Part shown: positions 1-64,000 of the stretch, one piece after another
Numbering within the stretch: the first letter of the stretch is position 1
Layout: each line of letters starts with the position of its first letter
Source of the DNA: Cytophagales bacterium
Lineage (GTDB): Bacteria > Bacteroidota > Bacteroidia > Cytophagales > Cyclobacteriaceae
Assembly (NCBI GenBank): GCA_017303805.1
Contig: JAFLBQ010000007.1
Location: 62,001 to 126,000, forward strand
DNA: 64,000 bases
Direction: 5' to 3'
Position numbers and translations under genes: made by a program
The notes under the pieces: model-generated
What the model was told of the DNA's origin: nothing
Database searches by the model: none
The model's input: only the letters and a program-made list of their open reading frames with translations

Positions 1-3000
1 TCGGCCTGAGCCCCGGGGCTTTAATGATTCGAAAACAATTTGCAGTAAGGCAAATGTAAACTATGACATCGCTTCAAATATTTCCAATACAGTCTTAGGC
101 GGTAATAACCTACTCTTAGGCACTACCTACAGTTGGATTGCTGTAGATAACCCCAATGTTGCTGGTGAAACAACTGTTACACCAGGAACCTCTACAATTA
201 TCAACGATGTACTGATAAATGTTACAAATGCCGATCAGGTTGTAGTTTACACAGTAATACCTACCAGCAATAATGGTTGCGTAGGCGATCCGTTTACCAT
301 TTCGGTTACCGTTAGGCCCGAGCCCCGCGGTTTTAACGACACAGCTCCGATTGTTTGCAGCGATGCACCTGTTACCTACGATCTGGCCAATAATGTTGCC
401 AACGTTGGATCAGGCGGAAATAACCTGGTAGCCGGTACCACCTACAGTTGGGTAGCCGCATCGAATGCCAGCGTAGGCGGAGAAAGTACAACTCCGCAAG
501 CAGGTAGCATAATAACCGATATTTTAAATAATGTTACCAGCGCTAATCAGATTGTAGTCTATACGATAACACCTACCAGCGCTTTAGGTTGCGTGGGTAA
601 TCCCTTTACCGTATCAATTACGGTTCGGCCTGAGCCACGTGGGTTTAATGATGTATCTCCTGTAATCTGTAGCAACGCCTCTGTTAACTACAGCCTGGCG
701 GGTAACATTTCCAATACAGGTGCTGGTGGAAATAACCTCGTTGCCGGCACAACGTATGCCTGGATTGCTACCGATAACCCGAGTGTAACCGGAGAAACCC
801 TGGTGCTTACCAATACAGCTACCATTGCCGATGTATTAACCAATGTAACCTCGTCTAACCAGGTAGTAGTTTATACGATTACCGCTACCAGCCAGGATGG
901 ATGCGTGGGCGATCCGTTTACCGTTTCAGTTACTGTAAGGCCACAACCAATTGGTTTAGCCGATACGGAGGTGGCTTGTAGTCGTGAGGCATTGAACTAC
1001 AATATTCAAACCCGCAACATTAACCTGTTGGGTAATTCGGTAAGTAGTCAATTTACCTATACGGTAGTCTCTTCCGATCCGGGCAACGTTTCGGCTGCCG
1101 GCAAAGACCGCCCCATTGCAAGCGCTGCGCCAATAACTGATTCTTATACCAATACAACAGGTAGTGATGTGCTGATTACTTATACAATCACACCGTTTAG
1201 CGTTACCGGTGGTTGCCAAGGCGCTCCGTTTGATGTGGTTATCACAATTCATCCGGAACCTCGCGGTGCGAATGCATCTATTCAACGTTGCAGCAATGAT
1301 CCGGTAAATTTCGATTTACAGAATATTATCAATACCATTGGCACAGGTAATTCTGTTCCGAGCAAGTTCCGCTACACAGTGGCATCGAGCAACCCGTTGG
1401 CTATTGCTCCGGGTCCTAACCGTAACACCGCAACACCGGCACCTATTCCAGATGTGTACACGAACTTAACCAATGCCGATGTAGATATTACCTACACGGT
1501 AACACCGGTAAGTCTGGCTAATGATTGCGAGGGAGCTTCATTTACATTGCGGGTAACCATTCATCCGGAACCAGTTGGCGCGAATGTGATCAACCCGGTA
1601 TGTAGCTCGGTGTTGAATTATAATATTCAAACACAGAACATCAATGCATTAGGCAATGCCGTGCCGAGTGTGTTTACCTATACTGTTTCCTCTTCCGACC
1701 CGATAGGAGTGCCACCTGCTGCTAACCGGGTGGTTGCCAGCAACGCCCCGATAACGGACTCTTATACGAACTCAACCGGAGTGAATGTAACAGTTACCTA
1801 CACGATCACACCGTTCAGTTCGGCACACAATTGCGCGGGCACGCCATTCACGTATGCCGTTACCATTAGTTCTAAACCAGTTGGGGCAAATGCCACCAAA
1901 CCGGTAACCTGCTCTGATGTGGCCTTTAGCTTCAATCCACAAGCAGATATTACTAACGGGGTAATTGCCACCTTTACATGGACAGCCACCTATCAACCGG
2001 GCTTAAGCGTAAGCGGTGCTGTGCCTCCTGCCTCAGGCAGTGGTAATATTGCAGGTACGTTAACTAATACGACCAACGCGGTATTAAATGCAACCTATAC
2101 GGTAACAGCAACAGCGGGCACTTGTGTGGGCGATCCATTTGTGATTACCGTGCCGATTAATCCGGAGCCTGTAGTGTCAAATACTCTAAACGCCATAGTG
2201 TGTAGCCGCGCTCCCTACAATACCCTAATGGATACCAACGGGGTTTCTATTGGTGCTACCAACTACGATGTTACAGCCGTGGTTGATGCAGGGTTAACAG
2301 GCTCTGCCACAACAGGTCTTGGTCTAGCAGCAAATGCCTTACTAAATGATGCCTTCCAGAACGTGGGTGCGATTCCGTTAAAAGTGACGTACACCATTAC
2401 ACCGCACGGCACAAATGGTTGCGTGGGCGATCCTAAGATTGTGGAGTTAACGGTTAACCCGGAACCGGTAGTAAATCCTGGTTTGAATAACACGGTATGT
2501 AGCCGCGAGGATGCCGGAATAATTTTAAGTACCAATGGGGTTTCTGTTGCCGCAAATTCGTACCGCCTCGTAAGCGTATCGGTTCCCGGAACCATTACGG
2601 CTGATCCGCTCAATGTTGCAGCCGGAACGGTGGGTAACATTAACCTGATCAGAAATGATAAATATACCAACACCACCAGTGGGCCGGTTGTAGTAACGTA
2701 TCAGGTGGTGGGCATTAGCCCTTCTAATTGCGAAGGTCTTCCGCAGGCCATTAATCTTACAATCAATCCGCAACCCATACTTTCACCGGGCACCGCCAAT
2801 TTGTGTAGCGATGTGCCTTCCGGGATTGTAGTGGGGCCAGCAGCGGGTTCGGCTACCATAACCAGTTTTGAACTTAAGAATGTTGTTAAAGCACCTGCTT
2901 TGGTTGCCGGGGGCAGCAATGCCGGCCTGGGAACGTATGTAGCTAATTTGCCCGGTGGTCAGTCTGACTTCCTGGCAAACGATACCTTCACGAATACCAC

Positions 3001-6000
3001 CAACGGACCGCTGCTGGTAACCTACACAGTAGTTCCGATAGCCAGCGGATGCCGCGGGGCCGACTTTACAGTTGTATTTACAGTTAACCCGGCTCCTGCA
3101 GTAAACAGCAATCTTAACAGAACAGTTTGTTCTGATGAGGCTGCCGGAATTGTTTTGGCTACCGAAACTTCGCCTCTAAGTGTTGCGGCAGCCTCTTATA
3201 ATATCGTTGCTATAACTGTACAGGCTGGACTTGTGCGTACGGCTGGCAGCGCGGTTGTACCCCGCCTTGGCGTAAACGCAAACGATATTCAGGCAGATCA
3301 ATTCCGCAACCCGACTAACAATCCGCTCACAGTAACTTACGGAGTAGTGGCGGTTTCGGGAGCATCGTGTTTGGGACCGGTACGCAACGTAGTTCTTACG
3401 GTAGAACCAGAAGTGCGGGCAACACCGGTTAACAATGCGCCTACTATTTGTAGTAATGGTACTACCGATATCGACCTTATCTCACCTACCGTTCCTACAG
3501 CGGGTGTAATTACCTTTAATTATACAGCGGTTTCTTCTGTAGGTGGTTTGATCAGCGGCTTTGTACCGGCATTAAATAATTTACCACACAACTATAAAAT
3601 TCAAGATGTATTGGTAAATAACTCTAATACACCTGCCACTGTTACCTACTCCATTACAGCAGTTGCTAATGGAGCTAAAAATGGTGGTGGCTGTTCAAGT
3701 TTGCCTCCGGCTGCAACTATGGTGGTAACCGTAGAACCCAAACCGAAACTCACAGCATCCCCGTTAGTTCAAACCCGGTGCGAAGGGGTAGCTACAAATA
3801 TTGTTTTGAACAGTGCAACCGTACCGGCTGCAGGTAATGTTCGTTTTGAATTGGTAAGTGCCGTGCCTACTGGTGGTGTTACGGGCATGACGGCAACCGG
3901 AACATTATTCAACCCGGGCTCTACGCTTGCAGATGTGTTGGATAATCCTACCACTACCGCACAAACAGTTACTTATACCTTCCAACCTCGCATAGTTGGT
4001 GGTTTGGGTTGTGTTGGCGACAATGTTGTTGTAACCGTTACAGTAAACCCGCTACCGAATGTTACAGCAAGTGCTCAACCACCCATTTGTAGTGGCGACT
4101 TCATCAATATTACATTAACACCCGATGTAGCAAATACCGTGGCTATTTGGACGGTTGCTGCGCCACCAACGGTAGTGGGAGCAAGCAATGGAGCCGGAAA
4201 TCTGATTTTCCAAACCTTATTTAACAATGGTAATATTCCGGAGACTGTAACCTACACCGTAACTCCGAGAGTGAATGGGTGCGATGGCCCGGTTATAACT
4301 ATTCCGGTAATTGTAAACCCCAAACCTAAGTTTGTAGGCTTGCCAACTACCATTAAAGTGTGTCATGGAAGTGCATTAAATATTCCGCTCACCAGTACGG
4401 TGGCCGGAACCACGTTTGATTGGATCGTGGATAATCCGAGTGGCTTGCCTGGTATTCCGGCAATTGGTTCCGGAAGCGTTATCAATCAGCCAATGATTAA
4501 TACTACGGGCTCGCAGGCAACGCTTACGTATAGCATTACACCTACCGGGCCTGGTAACTGTCCGGGCGATGAGAAAATTGTAATTGTAAACGTTGCTCCA
4601 CAGATGGGTGCCCAGTTTGTAAACACAAACTCTAGCATTTGTTTAGGTAGTACCGAGTTCCTCATATTCCAATTTGATGGTCAGGCTCCATTTAGTTTTG
4701 TGTACAACGATGGAAGCTCGAACATAACCGTAAACAATGCAGGTAATTTCAGAGTGATTCCGGTTACACCAACAGCTACCAGAACTTATACTATTGTGTC
4801 GGTAACCGATGCCTTGGGCTGTAACTTTACTCCGGTTGGGCAAAGTGTAACCGTAACGGTTGGAGATACTGATGCGAACTTTACCATCGTAGGTCCGGCC
4901 TCTTCGTGTGGCCCTTATACGGCTACCTTCCAGTTTAATCAGGTAGCCGGTACAGAGTACACCTGGCAATGGTTCGATGGCTCGCCCGATGACGTATTCC
5001 TTGCAGGAAGTACCATTCCGAATAATACGATTACGCACACATTCTCCAATCCAAACCCGAACGCAGCAATTACCTACAAAGTAACCTTGCGCACACAATT
5101 GCCTGCTCCTTTCCCGGGATGTTTCAAATCGGTACAACGCAATGTAACCATCTTCCCTTCTATCATTACAAATGCATTCCCGGATAGAACGGAGATTTGT
5201 AGTGGTACGAACGTTCAGTTCTTTAACCAAAGCTTTGGTGCTACTTCGCATCGTTGGTTCTACCGCGTGCAGGGTACGGCAACGGAAATAGATATCCGTA
5301 CTACGCCAACGGTTAATTACAACCTGGTTAACACCAGCACTACCAATCCGATTATTTACGAAGTGGTTTACCAGGCCAACAATGGTTTCTGCCCTGCGGC
5401 CGATGTAGTAATGCCAATCACAGTATATCGCGATATTGTGGCAGGTTTCAATGAAGGAGTAGTTCCGCCATTCGTAGGGGGTATCTCCACAGTAACCTTT
5501 ACCAATACTTCTACCCCAATTGATGTAACACAATTCCGGTACGAGTGGAACTTCGGATTAAACGCTACTCCGGCAACCGGTAACGGAGCCGGACCCTTTA
5601 CAGTAAGCTACAGCACACCGGGCCCGAGGGACATTACGCTACGCGTAGTGAACATTGCAGCCGAAGCGGCCGGCTTAGGGTGTGAAAGCACATTTAGTAA
5701 AACCATTAATATTCAACTTCTTCCTTTAGTTGCCGCTTTCGAAGCAAATCCTTTGCGGGCTTGCTTCCCGGCCAACATAGAAGTAACAGAAAATACGTCA
5801 ACCGGTATTGATATGGATTGGCGGGTTGTGGATAGTAACGGAAGGGTAGTAGCAACTTCAACAGCACCATTACCCATATTCACTATTACGAGCCCGGGTA
5901 CTTACTCAATTTTCTTAACTACGTCAGTACCTGCTACCGGCCAGGTAGCCAACGCGCAACGAACAGGCTTTGAGGTGTATAGTAATCCGATTGCTTCATT

Positions 6001-6559
6001 CGACTTACGTCCTAATGTTGTTTACGTGCCCGATACGGAATTGACGACATTCAACTTTACTACCGGTGCAACAGATTATGCCTGGGATTTTGGCGATGGC
6101 GGTACGTCAGACGAGCGCGAACCCAAGTATCGTTATCGCGTGGAGGGAGTTTATAGCGTAAGATTAATTGCAATAAACGACCATGGTGGCGGGGTGCTGT
6201 GTAGAGATACTCTTTCACGCCCCGTAACAGCCAAACAAGGTGGTATAACCAAAGTACCCAATGCCTTTACACCTAACCCGGGTGGGCCAGGCGCTGGAAG
6301 TGGTGGCGGTACCGGAGGTAATGGAACCTTCAATGATGTATTCCTGCCGATTGTAAAAGGTGCTGAGGAATTCAATATGCAGATATTTGACAGGTGGGGT
6401 AATCTGATCTTTGAAAGTAACAGTTCTAATATTGGATGGGATGGTTACGATAAGAATGGAAGATTATTACCGGCAGGCGTGTATGTGTACAAGCTAACCA
6501 TTCGCTTGTCAGATGGGCAACGATCCACACAAATTGGAGATGTAACAATGATCAGGTAA
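1..6559 (+). CDS. Giant repeat adhesin, T9SS type B (CHU_C) secreted protein, 5' truncated by window edge
   Basis: The frame is open from base 2, so the gene begins left of the window and an internal Met at 593 is not its start; 2185 residues are visible. About fifteen PKD-like beta-sandwich repeats of roughly 100 residues follow one another. Each opens with a Cys-Ser motif, has a central threonine/asparagine-rich 'YTNTT' strand region and closes with a 'GCxGxPF' strand and a Pro-Glu-Pro type linker. Nearer the C-terminus come looser PKD domains, one with the typical WDFGDG motif. The last ~90 residues are a gliding-motility-associated C-terminal domain (PNAFTPN..., IFDRWGNLIFES, GWDG, PAGVYVYKL), the type B signal for export by the type IX secretion system. 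A glycine-rich stretch sits inside that domain. The next gene, a PorP/SprF protein 22 bp downstream, is its probable secretion partner. Role: surface adhesin or gliding-related filament; the ligand is unknown. Confidence 0.93.
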   Translation, partial: RPEPRGFNDSKTICSKANVNYDIASNISNTVLGGNNLLLGTTYSWIAVDNPNVAGETTVTPGTSTIINDVLINVTNADQVVVYTVIPTSNNGCVGDPFTISVTVRPEPRGFNDTAPIVCSDAPVTYDLANNVANVGSGGNNLVAGTTYSWVAASNASVGGESTTPQAGSIITDILNNVTSANQIVVYTITPTSALGCVGNPFTVSITVRPEPRGFNDVSPVICSNASVNYSLAGNISNTGAGGNNLVAGTTYAWIATDNPSVTGETLVLTNTATIADVLTNVTSSNQVVVYTITATSQDGCVGDPFTVSVTVRPQPIGLADTEVACSREALNYNIQTRNINLLGNSVSSQFTYTVVSSDPGNVSAAGKDRPIASAAPITDSYTNTTGSDVLITYTITPFSVTGGCQGAPFDVVITIHPEPRGANASIQRCSNDPVNFDLQNIINTIGTGNSVPSKFRYTVASSNPLAIAPGPNRNTATPAPIPDVYTNLTNADVDITYTVTPVSLANDCEGASFTLRVTIHPEPVGANVINPVCSSVLNYNIQTQNINALGNAVPSVFTYTVSSSDPIGVPPAANRVVASNAPITDSYTNSTGVNVTVTYTITPFSSAHNCAGTPFTYAVTISSKPVGANATKPVTCSDVAFSFNPQADITNGVIATFTWTATYQPGLSVSGAVPPASGSGNIAGTLTNTTNAVLNATYTVTATAGTCVGDPFVITVPINPEPVVSNTLNAIVCSRAPYNTLMDTNGVSIGATNYDVTAVVDAGLTGSATTGLGLAANALLNDAFQNVGAIPLKVTYTITPHGTNGCVGDPKIVELTVNPEPVVNPGLNNTVCSREDAGIILSTNGVSVAANSYRLVSVSVPGTITADPLNVAAGTVGNINLIRNDKYTNTTSGPVVVTYQVVGISPSNCEGLPQAINLTINPQPILSPGTANLCSDVPSGIVVGPAAGSATITSFELKNVVKAPALVAGGSNAGLGTYVANLPGGQSDFLANDTFTNTTNGPLLVTYTVVPIASGCRGADFTVVFTVNPAPAVNSNLNRTVCSDEAAGIVLATETSPLSVAAASYNIVAITVQAGLVRTAGSAVVPRLGVNANDIQADQFRNPTNNPLTVTYGVVAVSGASCLGPVRNVVLTVEPEVRATPVNNAPTICSNGTTDIDLISPTVPTAGVITFNYTAVSSVGGLISGFVPALNNLPHNYKIQDVLVNNSNTPATVTYSITAVANGAKNGGGCSSLPPAATMVVTVEPKPKLTASPLVQTRCEGVATNIVLNSATVPAAGNVRFELVSAVPTGGVTGMTATGTLFNPGSTLADVLDNPTTTAQTVTYTFQPRIVGGLGCVGDNVVVTVTVNPLPNVTASAQPPICSGDFINITLTPDVANTVAIWTVAAPPTVVGASNGAGNLIFQTLFNNGNIPETVTYTVTPRVNGCDGPVITIPVIVNPKPKFVGLPTTIKVCHGSALNIPLTSTVAGTTFDWIVDNPSGLPGIPAIGSGSVINQPMINTTGSQATLTYSITPTGPGNCPGDEKIVIVNVAPQMGAQFVNTNSSICLGSTEFLIFQFDGQAPFSFVYNDGSSNITVNNAGNFRVIPVTPTATRTYTIVSVTDALGCNFTPVGQSVTVTVGDTDANFTIVGPASSCGPYTATFQFNQVAGTEYTWQWFDGSPDDVFLAGSTIPNNTITHTFSNPNPNAAITYKVTLRTQLPAPFPGCFKSVQRNVTIFPSIITNAFPDRTEICSGTNVQFFNQSFGATSHRWFYRVQGTATEIDIRTTPTVNYNLVNTSTTNPIIYEVVYQANNGFCPAADVVMPITVYRDIVAGFNEGVVPPFVGGISTVTFTNTSTPIDVTQFRYEWNFGLNATPATGNGAGPFTVSYSTPGPRDITLRVVNIAAEAAGLGCESTFSKTINIQLLPLVAAFEANPLRACFPANIEVTENTSTGIDMDWRVVDSNGRVVATSTAPLPIFTITSPGTYSIFLTTSVPATGQVANAQRTGFEVYSNPIASFDLRPNVVYVPDTELTTFNFTTGATDYAWDFGDGGTSDEREPKYRYRVEGVYSVRLIAINDHGGGVLCRDTLSRPVTAKQGGITKVPNAFTPNPGGPGAGSGGGTGGNGTFNDVFLPIVKGAEEFNMQIFDRWGNLIFESNSSNIGWDGYDKNGRLLPAGVYVYKLTIRLSDGQRSTQIGDVTMIR
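2..937 (+). repeat. Tandem 312-bp coding repeats (three units visible)
   Basis: The linker coding for 'RPEPRGFND'-type residues recurs at positions 2, 314 and 626, and the diverged next linker starts at 938, an exact 312-bp period (104 codons). Nucleotide similarity between the units is high, while later repeats of the same protein are diverged and vary in length. The array continues off the left edge. Such near-identical units are prone to copy-number change. Confidence 0.85.
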
Positions 6560-6581
6560 ATTGATTTAACTTTAGCAAGGA

Positions 6582-7610
6582 ATGAAGAGACCTTTAATTA
6601 TACTGTTTGCATTGATGATGGGTGCGGAAGTTTTTGCACAAGACCCGCAGTTTTCGCAATACTACCAGGCACCGCTTTATTTAAATCCGGGCTTTACAGG
6701 TATTACCCCACAGCAACGTGTGGCCATAAACCACCGGGTGCAATGGCCTAACTTGCCGCAGGCATTTGCAACCTACTCGGCCAGTTATGACATTTTTGTT
6801 GATGAGCTACGAAGCGGATTTGGAATTTTGGCCACCACCGATAAGATGGGCTCGGCCGGTTGGCGTACCACTACCGTAGGTTTAAATTATAGTTACAAGG
6901 TTCGATTGAACAACAAGATTGTATTTTCGCCAGGCTTGTATTTCGGCTACGGCATTAATGGATTGGACAGAAGCAAACTGCGCATGGGCGATGGATTGGA
7001 ATACGATGGGATTTCACTCGATCCGGATTTAAACCGGTTGGGTAATCAACAGTATTTCGATTTTGGATCTGGATTTTTGTTCTATTCGCGCAGTGTGTGG
7101 ATTGGTGCGGCATTCGGCCACATGAATACACCCAACGTATCCATTCTTAATGATGTAAGCCGCATTCCAATGAAAACCACCATACATGGTGGTGCCCGGA
7201 TTACCTTACAGGAGGGCCCCCGCGAAATGGATCGGGCTTCCTATTTAACGCCTTCATTTATTTATCGCAGACAAGGCCCTATTAGTCAGCTTGATTTTGG
7301 ATTGAACTACCATATCGATCCGGTTTCAATCGGAGCTTGGTACCGGGGTAAGCCATTCGAGAAAAATGCTATCGGAACAGTTAATCAGGACGCCTTTATT
7401 TTAACTCTTGGGATTTACCTGAAAGATATTGTGGTTGGTTATAGTTATGATTTTTCGATCTCAGAACTATCAACCAGTTCGGGGGGTGCCCACGAAATTT
7501 CGATTGTGTATGAGTTTGTTGCTAAACCGCTACATCGTGGGGTTAAAAAGCGCAACCGCCTTATTCCTTGCCCTACTTTCAATACCAAGAAATCATTCTG
7601 GAGCAACTAA
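6582..7610 (+). CDS. PorP/SprF family type IX secretion membrane protein
   Basis: The 342-residue product starts with a signal peptide ending near VFAQ, followed by the family hallmark DPQFSQYYQAPLYLNPGFTG. The rest alternates short beta-strand segments expected of an outer-membrane barrel, with a conserved PMKTTIHGG region and a C-terminal GYSYDFSISEL / GGAHEISIVYEF. The family is the PorP/SprF barrel of T9SS; SprF-type members are needed to secrete neighbouring type B (CHU_C) proteins. The gene lies 22 bp after the giant adhesin and ends before a strong terminator, so the two probably form one operon. A TAACTTTA box just upstream could add a promoter. Confidence 0.93.
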   Translation: MKRPLIILFALMMGAEVFAQDPQFSQYYQAPLYLNPGFTGITPQQRVAINHRVQWPNLPQAFATYSASYDIFVDELRSGFGILATTDKMGSAGWRTTTVGLNYSYKVRLNNKIVFSPGLYFGYGINGLDRSKLRMGDGLEYDGISLDPDLNRLGNQQYFDFGSGFLFYSRSVWIGAAFGHMNTPNVSILNDVSRIPMKTTIHGGARITLQEGPREMDRASYLTPSFIYRRQGPISQLDFGLNYHIDPVSIGAWYRGKPFEKNAIGTVNQDAFILTLGIYLKDIVVGYSYDFSISELSTSSGGAHEISIVYEFVAKPLHRGVKKRNRLIPCPTFNTKKSFWSN

Positions 7611-7649
7611 TGTGTAACTCCTTTTAGTCGCGTACGCCAGTCATTTAAT

Positions 7650-7678
7650 CGGCTGTAACTACCAGTTGCAGCCGTTTT
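7650..7678 (+). terminator. Intrinsic terminator after first PorP/SprF gene
   Basis: An 11-bp stem (7650-7660 with 7664-7674, one G-T pair) with a 3-nt loop is followed by TTTTCATTTT. It separates the first adhesin/PorP unit from the second. Confidence 0.8.
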
Positions 7679-7768
7679 CATTTTATGCCCTTCGCATGTG
7701 CGCAACGCGTGTATATAAGCAAGTCTTATTGTGGCTTTAAAACGATGTCGAATCCGGTTTAAAGCGTC

Positions 7769-10700
7769 ATGCTCAGAATTTATTTAGCCCTGATAGTAAT
7801 TATAGGAGGATTAACCCCTGCATTTAGCCAATGTAGTATAATGGAGCCGGGGTTTGCATTTTTAACCAGCAGCCGGGGCTGTGCTCCCTTTACGGTAAAT
7901 ATTCAAACGCTCTATCTCTCATCTATTCCGGGTACGCAATATTTCGTTAACTGGGGCGATGGTACCCCGGAGCAAACATTTACGCAGGTGGGCCCAACTG
8001 GTGTTACCATTGCTCACACGTACCCTAACACTTCGGTTAATTGTGGGTACGATGTTGTTATTGATGCAGCAAATGCCTGCAATCCGCGCGGCAGCGTAGT
8101 GCCTATCAATACACAAGTAATTGTATGGACGAACGATGTGGTTTCAATCGCGCCAGCAACGTACAGGGTATGCCAGGGCTATGCTGCTTCGGTACAGTTT
8201 ATTGACAACAGCACGTGGAATTGTTTTCCGCGGGCCACCCGCGAGAACAACGAACCCCGATGGATACAATGGCTCTATGGAACCGGGCCGCTGGCCAATC
8301 AAATAGCGGGAGTGCAGGTTAATAGTGTTTTGCCGGGTGGATTTCCTTACCTCAATCCAGCGCCCGGTACAAACCCGATATATCCGGTAGTAGCACCCGG
8401 CCAGGTTAGTTTGCCGATACAGGTGCCGGTAACTACTCCGGCTGAGTTAGGTAGGGAGTTTGTGGTTACGCTTAAAAACTGGAACCAATGCAATCCATAC
8501 GATAATAATCTGGCTGATGGAAATCCGTTTAACCCCGTTAGCGGAAATCTTGTGAATGGAGATAATGCCCCGCAAATCGCAACAGCTCGCGTTGTAATAG
8601 TGCCGGCCCCAGTACCCGACTACCTAACCCGGTTAGGAGGTGCGGCCGGGCCTATTCAAACTGTTTTTTGTGTGGGCGACAATATCTACTTTGATAATGA
8701 AACCCCCAACATCGCAGGCGCTTCCTATGTTTATACCTGGGAGTTTTATGATAACAACACGGGTACCGGTGTGCCGTTAGCCACAGCTACTAACCGAAAT
8801 CCGACTTTCGCATATCCTACTTCCGGCCAAAAGTTAATCCGGCTCTCGGTGCGCGATCAGAATGCAGCCGGAAATTGTGTGGCTACCATCGAAAAAATTA
8901 TTACGATTTCGCCCTCGTTAATAGCGAGCATTAGGGTAACAGATCTTAGCAATCAACTGATTACTCCGGATTTTTGTCAAAATGCAAGTGCGCCCTTTAC
9001 AATCTTTCAAGTTAGATTGTCCGATATCTCTGCAGGCAGCATTACACCTACCACACAATGGCGGTGGGAATTTTACGATCAAACCAATACGTTGGTAAGG
9101 CAAGAGCCGGGCGTTGGTTTTTCGACCACACCACTTGGCCCGTTCGATGAATCTTATACGGGCAGAGGAATTTACCGGGTTCGATTAATTGTGCGCGACA
9201 ACGTTACTTCATGCGAAACAACTGATGAAGTTCAAATAAGAGTATTTGAAAAACCAGTTCCCGTGTTTACGGCAAACCAGGTTTGTTCCTGGCAGGCCAC
9301 ATTGTTTACGGAAAGCTCCACGCTACAATCTATTAATGGTGAGTCTATTGTTTTGCGCGAGTGGGATTTTAACTACTCCGGGGTATTTACGAAAGATGCA
9401 GCATTTGATAACCAAATTTCTTTTAGCCGGGCAATGGGAGCACCGGGCACCTACCAGGTTGCCTTGCGGGTAACCACCAATCAGGTAGGGTGCTCAGAAA
9501 TTGTTGTGGTTCCGGTTGTGGTTAGCCCGTTGCCGTTGGCGAGTTTTACTCCGGATGTAACTTCGGGTTGTAGTATTTTAAATGTTACGTTTAACAACAC
9601 CAGTGTGGCAGCGCAACCGGGGCCCATTGCCAGTTATGTTTGGGAGGTTGATGCGTTAGCGGGTCTGGGATTTCAGCCGGTTGGTACACAGGTTCCAACC
9701 GACCCCGGCTTTTCACCATTTTTTACGCATGCATTTGTTAATACCGGCACTGTAAATAAAAACTTTGAGGTTCGGTTGCGAACGCTTTCGCAGCAAGGAT
9801 GTGAAACTATTTCAGCACCCCAAACTATTACTGTTTTTCCCGGTACCCGCTCTGGATTTATTTCTACAAACTATTCGCCATTCAACGATAACTGCAGTTC
9901 GCAAAACATCAACTTTGCTGTTGATGCTCAAACCCAGTCTTTAAACCCAACTGAATACCGGTGGCGGGTAAGCGATGCCAATGGCCTGCTGGACGATATC
10001 AGTACCGGAACTACTCCGGCCTTCAGTTACAACTTTACCAACACCACGCAAGCCATTCAAAATTTCTTTGTAACACTGCATACTACTTTGCCCTCTGGTT
10101 GCTTTGGCGATTCTACCCGCACCATTCGCATTAGTCCATTACCATCATCGCAATTTAAAGTAGATACATTGGTATATGACTGTTCTATTTTGTCGGTAAG
10201 GCTCTCGGCATTACAAAAAGGATTAACCCAATACCATTGGGTAATAACCGAAAATGGAATTCCTATTGTCGATCAAACTTCAGCCGTGGACTTTATTGAA
10301 CACACATTTAATCGCCCACCGGCAGCCTCGCCTGCGCTTGCGGTAGCCTTTAGTCTTGATACGCGAAATTTTGCAAACTGCACCAGCGGTGTTACCACGC
10401 AGGCTATGGTAGTGCCCAGTCGTGATAATATTAACATTGGGTTTTCGGTTACGCCTCTTGCGCAATCTTTGCCGGCAGCTACAGTAACTATTACCAATAC
10501 AACAAACCCGGGCCCGTGGAGTTATCTGTGGGATTTTGGAGATGGAACAACCTCGACCAACGCCAATGTTAATTCGCATACGTATGCCACTTATGGAGTT
10601 TACACACTACGGCTAACGGTTGCCAACAATGTATGCATCGAAACGCAAGCCCAGCAAATTGAAATCTTTGCGATACCCCCGATAGTTAATTTTTCTTATG

Positions 10701-11482
10701 ATCCGCCTGCAGGATGCTTACCGTTAAGGGTATCATTTACTAACCTCTCGCAATTTGCTGATGTAAATTCGTACGAGTGGGATTTTGGCGATGGGGGTAC
10801 CTCGCGTGCCATTAACCCGGTACACGTGTACTTTCAGCCGGGCGTATATTCGGTAACACTTTCGGCTACTAATATTACCGGGCAAACCGTGGTGGAAACC
10901 AAGCAGGCCATTATTGAAGTTTATCCACTTCCGCGTGCTGATTTTCAAATTAAGCCGGCCCTGGTTTATATACCCGGTGGGATTATGTACACAGATAACC
11001 GAAGCTTTGATGCGAGCACCTATTGGTGGGATTTTGGCGATGGCAACACCTCCACCGGATTTGAGCCCGAGCACCGGTATCAGCAAGAGGGCTTATATAC
11101 TATTAAACTAATCGCCTATAATCAGTTTAACTGCGCAGACTCGATTACAAGAGAAAATGCAGTGCGCGTTTTAAAAGGGGGACAAGTACTTATCCCCAAT
11201 GCTTTTTCGCCCAGCCTGTCGGCAACAGGTGGTGGCGGTGGCAACAGCGATGGCACCAACGATATTTTTCTTCCGCTCATGCGCGGAGTAGTGCAGTTTG
11301 AGTTAATGATTTTTAACCGGTGGGGGGAATTGTTATTTGAAAGCCGCGATCCTGAGCGCGGGTGGGATGGAACCTACCAGGGTAAGTTATGCCAGCAAGA
11401 TGTGTATGTGTATAAAGTAGTGGCTTCGTTTGATAATGGCGAACGCGTGGTGCGGGTGGGCGATGTTAACCTGATTCGGTGA
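7769..11482 (+). CDS. PKD-domain adhesin with T9SS type B (CHU_C) C-terminal domain
   Basis: The 1237-residue protein has a signal peptide (MLRIYLALIV..., cleavage near AFSQ). It is built of PKD-type domains: NWGDGTPEQTF near the N-terminus, and SYLWDFGDGTTS, SYEWDFGDGGTS and YWWDFGDGNTS in the last third. Cysteine-bearing Ig-like domains lie between them. The final ~85 residues form a CHU_C domain (IPNAFSPS..., IFNRWGELLFES, GWDG, QDVYVYKV, VRVGDVNLIR), again with a Gly-rich insert before the 'NDIFLP' strand. It should be secreted by T9SS and fixed at the cell surface. It lacks the long uniform repeats of the first adhesin. Its stop nearly touches the start of the second PorP/SprF gene, implying translational coupling. 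Confidence 0.92.
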   Translation: MLRIYLALIVIIGGLTPAFSQCSIMEPGFAFLTSSRGCAPFTVNIQTLYLSSIPGTQYFVNWGDGTPEQTFTQVGPTGVTIAHTYPNTSVNCGYDVVIDAANACNPRGSVVPINTQVIVWTNDVVSIAPATYRVCQGYAASVQFIDNSTWNCFPRATRENNEPRWIQWLYGTGPLANQIAGVQVNSVLPGGFPYLNPAPGTNPIYPVVAPGQVSLPIQVPVTTPAELGREFVVTLKNWNQCNPYDNNLADGNPFNPVSGNLVNGDNAPQIATARVVIVPAPVPDYLTRLGGAAGPIQTVFCVGDNIYFDNETPNIAGASYVYTWEFYDNNTGTGVPLATATNRNPTFAYPTSGQKLIRLSVRDQNAAGNCVATIEKIITISPSLIASIRVTDLSNQLITPDFCQNASAPFTIFQVRLSDISAGSITPTTQWRWEFYDQTNTLVRQEPGVGFSTTPLGPFDESYTGRGIYRVRLIVRDNVTSCETTDEVQIRVFEKPVPVFTANQVCSWQATLFTESSTLQSINGESIVLREWDFNYSGVFTKDAAFDNQISFSRAMGAPGTYQVALRVTTNQVGCSEIVVVPVVVSPLPLASFTPDVTSGCSILNVTFNNTSVAAQPGPIASYVWEVDALAGLGFQPVGTQVPTDPGFSPFFTHAFVNTGTVNKNFEVRLRTLSQQGCETISAPQTITVFPGTRSGFISTNYSPFNDNCSSQNINFAVDAQTQSLNPTEYRWRVSDANGLLDDISTGTTPAFSYNFTNTTQAIQNFFVTLHTTLPSGCFGDSTRTIRISPLPSSQFKVDTLVYDCSILSVRLSALQKGLTQYHWVITENGIPIVDQTSAVDFIEHTFNRPPAASPALAVAFSLDTRNFANCTSGVTTQAMVVPSRDNINIGFSVTPLAQSLPAATVTITNTTNPGPWSYLWDFGDGTTSTNANVNSHTYATYGVYTLRLTVANNVCIETQAQQIEIFAIPPIVNFSYDPPAGCLPLRVSFTNLSQFADVNSYEWDFGDGGTSRAINPVHVYFQPGVYSVTLSATNITGQTVVETKQAIIEVYPLPRADFQIKPALVYIPGGIMYTDNRSFDASTYWWDFGDGNTSTGFEPEHRYQQEGLYTIKLIAYNQFNCADSITRENAVRVLKGGQVLIPNAFSPSLSATGGGGGNSDGTNDIFLPLMRGVVQFELMIFNRWGELLFESRDPERGWDGTYQGKLCQQDVYVYKVVASFDNGERVVRVGDVNLIR

Positions 11483-11484
11483 GT

Positions 11485-12504
11485 ATGAAACACGTTTACT
11501 TTTTGTTTTTCTTTTTAATGCAGGCCCTTGGCTTGAGGGCACAGGATCCACAGTTTTCGCAATACTATGCTGCGCCCTTGTATTTAAACCCTGCATTTAC
11601 CGGCACAAGCGAAGATCATCGGTTTATAGCTAACTACCGCAATCAATGGCCAAATGCAGCCCGTGGTTTTGTAACCTATGCTTTTTCGTACGATGTAAAT
11701 CTAACCCATTACAATAGTGGTGTAGGATTGCTGGCTACGGTAGATCAGGCTGGAACCGCGGGGATGCGCTCATCGCAATTAAATTTTCTGTACAGTTATA
11801 AATGGAGTATCGCAAGTAAATGGGTTGTTTCGGCTGGGCTAAATTTTGGATATGCCTCCCGATCGATAGATTTAAATCGCCTGGTGTTTGGCGATCAGTT
11901 ACAGTTTGATTCTAACGGAAACGTACCTACCGATGACCCGGCTATTTTTAATTTGGGGAATGTGCATTACTTTGATTTCAACTCGGGGGTGTTGGCTTAC
12001 AATAAGAATTTCTGGTTTGGATTTTCCGCCAGTCATTTGAATACACCCAATCGATCTTTACTTGATCAGGAGGCGCAAGTGCCCATGAAAACCAGCTTAC
12101 ACGGAGGTGTGCGCATCCCGCTTTATGGTGGGCCATTTAAAAAAGACCATATCTCTGTATTAGCACCTTCCTTTGTTTATAAAAAGCAAGGCCGCTTCGA
12201 TCAACTGGATGTAGGCGTTCATTTTTTGTACGACCCGATAATGTTGGGTGTGTGGTACAGAGGCATTCCGTTGCAGCAAAACGTGCGCGATAATATAAGC
12301 CAGGATGCCGTGGTGGTAATATTGGGGTTGCAGTTTGATCAAATTGAAATTGGGTATAGTTACGATTTTACCGTTTCGGAATTAGGGCCAATATCCGGTG
12401 GTGCGCATGAAATAGCGATGCGGTATAAAGTACCCTTGGCCGCACACATCAAAACCAAGCGGAAGGACAAGTTTATACCCTGCCCAACCTTCATTAAAAA
12501 GTAG
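11485..12504 (+). CDS. PorP/SprF family type IX secretion membrane protein (second copy)
   Basis: The 339-residue protein starts at an ATG 2 nt after the adhesin stop; a GTG at 11479 in the same frame would overlap the stop but gives a poorer signal peptide start. The signal peptide ends near LRAQ, followed by DPQFSQYYAAPLYLNPAFTG, the PorP/SprF signature. The body resembles the first copy (PMKTSLHGGVRIPL, GVWYRGIPLQQN, GYSYDFTVSELGPISGGAHEIAMRY), so the adhesin-PorP pair looks duplicated. It is probably the dedicated outer-membrane partner for secretion of the adhesin encoded just upstream. Confidence 0.93.
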   Translation: MKHVYFLFFFLMQALGLRAQDPQFSQYYAAPLYLNPAFTGTSEDHRFIANYRNQWPNAARGFVTYAFSYDVNLTHYNSGVGLLATVDQAGTAGMRSSQLNFLYSYKWSIASKWVVSAGLNFGYASRSIDLNRLVFGDQLQFDSNGNVPTDDPAIFNLGNVHYFDFNSGVLAYNKNFWFGFSASHLNTPNRSLLDQEAQVPMKTSLHGGVRIPLYGGPFKKDHISVLAPSFVYKKQGRFDQLDVGVHFLYDPIMLGVWYRGIPLQQNVRDNISQDAVVVILGLQFDQIEIGYSYDFTVSELGPISGGAHEIAMRYKVPLAAHIKTKRKDKFIPCPTFIKK

Positions 12505-12526
12505 CCCTCAATTGGCTGCATTCTAT

Positions 12527-12534
12527 TACCTTTG
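12527..12534 (+). promoter_or_regulatory. Bacteroidetes -7 box (TACCTTTG) upstream of the CCA-type nucleotidyltransferase
   Basis: A match to TAnnTTTG 22 bp before the ATG. A clear TTG at the -33 spacing is missing, so the call rests on the -7 box alone. Confidence 0.4.
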
Positions 12535-12555
12535 CCCTCGTTTTATCGGGTTGTA

Positions 12556-13983
12556 ATGGAATTTAAAGACCACCTGCTTGCCGACTCTGTTTTTAGCCAT
12601 GTGGCTGCCGCTGCGCTGGAACTGGGATACCCTGCGTTTGTGATAGGTGGCTATGTGCGCGATTTACTTTTAGACCGGCCCAATAAAGACATTGATTTTG
12701 TTTGTCAGGGCAATGGCATTGTGTTGGCGGAGCGGGTAGGGGCCCGGTTAGGAAATGTTCCGGTATCGGTCTTTAAGAATTTTGGTACGGCCATGATAAA
12801 ATGGCAAGACCGCGAGTTGGAATTTGTTGGCGCCCGAAAAGAATCATATCGGAGAGACTCACGCAAACCAATTGTGGAAGAAGGAACATTGGAGGAAGAT
12901 CAGCAACGAAGAGATTTTACGATAAATGCAATGGCACTTAGTCTGCAGGCTGCAGATTTTGGTAAGTTGATTGATCCTTTTGGGGGGCTAACCCATCTAA
13001 AGGAAAAGATGATTAAAACGCCCCTCGATGCCAACATTACTTTTTCGGACGACCCGTTACGCATGCTGCGTGCGGTGCGCTTTGCAGCTCAGCTTTCGTT
13101 TGATATTGAAGCCGATACCTACGAGGCAATTCTAAAAAATGTAACTCGCCTTGAGATTATCTCCATGGAACGAATTTCCACAGAGTTGAATAAAATCATT
13201 TCAACCCGGGTTCCATCTTATGGTTTTAAACTCTTGTTTCATAGCGGCCTGCTCAAGCAATTCTTTCCGGAAATGGTAGCCTTGCATGGCGTAGAGTACC
13301 AGGACAATAAGGCGCACAAGGATAACTTTTTCCATACGCTGCAAGTATTGGATAATGTGGCCCGCGTTTCGGAAGATTTGTGGTTGCGCTGGGCTGCGAT
13401 ACTGCACGACATTGCCAAGCCTGCCACCAAGCGTTTCGATAAGGAAGCAGGGTGGACTTTTCATGGCCATGAAGATAAAGGGGCCCGCATGGTGCCGGGC
13501 ATTTTTCGCAGATTAAAACTGCCCATGAATGAGAAGATGGTGTTTGTGCAGAAGTTGGTACGGCTGCATTTGCGGCCCATAGCATTAGTTAAGGAGGTGA
13601 GCGACTCAGCCATCAGGCGATTGCTGTTTGAAGCTGGCGAAGATGTGGATGCCTTGATGATTTTGTGCCGCGCTGATATTACTTCGAAAAATAACGATAA
13701 GGTGGCACGCTATCTGCGTAACTTCGAAGCAGTGGAGCAAAAGATGAAAGACCTTGAGGCGCGCGATCATATTCGTCAGTTTCAGCCTCCGGTAACGGGC
13801 GATGAGATCATTCGCCTCTTTAACGTACCACCCGGCCCCGTTATTGGCGAAATAAAAGAAGCGATAAAAGAAGCGATATTGGAAGGAACCATTCGCAACG
13901 CGCGCCCGGAAGCGTTTGAATTAATGCTAAAGCTGGCAGCCGAACGGGGTTTAGTCTTAAATGAAAAATCAAAACACAACTAA
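12556..13983 (+). CDS. tRNA nucleotidyltransferase / poly(A) polymerase family protein with HD domain (CCA-adding type)
   Basis: The 475-residue enzyme has the class II nucleotidyltransferase head: GGYVRDLLL and DIDFVCQG (metal-binding DxD) at residues ~30-55, the 'RRDFTINAMAL' motif near 130, and DDPLRMLRAVRFAAQL around 170. A C-terminal HD phosphohydrolase domain follows (HDIAKPATK and HEDKGARM). This architecture matches bacterial CCA-adding enzymes, which add or repair the 3' CCA of tRNAs. ATG at 12556 is preferred over the upstream TTG because the family starts close to the 'GGYVRD' head. No other CCA enzyme is in the window, but specificity (CCA versus A-adding) cannot be read from sequence alone. 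Confidence 0.88.
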   Translation: MEFKDHLLADSVFSHVAAAALELGYPAFVIGGYVRDLLLDRPNKDIDFVCQGNGIVLAERVGARLGNVPVSVFKNFGTAMIKWQDRELEFVGARKESYRRDSRKPIVEEGTLEEDQQRRDFTINAMALSLQAADFGKLIDPFGGLTHLKEKMIKTPLDANITFSDDPLRMLRAVRFAAQLSFDIEADTYEAILKNVTRLEIISMERISTELNKIISTRVPSYGFKLLFHSGLLKQFFPEMVALHGVEYQDNKAHKDNFFHTLQVLDNVARVSEDLWLRWAAILHDIAKPATKRFDKEAGWTFHGHEDKGARMVPGIFRRLKLPMNEKMVFVQKLVRLHLRPIALVKEVSDSAIRRLLFEAGEDVDALMILCRADITSKNNDKVARYLRNFEAVEQKMKDLEARDHIRQFQPPVTGDEIIRLFNVPPGPVIGEIKEAIKEAILEGTIRNARPEAFELMLKLAAERGLVLNEKSKHN

Positions 13984-14004
13984 CGCACACAATTATTTAA
14001 TTTT

Positions 14005-14778
14005 ATGAAAAAGTTTATTCTCCTTTTTGTTTTGCTTTCAGGCAGTTGGGTTGCCTTTGGTCAGAAATCGGGCAAGACAGATGCTAAATCGCAACAGCAA
14101 CCTGCGCAACCACAGCAACAACCTGCGCAGCCCCAACAACCTGCGCCTCAGCCAGTATCGGTAACAAGCGCCTTAACCGAGCATTTCTATAAAAAATACG
14201 TTACGGCTGTACAATGGAACGACTTCGAAGTGGCAAAAAGCGCATTGTACGATTTGATTATTGAGAACCCACAAAACGACTCGTTGATCATGAGCCTGGC
14301 CTATCATTACTATGAAAACCAACAGCACGTGCCAGCGGTGCTGGTATCGCAACAACTGTTGACGCGCAATCCAAAAAATGTAACGGCATTAGAAATCGCA
14401 GCTATCGGTTACGAGGCGATGGGGGTGCGCGACCGCGCGTTGCAGAGCTATGAAAGCCTTTACCTGCTTACCAACAACATCAATATGCTCTACAAAGCAG
14501 CTTTCTTACAGCATGACCTGAAGCGGTACAATGAAGCAATTAATTCGATTGATATTTTGCTTACCAACAAAGATGTTGATGCTGCCAAAGTGGTATTTAA
14601 TGATGTTGAAAACAAACCGAAAGAATACCCTATGAAGGCCGCACTTTTTAATCTTAAAGGCCTTGCAGTGCTGGATCATTTAGGCGACAAACAGGCCGCC
14701 AAAAAGCTCTTTGAACAGGCGCTGGCTCTGGCTTCGGATTTTGTGCCGGCTAAACAAAATCTGAATAAATTAAAGTAG
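14005..14778 (+). CDS. Secreted/periplasmic tetratricopeptide-repeat protein
   Basis: The 257-residue protein has a signal peptide (MKKFILLFVLLSGSWVAFGQ), then a low-complexity Gln/Pro/Ala segment at about residues 30-50, then helical TPR-like repeats (e.g. KKLFEQALALASDFVPAKQNL at the C-terminus). Such proteins act as scaffolds; no partner can be named. It follows the nucleotidyltransferase by 21 bp and may be read with it. The QQPAQPQQ segment is encoded by short CAG/CAA/CCT runs and is likely to vary in length. Confidence 0.8.
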   Translation: MKKFILLFVLLSGSWVAFGQKSGKTDAKSQQQPAQPQQQPAQPQQPAPQPVSVTSALTEHFYKKYVTAVQWNDFEVAKSALYDLIIENPQNDSLIMSLAYHYYENQQHVPAVLVSQQLLTRNPKNVTALEIAAIGYEAMGVRDRALQSYESLYLLTNNINMLYKAAFLQHDLKRYNEAINSIDILLTNKDVDAAKVVFNDVENKPKEYPMKAALFNLKGLAVLDHLGDKQAAKKLFEQALALASDFVPAKQNLNKLK

Positions 14779-14829
14779 TTCCTGCAACCTTCTAAAATCC
14801 CGGCAGTCATTTGAGGTAATAAAACAGGC

Positions 14830-15381
14830 TTGGAGGCCCAGGCGCAAAATATTCATAGCGAACTAATAGCACGTTGCCGCCTGGGCGACCGTGCGGCTTA
14901 TTACCAGATTTATAAATTGTACTGCCGCAGTATGTACAATGTAGGTTACCGGATTGTAAATAATGCCGATGAGGCCGAAGATGTACTTCAGGAGGCATTT
15001 ACCAGTGCATTCAAAAATCTGGAGGGGTACAGAGGCGATTCGTCTTTTGGATCGTGGCTGAAGCGCATCGTAATTAATAAAGCAATTAATTACCTGCACA
15101 AACGTAAAGCTGACCGCCTGCCCGATGACGACCGTTGGGATATTGCTGAGGTTGTGGAAGAAAATAATCTGGATGCGTTTCCGTTTAGTGTGGAGCAGGT
15201 TCGGAATGCTATGGAGCGGTTGCCAGACGGCTACCGCACGGTGCTGTCGCTTTACCTTTTAGAAGGGTACGATCATGCTGAAATTGGGGAGATATTAAAA
15301 GTAACCGAATCAACATCCAAATCGCAGTACAACCGGGCTAAAAGGAAATTGAGAGAACTTTTAGAGGAATATGTAAAGTAG
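14830..15381 (+). CDS. ECF-type RNA polymerase sigma factor
   Basis: The 183-residue protein has sigma region 2 (ADEAEDVLQEAFTSAFKNL, then FGSWLKRIVINKAINYL) and region 4 (LPDGYRTVLSLYLLEGYDHAEIGEIL, then STSKSQYNRAKRKLREL), the two-domain layout of extracytoplasmic-function sigma factors. The start is a TTG: an in-frame stop lies shortly upstream and the next ATG is well inside region 2. A GAGGT lies about 13 nt before the TTG. The following gene encodes a single-span membrane protein, probably its regulator. Target promoters cannot be inferred. Confidence 0.9.
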   Translation: MEAQAQNIHSELIARCRLGDRAAYYQIYKLYCRSMYNVGYRIVNNADEAEDVLQEAFTSAFKNLEGYRGDSSFGSWLKRIVINKAINYLHKRKADRLPDDDRWDIAEVVEENNLDAFPFSVEQVRNAMERLPDGYRTVLSLYLLEGYDHAEIGEILKVTESTSKSQYNRAKRKLRELLEEYVK

Positions 15382-15451
15382 GTAGGCTTTGTTACACCAA
15401 CCAACAGGATAGGTAAGCATTCCAGGTGCCCTTAACATAAATGATGAACCT

Positions 15452-15973
15452 ATGAAAGACGCATTGAAAGATTTTATAGAAACCAATCGCGATGCTTTTG
15501 ATAACCGGGAGCCATGTGAAAGAGTTTGGAGCCGCATAAAATCGAAGTTACCCGGCATTGCACTTTGGCACAATGTAGTAGTGTGGCGTGCGGCCGCAAT
15601 TTTATTGCTGGCTTTTTCGGTAGTGTTACTGGTGCAGCGTGTGAGCCCTGCCGTTAAAAAACATAGCGAGCAAGCACAGTTGCAAGGTGAGTTTTCTAAT
15701 CTGGAGAAGTTTTATAGCGAACAAATTGCTGAAAAGGTGGAGTGGATAACCACAGCCGATGATCTTTCGGAAGAAGACACCTTTACCCAGGATTTTAAGA
15801 AATTGGATGCGATGTACCTGGTGCTGCGCGAGCAAATGCGTAGCCAGCCATCGGAACAAGTGCGCGATGCGCTGGTATTAAATTTATTGGTGCGAATTGA
15901 TTTACTCAATCAGCAGATTCACAAACTGGAGCTGGTAAAGAAAGACGAGAACGTAAAACAGAGCAGCATCTAG
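15452..15973 (+). CDS. Single-span membrane protein, putative anti-sigma partner
   Basis: The 173-residue protein has an N-terminal cytosolic part of ~45 residues (MKDALKDFIETNRDAFDN...), one transmembrane helix (AAAILLLAFSVVLLV, about 50-66) and a ~105-residue charged C-terminal part. Size, topology and its position 70 bp after an ECF sigma gene fit an anti-sigma factor, but no zinc-binding anti-sigma motif is visible, so the role is inferred from context. The stop codon lies inside the left copy of a 19-bp direct repeat, so the 3' end of the gene borders the inserted element. Confidence 0.7.
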   Translation: MKDALKDFIETNRDAFDNREPCERVWSRIKSKLPGIALWHNVVVWRAAAILLLAFSVVLLVQRVSPAVKKHSEQAQLQGEFSNLEKFYSEQIAEKVEWITTADDLSEEDTFTQDFKKLDAMYLVLREQMRSQPSEQVRDALVLNLLVRIDLLNQQIHKLELVKKDENVKQSSI

Positions 15974-15978
15974 AACCT
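15960..15978. repeat. Direct repeat, left copy (19 bp, perfect)
   Basis: AGAGCAGCATCTAGAACCT, identical to 16340-16358. It contains the stop codon of the upstream gene. The two copies bracket a 361-bp non-coding segment, as a target-site duplication would. Confidence 0.9.
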
Positions 15979-15986
15979 TCTTACAA

Positions 15987-16014
15987 GCAGCGTCTCCCGT
16001 TTCGGGGACGCTGC
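15987..16014. terminator. Hairpin of the GTCTCCC-GTTTC-GGGGAC family, possible terminator
   Basis: Stem GCAGCGTC/GACGCTGC plus three C-G pairs with one bulge, loop GTTTC. Its core is identical to the hairpin at 53277 but the outer stem differs with pairing kept. It lies 14 nt after the membrane-protein stop and is followed by a pyrimidine-rich stretch, so it may also terminate transcription. Confidence 0.65.
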
Positions 16015-16161
16015 GTTTCTACTTCTACTTCGTATCATAGTTATCAATCTTTACTTGCCTGAAACCCTAACAAGGACAGGGGAGCAATCCTGAGCGATTA
16101 GTTACCCAAGGCCTAATTATGAAACTTAAAATACTCGGTAGTAGTCAGTAGGCAAATCGGA

Positions 16162-16199
16162 GCGAAGGATCTCAGTTTCTTGAATCCGGGATCCTTCGC
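16162..16199. repeat. Perfect 10-bp inverted repeat (GCGAAGGATC/GATCCTTCGC)
   Basis: Arms 16162-16171 and 16190-16199 with an 18-nt loop. It is enclosed by the longer-range pair 16087-16095/16220-16228, giving a branched fold. Confidence 0.7.
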
Positions 16200-16252
16200 C
16201 CCGCACACAATCCAACCCGGCTCAGGATAGGTAACAATGGTTTTTCCCGCCT

Positions 16253-16275
16253 TTGCCGGTGTTCTTCACCGGCAA
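16253..16275. repeat. Palindromic hairpin of GGTG-TTCTT-CACC type
   Basis: Perfect 9-bp stem TTGCCGGTG/CACCGGCAA with loop TTCTT. It is an inverted relative of the hairpin at 16309-16331. Confidence 0.7.
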
Positions 16276-16308
16276 CTTTCGTAGGGGAACATGGGTTTAA
16301 AGGGTTTC

Positions 16309-16331
16309 ATGTTGGTGCAGAACACCAACAT
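16309..16331. repeat. Palindromic hairpin of GGTG-CAGAA-CACC type
   Basis: Perfect 9-bp stem ATGTTGGTG/CACCAACAT with loop CAGAA. A related 23-bp sequence with 20 identical positions is at 53231-53253. Confidence 0.7.
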
Positions 16332-16339
16332 TGTCGAGG

Positions 16340-16358
16340 AGAGCAGCATCTAGAACCT
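16340..16358. repeat. Direct repeat, right copy (19 bp, perfect)
   Basis: Identical to 15960-15978. Its last two bases fall in the stop codon of the convergent ftsE gene. Confidence 0.9.
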
Positions 16359-17070
16359 AAAAGTCGTCTTCGCTTTTTAATTCAAATTTATCCGTGTTGC
16401 TGTCCAGCAATTTTCCTTCCTCGCATTTAAGCACCCGGGCCGGAAATTTTCTTATCAATCCGTAGCTATGGGTAGCCATTAAAATGGCCGTGCCACTCTT
16501 ATTAATTTGCTGAAAGATTTTCATAATGCCGGTAGAAACCTCGGGGTCGAGATTACCGGTTGGTTCATCGGCAATAAGAATGAGGGGTTCGTTTATAAGG
16601 GCACGCGCTATTACAATGCGTTGCTGCTCGCCACCCGAAAGCTGATGGGGCATTTTTTTCTCAACAGCACCTAATCCCACCTGCATGAGTACTTCGGCCA
16701 ATCGGTTTTTCATGCGGGCCTTATCTTTCCATCCCGTGGCCTGCATTACAAAATTCAGATTTTCGGCAACTGTGCGGTCGGGTAATAATTGAAAGTCTTG
16801 AAAGATGATACCTACTTTGCGTCTTAACAAAGGCACCTGGCTGGCTTTTAACGCGCGGATGTTGAGGCCGGCCACACTTATTTCGCCCAGGCGCAGCGGT
16901 AAATCGGCATAGAGTGTTTTTAATAGCGAAGATTTTCCTGAACCGGTGCGACCTACAATAAAGACAAACTCACCTTTCTCAATTTCAAAACTGATTTCTT
17001 TCAGCACCGTGTTATGTTCCTGAAAGATGCTGGCTTCTTTAACGCGTACAACCGGATCGGTAGAAAACAT
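16357..17070 (-). CDS. ftsE: Cell division ABC transporter ATP-binding protein FtsE
   Basis: The 237-residue ATPase carries Walker A (GRTGSGKSS, ~40), the Q-loop ([18 protein letters not shown]), the ABC signature ([15 protein letters not shown]) and Walker B ([13 protein letters not shown]), and the H-loop (ATHSYGLI). The '[12 protein letters not shown]' stretch is typical of FtsE, which with the membrane protein FtsX controls septal peptidoglycan hydrolysis. No ftsX is adjacent. Its ATG overlaps the stop of the upstream transaldolase gene by one base (TAATG), so the two are co-translated. The 3' end abuts the right 19-bp repeat of the inserted element. Confidence 0.88.
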
Positions 17071-17726
17071 TATCCGTTAGCTTTCTTATGGTCGGCTAAA
17101 AACTTTTCGAGGCCGCTATCGGTAAGCGGATGTTTTAACAGTGCGGTAATTACATTGAGCGGGCATGTAACTACATCGGCACCAATTTCGGCACACTTTA
17201 TCAGGTGGATGGTATGGCGCACGCTTGCGGCAAGAATTTCGGTGCCATAACCATAGTTGTCGTAGATCAGCCGTACCTGGGCAATAAAATCAAGTCCATC
17301 TTGCGAAATGTCATCTAAGCGGCCAATGAAAGGCGAGAGGTAACTGGCCCCGGCTTTAGCAGCCAGAATAGCCTGGCCCGGTGAAAACACCAACGTGCAA
17401 TTGGTACGAATGCCTTCGCTGGTAAATTTTTTAATGGCTTTAATGCCATCTTTAATCATAGGTACTTTTACTACAATCTTATCATCTATCTTCGCCAGTT
17501 CTTTTCCTTCTTTCAGAATCCCGTCCAGGTCGGTTGCAATTACTTCTGCGCTCACGTTGTTGTCCACAATGTTACAAATTGCTTTGTAGTGCGCTTTTAC
17601 TTTTTCGGGGCCTGCAATTCCTTCTTTGGCCATTAGCGAAGGGTTGGTGGTAACACCATCGAGTACCCCCAGGTCGTAGGCTTCTTTTATTTCGTTCAGG
17701 TTGGCTGTGTCGATAAAGAATTTCAT
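17070..17726 (-). CDS. Transaldolase / fructose-6-phosphate aldolase family protein
   Basis: The 218-residue protein has the short-type transaldolase fold: [13 protein letters not shown] at the start, [17 protein letters not shown] (residues ~24-40), the Schiff-base lysine region [12 protein letters not shown] near 87, [32 protein letters not shown], and EILAASVRH. It either transfers a dihydroxyacetone unit in the pentose-phosphate pathway or cleaves fructose 6-phosphate; the two small-subfamily activities cannot be separated by eye. It is first of a two-gene unit with ftsE and has a TATTTTTG promoter box upstream. Confidence 0.9.
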
Positions 17727-17757
17727 GTGTTTTGTGTTTGTCTGGTTATGGAGTGGT

Positions 17758-17765
17758 CAAAAATA
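17758..17765 (-). promoter_or_regulatory. Bacteroidetes -7 box (TATTTTTG) for transaldolase-ftsE
   Basis: Exact TAnnTTTG on the minus strand, placing the transcript start about 27 nt before the ATG. No clear -33 TTG. A small hairpin at 17783-17799 lies just upstream, between this promoter and the SRP RNA gene. Confidence 0.45.
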
Positions 17766-17810
17766 ATCTGACTAAAGACAGAACTGCCTCGGTGGCAGTG
17801 GATTAAAAAA

Positions 17811-17906
17811 GTGGCAAACCGAACATCGCACCGCTACAACCGCCTACCCTTGCTGCCTTCCGGCCCTGGGGGAGTTCAGCAGGAGCTGGTCGTGCCGATT
17901 TGCCGC
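17811..17906 (-). ncRNA. ffs: Bacterial small signal recognition particle RNA (4.5S type)
   Basis: On the minus strand the sequence contains the universally conserved apical region GGCCGGAAGGCAGCAAGGG with its GGAA tetraloop and asymmetric internal loop, and the ends (GGCAAATCGGCAC with GTTCGGTTTGCC) pair into a long terminal stem. At ~96 nt it is the short form lacking an Alu domain. It pairs with Ffh and FtsY to target nascent membrane proteins. The terminal stem is followed by six U residues, which would terminate transcription. A TAGTTTTG box ends 3 nt upstream of the inferred 5' end. A plus-strand reading frame across it is not a gene. Confidence 0.95.
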
Positions 17907-17908
17907 TG

Positions 17909-17916
17909 CAAAACTA
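17909..17916 (-). promoter_or_regulatory. -7 box (TAGTTTTG) of the SRP RNA gene
   Basis: Exact TAnnTTTG directly before the inferred RNA 5' end. Because the RNA end is known from structure, this supports use of the consensus elsewhere in the window. Confidence 0.6.
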
Positions 17917-17945
17917 ATAAAATACCCGATATAACTCCGGCATTT

Positions 17946-18182
17946 TCAAACCAATCCCGAAAGGTAAAGGTTAAACTCCATCGGGCTAACCTCAGCAAAG
18001 CCATCGGCCTTCAGGTCGTCAAAGATTTCTGTATCAAAATCAAGTTCGCGGGTTTCAATTCCCCGGCTGCTTATCCAAAGTTCTAACCCTTTCAGTTGCA
18101 ACGGATTTACTTTTACCAATAATTTTCCATCGGGTAGCTCTTTTTTAAAGTATTGATGTACGATATTGTTTTCTTTCGGCAT
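17946..18182 (-). CDS. Small conserved-type hypothetical protein
   Basis: A 78-residue acidic protein (starts MPKENNIVHQYFKKELPDGK, ends NLYLSGLV) with no signal peptide or membrane segment. Codon use matches its neighbours and the frame starts with a good ATG, divergent from the acetyltransferase. I do not recognise a family; the predicted mix of beta strands and a C-terminal helix suggests a small cytosolic protein. It lies upstream of the SRP RNA gene in the same orientation. Confidence 0.65.
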   Translation of the reverse strand: MPKENNIVHQYFKKELPDGKLLVKVNPLQLKGLELWISSRGIETRELDFDTEIFDDLKADGFAEVSPMEFNLYLSGLV

Positions 18183-18195
18183 AATGCTAAAGGTA

Positions 18196-18786
18196 ATGGA
18201 TATTCCGGAACGGATTGAAACGAAAAGGTTGGTACTGCTGCGCCTGCAACTTACCGATGCCGAGGAGATGTTTTACACCTATTCGAGTAAACCTGCCAGT
18301 ACCCGGTTTGTGGTGTGGCCTATGCACCAATCTGTACACGATGCGCGTGCCTACCTTGCCCGCACCAGGGTAGGCTGGGATCAAGGCATTGATTTCTCCT
18401 TTTCCATCCGGCTAAAAGATACAAACAGGCTGCTGGGCGCATGTGGTTTCTTAATCGACAATGGCAACGCACAGATTGGCTACGTGCTGGGGCCGGTGCA
18501 TTGGCTGCAGGGCTATGCAACAGAAGCCTGCAACGCGCTGGTGGCATTATTGAAAGTGCAACCGTGGGTAAAATCCATTACCTCTTTTGTAGATGCAGAA
18601 AATGCTGCTTCGGTGCGGGTTCTGCAAAAGTGCGGCTTTGCAGTTGCTACCCTGGTAAAGGATTTTTATCGGTTCCCCAACCAGCAAAATAGGTGTAAAG
18701 ACTGCTGGGTGTTTTGTTATGCTGAGGCTACGGAAGGTTCCAGTTCGCGCAACGAAATTGACTCGCTGAAAGCTGCTTCGAGGTAA
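18196..18786 (+). CDS. GNAT-family N-acetyltransferase
   Basis: The product (196 residues from this ATG) starts MDIPERIETKRLVLLRLQ, the usual opening of RimJ/RimL-type acetyltransferases, with a FSIRLKDTNRLLGACGFLIDNGNAQIGYVLGP core and the acetyl-CoA loop region QGYATEACNALVALL followed by SFVDAENAASVRVLQKCGF. The substrate is unknown. An ATG at 18184 is possible; a TTG at 18166 would overlap the divergent gene. The last ~70 bp overlap the convergent gene's 3' end. Confidence 0.85.
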   Translation: MDIPERIETKRLVLLRLQLTDAEEMFYTYSSKPASTRFVVWPMHQSVHDARAYLARTRVGWDQGIDFSFSIRLKDTNRLLGACGFLIDNGNAQIGYVLGPVHWLQGYATEACNALVALLKVQPWVKSITSFVDAENAASVRVLQKCGFAVATLVKDFYRFPNQQNRCKDCWVFCYAEATEGSSSRNEIDSLKAASR

Positions 18787-19175
18787 CTGGCCCAGGTATT
18801 CAGGTAAAGAATTACATCTTGTTTTACATTGTGCTTCAGATTTTTGCGGTTGCCCGGAAGGAAGGCTAGTATCTTACTATCGGCCAATCGCTCAAGGTCG
18901 ATTAGATTTTGCCGGCTGAAGCCCGCGTGTAAAAGTTCTGTGATCAGGTCATCCATGGGCATGCCGCTGGTAGGGCAGTAGTCGTTCAATTGTTCCGACC
19001 AATCGCCCGGCTTAGCCATTGCGTGCCTATGGATTTCGGATTTGGTTAGGCGCGTAACCTCTTGTGCCAGAAATCCACAATTGCAGAGGCCCATGTGGCC
19101 CCACTGATAGTCGGTGCTGGTGTGTAATTTTCGGGCTGCATTGCGCAGCGCTTCAATCATAACAGCAGTTGCCAT
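18717..19175 (-). CDS. Conserved hypothetical protein
   Basis: The 152-residue product starts MATAVMIEALRNAARKL and contains a distinctive YQWGHMGLCNCGFLAQEVT segment (two cysteines around an Asn) and a PTSGMPMDDLITELLHAGF segment. It has no signal peptide or membrane span. Function is unknown. An upstream ATG at 19217 and a GTG at 19238 are in frame, but a TATATTTA promoter-like box at 19197-19204 favours the shorter start. The C-terminus overlaps the acetyltransferase gene on the other strand. Confidence 0.75.
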   Translation of the reverse strand: MATAVMIEALRNAARKLHTSTDYQWGHMGLCNCGFLAQEVTRLTKSEIHRHAMAKPGDWSEQLNDYCPTSGMPMDDLITELLHAGFSRQNLIDLERLADSKILAFLPGNRKNLKHNVKQDVILYLNTWASYLEAAFSESISLRELEPSVASA

Positions 19176-19196
19176 ATAAGCGTTAGTTTTTGATAC

Positions 19197-19204
19197 TAAA
19201 TATA
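19197..19204 (-). promoter_or_regulatory. -7-like box (TATATTTA)
   Basis: One mismatch to TAnnTTTG on the minus strand, ~22 nt before the ATG chosen for the gene at 18717-19175. Confidence 0.35.
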
Positions 19205-19268
19205 ACCCGGTATTCATTAAATTGTTGAGGGCGGGCACTCGTATTTTTTGAGATGCGCATTAAAAAAT

Positions 19269-19299
19269 TTTGTCGGTTACTGAACCTTTACTATACTTG
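19269..19299 (+). promoter_or_regulatory. Promoter of the THX-trp transcription unit
   Basis: TTTG at 19269-19272, 19 bp spacer, TATACTTG at 19292-19299: a -33/-7 pair with one mismatch in the -7 box. It lies 22 bp before the THX start. No other convincing promoter is seen before trpE, so this one probably also serves the trp operon. Confidence 0.6.
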
Positions 19300-19321
19300 C
19301 CCCATAAATTTTTGAAATTAA

Positions 19322-19495
19322 ATGGGAAGAGGTGATAAAAAGTCGAGAAAAGGAAAGCGTACCACCGGTTCGTTTGGAGTTACACGCAACCGTGCCAAAA
19401 TAAAAGCCCGGTTAAAGCGGGCCGCTTCTAAAAAAGTAGTAGTGGCCAGCGCAGAAGCTAAGCCTAAAAAACCTACCCGCAAAAAAGCTGAATAA
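19322..19495 (+). CDS. 30S ribosomal protein THX family
   Basis: A 57-residue, strongly basic protein: MGRGDKKSRKGKRTTGSFG opens with the Thx signature (GRGDxKTxKGKxxxGSxG), followed by TRNRAKIKARLKRAASKK and an Ala/Lys-rich tail. Thx binds the head of the small ribosomal subunit in Thermus and is common in Bacteroidota. Its TAA stop directly abuts the ATG of the tryptophan leader peptide, and a promoter lies just upstream. The gene therefore sits at the head of the trp transcript, and the trp attenuator also acts as its terminator. Confidence 0.9.
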   Translation: MGRGDKKSRKGKRTTGSFGVTRNRAKIKARLKRAASKKVVVASAEAKPKKPTRKKAE

Positions 19496-19552
19496 ATGAT
19501 TAAGGTTGTACATACTGCATGGTGGTGGCACAAGTCGGAATCCGATTGGTGA
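19496..19552 (+). CDS. trpL: Tryptophan operon leader peptide
   Basis: The 18-residue reading frame MIKVVHTAWWWHKSESDW has three consecutive Trp codons (TGG TGG TGG, 19520-19528) and a fourth Trp as last residue, and ends at TGA 34 bp before a terminator hairpin that precedes trpE. This is the layout of a classical ribosome-mediated trp attenuator. The ATG touches the stop of the THX gene (TAAATG), so ribosomes may re-initiate here. Codons 3-5 also form segment 1 of the attenuator RNA. Confidence 0.88.
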   Translation: MIKVVHTAWWWHKSESDW

Positions 19553-19622
19553 GCAGCCTTGCTATGTAACAACATAAATATGCCGAAGGCCCGCTGTTCA
19601 CAGTGGGCCTTCTTATTTTTAA
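19502..19622 (+). promoter_or_regulatory. Trp transcription attenuator (segments 1-4)
   Basis: Four mutually exclusive segments can be drawn. Segment 1 (AAGGTTG, 19502-19508) pairs with segment 2 (CAGCCTT, 19554-19560), 7 pairs with one G-U. Segment 2 (19552-19562) pairs with segment 3 (19582-19595) in three blocks of 3, 5 and 2 pairs as the antiterminator. Segment 3 (19586-19596) pairs with segment 4 (19601-19611) as the terminator. A ribosome stalled at the Trp codons would mask segment 1 and free segment 2; one reaching the stop codon would cover segment 2 and let the terminator form. The logic is that of E. coli trp, here inferred from sequence. Confidence 0.8.
19586..19622 (+). terminator. 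Attenuator terminator hairpin
   Basis: 11-bp stem AAGGCCCGCTG/CAGTGGGCCTT with one G-U pair and a TTCA loop, followed by CTTATTTTTAA. It ends 11 bp before the trpE ATG. Confidence 0.88.
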
Positions 19623-19632
19623 TAACATTGAA

Positions 19633-21021
19633 ATGAAATTTAAAACGTTTACCCGTCAACTGCTTGCCGATACGATTACCCCGGTAAATATCTACCTGAA
19701 GGTTCGCGATGTGTTTGCAGCAAGCATTTTGCTGGAAAGCTCAGACTACCATGGCAACGAGAATAGTTTGTCTTTTATCTGCTGCGAACCGGTAGCCTCA
19801 TTTAAAGTAACAGCCGGAACGGCCGAGATTACCTTGCCAGGCTCTGAGCCCAAAGTTGTAAAACTTGAAAACGGCACGCTGGTTTCTGTGTTGGAAGAGT
19901 TTGCAAACACTTTTGAGGTAGAGCCGGCTCCCACGCGCTATCCGCATGCAGGCTTATTCGGTTACATGGCCTACAATGCTGTTTCCTATTTCGAAGATTT
20001 AACCTTGCAGCATGCACCTTCAGAAATTCCGGACATGATCTACTCCCTCTACCGCTATGTAATTGTGGTAGATCATTTTCATAACGAAATGACGTTGTTC
20101 GAACACCAGGCTTCATCCGCTACCGAAAGTACACTCGACAGGCTGCAACAGGTAATTGTAAATAACCGGGTAACCACTTTTCAGTTTGCCAGCACCGGTC
20201 AGGAACAATCAAACTATTCCGATGCCGCATTTCTCGAAATTATCAACAAGGGTAAACACCACTGTTACCGGGGCGATGTGTTTCAGATTGTGCTTTCGCG
20301 GAGATTTACCACAGGTTTCAGAGGCGATGAGTTTAATGTGTACCGGGCCCTGCGTTCAATAAATCCTTCGCCCTATCTTTTTTACTTTGACTTTGGGAAT
20401 TTCAAATTGTTCGGATCATCGCCCGAAGCCCAGATTCAGATTAAAAGCGGCAAGGCCCACATTTACCCGATTGCCGGTACCTTTAGAAGAACTGGTAACG
20501 ACCAGGAAGATGCACAATTGGCCGAGCGGCTGGCTGCTGACGAAAAAGAAACGGCCGAGCATATTATGTTGGTAGATCTTGCCCGTAACGATATGAGCCG
20601 CAATGCCGAAGCCGTGCACGTGGAGGTGTTTAAAGAAATTCAATACTATTCGCACGTCATTCACCTGGTGTCCAAGGTTACGGGTACAATCCGGCCCGAC
20701 TCCTCGGTGGTGCAAATGGCGGCCGATACGTTTCCGGCCGGTACGCTTTCGGGGGCACCCAAGCACATGGCTATGAAGCTCATCGATCAATTCGAAAATG
20801 TTAGCAGAAGCTTTTACGGTGGCGCCATTGGCTTTATCGGATTCGACCACTCGTTTAATCATGCCATTATGATTCGTACTTTCTTAAGCCAGAACAATCA
20901 GTTGATTTACCAGGCGGGTGCGGGGGTGGTTTCAAAATCAAATGCCGAAAGCGAGTTACAGGAAGTAAATAATAAGTTGGAAGCCTTGCGCAAGGCCGTA
21001 GTGTTGGCTGAAAAAATTTAA
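19633..21021 (+). CDS. trpE: Anthranilate synthase component I
   Basis: The 462-residue enzyme makes anthranilate from chorismate with TrpG. The N-terminal domain carries the LLESSDYHG segment that forms the tryptophan feedback site in TrpE. The chorismate-binding domain has GDVFQIVLSRRF, SPEAQIQIK, IAGTFRRTG, DLARNDMSR, FPAGTLSGAPKHMAM, YGGAIGF and AGAGVVSKSNAESE. The ATG at 19633 is chosen because the region before it is the attenuator; an in-frame GTG at 19603 lies in the terminator stem. It is the first structural gene of an unbroken trpEGDCFBA order. Confidence 0.96.
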   Translation: MKFKTFTRQLLADTITPVNIYLKVRDVFAASILLESSDYHGNENSLSFICCEPVASFKVTAGTAEITLPGSEPKVVKLENGTLVSVLEEFANTFEVEPAPTRYPHAGLFGYMAYNAVSYFEDLTLQHAPSEIPDMIYSLYRYVIVVDHFHNEMTLFEHQASSATESTLDRLQQVIVNNRVTTFQFASTGQEQSNYSDAAFLEIINKGKHHCYRGDVFQIVLSRRFTTGFRGDEFNVYRALRSINPSPYLFYFDFGNFKLFGSSPEAQIQIKSGKAHIYPIAGTFRRTGNDQEDAQLAERLAADEKETAEHIMLVDLARNDMSRNAEAVHVEVFKEIQYYSHVIHLVSKVTGTIRPDSSVVQMAADTFPAGTLSGAPKHMAMKLIDQFENVSRSFYGGAIGFIGFDHSFNHAIMIRTFLSQNNQLIYQAGAGVVSKSNAESELQEVNNKLEALRKAVVLAEKI

Positions 21022-21027
21022 TGCAGT

Positions 21028-21600
21028 ATGAAAATTCTTGTTCTTGATAATTACGATTCGTTTACGTACAACCTGGTGCACATGATCAGGCTGCTGGGGT
21101 ACTCGCCCGATGTGTTTCGGAATGACAAGCTAAGCCTGGAGGCTGTTGGAGCGTATGATAAAATTCTGCTTTCGCCCGGGCCGGGCATTCCCGATGAGGC
21201 CGGCATAATGAAAGCGGTAATAGCAACGTACGGATCAAGCAAAAGCATTTTGGGTATTTGTCTTGGCCACCAGGGTATTGCCGAAGTGTATGGCGCTTCG
21301 CTATTCAATCTTCCGCAGGTGCTGCACGGTGTAACTTCTGTCGCCACGGTAGAAGATAGCACCGAGTATCTTTTCAACGGCATTAATTCAGTATTTCAGG
21401 CAACGCATTATCATTCCTGGGCTGTGGTGCCACAATCCATCAACGGAGTATTGCGCGTAACGGCCCGCAACCAGCAAGGCCTTGTAATGGGACTACGCCA
21501 TGCAGAATATGATGTGCGCGGCTTACAGTTTCATCCCGAATCCATTATGACTCCGGAGGGACCGCGGATGATTGAGAATTGGTTAACACACACCCGATAA
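21028..21600 (+). CDS. trpG: Anthranilate synthase component II (glutamine amidotransferase)
   Basis: The 190-residue class I amidotransferase supplies ammonia to TrpE. The catalytic Cys lies in GICLGHQGI (~residue 80), and the His/Glu pair in LQFHPESIMTPEG near the C-terminus. The N-terminus MKILVLDNYDSFTYNLVHM is typical. It starts 6 bp after trpE. A folate-specific PabA role is possible in addition, but the operon position argues for tryptophan. Confidence 0.95.
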   Translation: MKILVLDNYDSFTYNLVHMIRLLGYSPDVFRNDKLSLEAVGAYDKILLSPGPGIPDEAGIMKAVIATYGSSKSILGICLGHQGIAEVYGASLFNLPQVLHGVTSVATVEDSTEYLFNGINSVFQATHYHSWAVVPQSINGVLRVTARNQQGLVMGLRHAEYDVRGLQFHPESIMTPEGPRMIENWLTHTR

Positions 21601-21611
21601 TCTTAAAAGGC

Positions 21612-22598
21612 ATGAAACAGATTTTAACGGAGTTGATTGAGCATAGAAGCCTGACCAAAGAAACCGCACACCGCGTGTTGGTAGATCTGGCGCAAGGCAA
21701 ATTTAATCTGAGCCAGATGGCCGCGTTTATGACGGTGTATATGATGCGCAGCATTACGGTAGATGAACTACAAGGCTTTCGCGATGCCATGCTTGAACTC
21801 TGTGTGCCCGCGCGGTTTGACGAGCCCGTGATGGATGTGTGTGGTACCGGAGGCGATGGTAAAAATACAATCAACCTTTCTACGCTTTCTTCATTTGTGG
21901 TAGCAGCCGCAGGCCAGCCGGTGGCAAAGCACGGCAACTATGGAGTATCTTCGGCATGCGGTTCTTCTAACTTGCTGGAATATTTTGGGTATAAGTTTAC
22001 CAACAACCTCGATGACCTGAAGCGCAGTATAGAGCGGGCAAATATTTGTTTTATGCATGCACCACTGTTTCACCCTGCTATGAAAAATGTAGCCCCCATA
22101 CGCAAAGAGCTTGGCGTAAAAACCTTTTTCAATATGCTGGGGCCAATGGTAAACCCCGCTTTTCCTACCCGCCAATTGGTGGGTGTGTTTAGCCTGGAGT
22201 TAGCCCGGCAGTATGGGTATTTATATCAGCAAAGCGGAAAAGATTTCTTAATCCTGCATTCGTTAGATGGTTACGATGAAGTGTCGCTTACAAGTGCATT
22301 TAAATATTTCTACAACGGGGGTGAGCGGTTGGCCAAACCCGCTGATCTGAATTTGCCTACGGTAAAATATGAAGAAATAAAAGGCGGAAGTACAGTTGAA
22401 GAATCGGCCCGGATTTTTATGAACGTGCTGGAAGGCAAGGCAACGCCAGCCCAACGAGCAGCGGTACTTGCCAACGCAGCCATGGCATTGTATTGTGCCG
22501 ATACCACCGGTGGTTTAGCGCTGGCTGTTGGGCGCGCGGCTGAAGCGCTCGACTCTGGAAAGGCGCTGCAATCCTTTCATAATTTAATGCATGCTTAA
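21612..22598 (+). CDS. trpD: Anthranilate phosphoribosyltransferase
   Basis: The 328-residue protein transfers phosphoribose from PRPP to anthranilate. The PRPP/Mg site CGTGGDGKNTINLST is at ~80, followed by KHGNYGVSSACGSSNLLEYFG, and FMHAPLFHPAMKNVAPIRKELGVKTFFNMLGPMVNP. ATG at 21612 is preferred to an in-frame GTG inside trpG because the family starts at this point. It lies 11 bp after trpG. Confidence 0.95.
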   Translation: MKQILTELIEHRSLTKETAHRVLVDLAQGKFNLSQMAAFMTVYMMRSITVDELQGFRDAMLELCVPARFDEPVMDVCGTGGDGKNTINLSTLSSFVVAAAGQPVAKHGNYGVSSACGSSNLLEYFGYKFTNNLDDLKRSIERANICFMHAPLFHPAMKNVAPIRKELGVKTFFNMLGPMVNPAFPTRQLVGVFSLELARQYGYLYQQSGKDFLILHSLDGYDEVSLTSAFKYFYNGGERLAKPADLNLPTVKYEEIKGGSTVEESARIFMNVLEGKATPAQRAAVLANAAMALYCADTTGGLALAVGRAAEALDSGKALQSFHNLMHA

Positions 22599-22599
22599 A

Positions 22600-23406
22600 A
22601 TGGATATCCTTACAGAAATTATTGCCACCAAACACAAAGAAGTAGCCGAGCGCAAAGCGCTTTATCCGGTTAAGCTATTAGAGAAGAGTATTTTTTTCGA
22701 AGGGCCAACGGTTTCATTAAAGAAGTATGTTACGCGCCCCGATAAGTCGGGAATTATTGCCGAGATAAAGCGTAAGTCGCCATCGCGGGGAATAATAAAT
22801 CGCCATGTTTCGGTGGAGCGCACTTCAATTGGGTACATGCAGGCCGGGGCTTCTGCCATCTCGGTGCTTACCGATTCCGACTATTTTGGTGGTAGCAACG
22901 AAGATTTGATTACGGCCCGGAAGTTTAACTTTTGCCCGATTCTGCGCAAGGATTTTACAGTGGACGAGTATCAACTTCTGGAAGCAAAGTCGATTGGTGC
23001 CGATGCAATTTTGCTGATTGCCGCTGCGCTTGAGCCGGCTCAATTAAAACAACTTGCAAAAGTTGCACATAGCTTAAACCTGGAAGTGCTGCTGGAAGTG
23101 CATTCGCGCGAAGAGTTGGAAGCTAACCTTGAGGCCGGGGCCGACTTGATTGGTGTAAACAATCGCAACCTTAAAACATTCAGTACCAACATCAACTTAT
23201 CTGCCGAGTTGGCTGCATTTATCCCAAAAGAGTTTGTAAAGGTATCGGAGAGTGGGATAGAAAAGGCAGCAGTAGTTCTTGAATTGAAGAAGCTGGGGTA
23301 CCAGGGTTTTCTAATGGGTCAGAATTTTATGCAACACAGCCGGCCGGAACAAGCATGCACCGAATTTATAAATGAATTGAAAAAGTTAGCACGCCATCCA
23401 TCGTGA
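22600..23406 (+). CDS. trpC: Indole-3-glycerol phosphate synthase
   Basis: The 268-residue TIM-barrel enzyme has MDILTEIIATKHKEVAERK, IIAEIKRKSPSRGII (catalytic Lys), ILRKDFTVDEYQL, LLEVHSREELEANLEAGADLIGVNNRNLKTF and KVSESGI. It closes the indole ring. An in-frame ATG at 22591 overlaps the trpD stop; the second ATG matches the usual family start. Either start implies coupling to trpD. Confidence 0.94.
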   Translation: MDILTEIIATKHKEVAERKALYPVKLLEKSIFFEGPTVSLKKYVTRPDKSGIIAEIKRKSPSRGIINRHVSVERTSIGYMQAGASAISVLTDSDYFGGSNEDLITARKFNFCPILRKDFTVDEYQLLEAKSIGADAILLIAAALEPAQLKQLAKVAHSLNLEVLLEVHSREELEANLEAGADLIGVNNRNLKTFSTNINLSAELAAFIPKEFVKVSESGIEKAAVVLELKKLGYQGFLMGQNFMQHSRPEQACTEFINELKKLARHPS

Positions 23407-24062
23407 AGAAACAATTTTCCATACAGGTAAAAATTTGTGGAATGCGCGAGCATGCCAACATGGAAGCAGTGGCAAGTGCCGGACCGGACTACCTGGGTTT
23501 TATTTTTTATCCGCACTCGCCACGGTACGTAGGCGATCATTTTAAAATGCCGCACGAATTACCGACTAACGTAAAGCGGGTGGGAGTGTTTGTAAATGAA
23601 CTTGCGGCTACGGTGGTAAGCCTGGTGTTACAACACAAGTTGGATGTGGTGCAATTGCATGGCGATGAACCACCATCTTATTTAGAACACTTGAAGGCCC
23701 GGGGAATTAAAATCATTAAAGTGTTTAGAGTGGATGCAGATTTTGACTTTGCTACTACCACGCCTTACGAAAGGTGGGCTGATTATTTTCTTTTTGATAC
23801 AAAAGGAAAACAGTATGGTGGCAATTCAATGAAATTTGATTGGGATTTATTAACCCGGTACGCAGGTTCAGTTCCCTTCTTCTTAAGTGGCGGGATTGGG
23901 CCCGCAGATGTAACAGCGCTTAAAAATTTTAAACACACCCAATGGCATGCTATTGATGTGAACAGCGGCGTGGAGTTAGAACCCGGACTAAAGGATTTGC
24001 AAAAAGTAAAGAGATTAATTCAGGACTTTAAAAAACTTAATTTAAAAGAGGAAGCCCTATGA
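23403..24062 (+). CDS. trpF: Phosphoribosylanthranilate isomerase
   Basis: The 219-residue protein carries [14 protein letters not shown] (catalytic Cys), [53 protein letters not shown] (catalytic Asp) and [11 protein letters not shown]. It starts with GTG overlapping the trpC stop (GTGA), and its stop overlaps the trpB start (ATGA), both signs of translational coupling. Confidence 0.94.
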
Positions 24063-25240
24063 AATACCAGGTAGATGAACGTGGCTATTATGGCAATTTT
24101 GGTGGTGCCTACATTCCGGAGATGCTGTATCCGAATGTAGAAGAATTGCGAAGTCAATACCTTCAGATAATTGCACAGCCGGAATTTCAAACCGAGTTTA
24201 ACGAATTACTTCGGGCCTACGTAGGCCGGCCAACCCCGCTGTACCACGCAACGCGGCTTTCTGAAAAATACAATGCAGCCATTTACCTGAAGCGCGAAGA
24301 CCTGTGCCATACCGGGGCTCATAAAATCAATAATACAATCGGGCAGATTATTCTGGCTAAGCGCTTGGGTAAGCAAAAGATTATTGCTGAAACCGGAGCC
24401 GGACAACACGGTGTAGCTACGGCAACCGTGTGTGCACTCATGGGTATGGAGTGTATTGTGTACATGGGTAAATTGGATATGGAACGGCAACGCCCCAATG
24501 TAGAGCGCATGCGTATTTTAGGTGCACAGGTAATTGCGGCAGTTTCCGGCAACATGACCTTAAAGGATGCTACCAACGAAGCCATGCGCCATTGGATAAA
24601 TCACCCCACCGATACGCATTATATTATCGGTTCGGTAGTGGGGCCGCATCCCTATCCGCACATGGTGGCGCTTTTTCAATCGGTTATAAGTGAAGAAATA
24701 AAAAAGCAATTGCAGCAAGCCATCGGGCAACCTAATCCAGATTATGTGATAGCGTGTGTGGGTGGTGGCAGCAATGCGGCTGGGGCGTTTTATCATTATC
24801 TGAACGAGGTACATGTAAACCTGGTAGGGGTGGAAGCAGCCGGCAAAGGAGTGGACAGTGGTGAATCGGCCGCAACCACTGCCCTTGGCAAACCCGGTGT
24901 TTTGCACGGCAGCAAGACGCTATTGATGCAAACTACCGATGGGCAGGTAATAGAGCCTTACTCTATTTCGGCTGGGTTAGACTACCCCGGTATCGGGCCG
25001 TTGCACTCGCACTTATTTGAAACCGGAAGAGTACAGTTTCTAAATGCCACCGATGAAGAAGCCATGCAGGCCGGTATTGAGTTGGCGCGTACCGAAGGAA
25101 TTATTCCGGCTATCGAGTCGGCACATGCGTTGGCAGCACTTTCAAAACTGGAGTTAACGGCAGAAGATGTAGTAGTAGTTAATCTAAGTGGCCGTGGGGA
25201 CAAAGACCTGGAAACCTACATACGGTGGGGAAAATATTGA
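24059..25240 (+). CDS. trpB: Tryptophan synthase beta chain
   Basis: The 393-residue PLP enzyme condenses indole with serine. PLP lysine is in [15 protein letters not shown] (~residue 87), followed by [20 protein letters not shown] and the phosphate-binding [28 protein letters not shown] at the N-terminus and [14 protein letters not shown] at the C-terminus are typical of the TrpB1 class that works with TrpA, encoded next. Confidence 0.96.
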
Positions 25241-25253
25241 ACAACGAATCCCA

Positions 25254-26033
25254 ATGAAAAACAGAATTACAGAATTGTTTCAACATGCGAAGAAGCCGGT
25301 GCTTTCAGTTTTTTATACTGCGGGGTTTCCTAACCTTAACGATACCGGAACAATTGCCACTGCACTGGAGGCAGCCGGTGCCGACCTGATAGAAATTGGA
25401 ATTCCATTTTCCGATCCGGTTGCAGACGGCCCCACCATACAGGCAAGTAATAAGCAGGCGTTGGATAATGGCATGACCGTAGAACTTTTGCTAAAGCAGG
25501 TTGCGGCCATCCGTAACCAGGTAACGCTGCCGATTATTCTTATGGGTTATGTTAACCCGGTTATGCAGTATGGCTTCGAACGATTTTTTACCGATGCAGC
25601 AAATGCCGGTGTGGATGGGTTAATTCTTCCTGACCTTCCGTTAGATGAATATGAAACGTATCGCGAACTTACTACCGCACTCAACCTGAGTATTTCATTT
25701 TTGATTTCGCCAACAACCAGCGAAGCAAGGATAAGAAAAATTGATGCCAGCAGCTCGGGGTTTATTTATGCCGTGTCGGCCTCCAGTACCACCGGTGCAA
25801 AAGCTGAATTCAGTGCGGAACAAAGTGAGTACTTCGCTAAACTAAAAGCCCTTGAGCTAAAGAATCCGTTTCTGATTGGGTTTGGGGTTTCTAATTACAA
25901 AACCTATACGCAGGTATGCGCCCATGCGGCTGGCGCCATTGTAGGCAGTTCGTTTGTTAAAATGCTCAGCCAAACCAAAGATTTCGATGCCGATATTAAA
26001 ACGTTTATAACCTCGCTAACTACACCCAAATGA
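25254..26033 (+). CDS. trpA: Tryptophan synthase alpha chain
   Basis: The 259-residue TIM barrel releases indole for TrpB. Seen: FYTAGFPNLNDTG, DLIEIGIPFSDPVADGPTIQASNKQAL (catalytic Glu/Asp region), ILMGYVNPVMQYGFERF, DGLILPDLPLDEY, FLISPTTS, GFIYAVSASSTTGAK and IVGSSFVKML. ATG at 25254 is 13 bp after trpB. Its stop overlaps the next start. Confidence 0.95.
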   Translation: MKNRITELFQHAKKPVLSVFYTAGFPNLNDTGTIATALEAAGADLIEIGIPFSDPVADGPTIQASNKQALDNGMTVELLLKQVAAIRNQVTLPIILMGYVNPVMQYGFERFFTDAANAGVDGLILPDLPLDEYETYRELTTALNLSISFLISPTTSEARIRKIDASSSGFIYAVSASSTTGAKAEFSAEQSEYFAKLKALELKNPFLIGFGVSNYKTYTQVCAHAAGAIVGSSFVKMLSQTKDFDADIKTFITSLTTPK

Positions 26034-27037
26034 TTATTGAACTACAACCCAATATTGGGCCTGAGATAAAGCGCGCAATTGTTGAAAAAGTTGCCGCTAT
26101 CGGTTATAAATCAATGGAAGTAAAAACCCAACGGAGTCACTACCTGGTGGCCATTGGTAAGAAAGATTTTGATATCCGAACGATTGGCCACATGCCGGGC
26201 ATTGCAGACCTGCACCGGGTTTCCGATGAGTACAAACTTGTATCACGCAAGTGGAAAGTGGCGCCCACTGTTTTGGACCTGGGCGATGGGGTAACTATTG
26301 GCGGTGGTGGGTTAGCTATTATGGCCGGCCCTTGTTCTATTGAGAGCGAAAAACAAATTGAACAAACATTAGAACACCTGGTTGCGAATAACGTGAAAAT
26401 TATGCGCGGAGGTGTGTTCAAACCCCGCAGTTCGCCTTATGCCTTTCGCGGACTGGGGATTGATGGCTTGAAGGTGTGGTACAATTTGGCGCGGGCCCGC
26501 GGAATAAAAATTATAAGTGAAGTAATGCAGGTAAGTCAAATTGAACCGATGCTTCCGTATGTGGACGTATTTCAGGTAGGCGCCCGCAATACTCAAAACT
26601 TTAATTTGCTTGACGAACTGGGCAAAGTGGATAAGCCGGTAATGATTAAACGCGGCATCTCCGGTACCATCGATGAGTTGTTATCATCGGCAGAGTACGT
26701 GTTTTCGGCTGGCAACGAAAAACTTATTTTATGCGAGCGTGGTATCCGTACGTATGAAAGAGCCAGCCGCAATACGATGGATATTAATGCGATCCCGATT
26801 TTGAAAGCAAAAAGTCATTTGCCGGTTGTAGCCGATCCTTCGCACGGTATCGGCATTCGGGAGTTTGTGCCTCCGGTTGCCCTCGCGGCTGCAGTGGCAG
26901 GTGCCGATGGAATTATCTACGAAACGCATCAAAAACCAGAAGAAGCTTTTAGCGATGGCCAACAAACTTTAGACTTTGCCGAATCGAGCCGGTTGATCAA
27001 TCAACTGAATGAAGTGATAAAGTTTATTCAGAACTAA
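26030..27037 (+). CDS. aroF: 3-deoxy-7-phosphoheptulonate synthase (DAHP synthase, AroA-beta/Thermotoga type)
   Basis: The 335-residue protein has a ~70-residue N-terminal ferredoxin-like domain (starting MIIELQPNIGPEIKRAIV) as in Thermotoga-type feedback-regulated enzymes, and a catalytic barrel with IMAGPCSIESEKQI, KIMRGGVFKPRSSPYAFRGLG, QVGARNTQNFNLL, MIKRGISGT, CERGIRTYE and VVADPSHGIG. It makes the first intermediate of aromatic biosynthesis. The start overlaps the trpA stop (ATGA), so this is the last gene of the trp unit and the attenuator would tune aromatic entry as well. No chorismate mutase domain is present. The gene symbol is approximate. Confidence 0.92.
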   Translation: MIIELQPNIGPEIKRAIVEKVAAIGYKSMEVKTQRSHYLVAIGKKDFDIRTIGHMPGIADLHRVSDEYKLVSRKWKVAPTVLDLGDGVTIGGGGLAIMAGPCSIESEKQIEQTLEHLVANNVKIMRGGVFKPRSSPYAFRGLGIDGLKVWYNLARARGIKIISEVMQVSQIEPMLPYVDVFQVGARNTQNFNLLDELGKVDKPVMIKRGISGTIDELLSSAEYVFSAGNEKLILCERGIRTYERASRNTMDINAIPILKAKSHLPVVADPSHGIGIREFVPPVALAAAVAGADGIIYETHQKPEEAFSDGQQTLDFAESSRLINQLNEVIKFIQN

Positions 27038-27041
27038 TTGG

Positions 27042-28958
27042 TTACTGAAAGGGCAAGTCTGAATTTTTAAGCGAGAGGCGTGCCACGTGTGCAGCCTTAA
27101 TCCATTCGTAAGCTTCTTCAAATGTCTCAGCAAAATAAAAATGCAATGGGTAGGCTTTTACGAGCGCTTCTTTTTTTAGTATATAGTCGGGTTCGCTGTA
27201 ATAAGCCGGGTTAACAACCACCGCAATGCGTTCAATGCCGGCCTTCGTGTACTCGTGGCTATACCGCTCGCGAATTCGATTCAGCTCGTCTTCGTTGCGA
27301 TAGGGTACGTTACGTAAATCCGAAATCCAGTTGGGAGTTCGGTAAGTTTTAATAAACTCCAACGAGTGTACGAGCACCTCTTCAAATTGCGGGTTGGTGT
27401 GTGGTCCTTTCCATAAGGTGCACAGGGCGTCAATCAGGGCATCGTAATAAACTTTTACAACGGGGGTATTTAAAAGTATTTGTTCCTGAATGGTTTCACT
27501 CTCTTTGAATGTAAGTACGAAGGTGGTGCCGGAATCGGGTTCACTCTTTACTTTAATTTTTCCGCCCAGCGCTTCTGTTTGTAATTTCACCAAGAACAAC
27601 CCAAGGCCTTTTCCTTCCAGGTGGGTGTGAAACCGCTGGTACAAACTGAATAGCTTTTGGCCATGGCGGTTTAGATCAATACCCAGCCCATTGTCGCTTA
27701 CTTCTATCCGGGTTTGACCTGCTTCCCGGCTGCTTCGAATCAATACTTTGCAGGGCCGATCTGCATGGCGGTATTTAATGGCATTACTCACCAGGTTGTA
27801 TAAAATACTATGCACCATCGCTTTTACCGAAAAGAGGTCGGGGGCATCTTCGAATGCACAGGTAATCTCTGCTTTTGTTTCTTCTATATCGTGGGTAAGT
27901 TGCGTTTTAATTTGCTCAACTACTTCGCTAAAGAAGATGGGTTGGCGAAGGCGCGTAATGCGGTTACGCGTGTCTATGATATTGCTTAAGTCTTTAATAG
28001 TAGTTTCCAGCGATTGTACCGAGCCGCGGAAATGATGCATCAACGGAGTATTGGATGGCCCCAGCTCAGCTTCATTTACAAGTCCCAGCAATCCGGTAAT
28101 GCTGGCAAGCGGGCCTTTCAGGTTGTGTGAAATTGTATAGCTGAATTCCTGTAAATCATTGTTGTGGCTGATTAGTTCGGCATTGGTTGCAGTTAGTTGC
28201 TGGTTTTTGGCAAGTACCTCCTGCGAAAGAGTTATGTTCTCTTCGCTCAGGCGCAGTTGTTGTTGCTGAATTACAACGTTGGCTTCCATTAATTCTGCGC
28301 TGGTGGCCCGTAGTTCGGCAATTAACGATTCATTTGCTGCTTCCGACTTTTCAAAACTCCGCTTAAGAAAAAACGTGGTGATGGCCAGTACAAAAAAAGT
28401 AGCGGTGGTCATGTAGGTAAGAAAATGATAATTGGGTGCAGTAAAGCCCATGGCGTAATATCCAACCCCAAACCACACATGCACGGGATCGTAAAAAATC
28501 ACGCATAAAAAATTGAAGAGCAGCGCGGGTATCCAAAACCGGGTTTCGCTTAGTTTGAAGAGAATAAACGGAAAGAGTGAGGCTGTAAGAATGGTGAGCC
28601 GGAATTGAAAGTATTGGAACTCCTCTAATTGAAAGTAATCGAATTTATCAACGACAGACACAATTAACGAGGCCACGCTGATAATCATGGAAAGGAACAT
28701 CGGTGCCAGTGCAAGGTAGCCCAATCGGTTCAACACCATCGGCAACAGAAAGAGCAAAGAAAACAGGAGTGCAAGCTGCGAACTGTAAATCCAACCGAAC
28801 GAAAGCACCGAGAGCAGACAAAGGATTAGCGTAAACCCTGCGATGAGTAAACTAATGCGATTGGTTAAAACAAGCGTGCGCTGCTGGTTTTTAGTGTGCA
28901 CACCATCTTTGCCCCAATAGCTAACCCTTCGCCAAATCGACTTGCCTGCTTGTATCAT
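27042..28958 (-). CDS. Membrane sensor histidine kinase with extra C-terminal domain
   Basis: From ATG 28958 the protein has 638 residues. About six hydrophobic segments (residues ~30-205) are followed by a coiled coil (~210-270), an H-box (FSYTISHNLKGPLASITG, ~277), and an ATPase domain with the N-box (YNLVSNAIKYRH), G1 (VSDNGLGID) and G2 (GKGLGLFLVK). After the kinase core come ~130 residues unlike a receiver, containing LEFIKTYRTPNWISDLRNVPY and IERIAVVVNPAYYSEPDY; similar short domains occur as stand-alone proteins in Bacteroidota and resemble the STAS/SpoIIAA fold. No response regulator is adjacent. An in-frame upstream ATG at 29048 exists, but it would reach the divergent gene. Confidence 0.85.
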   Translation of the reverse strand: MIQAGKSIWRRVSYWGKDGVHTKNQQRTLVLTNRISLLIAGFTLILCLLSVLSFGWIYSSQLALLFSLLFLLPMVLNRLGYLALAPMFLSMIISVASLIVSVVDKFDYFQLEEFQYFQFRLTILTASLFPFILFKLSETRFWIPALLFNFLCVIFYDPVHVWFGVGYYAMGFTAPNYHFLTYMTTATFFVLAITTFFLKRSFEKSEAANESLIAELRATSAELMEANVVIQQQQLRLSEENITLSQEVLAKNQQLTATNAELISHNNDLQEFSYTISHNLKGPLASITGLLGLVNEAELGPSNTPLMHHFRGSVQSLETTIKDLSNIIDTRNRITRLRQPIFFSEVVEQIKTQLTHDIEETKAEITCAFEDAPDLFSVKAMVHSILYNLVSNAIKYRHADRPCKVLIRSSREAGQTRIEVSDNGLGIDLNRHGQKLFSLYQRFHTHLEGKGLGLFLVKLQTEALGGKIKVKSEPDSGTTFVLTFKESETIQEQILLNTPVVKVYYDALIDALCTLWKGPHTNPQFEEVLVHSLEFIKTYRTPNWISDLRNVPYRNEDELNRIRERYSHEYTKAGIERIAVVVNPAYYSEPDYILKKEALVKAYPLHFYFAETFEEAYEWIKAAHVARLSLKNSDLPFQ

Positions 28959-29063
28959 TATCAACTTGAAAAATAATGCGGGCAGGCGGTTAAAGCAATT
29001 TTTTTGGCAGTCAGGGCGAATTAAATCTTTATATTGCGACCATTTCAATCGAATGCATTAGGC

Positions 29064-31151
29064 ATGAAAGTACCGGAATTGAAGGCATCCGAAAGTGGCC
29101 AGGTAGAGTTGGATGAGTTAAAGCGGGCCTACCGGCTTATGAACACAGCCGAGCAACTTGCCTGGCTGTACGATACAGAACGGGAACTATGCGCCCAATA
29201 TGTGCACAGCACATCGCGCGGCCACGAAGCAATCCAATTAGCACTTGCATTTCATTTAACCGAGAAAGATTACGCCTCCTTATATTATCGCGATGAGTCT
29301 GTGCTTCTGGGGCTGGGGTTGCAACCCTACGAACTCATGCTTCAATTAATGGCTAAAGCCGATGATCCGTTTACCGGAGGGCGAAGTTATTACGGGCATC
29401 CGGCCTTAAGGCGTAAGGGATTTCCTGTAATACCACATCAGAGCTCGGCTACGGGTATGCAGGCCATTCCGGCTACGGGCATGGCACATGGCATAAAGTA
29501 CCTCGAAGCCATAGGAGCTTTTAAGAATGCAGCGCTCAACCCAATTGTGGTTTGCTCGTTGGGCGATGGCTCCGTTACCGAAGGTGAAGTGGCAGAGGCA
29601 TTTCAGATGGCCGTGTTAAAACAGTTGCCGATTCTTTATCTGGTACAAGACAACAATTGGGGCATTTCTGCCACAGGTGCGGAAATGCGGGCCATGAATG
29701 CGTATGAGTATGCTGCGGGCTTTAAGGGAATGACCCGGTTGCAAGTTGATGGTTCTGATTTTGTGAAAAGCCATGCCGCAGTTAAGCATGCGGTTGCTTT
29801 TGTGCGGCAAAACCGAAGCCCGGTGTTGCTACATGCTACGTGCCCGCTCTTAGGTCATCATACTTCAGGTGTAAGAAAGGAATGGTACCGGGGTGATGAT
29901 TTAACACAGCAGCAGCAGTACGATCCTATACCGGTATTGGAAGCCTACTTGAAAGAAGCCGGAGTAACTTCGGGCGAAATGGCAACCATCCGTACAGAAG
30001 CGAAAGAACTTGTGCAAAGTGAATTTAAAAAAGCGCTGGCAGCCGCAGACCCTAACCCGCTTGATTTTGATACCCATGAGTTTGCGCCAACCGAGGTGCT
30101 GGATGAAACGGGCACTCGTAATCCGCCAACAGGCGAGAAGGTTACGATGGTGGATGCTGCCCTGCACGCATTAGATGAGATTTTGAAAACACATCCGGAG
30201 GCAATTTTTTTTGGACAGGATGTGGGAGCCCGGCTGGGCGGTGTATTTCGCGAGGCAGCTACGCTGGCGCAGAAGTACGGAGGGGAGCGGGTGTTCAATA
30301 CTCCAATTCAGGAGGCCTATATAATAGGGGCCACAGCCGGTATGGCAGCCGTGGGCGTAAAACCCATTGTTGAAATTCAGTTTGCAGATTACATCTGGCC
30401 GGGCATCAATCAATTAGTAGAAGAATTATCGAAGAGCTGTTATCTCACCAAAGGTAAGTTCCCGATTCAATCACTAATTCGTGTGCCCATTGGCGCTTAT
30501 GGTGGTGGTGGTCCGTACCACTCCGGAAGCATCGAATCCACCCTGTTAACCATTCGGGGTATTAAAGTGGTTTATCCCAGCAATGCTGCCGATATGAAGG
30601 GCTTGATGAAGGCTGCCTTTTACGACCCTAACCCGGTAGTAATGTTAGAGCACAAGGGCTTGTACTGGAGCAAAGTGAGTGGCACAGCCGAAGCAAAAGC
30701 GGTTGAGCCAGATGAAGCTTACCGGTTACCCCTTGGCAAGGGCAACATTGTTCTTGAGGCCGACCGTCATAATGTGGAGCAGGCCACAGCAGTAATCATT
30801 ACCTATGGAATGGGAGTGTACTGGGCACGCGAAGCAGCAAAGCAATTTGAAGGTAAGGTGGAGATTGTGGATTTGCGTACGCTCAATCCAATCGATTGGG
30901 ATTTGATAACCGCGCGCGTTAAACGGCATGGCCGGGTTCTTATTTTAAGTGAAGAGCCCACATTAAATTCATTTGCCGAATCGTTAGCCGGCCGCATTGC
31001 GCACGATTGCTTTACAAGCCTGGATGCCCCGGTGGCGGTAGTTGGTGCAGTCAACCTTCCGGCTGTACCGCTTAATCGCGAACTCGAAAAAATGATGCTG
31101 CCCAATCCAGAAAAGGTGGCAACACAATTAGCTGCACTTTTAGCGTGGTAA
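29064..31151 (+). CDS. 2-oxoacid dehydrogenase E1, fused alpha and beta subunits
   Basis: The 695-residue protein joins both E1 subunits. The alpha half has the thiamine-diphosphate motif GDGSVTEGEVAEAF...NNWGIS (~residues 180-210). The beta half begins near residue 360 (MVDAALHALDEILKTHPEAIFFGQDVGARLGGVF) and has VEIQFADYIWPGINQLVEELSK, RVPIGAYGGGGPYHSGSIE and EIVDLRTLNPIDWD. Branched-chain or similar 2-oxoacid dehydrogenases are likely substrates; E2 and E3 are not nearby. ATG at 29064 is preferred over an upstream GTG. Confidence 0.9.
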   Translation: MKVPELKASESGQVELDELKRAYRLMNTAEQLAWLYDTERELCAQYVHSTSRGHEAIQLALAFHLTEKDYASLYYRDESVLLGLGLQPYELMLQLMAKADDPFTGGRSYYGHPALRRKGFPVIPHQSSATGMQAIPATGMAHGIKYLEAIGAFKNAALNPIVVCSLGDGSVTEGEVAEAFQMAVLKQLPILYLVQDNNWGISATGAEMRAMNAYEYAAGFKGMTRLQVDGSDFVKSHAAVKHAVAFVRQNRSPVLLHATCPLLGHHTSGVRKEWYRGDDLTQQQQYDPIPVLEAYLKEAGVTSGEMATIRTEAKELVQSEFKKALAAADPNPLDFDTHEFAPTEVLDETGTRNPPTGEKVTMVDAALHALDEILKTHPEAIFFGQDVGARLGGVFREAATLAQKYGGERVFNTPIQEAYIIGATAGMAAVGVKPIVEIQFADYIWPGINQLVEELSKSCYLTKGKFPIQSLIRVPIGAYGGGGPYHSGSIESTLLTIRGIKVVYPSNAADMKGLMKAAFYDPNPVVMLEHKGLYWSKVSGTAEAKAVEPDEAYRLPLGKGNIVLEADRHNVEQATAVIITYGMGVYWAREAAKQFEGKVEIVDLRTLNPIDWDLITARVKRHGRVLILSEEPTLNSFAESLAGRIAHDCFTSLDAPVAVVGAVNLPAVPLNRELEKMMLPNPEKVATQLAALLAW

Positions 31152-31185
31152 ACAAAGCCAATTAAAGCCTGTTTCTAAATTTTAT

Positions 31186-33657
31186 TTAGAAGGGATATCC
31201 TATCCCGATGTTATAGATAACCGGCTCGCGGTTGATACCAAACGGTTTGAAGAATCGCATCTTATCTAACACGAACCGTTCGCCTTCGGGCCGGCCCGGG
31301 TCGTACACTTTTATGCCCACATCAAAACGTAAAACCAAAAAAGAAAAGTCGAAGCGAAACCCAAAGCCTGTACCTACGCCCAGTTGCTTGTAGAAATTGC
31401 CATCAATGCGCGAGCTGCCACTCCACGAGGCAACATTGCTTCCTTCGCGCACAATCTGTAATTGACGAAACGACCACACGTTGCCGGCATCCACAAACAA
31501 AGCTCCGTTAACAAACCCAAAGAGTTTTTTTCTTAACTCCACACTTCCTTCCAGCAAGACCTCACCCGGTTTTTCAAAACTGTAATCAAACAATCCATCC
31601 TTTGCGGGATTTTCACTTAGGTTAGGGGGTACGGTACCAACGCCCAACCTGCGCGGCAACCAGGCGCGCACACTGTTGCTGCCACCCGCAAAAAAATATT
31701 TTTCGTAGGGTAATACTTTGTTGGCACTGTACGCATAGCCAATGCCTGAATTAACCCTGTACGCTATTAACGTGTTTTTGTTTACTACAAAAGTTTTGCG
31801 CAAATCCAGGTTAAAGCGAACATATTGATATAACTCAAGGCCTTTGCGGGTTATGTAACCGGGTTCGGCAAAATTGAAAAGCGTTCCGCCCGATTCAGCC
31901 TGAGCGCGTAGAAAAAAAGAACTTCGTTCGGTGTTGCCATAATTATTTGGGTTCCACGTAATCCCAAAAATCATACTGCTTACAAACGAGGGGTTAAAAG
32001 AGTTTTTAAGATTGTTGCCCTGGTTGTTTTGTAAGTCGGTAAGTAGTTTGTTGAATGCGCTGTCTAATTTGGAGCGTATGATGTTAAGGTTAACGAGTGT
32101 AAACGAGAGTTGCGTGGTTTGTTTGTTCTGCCAGGTATAGGTATCTGAAATGGTAGTAATGGAGCGGGTGTACTCCGGTCGCTCGGTGTACGCATAGCCG
32201 GCCAGCAGGCGCGTGCGTGGATTATAGCGGGCTAACCGTGTTGCCATTTTATCGCTAAATGGAAATAGAAACTGGGGAAAGGTGATGCTACCGTTTATGT
32301 TGGCCTCGGTGCTTTTATAAAAGTTACTGCGGTCTGTGGCAGAAGCTACGCCCTCAAAGCCAAAGCGGCCATTAATTTCAAAAATCTCAAGGCCTTGAAA
32401 CAGGTTACGTACTTTAAAGTTAGTTCCGAAATAAGGTCCCGGAAAACCCTGGGTAACGGTTACCCCGGCTTCGTTAGACCAGGAGTAGCGATCTAACGGA
32501 CTGCAAAAGATATGGCCCACAAACTGCCCGCTTGTACTGTCGCTTTCCGTATTCACATTGCCATAATTCACATTAATGAACTTAAAGATATCGAGGTTGG
32601 CCAGTTGTCGTTGCGTGTTGAATGTATTGGTGCGACTGTACAAACTGTCTTTATGAATAAACACCCTTCGGGCTAATACCTTTTTGTTGTAATTGTTCTG
32701 GTAGTAGTTAAAGACGATGTTGTTGTACTCAACCGATTTACGCTTGAGGCTATCCTGGGTGTTTACTGCCGCATCGGTAGTAAAAAGAACTGAATCTACC
32801 CGATAAACCCGGTGAAAGTTTCTGCGTGGTGGATTGGCAATTTCAATGCGCACGGCCACTTGCCGCTGGCCGCGAAATGCGGTGTCGATGGAGAACTCAA
32901 CATACTGGCGCGTGAAATTGAAGTACCCGCGATCTTTCAATTGCAAGTCAATGCGCTCGCGTTCTTTGTTTAAAACCTCCTGGCTGTAGGGTTGACTCTT
33001 CTTGATCAGGCTTTGATTTTTTGTGCGCTCTAAATAAGCTTTTATGCGGGTGTCCGGTATTTGATAAAAGATAGTGTCAAAAAAGTAGAGGGGCCCGGGC
33101 TCCACTTTATAGGTAACGCTTACCCGCTTTTTAAACTCTTTAAGTGAATACGTTACCTGGCTGCGAAAATATCCGTGGTTAAATAGATAGTCGGTCATTT
33201 TGCTTTGTGTGGCAATTACATTGGCCGAGTCGAACACGGCCGCAGGTTCACCCCACTGCATAAACATATTACCTTCATCAATTTTTTTATCCAGCTCGTC
33301 CAGTTTGTGCTGCTTGCGGTATTGATAGTTTGTCCGTTTTTTTTCGCTTTGGGTTGCCGCGATCTTTTTGTCAAACCGGGCTTCCACCTTCGCCTTCTGG
33401 TCGATAAATTTTTGTTGGTTATACCTGTTTTCGCCCAGATGGTGCATCCAAACCAGCGTGTTGATGGGTAAACCTAAAAATCTGCGATTAGTTTTTTGCA
33501 CGTACAAATCAGAAAGCGGTTCTTTGTTAATTCCTTTGGGAGCTTGCAGCGTTTGCCTGTCCAGGAGTTTTTGATTCTCCTTCAGATATCGCGTTCCGCG
33601 GCAGCTTCCAAGCAGAATTACCAACAGCAGGAAAAGTATTTTTTTAGAACCGCTCAC
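31186..33657 (-). CDS. tamL: Translocation and assembly module lipoprotein TamL (BamA/TamA superfamily)
   Basis: From the GTG at 33657 the protein has 823 residues with a lipoprotein signal (FLLLVILLGSC) and a '+1' Cys followed by RGTRYLKENQKLLD. POTRA-type domains occupy roughly residues 30-380 (VTYKVEPGPLYFFDTIFY), and a C-terminal outer-membrane barrel follows (FFAGGSNSVRAWLPRRLG, GFRFDFSFLVLRFDVGIKVYDP). TamL is the Bacteroidota lipoprotein version of TamA and works with TamB in outer-membrane assembly. No Met is available before the signal, so a GTG or the TTG at 33669 must start it. The SpoU methyltransferase starts 2 bp away on the other strand; no tamB is in the window. Confidence 0.88.
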   Translation of the reverse strand: MSGSKKILFLLLVILLGSCRGTRYLKENQKLLDRQTLQAPKGINKEPLSDLYVQKTNRRFLGLPINTLVWMHHLGENRYNQQKFIDQKAKVEARFDKKIAATQSEKKRTNYQYRKQHKLDELDKKIDEGNMFMQWGEPAAVFDSANVIATQSKMTDYLFNHGYFRSQVTYSLKEFKKRVSVTYKVEPGPLYFFDTIFYQIPDTRIKAYLERTKNQSLIKKSQPYSQEVLNKERERIDLQLKDRGYFNFTRQYVEFSIDTAFRGQRQVAVRIEIANPPRRNFHRVYRVDSVLFTTDAAVNTQDSLKRKSVEYNNIVFNYYQNNYNKKVLARRVFIHKDSLYSRTNTFNTQRQLANLDIFKFINVNYGNVNTESDSTSGQFVGHIFCSPLDRYSWSNEAGVTVTQGFPGPYFGTNFKVRNLFQGLEIFEINGRFGFEGVASATDRSNFYKSTEANINGSITFPQFLFPFSDKMATRLARYNPRTRLLAGYAYTERPEYTRSITTISDTYTWQNKQTTQLSFTLVNLNIIRSKLDSAFNKLLTDLQNNQGNNLKNSFNPSFVSSMIFGITWNPNNYGNTERSSFFLRAQAESGGTLFNFAEPGYITRKGLELYQYVRFNLDLRKTFVVNKNTLIAYRVNSGIGYAYSANKVLPYEKYFFAGGSNSVRAWLPRRLGVGTVPPNLSENPAKDGLFDYSFEKPGEVLLEGSVELRKKLFGFVNGALFVDAGNVWSFRQLQIVREGSNVASWSGSSRIDGNFYKQLGVGTGFGFRFDFSFLVLRFDVGIKVYDPGRPEGERFVLDKMRFFKPFGINREPVIYNIGIGYPF

Positions 33658-33659
33658 GT

Positions 33660-34403
33660 ATGATTTCAAAAGCTAAAATTAAGCATATAAAGGCACTACA
33701 GGCAAAAAAATACCGAAAAGAGCACCAATGCTTTCTGGTTGAAGGAATTAAAAGTGTTGATGAATTACTGCGCTCAGATTTTGAAGTTGTATGGGTGGCG
33801 ATTACATCCCAGTTTATGGAAGCGCGTAGGGCATTGCTAAACCAACGCGCAGCCGAATGGACAGCATGCACCGAAGCCGAGTTAGTTGCAGCGGGTACCT
33901 TTCAAACCAACGATGGCGCGCTTGCCATTGTCCGATGTAAACCCAACACTCCACCTCAAATTTCAAACACTTTGGTGTTGGCTTTAGATACCATTCGCGA
34001 TCCGGGTAACCTGGGTACTATTATTCGCACGGCAGATTGGTTTGGGGTTGAACACATTGTTGCCTCTGTGGAAACCGCGGATTTTTATAATCCAAAAGTA
34101 ATAGCCGCTACCATGGGTTCTTTTTGCCGGGTGAACATGTATTATACAGATCTCGAAAAATTTTTAGCATCGGTTAGCAAACCGGTTTATGGTGCTTTTA
34201 TGAACGGCACCGATGTGCATCGCATTGCAGCACCTGAAAACGGAATTTTAGTTATCGGAAATGAAGCAAACGGAATTTCTGCTGCGCTGGAAAAATTTAT
34301 TTCCAATCGGGTAACCATACCCCGGTTAGGCAAGGCCGAGTCGCTCAATGCGGCAATTGCAACCGGTATTTTGTTGGATGTGTTTACTCAAAAAAAGGAT
34401 TGA
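33660..34403 (+). CDS. TrmH/SpoU family RNA 2'-O-methyltransferase
   Basis: The 247-residue SPOUT methyltransferase has an N-terminal substrate-binding part (KHIKALQAKKYRKEHQCFLVEG) and the three knot motifs: DTIRDPGNLGTIIRTADWFG, LVIGNEANGIS and IPRLGKAESLNAAIATGILL. It methylates a ribose of tRNA or rRNA; the target nucleotide cannot be told. It diverges from tamL with a 2-bp gap and overlaps the convergent transporter gene by 16 bp. Confidence 0.9.
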   Translation: MISKAKIKHIKALQAKKYRKEHQCFLVEGIKSVDELLRSDFEVVWVAITSQFMEARRALLNQRAAEWTACTEAELVAAGTFQTNDGALAIVRCKPNTPPQISNTLVLALDTIRDPGNLGTIIRTADWFGVEHIVASVETADFYNPKVIAATMGSFCRVNMYYTDLEKFLASVSKPVYGAFMNGTDVHRIAAPENGILVIGNEANGISAALEKFISNRVTIPRLGKAESLNAAIATGILLDVFTQKKD

Positions 34404-35173
34404 CTATCGCCAGCGGCTTGTTCTGAAATTTTTTCTGCGTGTTCTTTGCCGAGGTATTGATCGATAAAGTAATGCCCCACGTAAATCAAGGGCGTTAGTA
34501 AAATAGCCACCGAAAATTTATAGATGTAGTTGGTAATGCCAATTGCAATAATTTGTTGGTGGGGAAACATGCCATAAAAGGCGATGTACAACACCACAAA
34601 ACTATCGAGCAATTGCGACACAAGCGTTGAGCCGGTTGCCCGAAGCCAAAGCTTTTTGGGACCAGTAACCTTTCTTAGTTTTTGAAAAACAAATACGTCA
34701 ACCAATTGGCCTATTAAAAATGCCGCTAACGATCCGGCAATGATGCGCAGCCCCTGGCCCATTATTTTACTAAACGCATAATTGATATTAAAAAAATTTC
34801 CGTTGCTATCTGTTCCGTTGGCTTCCAGCCACCAGGCTGCCGGGGGCAATTCAATGGTCATAAAAATTACAATAAATGAATAAGCAATTAAAAGTGCGGC
34901 CAGGTAACTGATGCGCTTAACTCCGGGTTTGCCAAAGTATTCATTTATAAGATCGGATGTTATAAATACAACCGGCCAGATTACGGCTCCAGCTGTCAGG
35001 TTAAAATCCATTACAAAACCCAACAAGTTTAAGTTGGCTGGTTGCAATCCCAGGGTTGCTTCGCCCGAAAAAATTTTACCACCAATTATTTCGGCTACAA
35101 TGGCGTTGGTTAGAAAAATTCCGGCCAGCACCATAAAAAGGGTGTGCTTTTTCTGTTCAATGGTCTTGCTCAT
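34388..35173 (-). CDS. Queuosine precursor transporter (YhhQ/VUT family)
   Basis: The 261-residue protein has about six hydrophobic helices and the family motifs SDLINEYFGKPGVKR and IIAGSLAAFLIGQLVDVFVFQKL, and GSTLVSQLLDSFVVLYIAF. It probably imports a 7-deazaguanine precursor of queuosine. Its ATG overlaps the stop of ribonuclease Z by 4 bp (ATGA), so the two are coupled; both serve tRNA maturation. Confidence 0.88.
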   Translation of the reverse strand: MSKTIEQKKHTLFMVLAGIFLTNAIVAEIIGGKIFSGEATLGLQPANLNLLGFVMDFNLTAGAVIWPVVFITSDLINEYFGKPGVKRISYLAALLIAYSFIVIFMTIELPPAAWWLEANGTDSNGNFFNINYAFSKIMGQGLRIIAGSLAAFLIGQLVDVFVFQKLRKVTGPKKLWLRATGSTLVSQLLDSFVVLYIAFYGMFPHQQIIAIGITNYIYKFSVAILLTPLIYVGHYFIDQYLGKEHAEKISEQAAGDSQSFF

Positions 35174-36087
35174 GCGGGAAGTTCGAAAGTAATTCCTTCA
35201 ATCGCTAATTCGGTGTTGCGGAATGTTTTACGCGCTTCTTCAACTACCAGTTGTAAATCTTTATAGCGTGCAGAAAAATGACCAATGATTAATTTACCGG
35301 CTTTGCATTGTAATGCCATGCGCGCAGCCTCGGTGGTGGTGCTATGCTGTGTTTCCAGGGCCTTATCGCCATCGGCTTCCATAAAGGTAGCTTCGTGATA
35401 CAGCAAATCAACTCCGGTAAGTTGGTCAATCATCGTGTTGTTCCATGCAGTGTCAGAACAATAGGCATACGAGTAGGAGGGCAGGGGTGGTAACGTAAAC
35501 TCTTCGTTGCGGTATAAAAGGGTGTGATCGGTATCGTAAATATCAGCCCCGGTTTTTAATAGCGCCAGGTGCTGAAGTTTCATGCTTGGGGTAATCTTTT
35601 CTTTGTTTAGTTTAAAGGGCTTTTGCTTTTCGCGAAACAAGAAGCCGGCACACGGTAATTTGTGCCGCAGGGGTATTGTCTCTACCGCCAGCGCGGCATC
35701 TTCAAATATGGTTATGCGTTGCAACGGATCGAACACATGAAATTTTATTTCATAGTTTAATACCGACCGTGAGTGTTTAAGGTGCAGCAAAATAATCTCA
35801 TCCAAACCCGCTGGACTATATACATGTAAATCGGCAGTCCGTTTTTGAAGATGCATAGAAAACAGTAAGCCCATTATTCCCAGGTAATGATCGCCATGCA
35901 AATGGCTGATAAAAATATGATTAATGCGGTGGGCGGGTACCTGAAACTTTACCAGTTGCATTTGCGTGCCCTCGCCACAATCAATTAAAAAGTGCTGGTT
36001 CTGAATTGCAACATACTGTGCAGAAGGATTACGGCCATAGGCCGGCAGGGCTGCACTCGATCCTAAAATGGTAACGGAAAAACTCAT
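35170..36087 (-). CDS. rnz: Ribonuclease Z
   Basis: The 305-residue metallo-beta-lactamase nuclease removes 3' trailers from tRNA precursors. Zinc motif HLHGDHYLGIMGL is at ~62-75; further ligands lie in YCSDTAWN, YHEATF and IIGHFSARYKD. The N-terminus (LGSSAALPAYGRNPSAQY, LIDCGEGTQMQLVKF) is typical. A terminator upstream separates it from the STAS gene. Confidence 0.94.
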   Translation of the reverse strand: MSFSVTILGSSAALPAYGRNPSAQYVAIQNQHFLIDCGEGTQMQLVKFQVPAHRINHIFISHLHGDHYLGIMGLLFSMHLQKRTADLHVYSPAGLDEIILLHLKHSRSVLNYEIKFHVFDPLQRITIFEDAALAVETIPLRHKLPCAGFLFREKQKPFKLNKEKITPSMKLQHLALLKTGADIYDTDHTLLYRNEEFTLPPLPSYSYAYCSDTAWNNTMIDQLTGVDLLYHEATFMEADGDKALETQHSTTTEAARMALQCKAGKLIIGHFSARYKDLQLVVEEARKTFRNTELAIEGITFELPA

Positions 36088-36094
36088 CTTAATG

Positions 36095-36130
36095 TCTCAA
36101 AACAAAAACAGCCTGATGGGGCAGGCTGTT
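36095..36130 (-). terminator. Intrinsic terminator after the STAS gene
   Basis: Perfect 9-bp stem AACAGCCTG/CAGGCTGTT (36107-36115 with 36122-36130), 6-nt loop, followed on the minus strand by TTTTGTTTT. Confidence 0.82.
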
Positions 36131-36154
36131 TGTTGGTTTATAATGCAACTAGGC

Positions 36155-36529
36155 TCAGTCCTCTTCTTTCATGTCTTTCTCAATCTCGTGCATAAACACC
36201 GCATCAATACCCTCTTCTACAGTGGGTAAAATATTCAGCACGCTATCCAATTGAGAAATTTTTATCAGTTTCATGGTGTGATCAGAAAGGCGGGTGAGGA
36301 CAAAGATCCCGTTGTCTTCCTGCAAAATCCGGTTGCCAACCAACAGGGCGCTTAAGCCCGAAGAGTCGGTGTACTTTACATCCGATAAATCTAAAACGAT
36401 ATTACGAACCCCTTCGGCATGCAGGGTAACCATCTCCGACTTTAATTGCGGTGCAATGCTGGAGTCAAGTTTCTCTTCGTTCAACTTCAGGAGGCAATAT
36501 TTCTCTTGCTTATCAATAGAATACTTCAT
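36155..36529 (-). CDS. STAS-domain protein (anti-sigma factor antagonist type)
   Basis: The 124-residue protein is a single STAS domain: VRNIVLDLSDVKYTDSSGLSALLVGNRILQ holds the phosphorylatable Ser in the SpoIIAA-type 'DSSGL' motif, and the tail is acidic. Such proteins bind a switch kinase/anti-sigma factor when unphosphorylated. No cognate kinase is adjacent. It lies 25 bp after purC and may be co-transcribed with it. Confidence 0.9.
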   Translation of the reverse strand: MKYSIDKQEKYCLLKLNEEKLDSSIAPQLKSEMVTLHAEGVRNIVLDLSDVKYTDSSGLSALLVGNRILQEDNGIFVLTRLSDHTMKLIKISQLDSVLNILPTVEEGIDAVFMHEIEKDMKEED

Positions 36530-36554
36530 ACAGGTTGTTTGGCTTAAAATTAAG

Positions 36555-37490
36555 TTAATTTATTGATTTAACGATGCTGCCCTCAATTCGTTCCAGAATG
36601 GTGGAATAGTCTATTTTCGGCAGCGACTCGCCAGTTACCAGTCCATATAATTCCTGGTAGCGTTCGGCAATCGATTTTACGATATCATCGGTCATTTCAG
36701 GCACTTTTTGGCCGTCCTTTCCCTGAAATCCATTTTCGATAAGCCATTGGCGCACAAACTCTTTCGAAAGTTGTTTTTGGGTTTCTCCTTGCTGCTGGCG
36801 TGCGGCATAGCCCTCGGCATAGAAATACCGCGATGAGTCGGGTGTGTGCACTTCATCAATCAGGTAAATCGTTCCCTGATGTTTGCCAAATTCGTATTTG
36901 GTGTCAACCAGAATCAAGTTTCGTTCGGCCGCCAGTTCCACCCCTTTGTTATAGAGCTTCAGCGTGTAGTCTTCAAGTTGTTCGTAGTCATTTTGCGATA
37001 CCAATCCGCGCTTTAGTATTTCTTCGCGCGAGATATCTTCATCGTGGCCAATCTTTGCTTTGGTGGTGGGAGTAATAATTGGTGTAGGCAGCTTATCATT
37101 TTCCTTCAACCCATCAGGCAACGTAACACCACAAAGTGTGCGTTTGCCGGCTTTGTACTCGCGGGCTGCATGGCCGGCCAGGTAGCCACGCACTACCATT
37201 TCAACCGCAAAAGGTTCGCACTTAAACCCAATGGTAACATTAGGGTCGGGGGTTTGAATAACCCAATTGGGCACAAGATTTTTTGTGGCTGCCAGATTTT
37301 TAGCGGCAATCTGGTTTAGCACCCGGCCCTTATCGGGAATTGCTTTGGGCAGAATTACATCAAAGGCTGAAATTCTATCGGTGGCAACCATTGCCATGGT
37401 ATCGCCAAAGTAATACACATCGCGCACTTTGCCTCTGTAAAATCCGGTCTGTTGTTTAAACTGAAAGTGGGTTTCTTTAATGGCCTGCAT
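36555..37490 (-). CDS. purC: Phosphoribosylaminoimidazole-succinocarboxamide synthase
   Basis: The 311-residue protein (start [14 protein letters not shown]) joins aspartate to CAIR in purine synthesis. Seen: [32 protein letters not shown]-site [43 protein letters not shown] and [32 protein letters not shown]. Length fits the longer SAICAR synthetase form. ATG at 37490 is favoured over the one at 37511 because it matches the family start. Confidence 0.94.
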
Positions 37491-37539
37491 AGAGTTATTG
37501 GCAAGCCGCAAAATAACGAACCGCCCGCTACAGGCACAA

Positions 37540-38856
37540 TTAATTTGGCGATTTCTCCTCCACCAGAATTCCGGCCCGGAAGACGTACGTTTTTACCAGG
37601 TTTCCCTGCTCATCAAACTCTTTCCACTCTTTGTGCTTTTTATTGGCCACGTACTCGCCTTGTTCTTGAATTTTACCGTTCGCATAATAGCGCGTATAAA
37701 GACCATGCTGCCTGTTTGCCTTATAGGTGCCTTCCGAGAGTAATTTTCCGTTCTCGTAGTAATTTTTTACGGGACCTGTAATCAGGTTAAACTTCCAGGT
37801 TTCCTCGGTTGCTTTTTGTCCGTTTGGGTGGTAGCTCACGCGCAACCCATTCAATTCCCCACCTTCGTAGGTTTCTCTAAGCTTCAGTGTTTTACCATCC
37901 GATGCAAAAAACTGCCAGGTGCCGTTTGGCTTCCCTTCCCTAAAGGTCTTTTCAAAAAGTGTGGCGCCTTCGGGGCTGTATTCGGTTAGCTTACTCTCGC
38001 GCCCGTTTAACGAAAATTGTTCTTTGGTTCTTATTTTCCCGGTAGGGTAATAGTCGAGATTCGTTCCTACTTTGGCGCCCTCTTTAAATTGGTACTTGTG
38101 CCGGATGGTTCCATCGGCATAATAGCCTGTGTTTTCACCGTGAAGGCGGGCATTGGTAAAATGCCCTTCCAAAAGTTTATGGCCTTCGGTATCGTAATGT
38201 AGAAAGTCGCCAACCTTGTCGCCTTCTTTTATTGTATAGATTAGTTCCAGTTGTGCGTTGGGGTAGTACGATTTATAAAATCCCGAAATAAACCCGTCTT
38301 TATAATTTGCTTCCGTTTCTACTACTCCGCTTTCGTAATAGGTTTTGGTTATGCCATTTGGTTTTTGATTGGCATAGGTAATTTCTTTTCGCACGTTCCC
38401 TGTGGGATAGTATTCTTTCACTAATCCATCAGGCCTTCCTTTTACAAAAACTCCTTCTTGTTTTATAATGCCCGTTGGGAAGTAGGATTTAACACTATCT
38501 ATCAACTTGTTATTGTGATAGAGTGCAGTCTGAATATTACGGCCATGCTCGTCAAACACTTCCACGGCACCATGCCGTAGGCCATCCTGGTAATTGATTT
38601 TTCTGATAAGGGTACCATTGGGATGGTATTCGTAAAACGTGCCCCAGCGCACGCCATTTTTAAAGTTCCCTTCTATTTGTAGTTTGCCATTGGGGTAAAA
38701 CCTGCGGTAAGGGCCTTCGATTGTTTGGCCATCCACTGCCGACACCCGGTATTCTTCATCGGGTTGAAGATGCATGGGGTCGTGATAGGTCTTTACAATT
38801 TTTTGAGCTTGGGCGCATGTGGCCAGCAGGCAAAATAAAATCAAGAGTCGAATCAT
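37540..38856 (-). CDS. Secreted MORN-2/YwqK-repeat protein
   Basis: The 438-residue protein has a signal peptide (ending TCAQAQ) and about fifteen 22-24-residue MORN-2 repeats of the form 'G.YK.YYPNGK...E..Y..G...G' (e.g. [21 protein letters not shown]). These repeats are often annotated as YwqK-family antitoxins, but a signal peptide and absence of a toxin gene make that unlikely here. Probably a periplasmic or surface beta-repeat protein of unknown role. Similar repeats occur at 57087-58877. Confidence 0.82.
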
Positions 38857-38906
38857 GTTGGAATAACGTTGCTTTGTTAACGTGCCAGATTCTTAAATCT
38901 TATAAG

Positions 38907-40085
38907 TTAAACTCTCTCTAAAACGATGGCCGAAGCGCCCCCTCCGCCATTGCAAATACCGGCAACGCCAAGGGTTGCATTATTTTGCTTTAACACGTTG
39001 GCCAGCGTAATGGTAATGCGCGCGCCCGATGCACCCAGCGGATGTCCAAGCGCAACGGCTCCGCCATTTACGTTTACCCGGGCTGCGTCCAGGTTTAATT
39101 TTATGTTGTTGGCAATGGCCACGGCCGAGAAGGCTTCATTAATTTCGTAGTAGTCCACATTGGCTGCGATTAAGCCGGCTGCTTTAAGTGCTTTTGGAAT
39201 TGCAAGCGCGGGTGTTGTTGTAAACCACATCGGGTCTTGCGAAGCATCGGCAAAGCCTCTGATTTTTGCAATCGGAGAAAGGCCCAGATCTTTGGCTTTC
39301 TCTTTACTCATCAGAATTACTGCGGCAGCGCCATCATTGATTGTAGAGGCGTTGGCAGCGGTTACCGTACCCTCTTTGCTAAATACCGCTTTCAAAGAAG
39401 GTATCTTATCGAAGTTTACATTTTTATATTCTTCGTCTTCGTTAAAAATTGTTTTTTCGCCTTTGCGCCCGGTTAGCTCAACCGGAATTACTTCTTCCGT
39501 AAACTTGCCGGCTGCCCAGGCGGCTGCGGCCCGCTTGTAAGAAGCAATTGCATAGTTATCCTGTTCCGCCCGGCTAATGTTCATTTCTTTGGCTGTGTTA
39601 TCCGCACAAACACCCATGGCACATTGGTTGTACACATCGGTAAGCCCATCGAAGGTCAGGCCGTCCAACAGTTCGCCATTTCCATAGCGATACCCATAGC
39701 GGGCTTTGGTTAGATAGTAGGGTATGTTGGACATACTTTCGGCCCCGCAGGCAACTACCACCTCATTCTGCCCCAGCATAATTGATTGGGCGCCCAACAT
39801 GATGGCTTTCATGCCCGAAGCACAAACCTTGTTAACTAGCGTAGTAGGAATTTGATATCCCAGCCCGGCACCCACCGCAACCTGTGTGGCTGGCGCCTGG
39901 CCTAAAGCCGAGGCGATTACATTGCCAAAAAAAAGTTCCTGAACTTGTGCCGGTTCGAGATTGATCTTCTGAATAATCCTTTTTACAACCAGTGCACCTA
40001 ACTGGGTGGCTGTTAGCGATGCCAATGATCCGCCAAAACTTCCAATGGGAGTGCGTAAGGCAGCAACAATATAAACTTCTTTCAT
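38907..40085 (-). CDS. Acetyl-CoA acetyltransferase (thiolase)
   Basis: The 392-residue thiolase has the nucleophile NKVCASGMKAIMLGAQ (~residue 88), the GHPLGASGARI motif (His ~350) and the second Cys in GICNGGGGASA. It catalyses reversible formation of acetoacetyl-CoA or the last step of beta-oxidation. Thiolase type (biosynthetic or degradative) is open; no 3-hydroxyacyl-CoA partner lies beside it. Confidence 0.93.
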   Translation of the reverse strand: MKEVYIVAALRTPIGSFGGSLASLTATQLGALVVKRIIQKINLEPAQVQELFFGNVIASALGQAPATQVAVGAGLGYQIPTTLVNKVCASGMKAIMLGAQSIMLGQNEVVVACGAESMSNIPYYLTKARYGYRYGNGELLDGLTFDGLTDVYNQCAMGVCADNTAKEMNISRAEQDNYAIASYKRAAAAWAAGKFTEEVIPVELTGRKGEKTIFNEDEEYKNVNFDKIPSLKAVFSKEGTVTAANASTINDGAAAVILMSKEKAKDLGLSPIAKIRGFADASQDPMWFTTTPALAIPKALKAAGLIAANVDYYEINEAFSAVAIANNIKLNLDAARVNVNGGAVALGHPLGASGARITITLANVLKQNNATLGVAGICNGGGGASAIVLERV

Positions 40086-40121
40086 TGTGGTTATTTTAAA
40101 ATGATTTACTCGCTTTTCTTT

Positions 40122-40931
40122 TTACCAATCTGGCTTGTTCTTGTCTTTAGGTTGGGTAGCCTTGCGCTTATTCTGTTGCAGGTATTGAGTTTCCTGATTT
40201 TTCATTGCCTCCAGAATCATGCGCGCCTTCTCCTCGCTCATATCCATCTCCTTTAATTTATCTTTTACGGATTGAGAATTTTCCTTTTGCTGTTGTTCTT
40301 TATTTTGCTTTTGTTCCTCCTTTTGCTGCTGCTCCTGTTTGTCTTTATCCTCATTCTTGTTGTCTTGCTTTTGCTGCTCATTCTCCTTCTTGTCTTTCTC
40401 GTTCTGATCTTTGTTTTGCTCTTTATTTTTGTCTTGTTGTTCTTTGTTTTCGTCTTTTTGATTGGGGTCTTTTTTCTTTTGATCTTGTTCTTTCTTCTTT
40501 TCTTCAGCTAGCTTTTTCTTTAGCAATTCGTAGTTGTAGCGTGCTTGTTCGTTTGCAGGATTGGCCAACAGCGCTTGTTTGAAATAAGCTAAGGCCTGGT
40601 CGTTCTTGTTTTGTTGGCCGGCCAATACACCCAGTTGCTGGCTGGCAATTGATTTTATTGTGGTATTGGTGCTTTGTAAAAGCGATTGATATGTAGATTG
40701 AGTAAAAGTTGTGTCGTTTTGTTTAAAATAGGCATGGGCCAGGTTTAACCTTACTTCGTCTTCTTTTACTCCTAAGGAGTCAATTAGTACATGGTATTTT
40801 TTAGCGGCCGTTTTATAATCGCCCTTTTCAAAAGCGGTTTTGGCTTCGGCTTTTAGCGAATTGATTTGCCCGATTTTACCGGGATCGATGGAAGACCAAA
40901 GGGCTAATAGTAGGATTCCAAAAATTTTCAC
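40122..40931 (-). CDS. TPR protein with charged low-complexity tail (BatC-like)
   Basis: The 269-residue protein has an N-terminal signal/anchor (MKIFGILLLALW) and TPR-like helices at ~25-150. A ~90-residue stretch follows, almost wholly Lys, Glu, Gln, Asp and Asn, then DMSEEKARMILEAMKNQE. The pairing with a BatB-type VWA protein 12 bp upstream matches BatB-BatC of the Bacteroidota aerotolerance (bat) operon. The low-complexity part gives a poly-Leu reading frame on the other strand, which is not a gene. Confidence 0.78.
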   Translation of the reverse strand: MKIFGILLLALWSSIDPGKIGQINSLKAEAKTAFEKGDYKTAAKKYHVLIDSLGVKEDEVRLNLAHAYFKQNDTTFTQSTYQSLLQSTNTTIKSIASQQLGVLAGQQNKNDQALAYFKQALLANPANEQARYNYELLKKKLAEEKKKEQDQKKKDPNQKDENKEQQDKNKEQNKDQNEKDKKENEQQKQDNKNEDKDKQEQQQKEEQKQNKEQQQKENSQSVKDKLKEMDMSEEKARMILEAMKNQETQYLQQNKRKATQPKDKNKPDW

Positions 40932-40943
40932 AAGCTCGGGCTT

Positions 40944-41903
40944 TTATATCTTAACGGTACGTATGCTCAGTATTACATCTCCAACCAACAGAATAAATGC
41001 CGTTAACAAGAAGTAAAAATAACGATTGGCCGAAACATCTACCAACCGGGCATCCCGCAACTCGCCTTCTATATTGGTTATGGCGTTAATCAGGCGGTTG
41101 GTGTCGTTTCTTACCTCGTTTATTTCAAAGTACTGGCCGTCTGTTTTATTAGCTAGTTCTTTTAACGCCATCGGGTTAAGCCGTGTTACTACAACGTTCC
41201 CTTTGTTGTCGGTTTTAAAACCCTTTTGCGATCCAATCTGGCTACCTTTTTCTGTGCCAATTCCCAAAGTAAACAACCGGAATTTTTTGTCTTCTACCTC
41301 GCGGGCTATTTTGTCGGTCTCTTCACCAAAGTCTTCCCCATCGCTAATCAAAATTATTACTTTCGACTTTTGCGACCGCGCGGAGTTATCATCAGCTAGC
41401 TTGGATAAAGCCATTTTTAAGGGCGGGCCAAAGTCGGTACCGCTGGACGGTACCAGGTTGGTGTTCATGGCCTCAATAAAAAGGTTGAGTGCATTCTGAT
41501 CAAAAGTTAAAGGACATTGCATAAAGGCTTCTGAAGAAAAAATGATCAGGCCAATCCGATCCGAGTTAAAGGCTGTTACAATTTTCTTTAATTCAAACTT
41601 TATTTTTTCAAGCCGGGTAGGTTGAATGTCGAACGCGTCCATCGATTTAGAAAGGTCCACACAAATCATAATATCTTTTCCTACCGATTGTATTTCTTTT
41701 TTCGAGTCGCCAAAGAGCGGGCCCAATATGGAGACGATCATCAGCCCGGCTATCATGCTTCTGAGCGCCAACTTTATAAAAAGTGTGTGGGCCGAGGTGT
41801 GAAGAGCCTTGCTTATTCTGAAAACCCGCCAGGCGTACAGCGCGTACCCAACAACAAACAGAATTACTAAGGTTACCTCTATCCAGCCAAAATCTCTAAT
41901 CAT
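40944..41903 (-). CDS. VWA-domain membrane protein (BatB-like)
   Basis: The 319-residue protein has two N-terminal membrane helices (VTLVILFVVGYALYA; LALRSMIAGLMIVSIL), a von Willebrand A domain with intact MIDAS (DLSKS at ~84 and a downstream SGTDFGPPL), and a C-terminal helix (FYFLLTAFILLVGDVIL). This is the BatB layout. Neither batA nor a MoxR ATPase precedes it here, so the bat cluster is partial or split. Role in stress tolerance is inferred from family knowledge. Confidence 0.85.
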   Translation of the reverse strand: MIRDFGWIEVTLVILFVVGYALYAWRVFRISKALHTSAHTLFIKLALRSMIAGLMIVSILGPLFGDSKKEIQSVGKDIMICVDLSKSMDAFDIQPTRLEKIKFELKKIVTAFNSDRIGLIIFSSEAFMQCPLTFDQNALNLFIEAMNTNLVPSSGTDFGPPLKMALSKLADDNSARSQKSKVIILISDGEDFGEETDKIAREVEDKKFRLFTLGIGTEKGSQIGSQKGFKTDNKGNVVVTRLNPMALKELANKTDGQYFEINEVRNDTNRLINAITNIEGELRDARLVDVSANRYFYFLLTAFILLVGDVILSIRTVKI

Positions 41904-41940
41904 GCACCCGCAAGTTACAAAATGAAAATATCTGAAAAAC

Positions 41941-42684
41941 TTATTGAGCGTTAATTGAATCGGGGAGAAGACTGGCCGCGTCCTTATCGATAAGCAGGTG
42001 GGCTTGTGGAATCAGATGCACAATGCTTACCGGAATAGATTCGGTTGCAGTTGTGGCGAGTGCTTTGGCGATGATAGGCGCTTTGTGTTTACCACTGGCA
42101 AGGATTAGTGGTAGCGTGGCTTTTTGCAGATGACTTAACCCCAGCGTAATTCCTAAGCGGAGTTGGGTAGGCGAGTTGAAATATTTCTGACCTACCTGTA
42201 TTGTCTCTTCTGCCAGTTCGGCAACGTGAGCAACTGAAGAGAAGGCGGTTCCGGGCTCATTCATTCCGATATGGCCATTGGTACCCACACCAACCAGCAT
42301 GATGTCTATGCCATTGAAACTTTCTATTAATTGATTAATCCGGGTGCATTCACTTTCAAGATTGGCCGCGTTTGGATTAAAATACTGTATTTGTTCAGGT
42401 TTTATCTGAAGCGGAGTGAAGCAATCGCGCTGCAGCATTGCAAGGCATGCGCCTGGGTTATTTCGTTCTATTCCTACCCATTCATCAAGGCTGAGAAATG
42501 TACAATGGGTAAGGTCTGTTTCTCCGTTTTGTTGAGCCTGGTGCAACTCTTTAAACACCCCCACAGGTGTATGGCCAGAAGCAAAACAAATCAATGCGTG
42601 AGGCTTTTTGTCAATGTAATCGATTATCAGCGCGCAGGTCTCTTTGCAAAGAGCCTCATACCCGGAAAAGATTTTAAGCTGCAT
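41941..42684 (-). CDS. Glucosamine-6-phosphate deaminase / 6-phosphogluconolactonase family
   Basis: The 247-residue sugar-phosphate isomerase-fold protein has CFASGHTPVGVFKEL, TFLSLDEWVGI and VGVGTNGHIGMNEPGTAF. In NagB the last motif is usually NDGHI.FNEP, with Asp, His and Glu catalytic; here the Asp is Asn while His and Glu remain. Either this is a related isomerase (e.g. on galactosamine 6-phosphate) or activity is altered, so a gene symbol is not assigned. It is monocistronic-looking. Confidence 0.8.
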   Translation of the reverse strand: MQLKIFSGYEALCKETCALIIDYIDKKPHALICFASGHTPVGVFKELHQAQQNGETDLTHCTFLSLDEWVGIERNNPGACLAMLQRDCFTPLQIKPEQIQYFNPNAANLESECTRINQLIESFNGIDIMLVGVGTNGHIGMNEPGTAFSSVAHVAELAEETIQVGQKYFNSPTQLRLGITLGLSHLQKATLPLILASGKHKAPIIAKALATTATESIPVSIVHLIPQAHLLIDKDAASLLPDSINAQ

Positions 42685-42773
42685 TCTTAAGGTATGCTTG
42701 GAATTGTTTTATCGCAAAATAAAGAGAAACTTTTACTGATGGTGACAGATTACCGGCAAGGAATTGGGGCAGT

Positions 42774-43652
42774 CTATCTACGCAGTCCACCGCGTTTATT
42801 GTATCTGTAAGAAGCACTCCGCTTGCGACTGTACATACGCCCGTTGCCATTGTCGTGTAAATCAAACGGCAGGTAATATTCGAGCTTTACAGATAATAGC
42901 ATATACCCATCATCGCTACCCGGATTACCACGTTGCTTACCGGCAGCATTTATAGGTTTGCCAATTTCAGGGCGTCTGTCTGCAAGGGCCTGGGCAATAG
43001 GGTTAGTAAAGGAACTGTTGTCAAGGTACACTGTACTTACATCATCAAGATAGTCGGTAAATACTTTGCGGAAACCTCCTTCTAATGCAACGTTAAAATT
43101 TGGGCCGGCCTTGAAACGAACTCCAATTCCATACGGAATAACTAATGTGAACCGACTGTAGTCGGCTCCTTCGGTATTTAACGGTTGCAAGGCATATTTT
43201 TTACCCTGGTATTCTGCAGTAGGATTAAAATAGAGAAATCCTAAACCGGCAAAACCGTACACATTATAGTAGGGGCGTCTGTAATATCGGTCTCCATTTG
43301 GGAAAAGGTTAAAAGCCCCGGCAACGTTAAATTCAAGATTATTTGATTTGAACGAAAGGTTGCGTGAGGTTCTTCCTGCATCATCAGCCTTAGCATCTGT
43401 ACCTTCCATAGTAAAGAAAGTTAAATCAGATCTTATGCTGAGTTGCGGAGTAAGGTAATACTGCATGCCGGCACTTAAACCGGGCTTTGCATCAAAATAA
43501 TCCCCGGGGTTGGATAATTCTCCAAAGTAGGTAGCTGTTCCGGCTCCGACAACGGCAATGAGCGAGCGGTTTTTGCGTATAGCATAAAAACTTTGGGCTA
43601 CAGCAGCTTCTGCAATAGAAACAAGTACCACCAAAACCAAAAGTTTGCGCAT
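42774..43652 (-). CDS. Outer-membrane beta-barrel protein
   Basis: The 292-residue protein has a signal peptide (ending AAVAQ) and alternating strands as in a small barrel (GAGTATYFGELSNPGDYFD, YYNVYGFAGLGFLYFNP, PYGIGVRFKAGPNFNVALEGG, GYMLLSVKLEYYLPFD). It ends in an Arg/Tyr-rich periplasmic tail. This resembles Bacteroidota DUF6089-like porin-family proteins; function is unknown. Confidence 0.8.
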   Translation of the reverse strand: MRKLLVLVVLVSIAEAAVAQSFYAIRKNRSLIAVVGAGTATYFGELSNPGDYFDAKPGLSAGMQYYLTPQLSIRSDLTFFTMEGTDAKADDAGRTSRNLSFKSNNLEFNVAGAFNLFPNGDRYYRRPYYNVYGFAGLGFLYFNPTAEYQGKKYALQPLNTEGADYSRFTLVIPYGIGVRFKAGPNFNVALEGGFRKVFTDYLDDVSTVYLDNSSFTNPIAQALADRRPEIGKPINAAGKQRGNPGSDDGYMLLSVKLEYYLPFDLHDNGNGRMYSRKRSASYRYNKRGGLRR

Positions 43653-43708
43653 AATAACAAGCTTTAAACCACGAATTTATGCTTTTTTAATCAAACAGGA
43701 AACCTATT

Positions 43709-44920
43709 TTAAGCCAACACTTCTTTAATTTTCTGGGCTGCCTCTTTTAGTAAGATGGCCGAAAATACTTTTAATCCCGATTCGCGGATGATTTTGGCCC
43801 CTTCTTCGGCATTTGTGCCTTGCAGGCGCACAATAATCGGCACGGGTATATTTCCTACCTTTTTGTAGGCCTCCACTACGCCATTTGCTACCCGGTCGCA
43901 GCGAACAATCCCCCCGAAAATATTAATCAAGATTGCTTTTACATTGGGGTCTTTAAGAATAATCCTGAACCCGGCCTCAACGGTTTCGGCATTGGCACCA
44001 CCTCCCACATCCAGGAAGTTAGCAGGCTCACCACCTGAAAGCTTGATGATGTCCATGGTAGCCATAGCCAGGCCGGCACCGTTTACCATACAGCCCACGT
44101 TGCCGTCTAATTTCACGTAGTTCAGGCCAGATTTGCCAGCCTCAACTTCCAAAGGATCTTCTTCGGAAATATCCCGAAGCTCCTCCAGATCTTTGTGGCG
44201 GAAAAGGGCGTTGTCGTCCAGGTTTACTTTACCATCAACAGCCAGTATTTTATTGTCGGAGGTCTTTAATACCGGATTTATTTCGAACATAGAAGCATCG
44301 AGGCCTATGTACGCTGAATACAAGGAGTTTATGAACTTAATCATTTCCTTAAATGCATTTCCTTCCAGCCCGAGTTTAAACGCAATTTTTCGCGCTTGAA
44401 ATGGTTGCAGGCCCAAGGTAGGATCGATCCACTCCTTTACAATTTTTTCGGGATGTGTTTCGGCTACTTCTTCAATGTTTACACCCCCCTCGGTAGAGGC
44501 CATGATTACCGGCTTGCTGGTAGCTCGGTCCAGCAGAATACTCATATAATATTCTTTCGGCTCTGATTCGCCCGGGTAGTAAACATCTTCGGCAATCAAT
44601 ACCTTATTAACCTTTTTGCCCGCAGGGCCGGTTTGTATGGTTACCAGGGTACCACCCAAAATAGCTTTTGATTTTTCAACCACTTCATCAAAGCTTTTGG
44701 CCAGCACAACCCCACGCGAACCGGTTTCTTTAACGGTGCCTTTGCCCCGGCCACCGGCATGAATTTGAGATTTAACCACGAACCACTTAGACCCGGTTTC
44801 GGCACCTAATTCTTTTGCTGCCGCCAAAGCCTTATCGGGTGTATCGGCAACAATGCCGCGCTGCACAGCAACACCAAATTTTCTTAAAATGTCTTTTGCC
44901 TGGTATTCGTGGATGTTCAT
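43709..44920 (-). CDS. sucC: Succinyl-CoA ligase (ADP-forming) beta subunit
   Basis: The 403-residue ATP-grasp protein starts [19 protein letters not shown], has [12 protein letters not shown] at ~52, and ends with the CoA-ligase part [12 protein letters not shown] and [14 protein letters not shown]. It makes succinate and ATP in the TCA cycle with SucD, which is not in the window. A promoter pair lies directly upstream. Confidence 0.95.
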
Positions 44921-44938
44921 AGAAAATAATTTTTGGAG

Positions 44939-44969
44939 GCAAGCTACTTTTTTTAAACCTTTAATTCAA
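44939..44969 (-). promoter_or_regulatory. Promoter of sucC (TTG-N20-TAGCTTGC)
   Basis: On the minus strand TTG (44967-44969) is followed after exactly 20 bp by TAGCTTGC (44939-44946), close to the TAnnTTTG consensus, ~20 nt before the ATG. Confidence 0.5.
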
Positions 44970-44980
44970 GAATAACGCGA

Positions 44981-45631
44981 ATGTTAAAAGCAGAAGGTAT
45001 TAGAAAAAAGTATGGCTCGCTCGAAGTACTGAAAGGGGTGGACGTGGCAATACAAAAGGGTGAGGTAGTGAGTATTGTGGGCGCCTCCGGAGCTGGGAAA
45101 AGCACGCTACTCCATATTTTAGGTACGTTGGATAAACCCGATCAGGGTAAAGTGTGGTTAGAAGAGCGCGAAGTATTTGCACAGACAGCAAACGAGTTGG
45201 CGGCATTCAGAAACAGTAAGCTCGGTTTTGTTTTTCAATTTCATAACCTGCTGCCCGAGTTTACCGCGCTGGAAAACGTGATGATACCCGCATTGATTGC
45301 TGGGAAAGAAAAGACCGAAACCGCAAGTCGGGCCCGGCATTTATTAGAGACTCTGGCGGTTGGTTCGCGCGCAGACCATAAACCGTCTCAGCTCTCCGGT
45401 GGCGAGCAGCAGCGGGTGGCAGTGGCCCGCGCTCTTATCAACAACCCGGCCCTTGTATTTGCAGACGAACCCAGTGGCAATCTGGACTCAAAAAATGCAG
45501 CCGAACTTCATCAACTGTTTTTTCGCTTGCGCGATGAGTTGGGGCAGACTTTCGTGATCGTAACGCACAACCTTGAGTTTGCAGCCATGACCGATCGGAG
45601 AATTGAAATTAAAGATGGAAAGATGCTGTAA
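44981..45631 (+). CDS. lolD: ABC transporter ATP-binding protein (LolD/MacB type)
   Basis: The 216-residue ATPase has Walker A (GASGAGKST), Q-loop ([23 protein letters not shown], the LolD/MacB pattern), signature ([15 protein letters not shown]) and Walker B ([13 protein letters not shown]). It would power lipoprotein release with LolC/E-type permeases, but no permease is adjacent, so the exact partner is uncertain. It diverges from sucC. Confidence 0.85.
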
Positions 45632-45636
45632 GCCGA

Positions 45637-46953
45637 TCAATGGTGAAATACTTCTTCCGCTTCGGTTACTTCTACATGCCCCTTCTCGTTGATGGAAGAA
45701 AGCACCACCGTTTTGGTTTCGTTAATTAGCAGCGGATCGAATTTAGCAGCTACCCGAATATAGTTTGGAGTAAAGCCATGCATGCGGCCTTCTTCCACAT
45801 CGTTCTCAAAGAGTACCGAAAAAGGCTTGTTAAGATTTTCTTCGTAAAACGCCCTGCGCTTTTTATCGGAAAGGATATGCAGCATGCGCGACCGTTCGTG
45901 CCGCACGCTCATGGGCACAGAACCTGGCATGGTGGCAGCAACAGTGTTTTCGCGTTCCGAATAAGTAAACACGTGCAGGTAGGAGATGTTAAGTTCCTGC
46001 AGGAACTGATACGTTTCCAGAAAATATTCTTCTGTTTCGCCCGGAAACCCAACAATCACATCTACACCGATACAGCAATCGGGTAAAAGCGATTTTATTT
46101 TTTCTACACGCCCAGCGTACAATTCGCGCTGATACCTTCTGCGCATGAGTTTAAGAATGGTGTTGGAGCCTGATTGCAGCGGGATGTGAAAATGGGGAAC
46201 AAGTTTTTTTGATTGCGCCACCCATTCAATAATCTCGTCTGTAAGCAAGTTAGGTTCAATCGAAGAGATGCGCAGTCGCTCCAAACCGTCCACTGCTTCC
46301 AATGCCTTCAATACCTCAATAAATCGGTCCTTGCGTTGCCCTTCGCGAATCCCAAAATCACCGGTGTTTACTCCGGTTAAAACGATCTCTTTCACCCCGC
46401 TGGCCACAATTTTTTTTGCTTGCGCAATAATGTGCGGTATGGTGTCGCTCCGGCTGGAGCCCCGGGCTAGGGGTATAGTGCAAAAGGTGCACGAGTAATC
46501 GCAGCCGTCCTGAATTTTTAAGAATGTGCGGGTGCGGTCGTTTAAAGAATAGGAAGTGTTAAAGGTGTTTGCTGCATTAATTTCAGATGCCAGCACCTGG
46601 GGTTGTGCAGGTCTCACAAAACCATCCAGCAATTCTACCAACCTGAATTTTTCGGCTGCGCCCAACACGGCATCTACACCCGGTATTTCTGAAATTTCCT
46701 GCGGCTTAAGTTGGGCATAGCAACCAATAATAGCCACATAGGCATTGGGCGAAATGGCCCGTGCTTCGCGTACTACTTTGCGACATTTTTTATCGGCATT
46801 TTCCGTTACCGAACAGGTATTGATGATGAAAATGTCGGGCTGCTCTGTAAACTCAACTTTTTTGTAGCCTGCCTCTTCCATCTTTCGGGAGATGGTGGAG
46901 GTTTCGGAGTAATTGAGTTTGCAACCCAGCGTATAGAAAGCTACCTTCTTCAT
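45637..46953 (-). CDS. mtaB: tRNA (t6A37) methylthiotransferase MtaB
   Basis: The 438-residue radical-SAM enzyme has the UPF0004 domain (YTLGCKLNYSETSTI, NTCSVTENADKKCR, IIGCYAQLKP) holding one Fe-S cluster, and the radical-SAM motif CDYSCTFCTIP (~150). It continues through VVTGVNTGDFG-like and VIVGFPGETEEYF segments, with a TRAM-like C-terminus. It makes ms2t6A at tRNA position 37. MtaB is favoured over MiaB by the KLNYSE and 'CDYSC' variants. Confidence 0.9.
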   Translation of the reverse strand: MKKVAFYTLGCKLNYSETSTISRKMEEAGYKKVEFTEQPDIFIINTCSVTENADKKCRKVVREARAISPNAYVAIIGCYAQLKPQEISEIPGVDAVLGAAEKFRLVELLDGFVRPAQPQVLASEINAANTFNTSYSLNDRTRTFLKIQDGCDYSCTFCTIPLARGSSRSDTIPHIIAQAKKIVASGVKEIVLTGVNTGDFGIREGQRKDRFIEVLKALEAVDGLERLRISSIEPNLLTDEIIEWVAQSKKLVPHFHIPLQSGSNTILKLMRRRYQRELYAGRVEKIKSLLPDCCIGVDVIVGFPGETEEYFLETYQFLQELNISYLHVFTYSERENTVAATMPGSVPMSVRHERSRMLHILSDKKRRAFYEENLNKPFSVLFENDVEEGRMHGFTPNYIRVAAKFDPLLINETKTVVLSSINEKGHVEVTEAEEVFHH

Positions 46954-46964
46954 GATTTAACGGG

Positions 46965-46972
46965 CAAAGGTA
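46965..46972 (-). promoter_or_regulatory. -7 box (TACCTTTG) before mtaB
   Basis: Exact TAnnTTTG on the minus strand, ending 11 nt before the mtaB ATG, implying a very short leader. Confidence 0.4.
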
Positions 46973-46991
46973 AGCAATTACCGGAAACTGG

Positions 46992-48722
46992 TTATGGATT
47001 TAGCTCCTTCGAAATAGTTGCAATTTTTTTGTCCAGTAGTGCGGTGGCTGTATCAAATTGATCAGTTGAAACGATCTTAGTCTTTACGCTCACATAAAAT
47101 TTTATCTTGGGCTCAGTTCCGGAAGGCCGCACCGAAATTTTACTACCCTCTTCGGTGTAAAACTGTAATACGTCTGAGGTGGGTAACGCAAGTTGGGTCT
47201 CCTTACCGGTGGTAAGATCTTTGCATGTGCCGCTTTTATAATCCAATACCTTCGTTACCTGGCTACCTGCAAATGCAGTGGGTGGAGCGCTTCTAAATTG
47301 CTGCATCATGTTTTTTATCTCTTGCTCGCCCGAAGCACCTTTGCGCACCAGGTTTATTAAACCTTCTTTATAGTAACCATAATCTACATACATCTGAATC
47401 AACCAATCGTAAAGCGTAAAGCCTTCATCTTTGGCCGCAGCAGCTAACGCAGCAAAAAAGGCACAAGCCGATACGGCATCTTTATCGCGAACAAAATCGC
47501 CAACCATGTACCCATAGCTTTCCTCACCGGCTGCAACGAAATTCTTTTTCCCTTCCATTTTTCCCATCAACTCGGCAATGTATTTGAATCCTGTAAGGGT
47601 ATTATGGCATTCAATACCAAGCTGAGCCGAAATGGCATCTACCAATTCGGTAGTTACAATAGTTTTAGCAATGTATCCGTTGGCGCGTTCGGTTGCATTC
47701 AGGTTTTTCATTATAAACCACATCATCAGACTAAAGGCCTGGTTGCCGTTAAGCAAAAAGAATTTCCCGGTGCTGTCTTTAATTCCAATACCAACACGGT
47801 CTGCGTCCGGGTCGGTGGCCATTACCAATTCCGCATCAATGGCTTTTGCTTTTTCCAATGCCAACTGCATGGCCGATTGTTCTTCGGGGTTTGGCGAGTG
47901 CACCGTTGGAAAATCGCCATCGGGCTGCTGTTGCGCCTCAATAATTGTAATGTTATCAAAACCTAATCTGCGCAAGCACTCGGGCACCATGGTAATGCCG
48001 GTGCCATGAATGCTTGAAAAAACAATTTTGATGGTGCGCTGCCGGCTAATACTTTCTTTGCAGGGAATGCGCGGCATCAGAGCTTTGTAGTAGGCATCTT
48101 CTACGCTTGCGGGAATGGTTTTAATTAACGCGGGGTTAGCTTCAAACCGAATGTTTTCGAACCCACCTATTGCGTTTACTTCAGCTATTACATTTTTGTC
48201 GTGTGGAGGCACCAGTTGCGCACCATCTTGCCAGTAAGCCTTATAGCCATTGTATTCTTTTGGATTGTGTGAGGCGGTAATTACCACACCCGACTGGCAG
48301 GCGAGATGCCGGATTGCAAATGAGAGCAAAGGGGTAGGGCGCAACTCCGGAAAAAGATGCACTTCAATTCCATTGGCCGAAAAAACTTCGGCAGTAACAC
48401 GCGCAAAGTAGGCGCTGTTGGTGCGGCTGTCGTACGCAATGGCTACTTTAATTTGTCCGCCAAACGATTTTTTAAGATAGTTGGCCAGGCCTTGCGTGGC
48501 CGCACCTACAGTGTAGCGGTTCATGCAATTAGAACCGACACCCATTACACCGCGCAAGCCTCCGGTGCCAAACTCAAGGTCTTTGTAAAAACTATCGATA
48601 AGACTTTTGGAATTTTCGGGTTTAAGCAATTCGTGTATGGCGGCCTTGGTGGGATCGTCAATAGCCGGGTTGGCTAACCAGTTTTGTGCGCGTTGGGTTG
48701 CTTGTGTTACTAATTCGTTCAT
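46992..48722 (-). CDS. Phosphohexomutase (phosphoglucomutase/phosphomannomutase family)
   Basis: The 576-residue protein has the phosphoserine loop VVITASHNPKEYNGYKAYW (~150), the Mg-binding DPDADRVGIG (~300), GEESYGYMVGDFVRDKD, and the phosphate-binding SVRPSGTEPKIKFYV near the C-terminus. It interconverts hexose 1- and 6-phosphates; specificity for glucose or mannose is not decidable here. A TATATTTG box precedes it. Confidence 0.93.
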   Translation of the reverse strand: MNELVTQATQRAQNWLANPAIDDPTKAAIHELLKPENSKSLIDSFYKDLEFGTGGLRGVMGVGSNCMNRYTVGAATQGLANYLKKSFGGQIKVAIAYDSRTNSAYFARVTAEVFSANGIEVHLFPELRPTPLLSFAIRHLACQSGVVITASHNPKEYNGYKAYWQDGAQLVPPHDKNVIAEVNAIGGFENIRFEANPALIKTIPASVEDAYYKALMPRIPCKESISRQRTIKIVFSSIHGTGITMVPECLRRLGFDNITIIEAQQQPDGDFPTVHSPNPEEQSAMQLALEKAKAIDAELVMATDPDADRVGIGIKDSTGKFFLLNGNQAFSLMMWFIMKNLNATERANGYIAKTIVTTELVDAISAQLGIECHNTLTGFKYIAELMGKMEGKKNFVAAGEESYGYMVGDFVRDKDAVSACAFFAALAAAAKDEGFTLYDWLIQMYVDYGYYKEGLINLVRKGASGEQEIKNMMQQFRSAPPTAFAGSQVTKVLDYKSGTCKDLTTGKETQLALPTSDVLQFYTEEGSKISVRPSGTEPKIKFYVSVKTKIVSTDQFDTATALLDKKIATISKELNP

Positions 48723-48772
48723 GGTAATTGTGCCAGATTGAAAACCAGAATGGCGTTGATTCGTTTACCGGA

Positions 48773-48780
48773 CAAATATA
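48773..48780 (-). promoter_or_regulatory. -7 box (TATATTTG) before the phosphohexomutase
   Basis: Exact TAnnTTTG on the minus strand about 50 bp upstream of the ATG; -33 box not clear. Confidence 0.45.
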
Positions 48781-48794
48781 AACTCATTAATTGT

Positions 48795-49241
48795 ATGAAA
48801 AGTAAATTAATTCTTACCGGTTTGTTGTGGGGAGTGGCTTCTGTAATTTTTGCGCAGGAGTTTAAAGTTGTTACTGTGGTTGAGTCTATTGTGCCGGGTG
48901 GCGTGGGCCGCTCGCGCATGATTGAGCAAAAACAAGAAATGAATTACCACGATCTTACCACCGAGCGCACGAATGGCCGCAAGAGCGACCAGGATGAAAT
49001 TAAACGATCGGACATTAAGATTGATAATTTTAGCGAAACCAAACTTCTAAATTTCTACAGTATTGCCGGCATCAACTTTCAGAATATCGCTTCCAACGAT
49101 GCCGTGATTTCTTCGAAGATCAATGAAATGGTTAAAGATGGTTACGACCTGGCCTTTGTATCCAGCGCGGTAGAAAGTGATGCCGGCAAGAGCGATGGAG
49201 TTGGAATTTTTATAACCCGGCTCTACTTTAAGAAGAAGTAA
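48795..49241 (+). CDS. Secreted hypothetical protein
   Basis: The 148-residue product from ATG 48795 has a signal peptide (MKSKLILTGLLWGVASVIFAQ) and a mature part of about 127 residues (EFKVVTVVESIVPGGVGRSRM ... GVGIFITRLYFKKK). No membrane anchor follows, so it is likely periplasmic. I recognise no family. An in-frame ATG at 48738 lacks a signal peptide and was not used. It ends before a bidirectional terminator shared with HPPD. Confidence 0.75.
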   Translation: MKSKLILTGLLWGVASVIFAQEFKVVTVVESIVPGGVGRSRMIEQKQEMNYHDLTTERTNGRKSDQDEIKRSDIKIDNFSETKLLNFYSIAGINFQNIASNDAVISSKINEMVKDGYDLAFVSSAVESDAGKSDGVGIFITRLYFKKK

Positions 49242-49250
49242 GCCGGAGGC

Positions 49251-49298
49251 ACCCGCGCAATCACCTAAAGTGAGTAAGCTTACCGTGATTGCGTGGGT
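49251..49298. terminator. Bidirectional terminator between convergent genes
   Basis: 14-bp stem (49251-49264 with 49285-49298, one G-T) enclosing a smaller palindrome. It lies between the secreted protein and HPPD genes, both of which end here. Confidence 0.7.
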
Positions 49299-49314
49299 AT
49301 ATATATTGTAGCGG

Positions 49315-50409
49315 TTACAAATTTCCGCGCAGCCCTTGCTCCAGTTCAATCGCCTCGAACAGCGCTTTGAAGTTGCCCTTGCCAAACGACTTGGCCCCGT
49401 TGCGCTCAATTATCTCGAAGAAGAGGGTGGGCCTGTCCTGGATGGGCTTGGTGAAAATCTGTAACAGGTAGCCTTCTTCATCGCGGTCAATCAGAATGTT
49501 TAATTTCTTTAGGTCTTGTAAATCTTCGTTGATATGACCTACCCGATCCAATACGTCTTCGTAATACACATCGGGCACCCGTAAAAATTCAACGCCTCTG
49601 CGCCTTAGTTCGCTTACGGTATGCACAATGTCATCGGTAGCTATGGCAATGTGTTGCACGCCCGCGCCTTTGTAAAAATCAAGGTATTCTTCAATCTGAG
49701 ATTTTTTCTTGCCTTGTGCAGGTTCGTTAATGGGAAACTTAATAAAGCCGTTTCCATTCGAAACCACTTTTGACATCAAGGCACTGTATTCGGTGGAAAT
49801 GTCTTTGTCGTCAAACGTAATGAGTAAGTTGAAGCCCATTACCTTTTCGTAGAACTTCACCCATTCATTCATTTTGCCGAGCTCTACATTGCCCACGCAG
49901 TGATCTACATATTTTAGCCCGATGGGCGTTGGTTTCCAATTTGATTTTACGGCCTGATAGCCGGGCATAAATGCTCCGGAGTAATTCTTGCGTTCAACAA
50001 AAGTATGCAGCGTGTCGCCATAGGTATGAATGGCTGAGAGTACCACGTGGCCGTGCTCATCTTTCAGCGTAGTGGGTTCGATGGCCGGTGCAGCCCCACG
50101 CGCTACGGTTTCTTTGAACGACTTTTCGGCATCCTCAACCCAAAGGGCCAATACTTTTACCCCATCGCCATGAAGCGCCACATGGTTTGCTATGGGCGTG
50201 CCGGGTTGTAAACTGGTGGTAAGCACAAACCGGATTTTACCTTGCGTGAGAACATAGGAGGCCCGATCGCGCACTCCCGTTTCGGGGCCGGCATAGGCAG
50301 TTAGTTCAAAGCCCATGCAGTGCTGATAAAATAAAGCGGTTTGTTTGGCATTGCCCACATAAAATTCAATGTGGTCCGTGCCGAGGATGGGTAGAAAATC
50401 CTGATTCAT
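49315..50409 (-). CDS. hppD: 4-Hydroxyphenylpyruvate dioxygenase
   Basis: The 364-residue enzyme turns 4-hydroxyphenylpyruvate into homogentisate in tyrosine breakdown. Iron ligands are expected at VDHCVGNVE (His), VQHIAIATDDIVH (His) and FFEIIERNG (Glu) in the C-terminal vicinal-oxygen-chelate half; the N-terminal half (DHIEFYVGNAKQTALFYQ) is the non-metal repeat. A promoter box lies just upstream. Confidence 0.94.
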   Translation of the reverse strand: MNQDFLPILGTDHIEFYVGNAKQTALFYQHCMGFELTAYAGPETGVRDRASYVLTQGKIRFVLTTSLQPGTPIANHVALHGDGVKVLALWVEDAEKSFKETVARGAAPAIEPTTLKDEHGHVVLSAIHTYGDTLHTFVERKNYSGAFMPGYQAVKSNWKPTPIGLKYVDHCVGNVELGKMNEWVKFYEKVMGFNLLITFDDKDISTEYSALMSKVVSNGNGFIKFPINEPAQGKKKSQIEEYLDFYKGAGVQHIAIATDDIVHTVSELRRRGVEFLRVPDVYYEDVLDRVGHINEDLQDLKKLNILIDRDEEGYLLQIFTKPIQDRPTLFFEIIERNGAKSFGKGNFKALFEAIELEQGLRGNL

Positions 50410-50430
50410 ACCGGGTTAAATTGATTGATT

Positions 50431-50438
50431 CAAAATTA
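50431..50438 (-). promoter_or_regulatory. -7 box (TAATTTTG) before HPPD
   Basis: Exact TAnnTTTG on the minus strand ~22 nt before the ATG. Confidence 0.45.
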
Positions 50439-50443
50439 ATCAA

Positions 50444-50472
50444 TTGGCCAGTTTTAATTTAGAGTAGCTTTC
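50444..50472 (+). promoter_or_regulatory. Promoter before the hypothetical gene at 50500
   Basis: TTG (50444-50446), 18-bp spacer, TAGCTTTC (50465-50472), 28 nt before the ATG. Confidence 0.4.
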
Positions 50473-50499
50473 TATAATCTTGATAAAATTTTAACGAAC

Positions 50500-50907
50500 A
50501 TGGACGTAAAAGAACTTGACAAAGCAGTGCAGGAAATTGCCAAACGGAGAAATGCCCTGGCAAAAATAGATTATAACAATCCGAAGTACGATGACCTGGA
50601 AGAGGAGTTGCATGATCTGGAAGATGCATTGCAGGTAAAGTATGGAGACTTTCTGGAAGAGATATTACAAAATGTGCACGACAAATATTGCCCCGATACC
50701 GATGTGCTTTACCCGATAGCTTACCTGGCCAAGAGTTACACGGTAAGTGATAAGAATGAATATGCTGTTACAAATAAAGACGGTGTGTTTGTAGAAATTG
50801 ATTCTATTCCCGGCAAGGATACCAAGTTGGTAATAGTGCCCAACCCGTTACGGGTTATTCTTAATGTGGGCGCTAACCAGCAGCAAATTGTTTGGACTGC
50901 TAAATAA
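50500..50907 (+). CDS. Conserved-type hypothetical protein
   Basis: The 135-residue cytosolic protein has a charged, probably coiled N-terminal half (MDVKELDKAVQEIAKRRNAL, DDLEEELHDLEDALQ) and a beta-rich C-terminal half (DTKLVIVPNPLRVILNVG, QQIVWTAK). No known motif is seen. It has its own promoter-like sequence and lies convergent to trpS. Confidence 0.75.
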   Translation: MDVKELDKAVQEIAKRRNALAKIDYNNPKYDDLEEELHDLEDALQVKYGDFLEEILQNVHDKYCPDTDVLYPIAYLAKSYTVSDKNEYAVTNKDGVFVEIDSIPGKDTKLVIVPNPLRVILNVGANQQQIVWTAK

Positions 50908-50925
50908 GTTGGGTATCCGTACTCG

Positions 50926-51894
50926 CTAATACCCAAGTTTACTCCGCACATCCGACAGAACGGCTCTGGCGATTGCGCTGGCTTTGGTTTCGCTTTGCTC
51001 TAATTTTTGATTCAGCGCCTCGGGGGTGCTCATATAATAATTGAAAACCTCGCGTTCTCTGGTGTATGTTTCAAGAATTAAACCGAGCAGTTCTTGCTTG
51101 GCATGGCCATACCCAAAATTACCAGCCAGGTATTTTTGTCGTAAATGTTCTGTCTGCGCTGCTGTGCCAATCAGTTTGTAAAGTGCAAATACGTTATCAG
51201 TGTCCGGATTTTTTGGCGCTTCCAAAGGCGTGCTGTCTGTAACAATAGACATCACTTGCTTCTTCAACTCTTTTTCTGGTAGAAAGATGTCGATAATGTT
51301 GTTATACGATTTACTCATTTTTTGACCATCCGTTCCTGGCACTGTCATCACCGACTCTTCAATGCGGGCTTCCGGCACTACAAACGTATCGCCATAGGTA
51401 TTGTTAAACGTAGTGGCAATGTCACGGGCCATTTCCAGGTGCTGGCGTTGGTCTTTGCCAACCGGTACAAAGTCTGCGTTGTATAAAATAATATCGGCAG
51501 TCATTAGCACGGGGTACGTGAACAACCCCGCATTTACATCCGCCAGCCGGTCGGCTTTGTCTTTAAAAGAATGCGCGTTGGCCAGCATAGGGTAGGGTGC
51601 AAAGCAATTGAGGTACCAGGCCAGTTCGCATACTTCGGGGATGCGGCTTTGGCGGTAGAGCAGATTTTTATCTACATCGAACCCAAACGCAAGCCATGCG
51701 GCCGCCACGGCTTGTACATTAGCCTTGCGTACTGCCGCATCTTTAATAGAGGTAAGCGAATGCAAGTCGGCAATAAAAAAGAACGATTCGTTGCCGGATT
51801 GCTTTGAAAGTTGAATAGCGGGAATTATTGCGCCCAATAAATTGCCGAGGTGCGGGCGCCCGCTGCTTTGTATGCCTGTTAGAATTCGTGCCAT
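50926..51894 (-). CDS. trpS: Tryptophan-tRNA ligase
   Basis: The 322-residue class I synthetase has the HIGH-like GRPHLGNLLGA at ~11-20, the KMSKS motif (GTDGQKMSKSYNN, ~195), and ADIILYNADFVPVGKDQRQHLEMARDIA typical of TrpS. It charges tRNA-Trp. ATG at 51894 replaces the longer frame start at 51915, since the family begins with the MARILTGIQSSG strand. It is 24 kb from the trp operon. Confidence 0.95.
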   Translation of the reverse strand: MARILTGIQSSGRPHLGNLLGAIIPAIQLSKQSGNESFFFIADLHSLTSIKDAAVRKANVQAVAAAWLAFGFDVDKNLLYRQSRIPEVCELAWYLNCFAPYPMLANAHSFKDKADRLADVNAGLFTYPVLMTADIILYNADFVPVGKDQRQHLEMARDIATTFNNTYGDTFVVPEARIEESVMTVPGTDGQKMSKSYNNIIDIFLPEKELKKQVMSIVTDSTPLEAPKNPDTDNVFALYKLIGTAAQTEHLRQKYLAGNFGYGHAKQELLGLILETYTREREVFNYYMSTPEALNQKLEQSETKASAIARAVLSDVRSKLGY

Positions 51895-51977
51895 AACGAT
51901 TGCAAATAAAGGCAAGATTAGGAAATTGCGATCGCGTACCCGGATATTTTGATTAAATAAAATTCTTTCCTTTCAAT

Positions 51978-51985
51978 TAGTTTTG
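51978..51985 (+). promoter_or_regulatory. -7 box (TAGTTTTG) directly before the DUF1573 gene
   Basis: Exact TAnnTTTG ending 4 nt before the ATG, which would give a leaderless or nearly leaderless mRNA. Confidence 0.4.
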
Positions 51986-51989
51986 CAGC

Positions 51990-53057
51990 ATGAGACTTTG
52001 GGTAATTTTTTTAGGATGTATGATTTCAACCGGGGCCATGAGCCAGTTGGCCGAGCCGGCATTTTTTAAAACTAAAACCTACGACTTTGGCGAAGTAGTG
52101 GAAACGGGCGGCAATGTGGATTATGATTTTGTTTTCACTAACCTGAGCACACGACCTTTTCGCATTGTTTCTGTAAACCCCTCGTGTGGCTGTACTACAC
52201 CCGGCTGGACAAAAGAACCAATTGCTGCCGGTGGCACAGGCTTTATTAAAGTAAGCTTTGATCCGCGCGGAAAACCCGGCTACTTTAGTAAAACACTTAC
52301 CGTTACAACCGATGCCGACAAGAACCCGGTTATACTTACCATCAAAGGGAACGTGGTTGATAAGAAATCAGCCGATGCTGAACTAACTGTAGCGATGGGT
52401 AGCTTGCGATTAAAGAGTAATTCCTTTGCGTTAGGCAAAGTGTTTTTGAATAAACCGGCCATCGTGCAGGAGTATAAAATTCAGAATGGGGGCACCAGCG
52501 AATTACAGATAAAACGCGTGCAAACACCAGCCCATATCCAGGTAGATTTTCCTAAAACCTTAAAGCCTGCAGAAGCGGGCTTGCTTCAACTAAAGTATGA
52601 TGCAGCCCAACTGGGCAAGTATGGATTTAGAACCGACCAGATAGAATTAGTTACCAACGAAGCGGATTCTGTTAAGCGTATTGCTGTGTATGCAACCGTA
52701 GAAGAGTTTTTTCCTACGCTGTCGGCTGCCGATTTTCAAAAGGCTCCGGTGCTGATTGCATCATCCTATGCCCTTGATTTTGGACGCGTGCGGGCCGGAA
52801 CGAAATCGGAACTGTTGGTGCAGCTACAAAACAAAGGCAAGCAGCCGTTGCTGATACGCGAAGTGCAGCCTAACTGCACCTGCTTAACGGTGCTGCTGGA
52901 TAAAAAGAATATAGCGCCCAACGAAACTGTTACGCTAAAAATTCTTTTTGTTACGGAGGGGCGGGCCGGTACACAAAACAAATCCATTACAGTTTATGCC
53001 AACGATCCGCGTAACCCGGTGCAACGAATTACACTGAGCGGATTTATTGAACAGTAG
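51990..53057 (+). CDS. DUF1573-domain secreted protein
   Basis: The 355-residue protein has a signal peptide (MRLWVIFLGCMISTGAM) and two Ig-like DUF1573 domains: one near residues 25-130 (YDFGEVVETGGNVDYDFVFTNLS, PSCGCTTP) and one near 250-350 (LDFGRVRAGTKSELLVQLQNKG, PNCTCLTV). A middle domain links them. The Cys pairs in CGC/CTC are characteristic. Probably periplasmic; function unknown. Confidence 0.86.
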   Translation: MRLWVIFLGCMISTGAMSQLAEPAFFKTKTYDFGEVVETGGNVDYDFVFTNLSTRPFRIVSVNPSCGCTTPGWTKEPIAAGGTGFIKVSFDPRGKPGYFSKTLTVTTDADKNPVILTIKGNVVDKKSADAELTVAMGSLRLKSNSFALGKVFLNKPAIVQEYKIQNGGTSELQIKRVQTPAHIQVDFPKTLKPAEAGLLQLKYDAAQLGKYGFRTDQIELVTNEADSVKRIAVYATVEEFFPTLSAADFQKAPVLIASSYALDFGRVRAGTKSELLVQLQNKGKQPLLIREVQPNCTCLTVLLDKKNIAPNETVTLKILFVTEGRAGTQNKSITVYANDPRNPVQRITLSGFIEQ

Positions 53058-53230
53058 TTCATTCGGAAATTGAAAATAATTGTCCGGCATCGCCTCTGCA
53101 GGAACGGTTGAAACATAAGTATTAAGGAGACAATCAGGCTCTTACTATTCGTTTCATATTGACGTAGATACCTGCGGGAGACGAGACTTAAAATAAGAAT
53201 AAGTTGAAAGAATAATTTCCTAATGCGTGC

Positions 53231-53253
53231 ATGTTGATGAAGAACCCCAACAT
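53231..53253. repeat. Degenerate copy of the 23-bp palindrome seen at 16309
   Basis: 20 of 23 positions match 16309-16331; a 6-bp ATGTTG/CAACAT stem remains. Confidence 0.55.
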
Positions 53254-53276
53254 CGGGAATAGATTATTATTTCTCA

Positions 53277-53304
53277 GCGGAGTCTCCCGTTTCGGGGACT
53301 CCGC
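53277..53304. repeat. Hairpin of the GTCTCCC-GTTTC-GGGGAC family (copy R1)
   Basis: The core is identical to the hairpin at 15987 but the outer stem reads GCGGA/TCCGC instead of GCAGC/GCTGC, with pairing preserved. It is an inverted partner of R2 at 53328. Together with 53231-53253 this fills the otherwise empty ~360 bp between the DUF1573 gene and the transposase; the remainder (53058-53230) shows nothing I can name. Confidence 0.7.
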
Positions 53305-53327
53305 GTTATAAGACAGTTTAATTAAAC

Positions 53328-53355
53328 GCGGAGTCCCTGAGGCAGGAGACTCCGC
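53328..53355. repeat. Hairpin family copy R2 (inverted relative to R1)
   Basis: Stem GCGGAGTCCCT with AGGAGACTCCGC around GAGGC. Its left arm can also pair over 13 bp with the right arm of R1. It lies 10 bp before the IS3 left end. Confidence 0.65.
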
Positions 53356-53418
53356 TTGGAAGAGATGTCTAGTCCTGAAATAGGTTTACACGAGACGTAA
53401 ACTTAAAACAGGATAAAA

Positions 53419-53802
53419 ATGGATCACAAAATCGAAATTAGGCAAATGTTTGATGAATCATTCAAACGAATGGTCATTGAGGAGTATCTATCTACCAAGT
53501 GCAACAAAATGGATTTGTTGCGCAAGTACAACATCCATTTTAAAAGTGCTATCCAAACCTGGATGCGTAAGCTTGGGTATGATGATGTTCATCGAGTTCA
53601 AAAGATTAATTTTGATAGCAAGCTTCCCCTGACTATTCCTATGCCCAAAATTGAAAATACACGTGAGCTTCAAAAAAGGATACAAGAATTAGAGCAGCAA
53701 CTTCAAGATGAGAAGCTCCGCTCAGAGGCATACTTGAGAATAATCGACAAAGCTGAGAAAGAGTTAAAAGTGCCCATTAAAAAAAAGCACAATACCAAGT
53801 GA
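53419..53802 (+). CDS. IS3-family transposase OrfA
   Basis: The 127-residue protein has an N-terminal helix-turn-helix (FDESFKRMVIEEYLS, MDLLRKYNIHFKSAIQTWMRKL) and a C-terminal leucine-zipper-like coil (LQKRIQELEQQLQDEKLRSEAYLRIIDKAEKEL). It binds the IS ends. Near its 3' end the codons AAA AAG preceded by A (53781-53787) form an A-AAA-AAG slippery heptamer. Confidence 0.92.
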   Translation: MDHKIEIRQMFDESFKRMVIEEYLSTKCNKMDLLRKYNIHFKSAIQTWMRKLGYDDVHRVQKINFDSKLPLTIPMPKIENTRELQKRIQELEQQLQDEKLRSEAYLRIIDKAEKELKVPIKKKHNTK

Positions 53803-54701
53803 TCCTTGAAATGAAAGACATTTACGGACACGTCAGCTTGACCCGTTTATGCCGGTTGCTTGGTATTACCCGTCAGGCTTTCTATAAACACTTTTGGGAG
53901 GTATCTGATATAACTGTTGAGCAAGAACTTGTGTTAGATCAGGTTTATAAAATACGTCAAATACATCCAGCCATTGGCGCACGAAAACTCCACCACCTGC
54001 TTCAACCCTTTTTACTTGAGCATCAGGTGAAAATGGGTAGGGATGCATTGTTTGACCTGCTGGCAGCCAACAAATTACTGGTGCGCAAGCGTAAACGCAG
54101 GATCAGTACAACACAATCGTTTCATTGGTTGAAGAAGTATCCCAACTTAATCAAAGATTGGCGGCCTTCAAGGCCCAATCAGCTTTGGGTGGCAGACATC
54201 ACTTATATACCTCTGACAAATGGATTTTTATATCTGAGCCTGATCACCGATGCGTATTCACATAAGATCATGGGGTATTCCGTTGCTGACACCCTGGAAG
54301 CAGTACACACTACGAAAGCTTTGCAAATAGCTTTAAGTAATTTAAAAGAGATTCCTGAGTGTCTTATTCATCATTCCGACAGAGGTATACAGTACTGTAG
54401 CTTTGATTACGTCAACGTGCTCAAACAAAATGGTATTCAAATCAGCATGACCGAGAACGGGGATCCGCTGGAAAACCCGGTGGCCGAAAGAGTCAATGGG
54501 ATATTAAAAGATGAATACTTGCGTCATTACCAATTAACCAACATAGAACAGGTGAGTGAATTGTTAAGCGATGTAGTTGACCGGTACAATAAGTTAAGAC
54601 CACACCAAAGCATCAATTTAATAACACCCGATGCTGTACATGAAAAACAACTTTTAGTAAACAGAACTTGGAGTAAAAAAGAAAGAACCTTAACCTTGTA
54701 A
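53799..54701 (+). CDS. IS3-family transposase OrfB (DDE integrase)
   Basis: The 300-residue protein has the HTH_21-type segment (RQIHPAIGARKLHHLL) and an rve/DDE catalytic core with the three acidic residues in WVADITYIPL, HHSDRGIQYCS and NPVAERVNGILKDEYL. The independent start would be a GTG overlapping the orfA stop; the active enzyme is probably an OrfAB fusion made by -1 frameshifting, as the frame is open upstream of the GTG through the slippery site. Confidence 0.94.
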   Translation: MILEMKDIYGHVSLTRLCRLLGITRQAFYKHFWEVSDITVEQELVLDQVYKIRQIHPAIGARKLHHLLQPFLLEHQVKMGRDALFDLLAANKLLVRKRKRRISTTQSFHWLKKYPNLIKDWRPSRPNQLWVADITYIPLTNGFLYLSLITDAYSHKIMGYSVADTLEAVHTTKALQIALSNLKEIPECLIHHSDRGIQYCSFDYVNVLKQNGIQISMTENGDPLENPVAERVNGILKDEYLRHYQLTNIEQVSELLSDVVDRYNKLRPHQSINLITPDAVHEKQLLVNRTWSKKERTLTL

Positions 54702-54765
54702 ACCTATTACAGGATTAACCAAAAAACCGTCAACTTATTTTAGGACGAGACAAGATTATCAAGAT

Positions 54766-54791
54766 GCAGAGTCCCCGAGGCGGAGACTCCC
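54766..54791. repeat. Hairpin family copy R3 (degenerate)
   Basis: GCAGAGTCCCCGAGG followed by CGGAGACTCCC, same orientation as R2 and 14 bp after the IS3 right end. Confidence 0.55.
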
Positions 54792-54829
54792 TATGAAAGC
54801 AGAATGGCATCAGCGGGGTATTCCTAACT

Positions 54830-56059
54830 TCAAACAAATGCCGGTATTCCCGTAATATGATTGCCCAAAATCAGCAAGTGAATATCATGAGTGCCTTCAT
54901 ACGTTAGCACCGACTCCAGGTTCATAATATGCCGCATGATCGGATACTCTCCGGTAATCCCCATACCTCCGTGTATTTGCCGCGCTTCGCGCGAAATCTC
55001 AAGAGCCATGTGTACGTTGTTGCGTTTGGCAAGCGAAATCTGGGCGGTTGTAGCTTTGCCTTCATTCATCAGCACTCCCAGCCGCCAGTTCAGTAATTGT
55101 GCCTTGGTAATTTCGGTAAGCATTTCGGCTAATTTTTTTTGAATTAACTGAAACGATCCGATTGGCTTTCCAAATTGAATGCGCTCTTTGGCATAGCGCC
55201 TGGCCGAGTCGTAACAATCCATAGCGGCCCCCATAGCGCCCCAGGCAATTCCGTAGCGGGCCGAGTCGAGGCACATCATGGGTGCTCCGAGCCCATTCTT
55301 GCCCGGCAGCAAATTTTCCTTTGGTACTTTTACATTGTCAAACACCAACTCGCCTGTTGCGCTGGCCCGCAAGCTCCACTTGCCATGGGTTTCGGGGGTG
55401 GTAAAGCCCGGCATGCCGCGCTCTACAATTAAACCATGAATGCGACCCGCTTCGTTTTTGGCCCATACCACGGCCACATCTGCTTTGGGCGAATTTGAAA
55501 TCCACATCTTGGCACCATTCAAAAGGTAATGATCGCCCATATCTTTAAAGTGGGTAACCATTCCCGAAGGGTTGCTGCCGTGGTCAGGTTCGGTTAATCC
55601 AAAACAACCTAACCACTCGCCACTGGCCAGCTTGGGTAAATATTTTTTGCGTTGCTCCTCACTTCCAAACTTGTAAATAGGATACATGACCAGCGATCCT
55701 TGTACCGAAGCGGTAGAACGCATCCCCGAATCGCCCCGTTCTATTTCCTGCATCAGAATGCCGTACGCAATGTAATCTAAACCACCGCCACCGTATTGCT
55801 GTGGAATTGTCGGACCAAAGGCCCCAATCTCACCGAACTTCTTTACCATTTCGTATGGAAAGTGTGCGCGCTGAGCCCAGTCTTCTATGAAGGGCGAGAT
55901 TTCACGTTTTACAAAATCGCGTATAGCGCTGCGAACCAACTTATGCTCTTCGGTTAGCAAGTCATCAATAGCATAAAAGTCGGGCTGTTCGTATGGATCC
56001 TGGCGGGCAGATTTAATTTTTGTAGCGGTAGCTTTTGCGGCCATAGTTTGGTTATTCAT
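54830..56059 (-). CDS. Acyl-CoA dehydrogenase, glutaryl-CoA dehydrogenase type
   Basis: The product (409 residues from this ATG) has the acyl-CoA dehydrogenase fold: MRSTASVQGSLVMYPIYKFG, FGLTEPDHGSNPSGM (FAD site), the RQIHGGMGITGEYP motif and catalytic Glu in NLESVLTYEGTHDIHLLILG. The RSTASVQ segment is shared with glutaryl-CoA dehydrogenases of lysine/tryptophan breakdown. ATG at 56044 is an alternative start favoured by the -7 box position. It diverges from tryptophan dioxygenase. Confidence 0.9.
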   Translation of the reverse strand: MNNQTMAAKATATKIKSARQDPYEQPDFYAIDDLLTEEHKLVRSAIRDFVKREISPFIEDWAQRAHFPYEMVKKFGEIGAFGPTIPQQYGGGGLDYIAYGILMQEIERGDSGMRSTASVQGSLVMYPIYKFGSEEQRKKYLPKLASGEWLGCFGLTEPDHGSNPSGMVTHFKDMGDHYLLNGAKMWISNSPKADVAVVWAKNEAGRIHGLIVERGMPGFTTPETHGKWSLRASATGELVFDNVKVPKENLLPGKNGLGAPMMCLDSARYGIAWGAMGAAMDCYDSARRYAKERIQFGKPIGSFQLIQKKLAEMLTEITKAQLLNWRLGVLMNEGKATTAQISLAKRNNVHMALEISREARQIHGGMGITGEYPIMRHIMNLESVLTYEGTHDIHLLILGNHITGIPAFV

Positions 56060-56070
56060 GTGAATGGTTT

Positions 56071-56078
56071 CAAATTTA
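56071..56078 (-). promoter_or_regulatory. -7 box (TAAATTTG) before the acyl-CoA dehydrogenase
   Basis: Exact TAnnTTTG on the minus strand in the 38-bp gap to the divergent dioxygenase gene. Confidence 0.42.
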
Positions 56079-56097
56079 CACAAGTATTACTAATTCT

Positions 56098-57051
56098 ATG
56101 GATAATTCCGCTATCGATTCGTCCTTAACCGAGCAGCTTAAAAAACTTCAACAGAAATATGCCGTAATGGGGCAAGACCTTTCGTCTTACTTAGACGGGT
56201 TGCTGTATGCTGATTATTTAACCTATTGGGATTACATTCATCTCGACACGCTGCTCAGTCTTCAAAATCCTAAAACAAAGTTTGCGGATGAAAAAGTTTT
56301 TATTGTTTACCATCAGATTACCGAGTTGTACTTTAACCTGATCTTATGGGAATTGGAACAAATCTCCGAGAAGGAAGCACTTACTGAAAAATTTTTTCTG
56401 GAGCGGATCGATCGGGTAATCCGGTATTTTCAGTTGCTCGAAAATTCTTTTGCGGTAATGGTGGATGGGATGGAGAAAGATCAGTTTTTAAAATTTCGCA
56501 TGTCCTTGCTGCCGGCATCAGGGTTTCAGTCAGCACAATACCGGTTAATTGAAATCTGTTGTACCGATATGATTAACCTGGTAAGCCTTGCCAGCCGCGA
56601 AGCCTTTCAAGAGTACAGCGACCTGGAGCAGCAAGTAGAGAATTTGTATTGGCGCAGTGGAGCAACCGAGCTCGCATCGGGTAAAAAGACCTTAACCTTG
56701 CAGCAGTTCGAAGAAAAGTACCTGAAGGTGTTTAAGGAAACCGGGTTACGGTATCGCAGTAAAAACATCCGAAAACTTTACAGCCAGCATTTTCCAAATT
56801 CTGAGGCGGTAAAAGACCGGCTGCGTCAACTGGATCAGCTAGCCAATGTATTGTGGCCAATGGCCCACCTTAAGTCGGCAGCGCGCTATCTAAAACTCGA
56901 TCCCAACGATATTAAAGCCACCGGTGGCACCAACTGGCAAAAGTATTTACCGCCCCGCTTTCAACGCATTCAGTTCTTTCCCGAGCTGTGGCTACCCCAC
57001 GAAACCGAGGAGTGGGGTAAAGCGGGCGTGTTGAACGCACTGCAATCGTAA
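56098..57051 (+). CDS. Tryptophan 2,3-dioxygenase
   Basis: The 317-residue haem enzyme opens the indole ring of tryptophan, giving N-formylkynurenine. Seen: LYADYLTYWDYIHLDTLLSLQ, VYHQITELYFNLILWEL (substrate/haem-pocket His), FRMSLLPASGFQSAQYRLIE and SAARYLKL, a GGTNWQKYLPPRFQR loop and a short C-terminal tail. The N-terminus precedes the family start by ~25 residues. Downstream kynurenine genes are not in the window. Confidence 0.92.
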   Translation: MDNSAIDSSLTEQLKKLQQKYAVMGQDLSSYLDGLLYADYLTYWDYIHLDTLLSLQNPKTKFADEKVFIVYHQITELYFNLILWELEQISEKEALTEKFFLERIDRVIRYFQLLENSFAVMVDGMEKDQFLKFRMSLLPASGFQSAQYRLIEICCTDMINLVSLASREAFQEYSDLEQQVENLYWRSGATELASGKKTLTLQQFEEKYLKVFKETGLRYRSKNIRKLYSQHFPNSEAVKDRLRQLDQLANVLWPMAHLKSAARYLKLDPNDIKATGGTNWQKYLPPRFQRIQFFPELWLPHETEEWGKAGVLNALQS

Positions 57052-57064
57052 TTTTATTTTTCTT

Positions 57065-57072
57065 TAAATTTG
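57065..57072 (+). promoter_or_regulatory. -7 box (TAAATTTG) before the YwqK/barrel gene
   Basis: Exact TAnnTTTG 14 nt before the ATG. Confidence 0.42.
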
Positions 57073-57086
57073 GTTGCTGAAGTTTA

Positions 57087-58877
57087 ATGGCAATGCAACC
57101 TCACAAGCTGCTTTTACTGGTTGGTTGTTTTATTCCGGCCGTAGCATTTGGCCAGGCCAAGCGCTATTCCTATCACGATGCCGAAAAGAAGGTGATAAAG
57201 GAAGTGTACCAGGTAAAAGATACTGTAAGCAATGTATTGCACGGCCGCTATGTGGCCTACTTTCTAAATGGCAACATCGAATCGAAAGGACAATTTGTAA
57301 ACAACGAAACTTCGGGGGTATGGGAGTTTTATTACGAAACCGGCAATTTAAAAATGCGGGGTATTCTGCGGCAAAACTCCAACTATGGCTTGTGGGAATA
57401 TTTTTATGAGAATGGCCAGAAGAGCATGGAAGGAAACATTAACAACCGCTTGCGCGAAGGGGCCTGGAAGATTTTTTATGAAAGCGGAGATCTAAAAGAA
57501 GCCGGAAATTATGTAGCCAACAAGCGCACTGGTTTGTGGCGAACCTATTACCAGGATGGCGCGCTGCGAGGCGAAATTGAATACAGCGAAGACCACGGCC
57601 GGTACACCGAGTATTATCACTCCGGCAAAATTTTGGCCGAAGGGCCCAAGGTGGGAGTAAAAAGTGCAGGGCATTGGCGCTACTTTTCGGAAGCGGGCAT
57701 TTTGGAAAGTGAAGGTGAGTATGCAGATGGGAAGCGAAAAGGAATCTGGAAACATTATTATCCATCCGGAAAAATTTCGGCCGAAGGAATGTACGAGTCA
57801 GACGAACCGGTGGGCGAGTGGAAGTACTATTTTGAAGATGGAACAATAAGCGCGAGCGGCACCTATGTGGGTGGCAAAAAGCAAGGCTATTGGAGCGCGA
57901 ATACCCCGGGCGGAAAAAAGAAGAGTGAAGTAACTTACCAGGCTGGCACAGGCGAGTACCGCGAGTACTATGCCTCGGGCAAATTAAAAGTAAAAGGCCA
58001 GATTGAAAACGAGCAACACGAAGGTTTGTGGAAATACTTTGCTGAAGATGGCTGGTTGGAGGGCGAGTGCGATTTTACTTCGGGCAAAGGTATTTATAAG
58101 GGCTATTACAAATCCGGCTCGCTGCAAACCAAAGGTACCCTGGAAAATGATTTGCGGGTGGGCACGTGGGAGTTATACGAAGAAGACGGAAAGCTTTCGG
58201 GTTATTATAAACCGGTTTATGATAATAACACGCTGCGCAATCTTCCGGCAAAGCAACCCGAAGTTGCTCGTACCGAATCCCGCAGAGGCTTTACTTATTT
58301 TATTCCCCGCTACCCGGAATACCGGGGCGTAATTATACAAGGCAACCCGGCATTTACCTTTGCCGGCAAATGGCCAATGAGCATTGAGTTTTATAACGAA
58401 GAAAGGTTGGGGCATGAGTTTGAATTTGTTGCGTTGCGCGATCCGTTTTTTACTGCCGATAAAAACGTAGCCAAAGACAATGTATTTAGCCGCGGCTATA
58501 CGATTGCCGTAAAACAAAAATTTTATAATCCCTTAAAAACCGGTATGTGGTATTTTGCGCACGAGGTACGTTTTACCAATGCGGGTTATTTTGCCAATAC
58601 CGATTTTCCGTTGGTACCCGGTGCCACCTTTACAGCCAGTGCAGCCGAGCAAAAAGCTGAGTATGGTTTATTAGTGGGCATGCGCCTGATGCAGCACAAC
58701 AATGCCGATGGGTTTACACTCGATGCATTTACAGGGTATGGGTTGGGCTACCGGAGTATTGAAGTAGAACCCCGTTTCGAAAATATTTTCCATTCTTTAA
58801 ATCAAAATAAGTTTACCCAAACATTCAGGCTGGGTATTGTATTTGGCTATTCGCTTTCGTTTGGAGGAAGGCGGTGA
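57087..58877 (+). CDS. MORN-2/YwqK-repeat protein fused to an outer-membrane barrel
   Basis: The 596-residue protein has a signal peptide (ending AVAFGQ) and about sixteen MORN-2 repeats (e.g. GVWEFYYETGNLKMRG, GIWKHYYPSGKISAEG) to ~residue 390. A ~190-residue C-terminal part then has the alternating strands of a small outer-membrane barrel (TGMWYFAHEVRFTNAGYF, TLDAFTGYGLGYRSIEVEPRF, FRLGIVFGYSLSFGG). The repeats would extend into the periplasm from the barrel. Binding partner is unknown. ATG at 57093 is an alternative start. Confidence 0.82.
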   Translation: MAMQPHKLLLLVGCFIPAVAFGQAKRYSYHDAEKKVIKEVYQVKDTVSNVLHGRYVAYFLNGNIESKGQFVNNETSGVWEFYYETGNLKMRGILRQNSNYGLWEYFYENGQKSMEGNINNRLREGAWKIFYESGDLKEAGNYVANKRTGLWRTYYQDGALRGEIEYSEDHGRYTEYYHSGKILAEGPKVGVKSAGHWRYFSEAGILESEGEYADGKRKGIWKHYYPSGKISAEGMYESDEPVGEWKYYFEDGTISASGTYVGGKKQGYWSANTPGGKKKSEVTYQAGTGEYREYYASGKLKVKGQIENEQHEGLWKYFAEDGWLEGECDFTSGKGIYKGYYKSGSLQTKGTLENDLRVGTWELYEEDGKLSGYYKPVYDNNTLRNLPAKQPEVARTESRRGFTYFIPRYPEYRGVIIQGNPAFTFAGKWPMSIEFYNEERLGHEFEFVALRDPFFTADKNVAKDNVFSRGYTIAVKQKFYNPLKTGMWYFAHEVRFTNAGYFANTDFPLVPGATFTASAAEQKAEYGLLVGMRLMQHNNADGFTLDAFTGYGLGYRSIEVEPRFENIFHSLNQNKFTQTFRLGIVFGYSLSFGGRR

Positions 58878-58909
58878 TTGGCTGGATTTTAATATCAAAT
58901 TATCGGGTT

Positions 58910-58917
58910 TACCTTTG
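58910..58917 (+). promoter_or_regulatory. -7 box (TACCTTTG) before the FAD protein gene
   Basis: Exact TAnnTTTG 33 nt before the ATG. Confidence 0.42.
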
Positions 58918-58950
58918 CAATGCTGAGAGGGTAACTTCCTTTCCCGAAGT

Positions 58951-60525
58951 ATGCAAAAGGTTATTGAACTGCAACTAAGTCCGCAAGAGGCTTTTGATGA
59001 ATCAAATTTCAGGGCCGTGCTTCACGGCAAACTTGCCCTTACACCCGAGAGTAGCCTTTTGGCAATTCCGATAAAGCGATCGGTTGATGCCCGTGGCAAA
59101 AATGTTGTAGTAAGAGTTCAGGTAGCAATTGTTGAAGCGAGCCAAGGCAATCGGTTCAAAAACAATTTTACCTATAAGAATGTGCACCAGGCCCAACAAG
59201 TTGTAATTGTAGGGGCCGGCCCGGCCGGGTTGTTTGCAGCCTTGCGCTTGATAGAGGCTGGTGTTAAACCCATTGTTCTTGAGCGCGGCAAAGATGTACA
59301 AGCACGCAGACGCGATCTGGCAGCCATCAATAAGCATCAAACCGTAAGCCCGGAATCAAATTATTGTTTTGGTGAAGGTGGTGCCGGTACCTACTCCGAT
59401 GGCAAACTCTACACCCGCTCCAAAAAACGTGGCGACATCAACCGGATAATGGAAATACTGGTAGCCCATGGCGCTACCGAAGAAATCTTATTCGATGCCC
59501 ACCCACATATCGGTACCAACAAATTGCCTAAACTGGTTGCCGCGTTGCGCGAAAAGATAGTTGCCTATGGTGGCGAAGTACATTTCAACACCAAAGTAAC
59601 GGACTTTATTTTGCAAGCGGGCGAAGTGCAAGGTGTGGTACTACAATCGGGGGAAAAGATAAAAGGGGAAGGTGTTATTCTCGCCACGGGCCACTCCGCC
59701 CGCGATGTTTATGAATTGCTGAGTAGAAGAAAGGTTCTGATAGAAGCGAAGCCATTTGCATTGGGTGTGCGGGTGGAACATCAGCAAAACCTGATCGATA
59801 AGATTCAATATCATTGCGAAACTGATCGGGGCTTGTATTTGCCCGCGTCAGCTTATGCATTGGTGCATCAGGCAATTATAAATGGAAAGGAGCGGGGGGT
59901 ATTTTCATTTTGTATGTGTCCGGGTGGGTTCATTGTTCCCGCGGCTACAGCACCCGGTGAGATTGTAGTAAATGGGATGAGTCCATCACGCAGAGATTCG
60001 CAGTTTGCTAATTCGGGGATTGTAGTAGCCGTTGAGCTAATTGATTTTAAACAGTTTAATAAATACGGTGCGTTGGCAGGTATGTATTTCCAATCGGCAA
60101 TTGAACAACAAGCTTGCGCGATAGCGGGCGGAACTCAGATAGCACCCGCACAACGTTTAGTTGACTTTACAGAGGGAAAAACCTCCGCGAGTTTGTTAGA
60201 GACCTCTTATCAACCCGGCCTTGCATCAATAAACATGAAGGAAATATTACCACCTTTCATTTATTCAGGGTTGAAGCAAGGCTTCCAAGCTTTTGGGCAA
60301 AAGATGAAAGGCTATTTTACGAATGATGCTCAGGTGGTGGGTGTGGAGAGCCGCACATCTGCACCCGTTCGCATTCCACGCGATAAAGAAACACTGGAAC
60401 ATATTCAGGTAAAAAAATTGTTTCCCTGTGCAGAGGGTGCCGGCTATGCAGGCGGAATCGTATCCGCAGCCATGGATGGCGAGCGCTGTGCGGAGGCAGC
60501 CATAAAAATGTATGTAAAGAAATGA
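58951..60525 (+). CDS. FAD-dependent protein (COG2509-type uncharacterised dehydrogenase)
   Basis: The 524-residue flavoprotein has a small N-terminal domain (~90 residues), then the dinucleotide-binding VVIVGAGPAGLFAALRLIEAG, the GEGGAGTYSDGKLYTR loop, and GVILATGHSARDVYELL. The C-terminus contains a 'GAGYAGGIVSAAMDG' FAD-closing segment. This matches the widely conserved FAD protein family without assigned substrate. The stop overlaps the next gene's start. Confidence 0.85.
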   Translation: MQKVIELQLSPQEAFDESNFRAVLHGKLALTPESSLLAIPIKRSVDARGKNVVVRVQVAIVEASQGNRFKNNFTYKNVHQAQQVVIVGAGPAGLFAALRLIEAGVKPIVLERGKDVQARRRDLAAINKHQTVSPESNYCFGEGGAGTYSDGKLYTRSKKRGDINRIMEILVAHGATEEILFDAHPHIGTNKLPKLVAALREKIVAYGGEVHFNTKVTDFILQAGEVQGVVLQSGEKIKGEGVILATGHSARDVYELLSRRKVLIEAKPFALGVRVEHQQNLIDKIQYHCETDRGLYLPASAYALVHQAIINGKERGVFSFCMCPGGFIVPAATAPGEIVVNGMSPSRRDSQFANSGIVVAVELIDFKQFNKYGALAGMYFQSAIEQQACAIAGGTQIAPAQRLVDFTEGKTSASLLETSYQPGLASINMKEILPPFIYSGLKQGFQAFGQKMKGYFTNDAQVVGVESRTSAPVRIPRDKETLEHIQVKKLFPCAEGAGYAGGIVSAAMDGERCAEAAIKMYVKK

Positions 60526-60890
60526 GTAAGAAAACTGTAATAGTGGGAGCTACCACCAACACCAGCCGCTATGCATGGCTTGCGGCCGAAATGTTAACCG
60601 AATACAATCATGAAATTGTTCTGGTTGGTATTAAATCGGGCGTGGTGTTGGGGAAAGAAATTCTTCCCATTCAATCGCACCCGTTTATTGAAGCCGTAGA
60701 TACTATTACTCTTTACATCGGGCCGCAGCATCAGCCCGAACATTACGAGTATCTGCTTAGCCTCAAACCGAAACGGGTAATCTTTAATCCCGGCACCGAG
60801 AACCCTGAATTTGAAAAAATGCTTAAAGACTCCGGTGCTGAAGCCTGGCAGGCATGTACGTTGGTGTTGTTACGGAGTGGACAGTATTAG
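60522..60890 (+). CDS. CoA-binding-domain protein (YccU-like)
   Basis: The 122-residue protein is a single Rossmann-type CoA-binding domain: KTVIVGATTNTSRYAWLAAEML, LVGIKSGVVLGKEILP, AVDTITLYIGPQHQPEHYEYLL and RVIFNPGTENPEFE. Function is uncertain. Its ATG overlaps the FAD gene stop by 4 bp (ATGA), so the pair is coupled. Confidence 0.87.
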   Translation: MSKKTVIVGATTNTSRYAWLAAEMLTEYNHEIVLVGIKSGVVLGKEILPIQSHPFIEAVDTITLYIGPQHQPEHYEYLLSLKPKRVIFNPGTENPEFEKMLKDSGAEAWQACTLVLLRSGQY

Positions 60891-60896
60891 ATTTTG

Positions 60897-60941
60897 CCAC
60901 TAATGCACGAATAAATAAACACTTCATTCGTGAATTCGTGG
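60897..60941. terminator. Inverted repeat between convergent genes, probable terminator
   Basis: Interrupted 14-pair stem (CCAC, AAT, CACGAAT blocks) with a 13-nt AT-rich loop, filling the gap between the CoA-binding and PQQ-dehydrogenase genes. There is no strong T tract, so confidence is moderate. Confidence 0.5.
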
Positions 60942-60943
60942 TA

Positions 60944-63043
60944 TTATCTCTTGTAATTATCAATCTGCTTCTTCAACAAAAACTGATGAATTGCTTCCAC
61001 ATCTTCTTCGCTTAACGAGTTGCTGAAACTCGCCATACCATTCTCTTTCAAAATTCCTTTCAGCACAATGTTGTTAAACAACAAGTGCTTGGCTTCCGGT
61101 AGTTTCGATAAGTCTGGATGTTGTGATAAATGCCTGTCGCCAAAAGCTCCGTGACAAATAAAACAATAGAAGTCATACAGTGCTGCACCTTTTTCAAGTA
61201 GCTCGGTTTTAACTACCATGTTTGCGGGTGGAGCTGGTGTTTCAATTTTCATCAACTTCGGTGGAAGCGGAGTTTCACCGCCACCAAGCTTAAATGCCAA
61301 AATCTTTCCGGTATTCTGATATTGAAAAGCAACGCCATCAGGTAGGTATGCACTTGTCTCAGCACCTCCATAACCAGCCATCACGGCAATGTATTGCTCG
61401 CCATCGATCTCATATGTTGTTGGTGCGGCCATGATACCAATGCCTGTAAAAATTGATTTCAGTTTCTCGCCAGTCTTTGCATCGTGCGCGTTGAAATAAC
61501 CGGTACGCGTTCCCTGAAAAACAAGTTCTGGTGTACTCATCGTTCCACCATCGGGACCACCATCCGGAAACTTCCATGCAACTTTCTGTGCAATGGGATC
61601 CCACGCCAGCAAACTCTCCGAGCGCAATGTATCTTCCGCGCTCTTGATTTGATCGGGCACGTTCTTCATGAACTTGAACATGTTACCGTAATCAAGATTC
61701 GTGTTGTCAACATCGGGAAGCCATTTGTAGCCATCAAACGTTTTGAACACCTGCGGCACAGCGCGCTCGGGAATGTAAACCAAACCCGTCTCCGGATTGT
61801 ACGACATCGGTTGCCATACGTGTCCGCCCCCGAGATATGGCACTACCAACCTTGGTTTGTCTTTATACGATTGGCCGTTTTCTGTCAACACCGGTCTTCC
61901 GGTCTTCATATCAACATGGCTCGCCCAGTTCACCTTCGTGTATTTCTCAGCCGAGATCAACTCGCCTGTAGCGCGATCCAACACATAGAAGAATCCATTC
62001 TTGGGTGCCGTCATCAAAACTTTGCGTGACTTATCAGCAATCTTTACATCCGCTAACACTAAATTTTGCGTAGCTGTGTAATCCCAAATCTCACCGGGTG
62101 TAGTTTGATAATGCCACACCAACCTTCTATCATCCGGATTGATCGCCAGTATCGAAGCGAGATATAGATTATCACCACCGTTCGGACTCCGGAACCAGAT
62201 CGGGTATGGCGATGCATTGCCTGTACCCACATACAACAAGTTCAACTCCGCATCATAGGCCGATTCGCCCCACGCTGTTCCGCCACCACCGCTCTGCCAG
62301 TGCGAGTTCGCATCCCACGTTTTGGAAGCCACTTCCATTTCCGGATGCTCAAAACCATTCTTCGGATCGCCAGGCACAATAAAGAAACGCCACTTCTGTT
62401 CACCACTCACCAGATCATAAGCCGTAACATAACCCCGCACGCCAAACTCCGCACCTGAGTTTCCAATCATAACAATATTGCCCGCAACTTGTGGCGGACT
62501 CGTAATGGTATAAGCAACGGTTCTGTCCGTAAAAGTATCTACACGCCACAGCACCGCACCAGTTGCGGCATCCAGACAAACTAAGTACCCATCCAACGTG
62601 CCTACATAGACTTTTCCTTGCCACACGGCCACACCACGGTTTACCACATCGCAGCATGACCTGCGCGCATAACTCGCATCAACAGGCGGAAGATATTGCC
62701 ACAAGCCTTTGCCCGTGCGCGCATCAAGCGCATATACCGCGCCCCACGCACCCGATGTGTACATCACACCATCCACCACAATAGGCGTGGCCTCCAACCC
62801 GCGCGGAACATTGCCAATGTGTGTGCTGGCATCATACTCCCACGCGAAACCCAACTGCTGCACATTGCTTGTGTTCACCTTGTTCAACGGTGAGTAATGC
62901 TGCATTTGCTGATTGCCACCCAACGTAAGCCAATCCTTCGCGTGTTGATTGTTCAACCGTTGCTGGTCAACCCAACCAACTGGATTTTCTTTTGAACAAC
63001 TCAACGCAATTGCGAGAAACAGAAAAGCAGAAATCTTTTTCAT
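60944..63043 (-). CDS. PQQ-dependent dehydrogenase lipoprotein with C-terminal cytochrome c domain
   Basis: The 699-residue protein has a probable lipoprotein signal (MKKISAFLFLAIALSC). An eight-bladed PQQ propeller follows, with GLEATPIVVDGVMYTSG, the vicinal-Cys RRSCCDVVNRGVAVW near residue 130, and GGGGTAWGESAYD and SPYPIWFRSPNGGDNLYLASI. A ~100-residue C-terminal haem c domain carries CFICH and a distal Met in ENGMASFSNSL. It oxidises an alcohol or sugar and passes electrons to the haem. No pqq synthesis genes are nearby. Confidence 0.9.
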   Translation of the reverse strand: MKKISAFLFLAIALSCSKENPVGWVDQQRLNNQHAKDWLTLGGNQQMQHYSPLNKVNTSNVQQLGFAWEYDASTHIGNVPRGLEATPIVVDGVMYTSGAWGAVYALDARTGKGLWQYLPPVDASYARRSCCDVVNRGVAVWQGKVYVGTLDGYLVCLDAATGAVLWRVDTFTDRTVAYTITSPPQVAGNIVMIGNSGAEFGVRGYVTAYDLVSGEQKWRFFIVPGDPKNGFEHPEMEVASKTWDANSHWQSGGGGTAWGESAYDAELNLLYVGTGNASPYPIWFRSPNGGDNLYLASILAINPDDRRLVWHYQTTPGEIWDYTATQNLVLADVKIADKSRKVLMTAPKNGFFYVLDRATGELISAEKYTKVNWASHVDMKTGRPVLTENGQSYKDKPRLVVPYLGGGHVWQPMSYNPETGLVYIPERAVPQVFKTFDGYKWLPDVDNTNLDYGNMFKFMKNVPDQIKSAEDTLRSESLLAWDPIAQKVAWKFPDGGPDGGTMSTPELVFQGTRTGYFNAHDAKTGEKLKSIFTGIGIMAAPTTYEIDGEQYIAVMAGYGGAETSAYLPDGVAFQYQNTGKILAFKLGGGETPLPPKLMKIETPAPPANMVVKTELLEKGAALYDFYCFICHGAFGDRHLSQHPDLSKLPEAKHLLFNNIVLKGILKENGMASFSNSLSEEDVEAIHQFLLKKQIDNYKR

Positions 63044-63207
63044 GGGAAAGTGTTAGGTTGTTTAAAGATACTGGAAACTGAAGAATAGAATACTATGAAC
63101 CTGTCGGTAGGCAAGTTCACGAATGAAATGCAAATAGTCTTTCGATTAAAGATCTACTAGCTACACCAAACAGGAAGTTTGAGCCATGTTGCTGGGGTTG
63201 CTAAGAC

Positions 63208-64000
63208 CTAATACTCATACTCAACAAGCATTGTATATAGGGTCGGATCAGCATTATAGGCAGGCATCATATCGCGTTGATTGAATATTTTTTTTGCTTT
63301 AATAGTGTTTCCCTGATAAATAGATTCTTCCAATAATCGATCGGTTTCTCCAGTTAATGTTGCGTAAACCCGGTAAAGATTGCCCTCAGCATTATATTCA
63401 TTTTTAATACAATTCCTGCCTTCTGGCATATGAGTCAGCGGGTTACAAGTTTCCATTAAAAGGTCACCAGAATAAACATTCATTTTAGTAACAATATTGG
63501 TAATATAAACTCCATCCCCCCTCCATCGTTCTTCTATTAACCTACCGCTAGTGTCGTAAGTCATTATTGCTGTATAGCTGTAGATGTACCCATTATTTCC
63601 CATGTAGAAATTTTGAATACTGTCAGCATTCATATGATTGCTATAGAAATATTCTGCTTTCGTGGTTTCCGATTGTCCCTGAAATGTCTTTACGACTTTC
63701 AATTGGGTACCCTCATATTCGTACTCAACTGAGCTGATGGCGTTGATATCTGTATATGCAGCGGTCATCTTGGTTTTTCTATTCAACCCGTCATACTCAT
63801 ATTGAATTTCATAACCAGTGGATGAAAACTTGATGTCGATAAATTGTTCTTTTAAGAGCCGTCCTGAGAGGTCATAAGTATAAAGTTTTTCGGCCTGCTT
63901 TTCACCCGTCTCAAGCCTGGTGTATGTTTCTTTCTGGACTATTTGAGCGGCTCGCTTAGACTCTGTTATTTCCTCACAAGAAATGAGCACAATTAATAAA
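63208..64000 (-). CDS. Lipoprotein with YD-like repeats, 5' truncated by window edge
   Basis: The frame runs through the right edge; the visible part begins with a lipoprotein-like LIVLISCEEITES, so only the first few residues of the signal peptide are missing and the internal GTG is not the start. About 255 residues of beta-hairpin repeats follow (e.g. YTYDLSGRLLKEQFIDIKF, YEYDGLNRKTKM, MTYDTSGRLIEERWRG), reminiscent of RHS/YD motifs without the toxin core. Probably anchored to the outer membrane. I do not recognise a specific family. Confidence 0.75.
   Translation of the reverse strand, partial: LLIVLISCEEITESKRAAQIVQKETYTRLETGEKQAEKLYTYDLSGRLLKEQFIDIKFSSTGYEIQYEYDGLNRKTKMTAAYTDINAISSVEYEYEGTQLKVVKTFQGQSETTKAEYFYSNHMNADSIQNFYMGNNGYIYSYTAIMTYDTSGRLIEERWRGDGVYITNIVTKMNVYSGDLLMETCNPLTHMPEGRNCIKNEYNAEGNLYRVYATLTGETDRLLEESIYQGNTIKAKKIFNQRDMMPAYNADPTLYTMLVEYEY

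Follow-up and report, generated by a model that had tools for sequence, protein, structure and literature searches.

In the window (the whole stretch of DNA that was analysed, 64,000 nucleotides), a short gene for ribosomal protein THX is followed on the same strand by a Trp-rich leader frame, a terminator and a run of tryptophan biosynthesis genes that abut or overlap each other (Table 1). The THX protein scores 37.8 bits against NCBIfam TIGR04560, above the cut-off of 26 for membership in that family, and 21.2 bits against Pfam RPS31, under the cut-off of 32.5. A preliminary description read the biosynthetic genes as trpEGDCFBA-aroF. This holds for trpG (matched by a trpG/papA model), trpD, trpC, trpB, trpA and the DAHP synthase (its aroF), all above model cut-offs, and for a trpE-like first gene, which matches Pfam Anth_synt_I_N and Chorismate_bind above cut-off and has trpE_most as its best NCBIfam match (407.5 bits, under the cut-off of 517.7). 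It does not hold to the same degree for trpF, which is assigned from best matches only, all under cut-off. A 173-aa frame on the opposite strand (18717-19238), divergent from THX, has no Pfam match at an E-value of 0.001.

Table 1. Positions in the window of the THX gene, the trp leader and the trp genes.
Feature	Positions	Strand	Basis or detail
Promoter of the shared transcript (predicted)	19268-19299	+	TTTTG 19268-19272 (TTG 19270-19272), 19-nt spacer, TATACTTG 19292-19299
THX gene, 57 aa + stop	19322-19495	+	TIGR04560 (ribo_THX); stop TAA 19493-19495
Leader ORF MIKVVHTAWWWHKSESDW*, 18 codons	19496-19552	+	ATG abuts the THX stop (zero gap); stop TGA 19550-19552
1:2 (protector) hairpin, Trp codons inside	19505-19573	+	Predicted minimum-free-energy structure
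Segment 2 core, 5' strand of the antiterminator	19549-19557	+	GUGAGCAGC, includes the leader stop UGA; best duplex with 19593-19601
Segment 3 core, 3' strand of the antiterminator and upper 5' arm plus loop of the terminator	19593-19601	+	GCUGUUCAC; best duplex, permutation test
3:4 intrinsic terminator	19585-19620	+	Stem 19585-19612, then TTATTTTT
trpE, first regulated gene	19633-21021	+	Frame, Pfam, best NCBIfam match
trpG, trpD, trpC, trpF, trpB, trpA, DAHP synthase	21028-27037	+	Genes abut or overlap

The 18-codon leader frame with TGG TGG TGG, reported earlier to precede a terminator and trpE, is there as described. A frame of the form ATG...TGGTGGTGG occurred in none of 4100 shuffled upstream regions. 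The terminator-like stem, which begins 32 nt 3' of the leader stop, has 12 pairs, 8 of them G-C, and a TTATTTTTAA tail. The terminator scan is by itself no evidence, since it gave 3 terminator-like sites between 18000 and 20500 against a mean of 3.3 in shuffled sequences. The predicted fold of the leader RNA has an energy of -51.1 kcal/mol (z -5.9), and 0 of 200 shuffles were as stable.

Conservation of the leader and of its linkage to THX

We looked for relatives lacking the Trp codons and the terminator, a case that the preliminary description had raised against its own reading, and found none among the readable loci of the genus. The same-genus sample comprised 36 genomes, including that of the window, of which 31 had a TrpE match and 29 a readable upstream region (G010 and G021 were left out for a contig edge and a partial gene). 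In each of the 29, trpE is preceded by a terminator and by a leader in which two or more Trp codons follow one another. THX lies directly 5' of the leader in 28 of them; it is intact in 26 and interrupted in two, by a run of N in G031 and by frame changes, perhaps sequencing errors, in G023. It is absent from one, G018 (L021), where a lysine/alanine-rich frame ends before the leader instead, and where a TATTATTG box is visible by eye just 5' of the leader. G010 and G024, viewed separately, have THX, leader and terminator. In G024 (L044, reverse strand), where these three are intact, the trpE frame stops after its N-terminal part and is followed by a trpA-like frame, which would reflect either a deletion of most of the trp operon or a misassembly.

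The total sample holds 205 loci: 45 from the genus and the order, 80 from named Bacteroidota and 80 from the family (148 genomes searched, with upstream regions taken from 80, representing 75 genera), with slight overlap among the samples. A Trp-run leader and a terminator precede trpE in 187 of the 205 sampled Bacteroidota loci, namely in 29/29 from the genus, 9/16 from other families of the order, 75/80 named and 74/80 from the family. The leader rule is strict, and the 18 uncounted loci include G099, with an apparent non-ATG start, and G133, with W-H-W. With such counts, and with an Rfam family for leaders of this kind (RF01692), the earlier opinion that a Bacteroidota case is unusual has to be given up.

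The linkage to THX is much narrower. Identifying THX in relatives by an N-terminal motif rather than a profile, we found it in 2 of the 80 named loci, which are two of the three whose TrpE matches best, and in none of the 16 loci that represent other families of the order. The THX-coupled arrangement occurs in eight sampled genera of one family and is therefore not limited to the window genome; in this sample it is confined to that family, probably Cyclobacteriaceae, the name we assume for the group. The THX-coupled clade, as used below, is a set of 43 loci picked by hand in which G018 was retained despite lacking THX. Their leaders have WWW in 41/43 and WWWH in 39/43 cases. The preliminary description spoke of an attenuator fused to a ribosomal-protein unit: what we find is a conserved arrangement that would give one transcript, not a fused gene.

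A terminator 3' of a short ribosomal-protein gene would be unremarkable, and the hairpin might simply end the THX transcript, with the Trp-rich frame incidental to it. We consider this very improbable, because leader and terminator stand before trpE also where THX is missing, as in nearly all of the named loci with a leader, and because segments 2 and 3 correspond within a locus.

Alternative pairing in the leader RNA

The alternative pairings proposed for the window withstood comparison of loci, with changed coordinates: the 1:2 hairpin is longer than first stated, and the best 2:3 duplex is the one given in Table 1, to which a short second helix is added. For the energy tests five duplicate loci were dropped, leaving 182 distinct loci and a dereplicated set of 97. 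Among these 97, the 2:3 duplex has an energy of -15.12 kcal/mol when each segment 2 is paired with its own strand 3 and of -10.40 (sd 0.27) when strand 3 is permuted among loci (z -17); the lowest of 5000 permutations gave -11.42. The own strand 3 is among the best 5% in 38/97 loci, with a median rank of 8.

The 43 loci of the THX-coupled clade fall into two motif types, each self-consistent. In type A (19 loci), segment 2 has GUGARCAG, which pairs with CUGUUCAC of the terminator. In type B (24 loci), the pair is mostly GAUCGG with CCGAUC, with variants such as AAUCGG with CCGAUU and UCGGGG with CCCCGA. Over the clade the own duplexes come to -17.4, against -9.4 for segment 2 of type A with strand 3 of type B and -12.3 for the reverse combination. 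In type B, none of 5000 permutations came as low as the own pairs. In type A, own pairs have no advantage over swapped ones (0.69 of permutations were as low), since a single, scarcely varying motif is common to all members. The association extends to other loci: GARCA occurs in segment 2 of 35/56 loci with a TGTTC terminator versus 22/126 without, and outside the clade in 17/35 versus 22/104 (p 0.004). Where the motif is TGARCA, its TGA serves as the stop of the leader in 27 of 34 cases, so that in this type a ribosome terminating there would occupy the antiterminator strand. The leader frame of type B loci usually continues through segment 2. The consensus fold of type A shows part of the 1:2 hairpin; the RNAalifold consensus of the type B alignment is weak (-13.8 kcal/mol) and lacks part of the terminator, as the aligned sequences are not all in the same register.

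Two other tests were uninformative. At least five 2:3 pairs in a truncated fold were found in 182/182 real loci but also in 830/910 with swapped strand 3. When the full-length leader was folded with a mask in place of the stalled ribosome, the complete RNA still formed the terminator. With the terminator favoured even under the mask, the switch has to be kinetic, with antitermination taking place during transcription as in the classical model of trp attenuation.

Three sequence features of a ribosome-mediated trp attenuator are thus found at this locus: a predicted and conserved tandem-Trp frame before trp genes, a conserved intrinsic terminator between leader and first gene, and a 2:3 pairing that excludes 3:4, as judged by permutations over the 97 dereplicated and the 43 clade loci (type A alone is not significant). 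From its sequence, the trp attenuator of the window is real, and the original observation is confirmed.

Promoters and the entry of ribosomes into the leader

Promoters were scored against a single Bacteroidota-type consensus (TTG, 17-22 nt, TAnnTTTG), and sites with at least 10 of 11 points within 110 nt were counted as qualifying. The claim that a promoter lies before THX and that none before the leader is convincing agrees well with the 40 THX-coupled loci scored. A qualifying site lies at most 110 nt 5' of THX in 38/40 (about 10% of shuffles), and the listed site is 25-34 nt before the THX ATG in 37/40; in the scan of the window, an equally scoring site farther upstream comes first. By contrast, a qualifying site lies within 110 nt 5' of the leader, inside THX, in 1/40 loci, a figure weaker than it appears because the composition of the 3' part of THX rarely gives promoter-like sites (0.1% of shuffles). 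Among leaders without THX, 88/130 have a qualifying promoter just upstream (12% of shuffles). There is also a group of twelve genomes from eleven genera in which THX lies farther upstream, 39-208 nt from the leader nearest to trpE where measured; 7 of the 10 genomes tested have a qualifying promoter in the gap, before the first leader.

One could therefore imagine, as these self-promoted leaders and loosely linked cousins invite, that a promoter in or near THX drives the trp leader in the window as well, and that THX and trp are largely separate units. We regard this as improbable, given the single qualifying site before the leader among the 40 coupled loci, with the caveat that a single consensus was scored. 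Rather, it looks as if the leader of the THX-coupled group once had a promoter and lost it. In the simplest history suggested by these sequences, THX first took up a place upstream of a self-promoted trp leader, after which the gap closed and the promoter was lost in the group of eight sampled genera. The loci would form a natural series, from a self-promoted leader without THX, through loci where THX lies upstream and the gap holds a promoter, to a closed gap with the promoter lost and a start at the THX stop codon, and the series shows a route by which a ribosomal-protein transcript can acquire an attenuator.

Outside the THX-coupled clade (e.g., L082, L131, L166), a good promoter site is present in 102 loci, and in 59 of these its -7 box (TAnnTTTG) starts 10-19 nt 5' of the leader ATG. 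This spacing suggests that leader transcripts there are probably leaderless or nearly so.

The distance from the THX stop to the leader ATG ranges from -4 to +18 nt, with a median of 3. Only 3 of the 43 clade loci have a Shine-Dalgarno-like sequence 5' of the leader. In THX-coupled and other leaders alike, a ribosome would thus reach the leader without such a sequence. As the leader ATG stands at the THX stop without promoter or Shine-Dalgarno sequence, the ribosomes that translate the leader have probably come straight from the end of THX. The small gap fits reinitiation by these ribosomes, though it is no proof, since the region is also A-rich (0.53 versus 0.36 elsewhere). We give an even chance to the full version of this idea, a translationally coupled attenuator in which Trp is sensed by THX ribosomes that start again at the leader ATG. 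Nearly as plausible, if somewhat short of even, is the same attenuator with ribosomes that initiate on the leader's own ATG, the proximity of the THX stop being mere compaction. Bacteroidota ribosomes favour A-rich sequence upstream of the start, so the A-rich stretch could allow independent initiation, but this composition results from the lysine-rich C-terminus of THX. Similarly, gaps of 8 to 18 nt in 6 of the 40 loci are in keeping with independent initiation, whereas the gaps of -4 to +6 nt in the other 34, several of them overlaps of the ATGA or TAATG kind, speak for coupling.

Our overall model, which we consider very likely, is that of a transcript from the THX promoter carrying a ribosome-mediated trp attenuator, with the leader probably entered by THX ribosomes. 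The gene order, the leader, the conserved promoter and the alternative pairings are observed in the genomes; from them we infer the structure of the transcript, the response to Trp and reinitiation. A single promoter 5' of THX would give an RNA with THX, the leader ORF, the terminator/antiterminator region and trpEGDCFBA-DAHP synthase in this order. With ample Trp-tRNA, the ribosome would clear the WWW codons and get to the leader stop within segment 2; with segment 2 masked, 3:4 would form and transcription would stop, leaving a THX-only mRNA. With scarce Trp-tRNA, the ribosome would stall at WWW and open 1:2, segment 2 would bind segment 3 before segment 4 exists, and the polymerase would enter trpE. 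THX would be made in both states, and the terminator of the attenuator would double as the 3' end of THX. If reinitiation by THX ribosomes is true, a ribosome already trails the polymerase when the switch is decided, and Trp synthesis is set by ribosomal-protein expression multiplied by the shortage of Trp-tRNA. In bacteria that do without Shine-Dalgarno sequences, the arrangement makes it testable whether a ribosome from the upstream gene can stand in for independent initiation in the timing of attenuation.

Relation to known attenuators

Against Rfam RF01692 (Bacteroid-trp) the window scores 26.4 bits, under the gathering cut-off of 49, and against RF00513 (Trp_leader) 24.2 bits, under the cut-off of 41, in an alignment that spans the whole model. 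The RF01692 cut-off was exceeded in 4/20 loci scanned and in 1/58 relatives searched; the THX-coupled relative L189 scores 38.4 bits and G050, of the same order and without THX, 65.5 bits. The model of RF01692 thus misses the present branch of Bacteroid-trp leaders. In kind, the window sequence belongs with E. coli trpL and Bacteroid-trp among the trp attenuators; by score it is outside both families. A different sensor of read-through (T-box, TRAP or riboswitch) is extremely improbable, the least probable of the readings weighed here: in the Rfam search of 18000-21000, an E-value of 1 was reached only by Trp_leader and by an unrelated microRNA model. Vitreschak et al. reportedly found in 2004 that attenuators occur also in Bacteroidetes/Chlorobi.

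The members of RF01692 share with the window a leader ORF with Trp codons and alternative structures before Bacteroidota trp genes; in the window, THX and its promoter stand 5' of this leader. The E. coli trp leader has the same order of elements, from tandem Trp codons through protector and antiterminator to the terminator, whereas the window leader lies behind a ribosomal-protein gene and has no Shine-Dalgarno sequence. E. coli rplT-pheM-pheST, genes that are co-transcribed in the same direction, resembles the window in that an amino-acid attenuator leader adjoins a ribosomal-protein gene, and differs in that it controls tRNA synthetase genes and senses Phe. An excerpt of PMC5371410 lists a pheM-rplT intergenic site and places pheM under attenuation. 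The leaderless trpL of Sinorhizobium meliloti (PMC7298713) is likewise a Trp attenuator whose leader ORF starts without a ribosome-binding site, but its transcript begins at the leader ATG, whereas in the window THX intervenes; the sampled leaders without THX look nearer to trpL than the window leader does. RF01692, the "Bacteroidete tryptophan peptide leader RNA", goes back to Weinberg et al. 2010 (PMC2864571, in excerpt), and an excerpt of PMC6414381 discusses the Bacteroid-trp leader for F. psychrophilum. The open-licence literature that we searched contained no paper that links THX with trp or describes a THX-coupled attenuator, and no account of a promoter-less leader starting at a ribosomal-protein stop codon. 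As far as searched, the THX-coupled arrangement and the leader start by reinitiation that it implies are new.

Tandem trp attenuators, with two Trp-run leader ORFs each followed by a terminator before trpE, were seen in 9 of the 205 loci: L081, L141 and L146, and, in the family sample, L169 (G068), L179 (G080), L192 (G163), L208 (G112), L224 (G132) and L229 (G137). The first tandem leader of L141 and L146 is IWLPWWGL. By eye, G094 (L193) also appears tandem attenuator-like. Finally, in L099 (Xanthocytophaga flavus, 2707-2974), a tRNA-Trp gene with anticodon CCA (2867-2940) lies between the trp attenuator and trpE, the only tRNA-Trp 5' of trpE among the 205 loci. As it sits 3' of the attenuator, it would be read mainly under Trp starvation. 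The same genome has a second tRNA-Trp gene elsewhere, 74% identical to the first.
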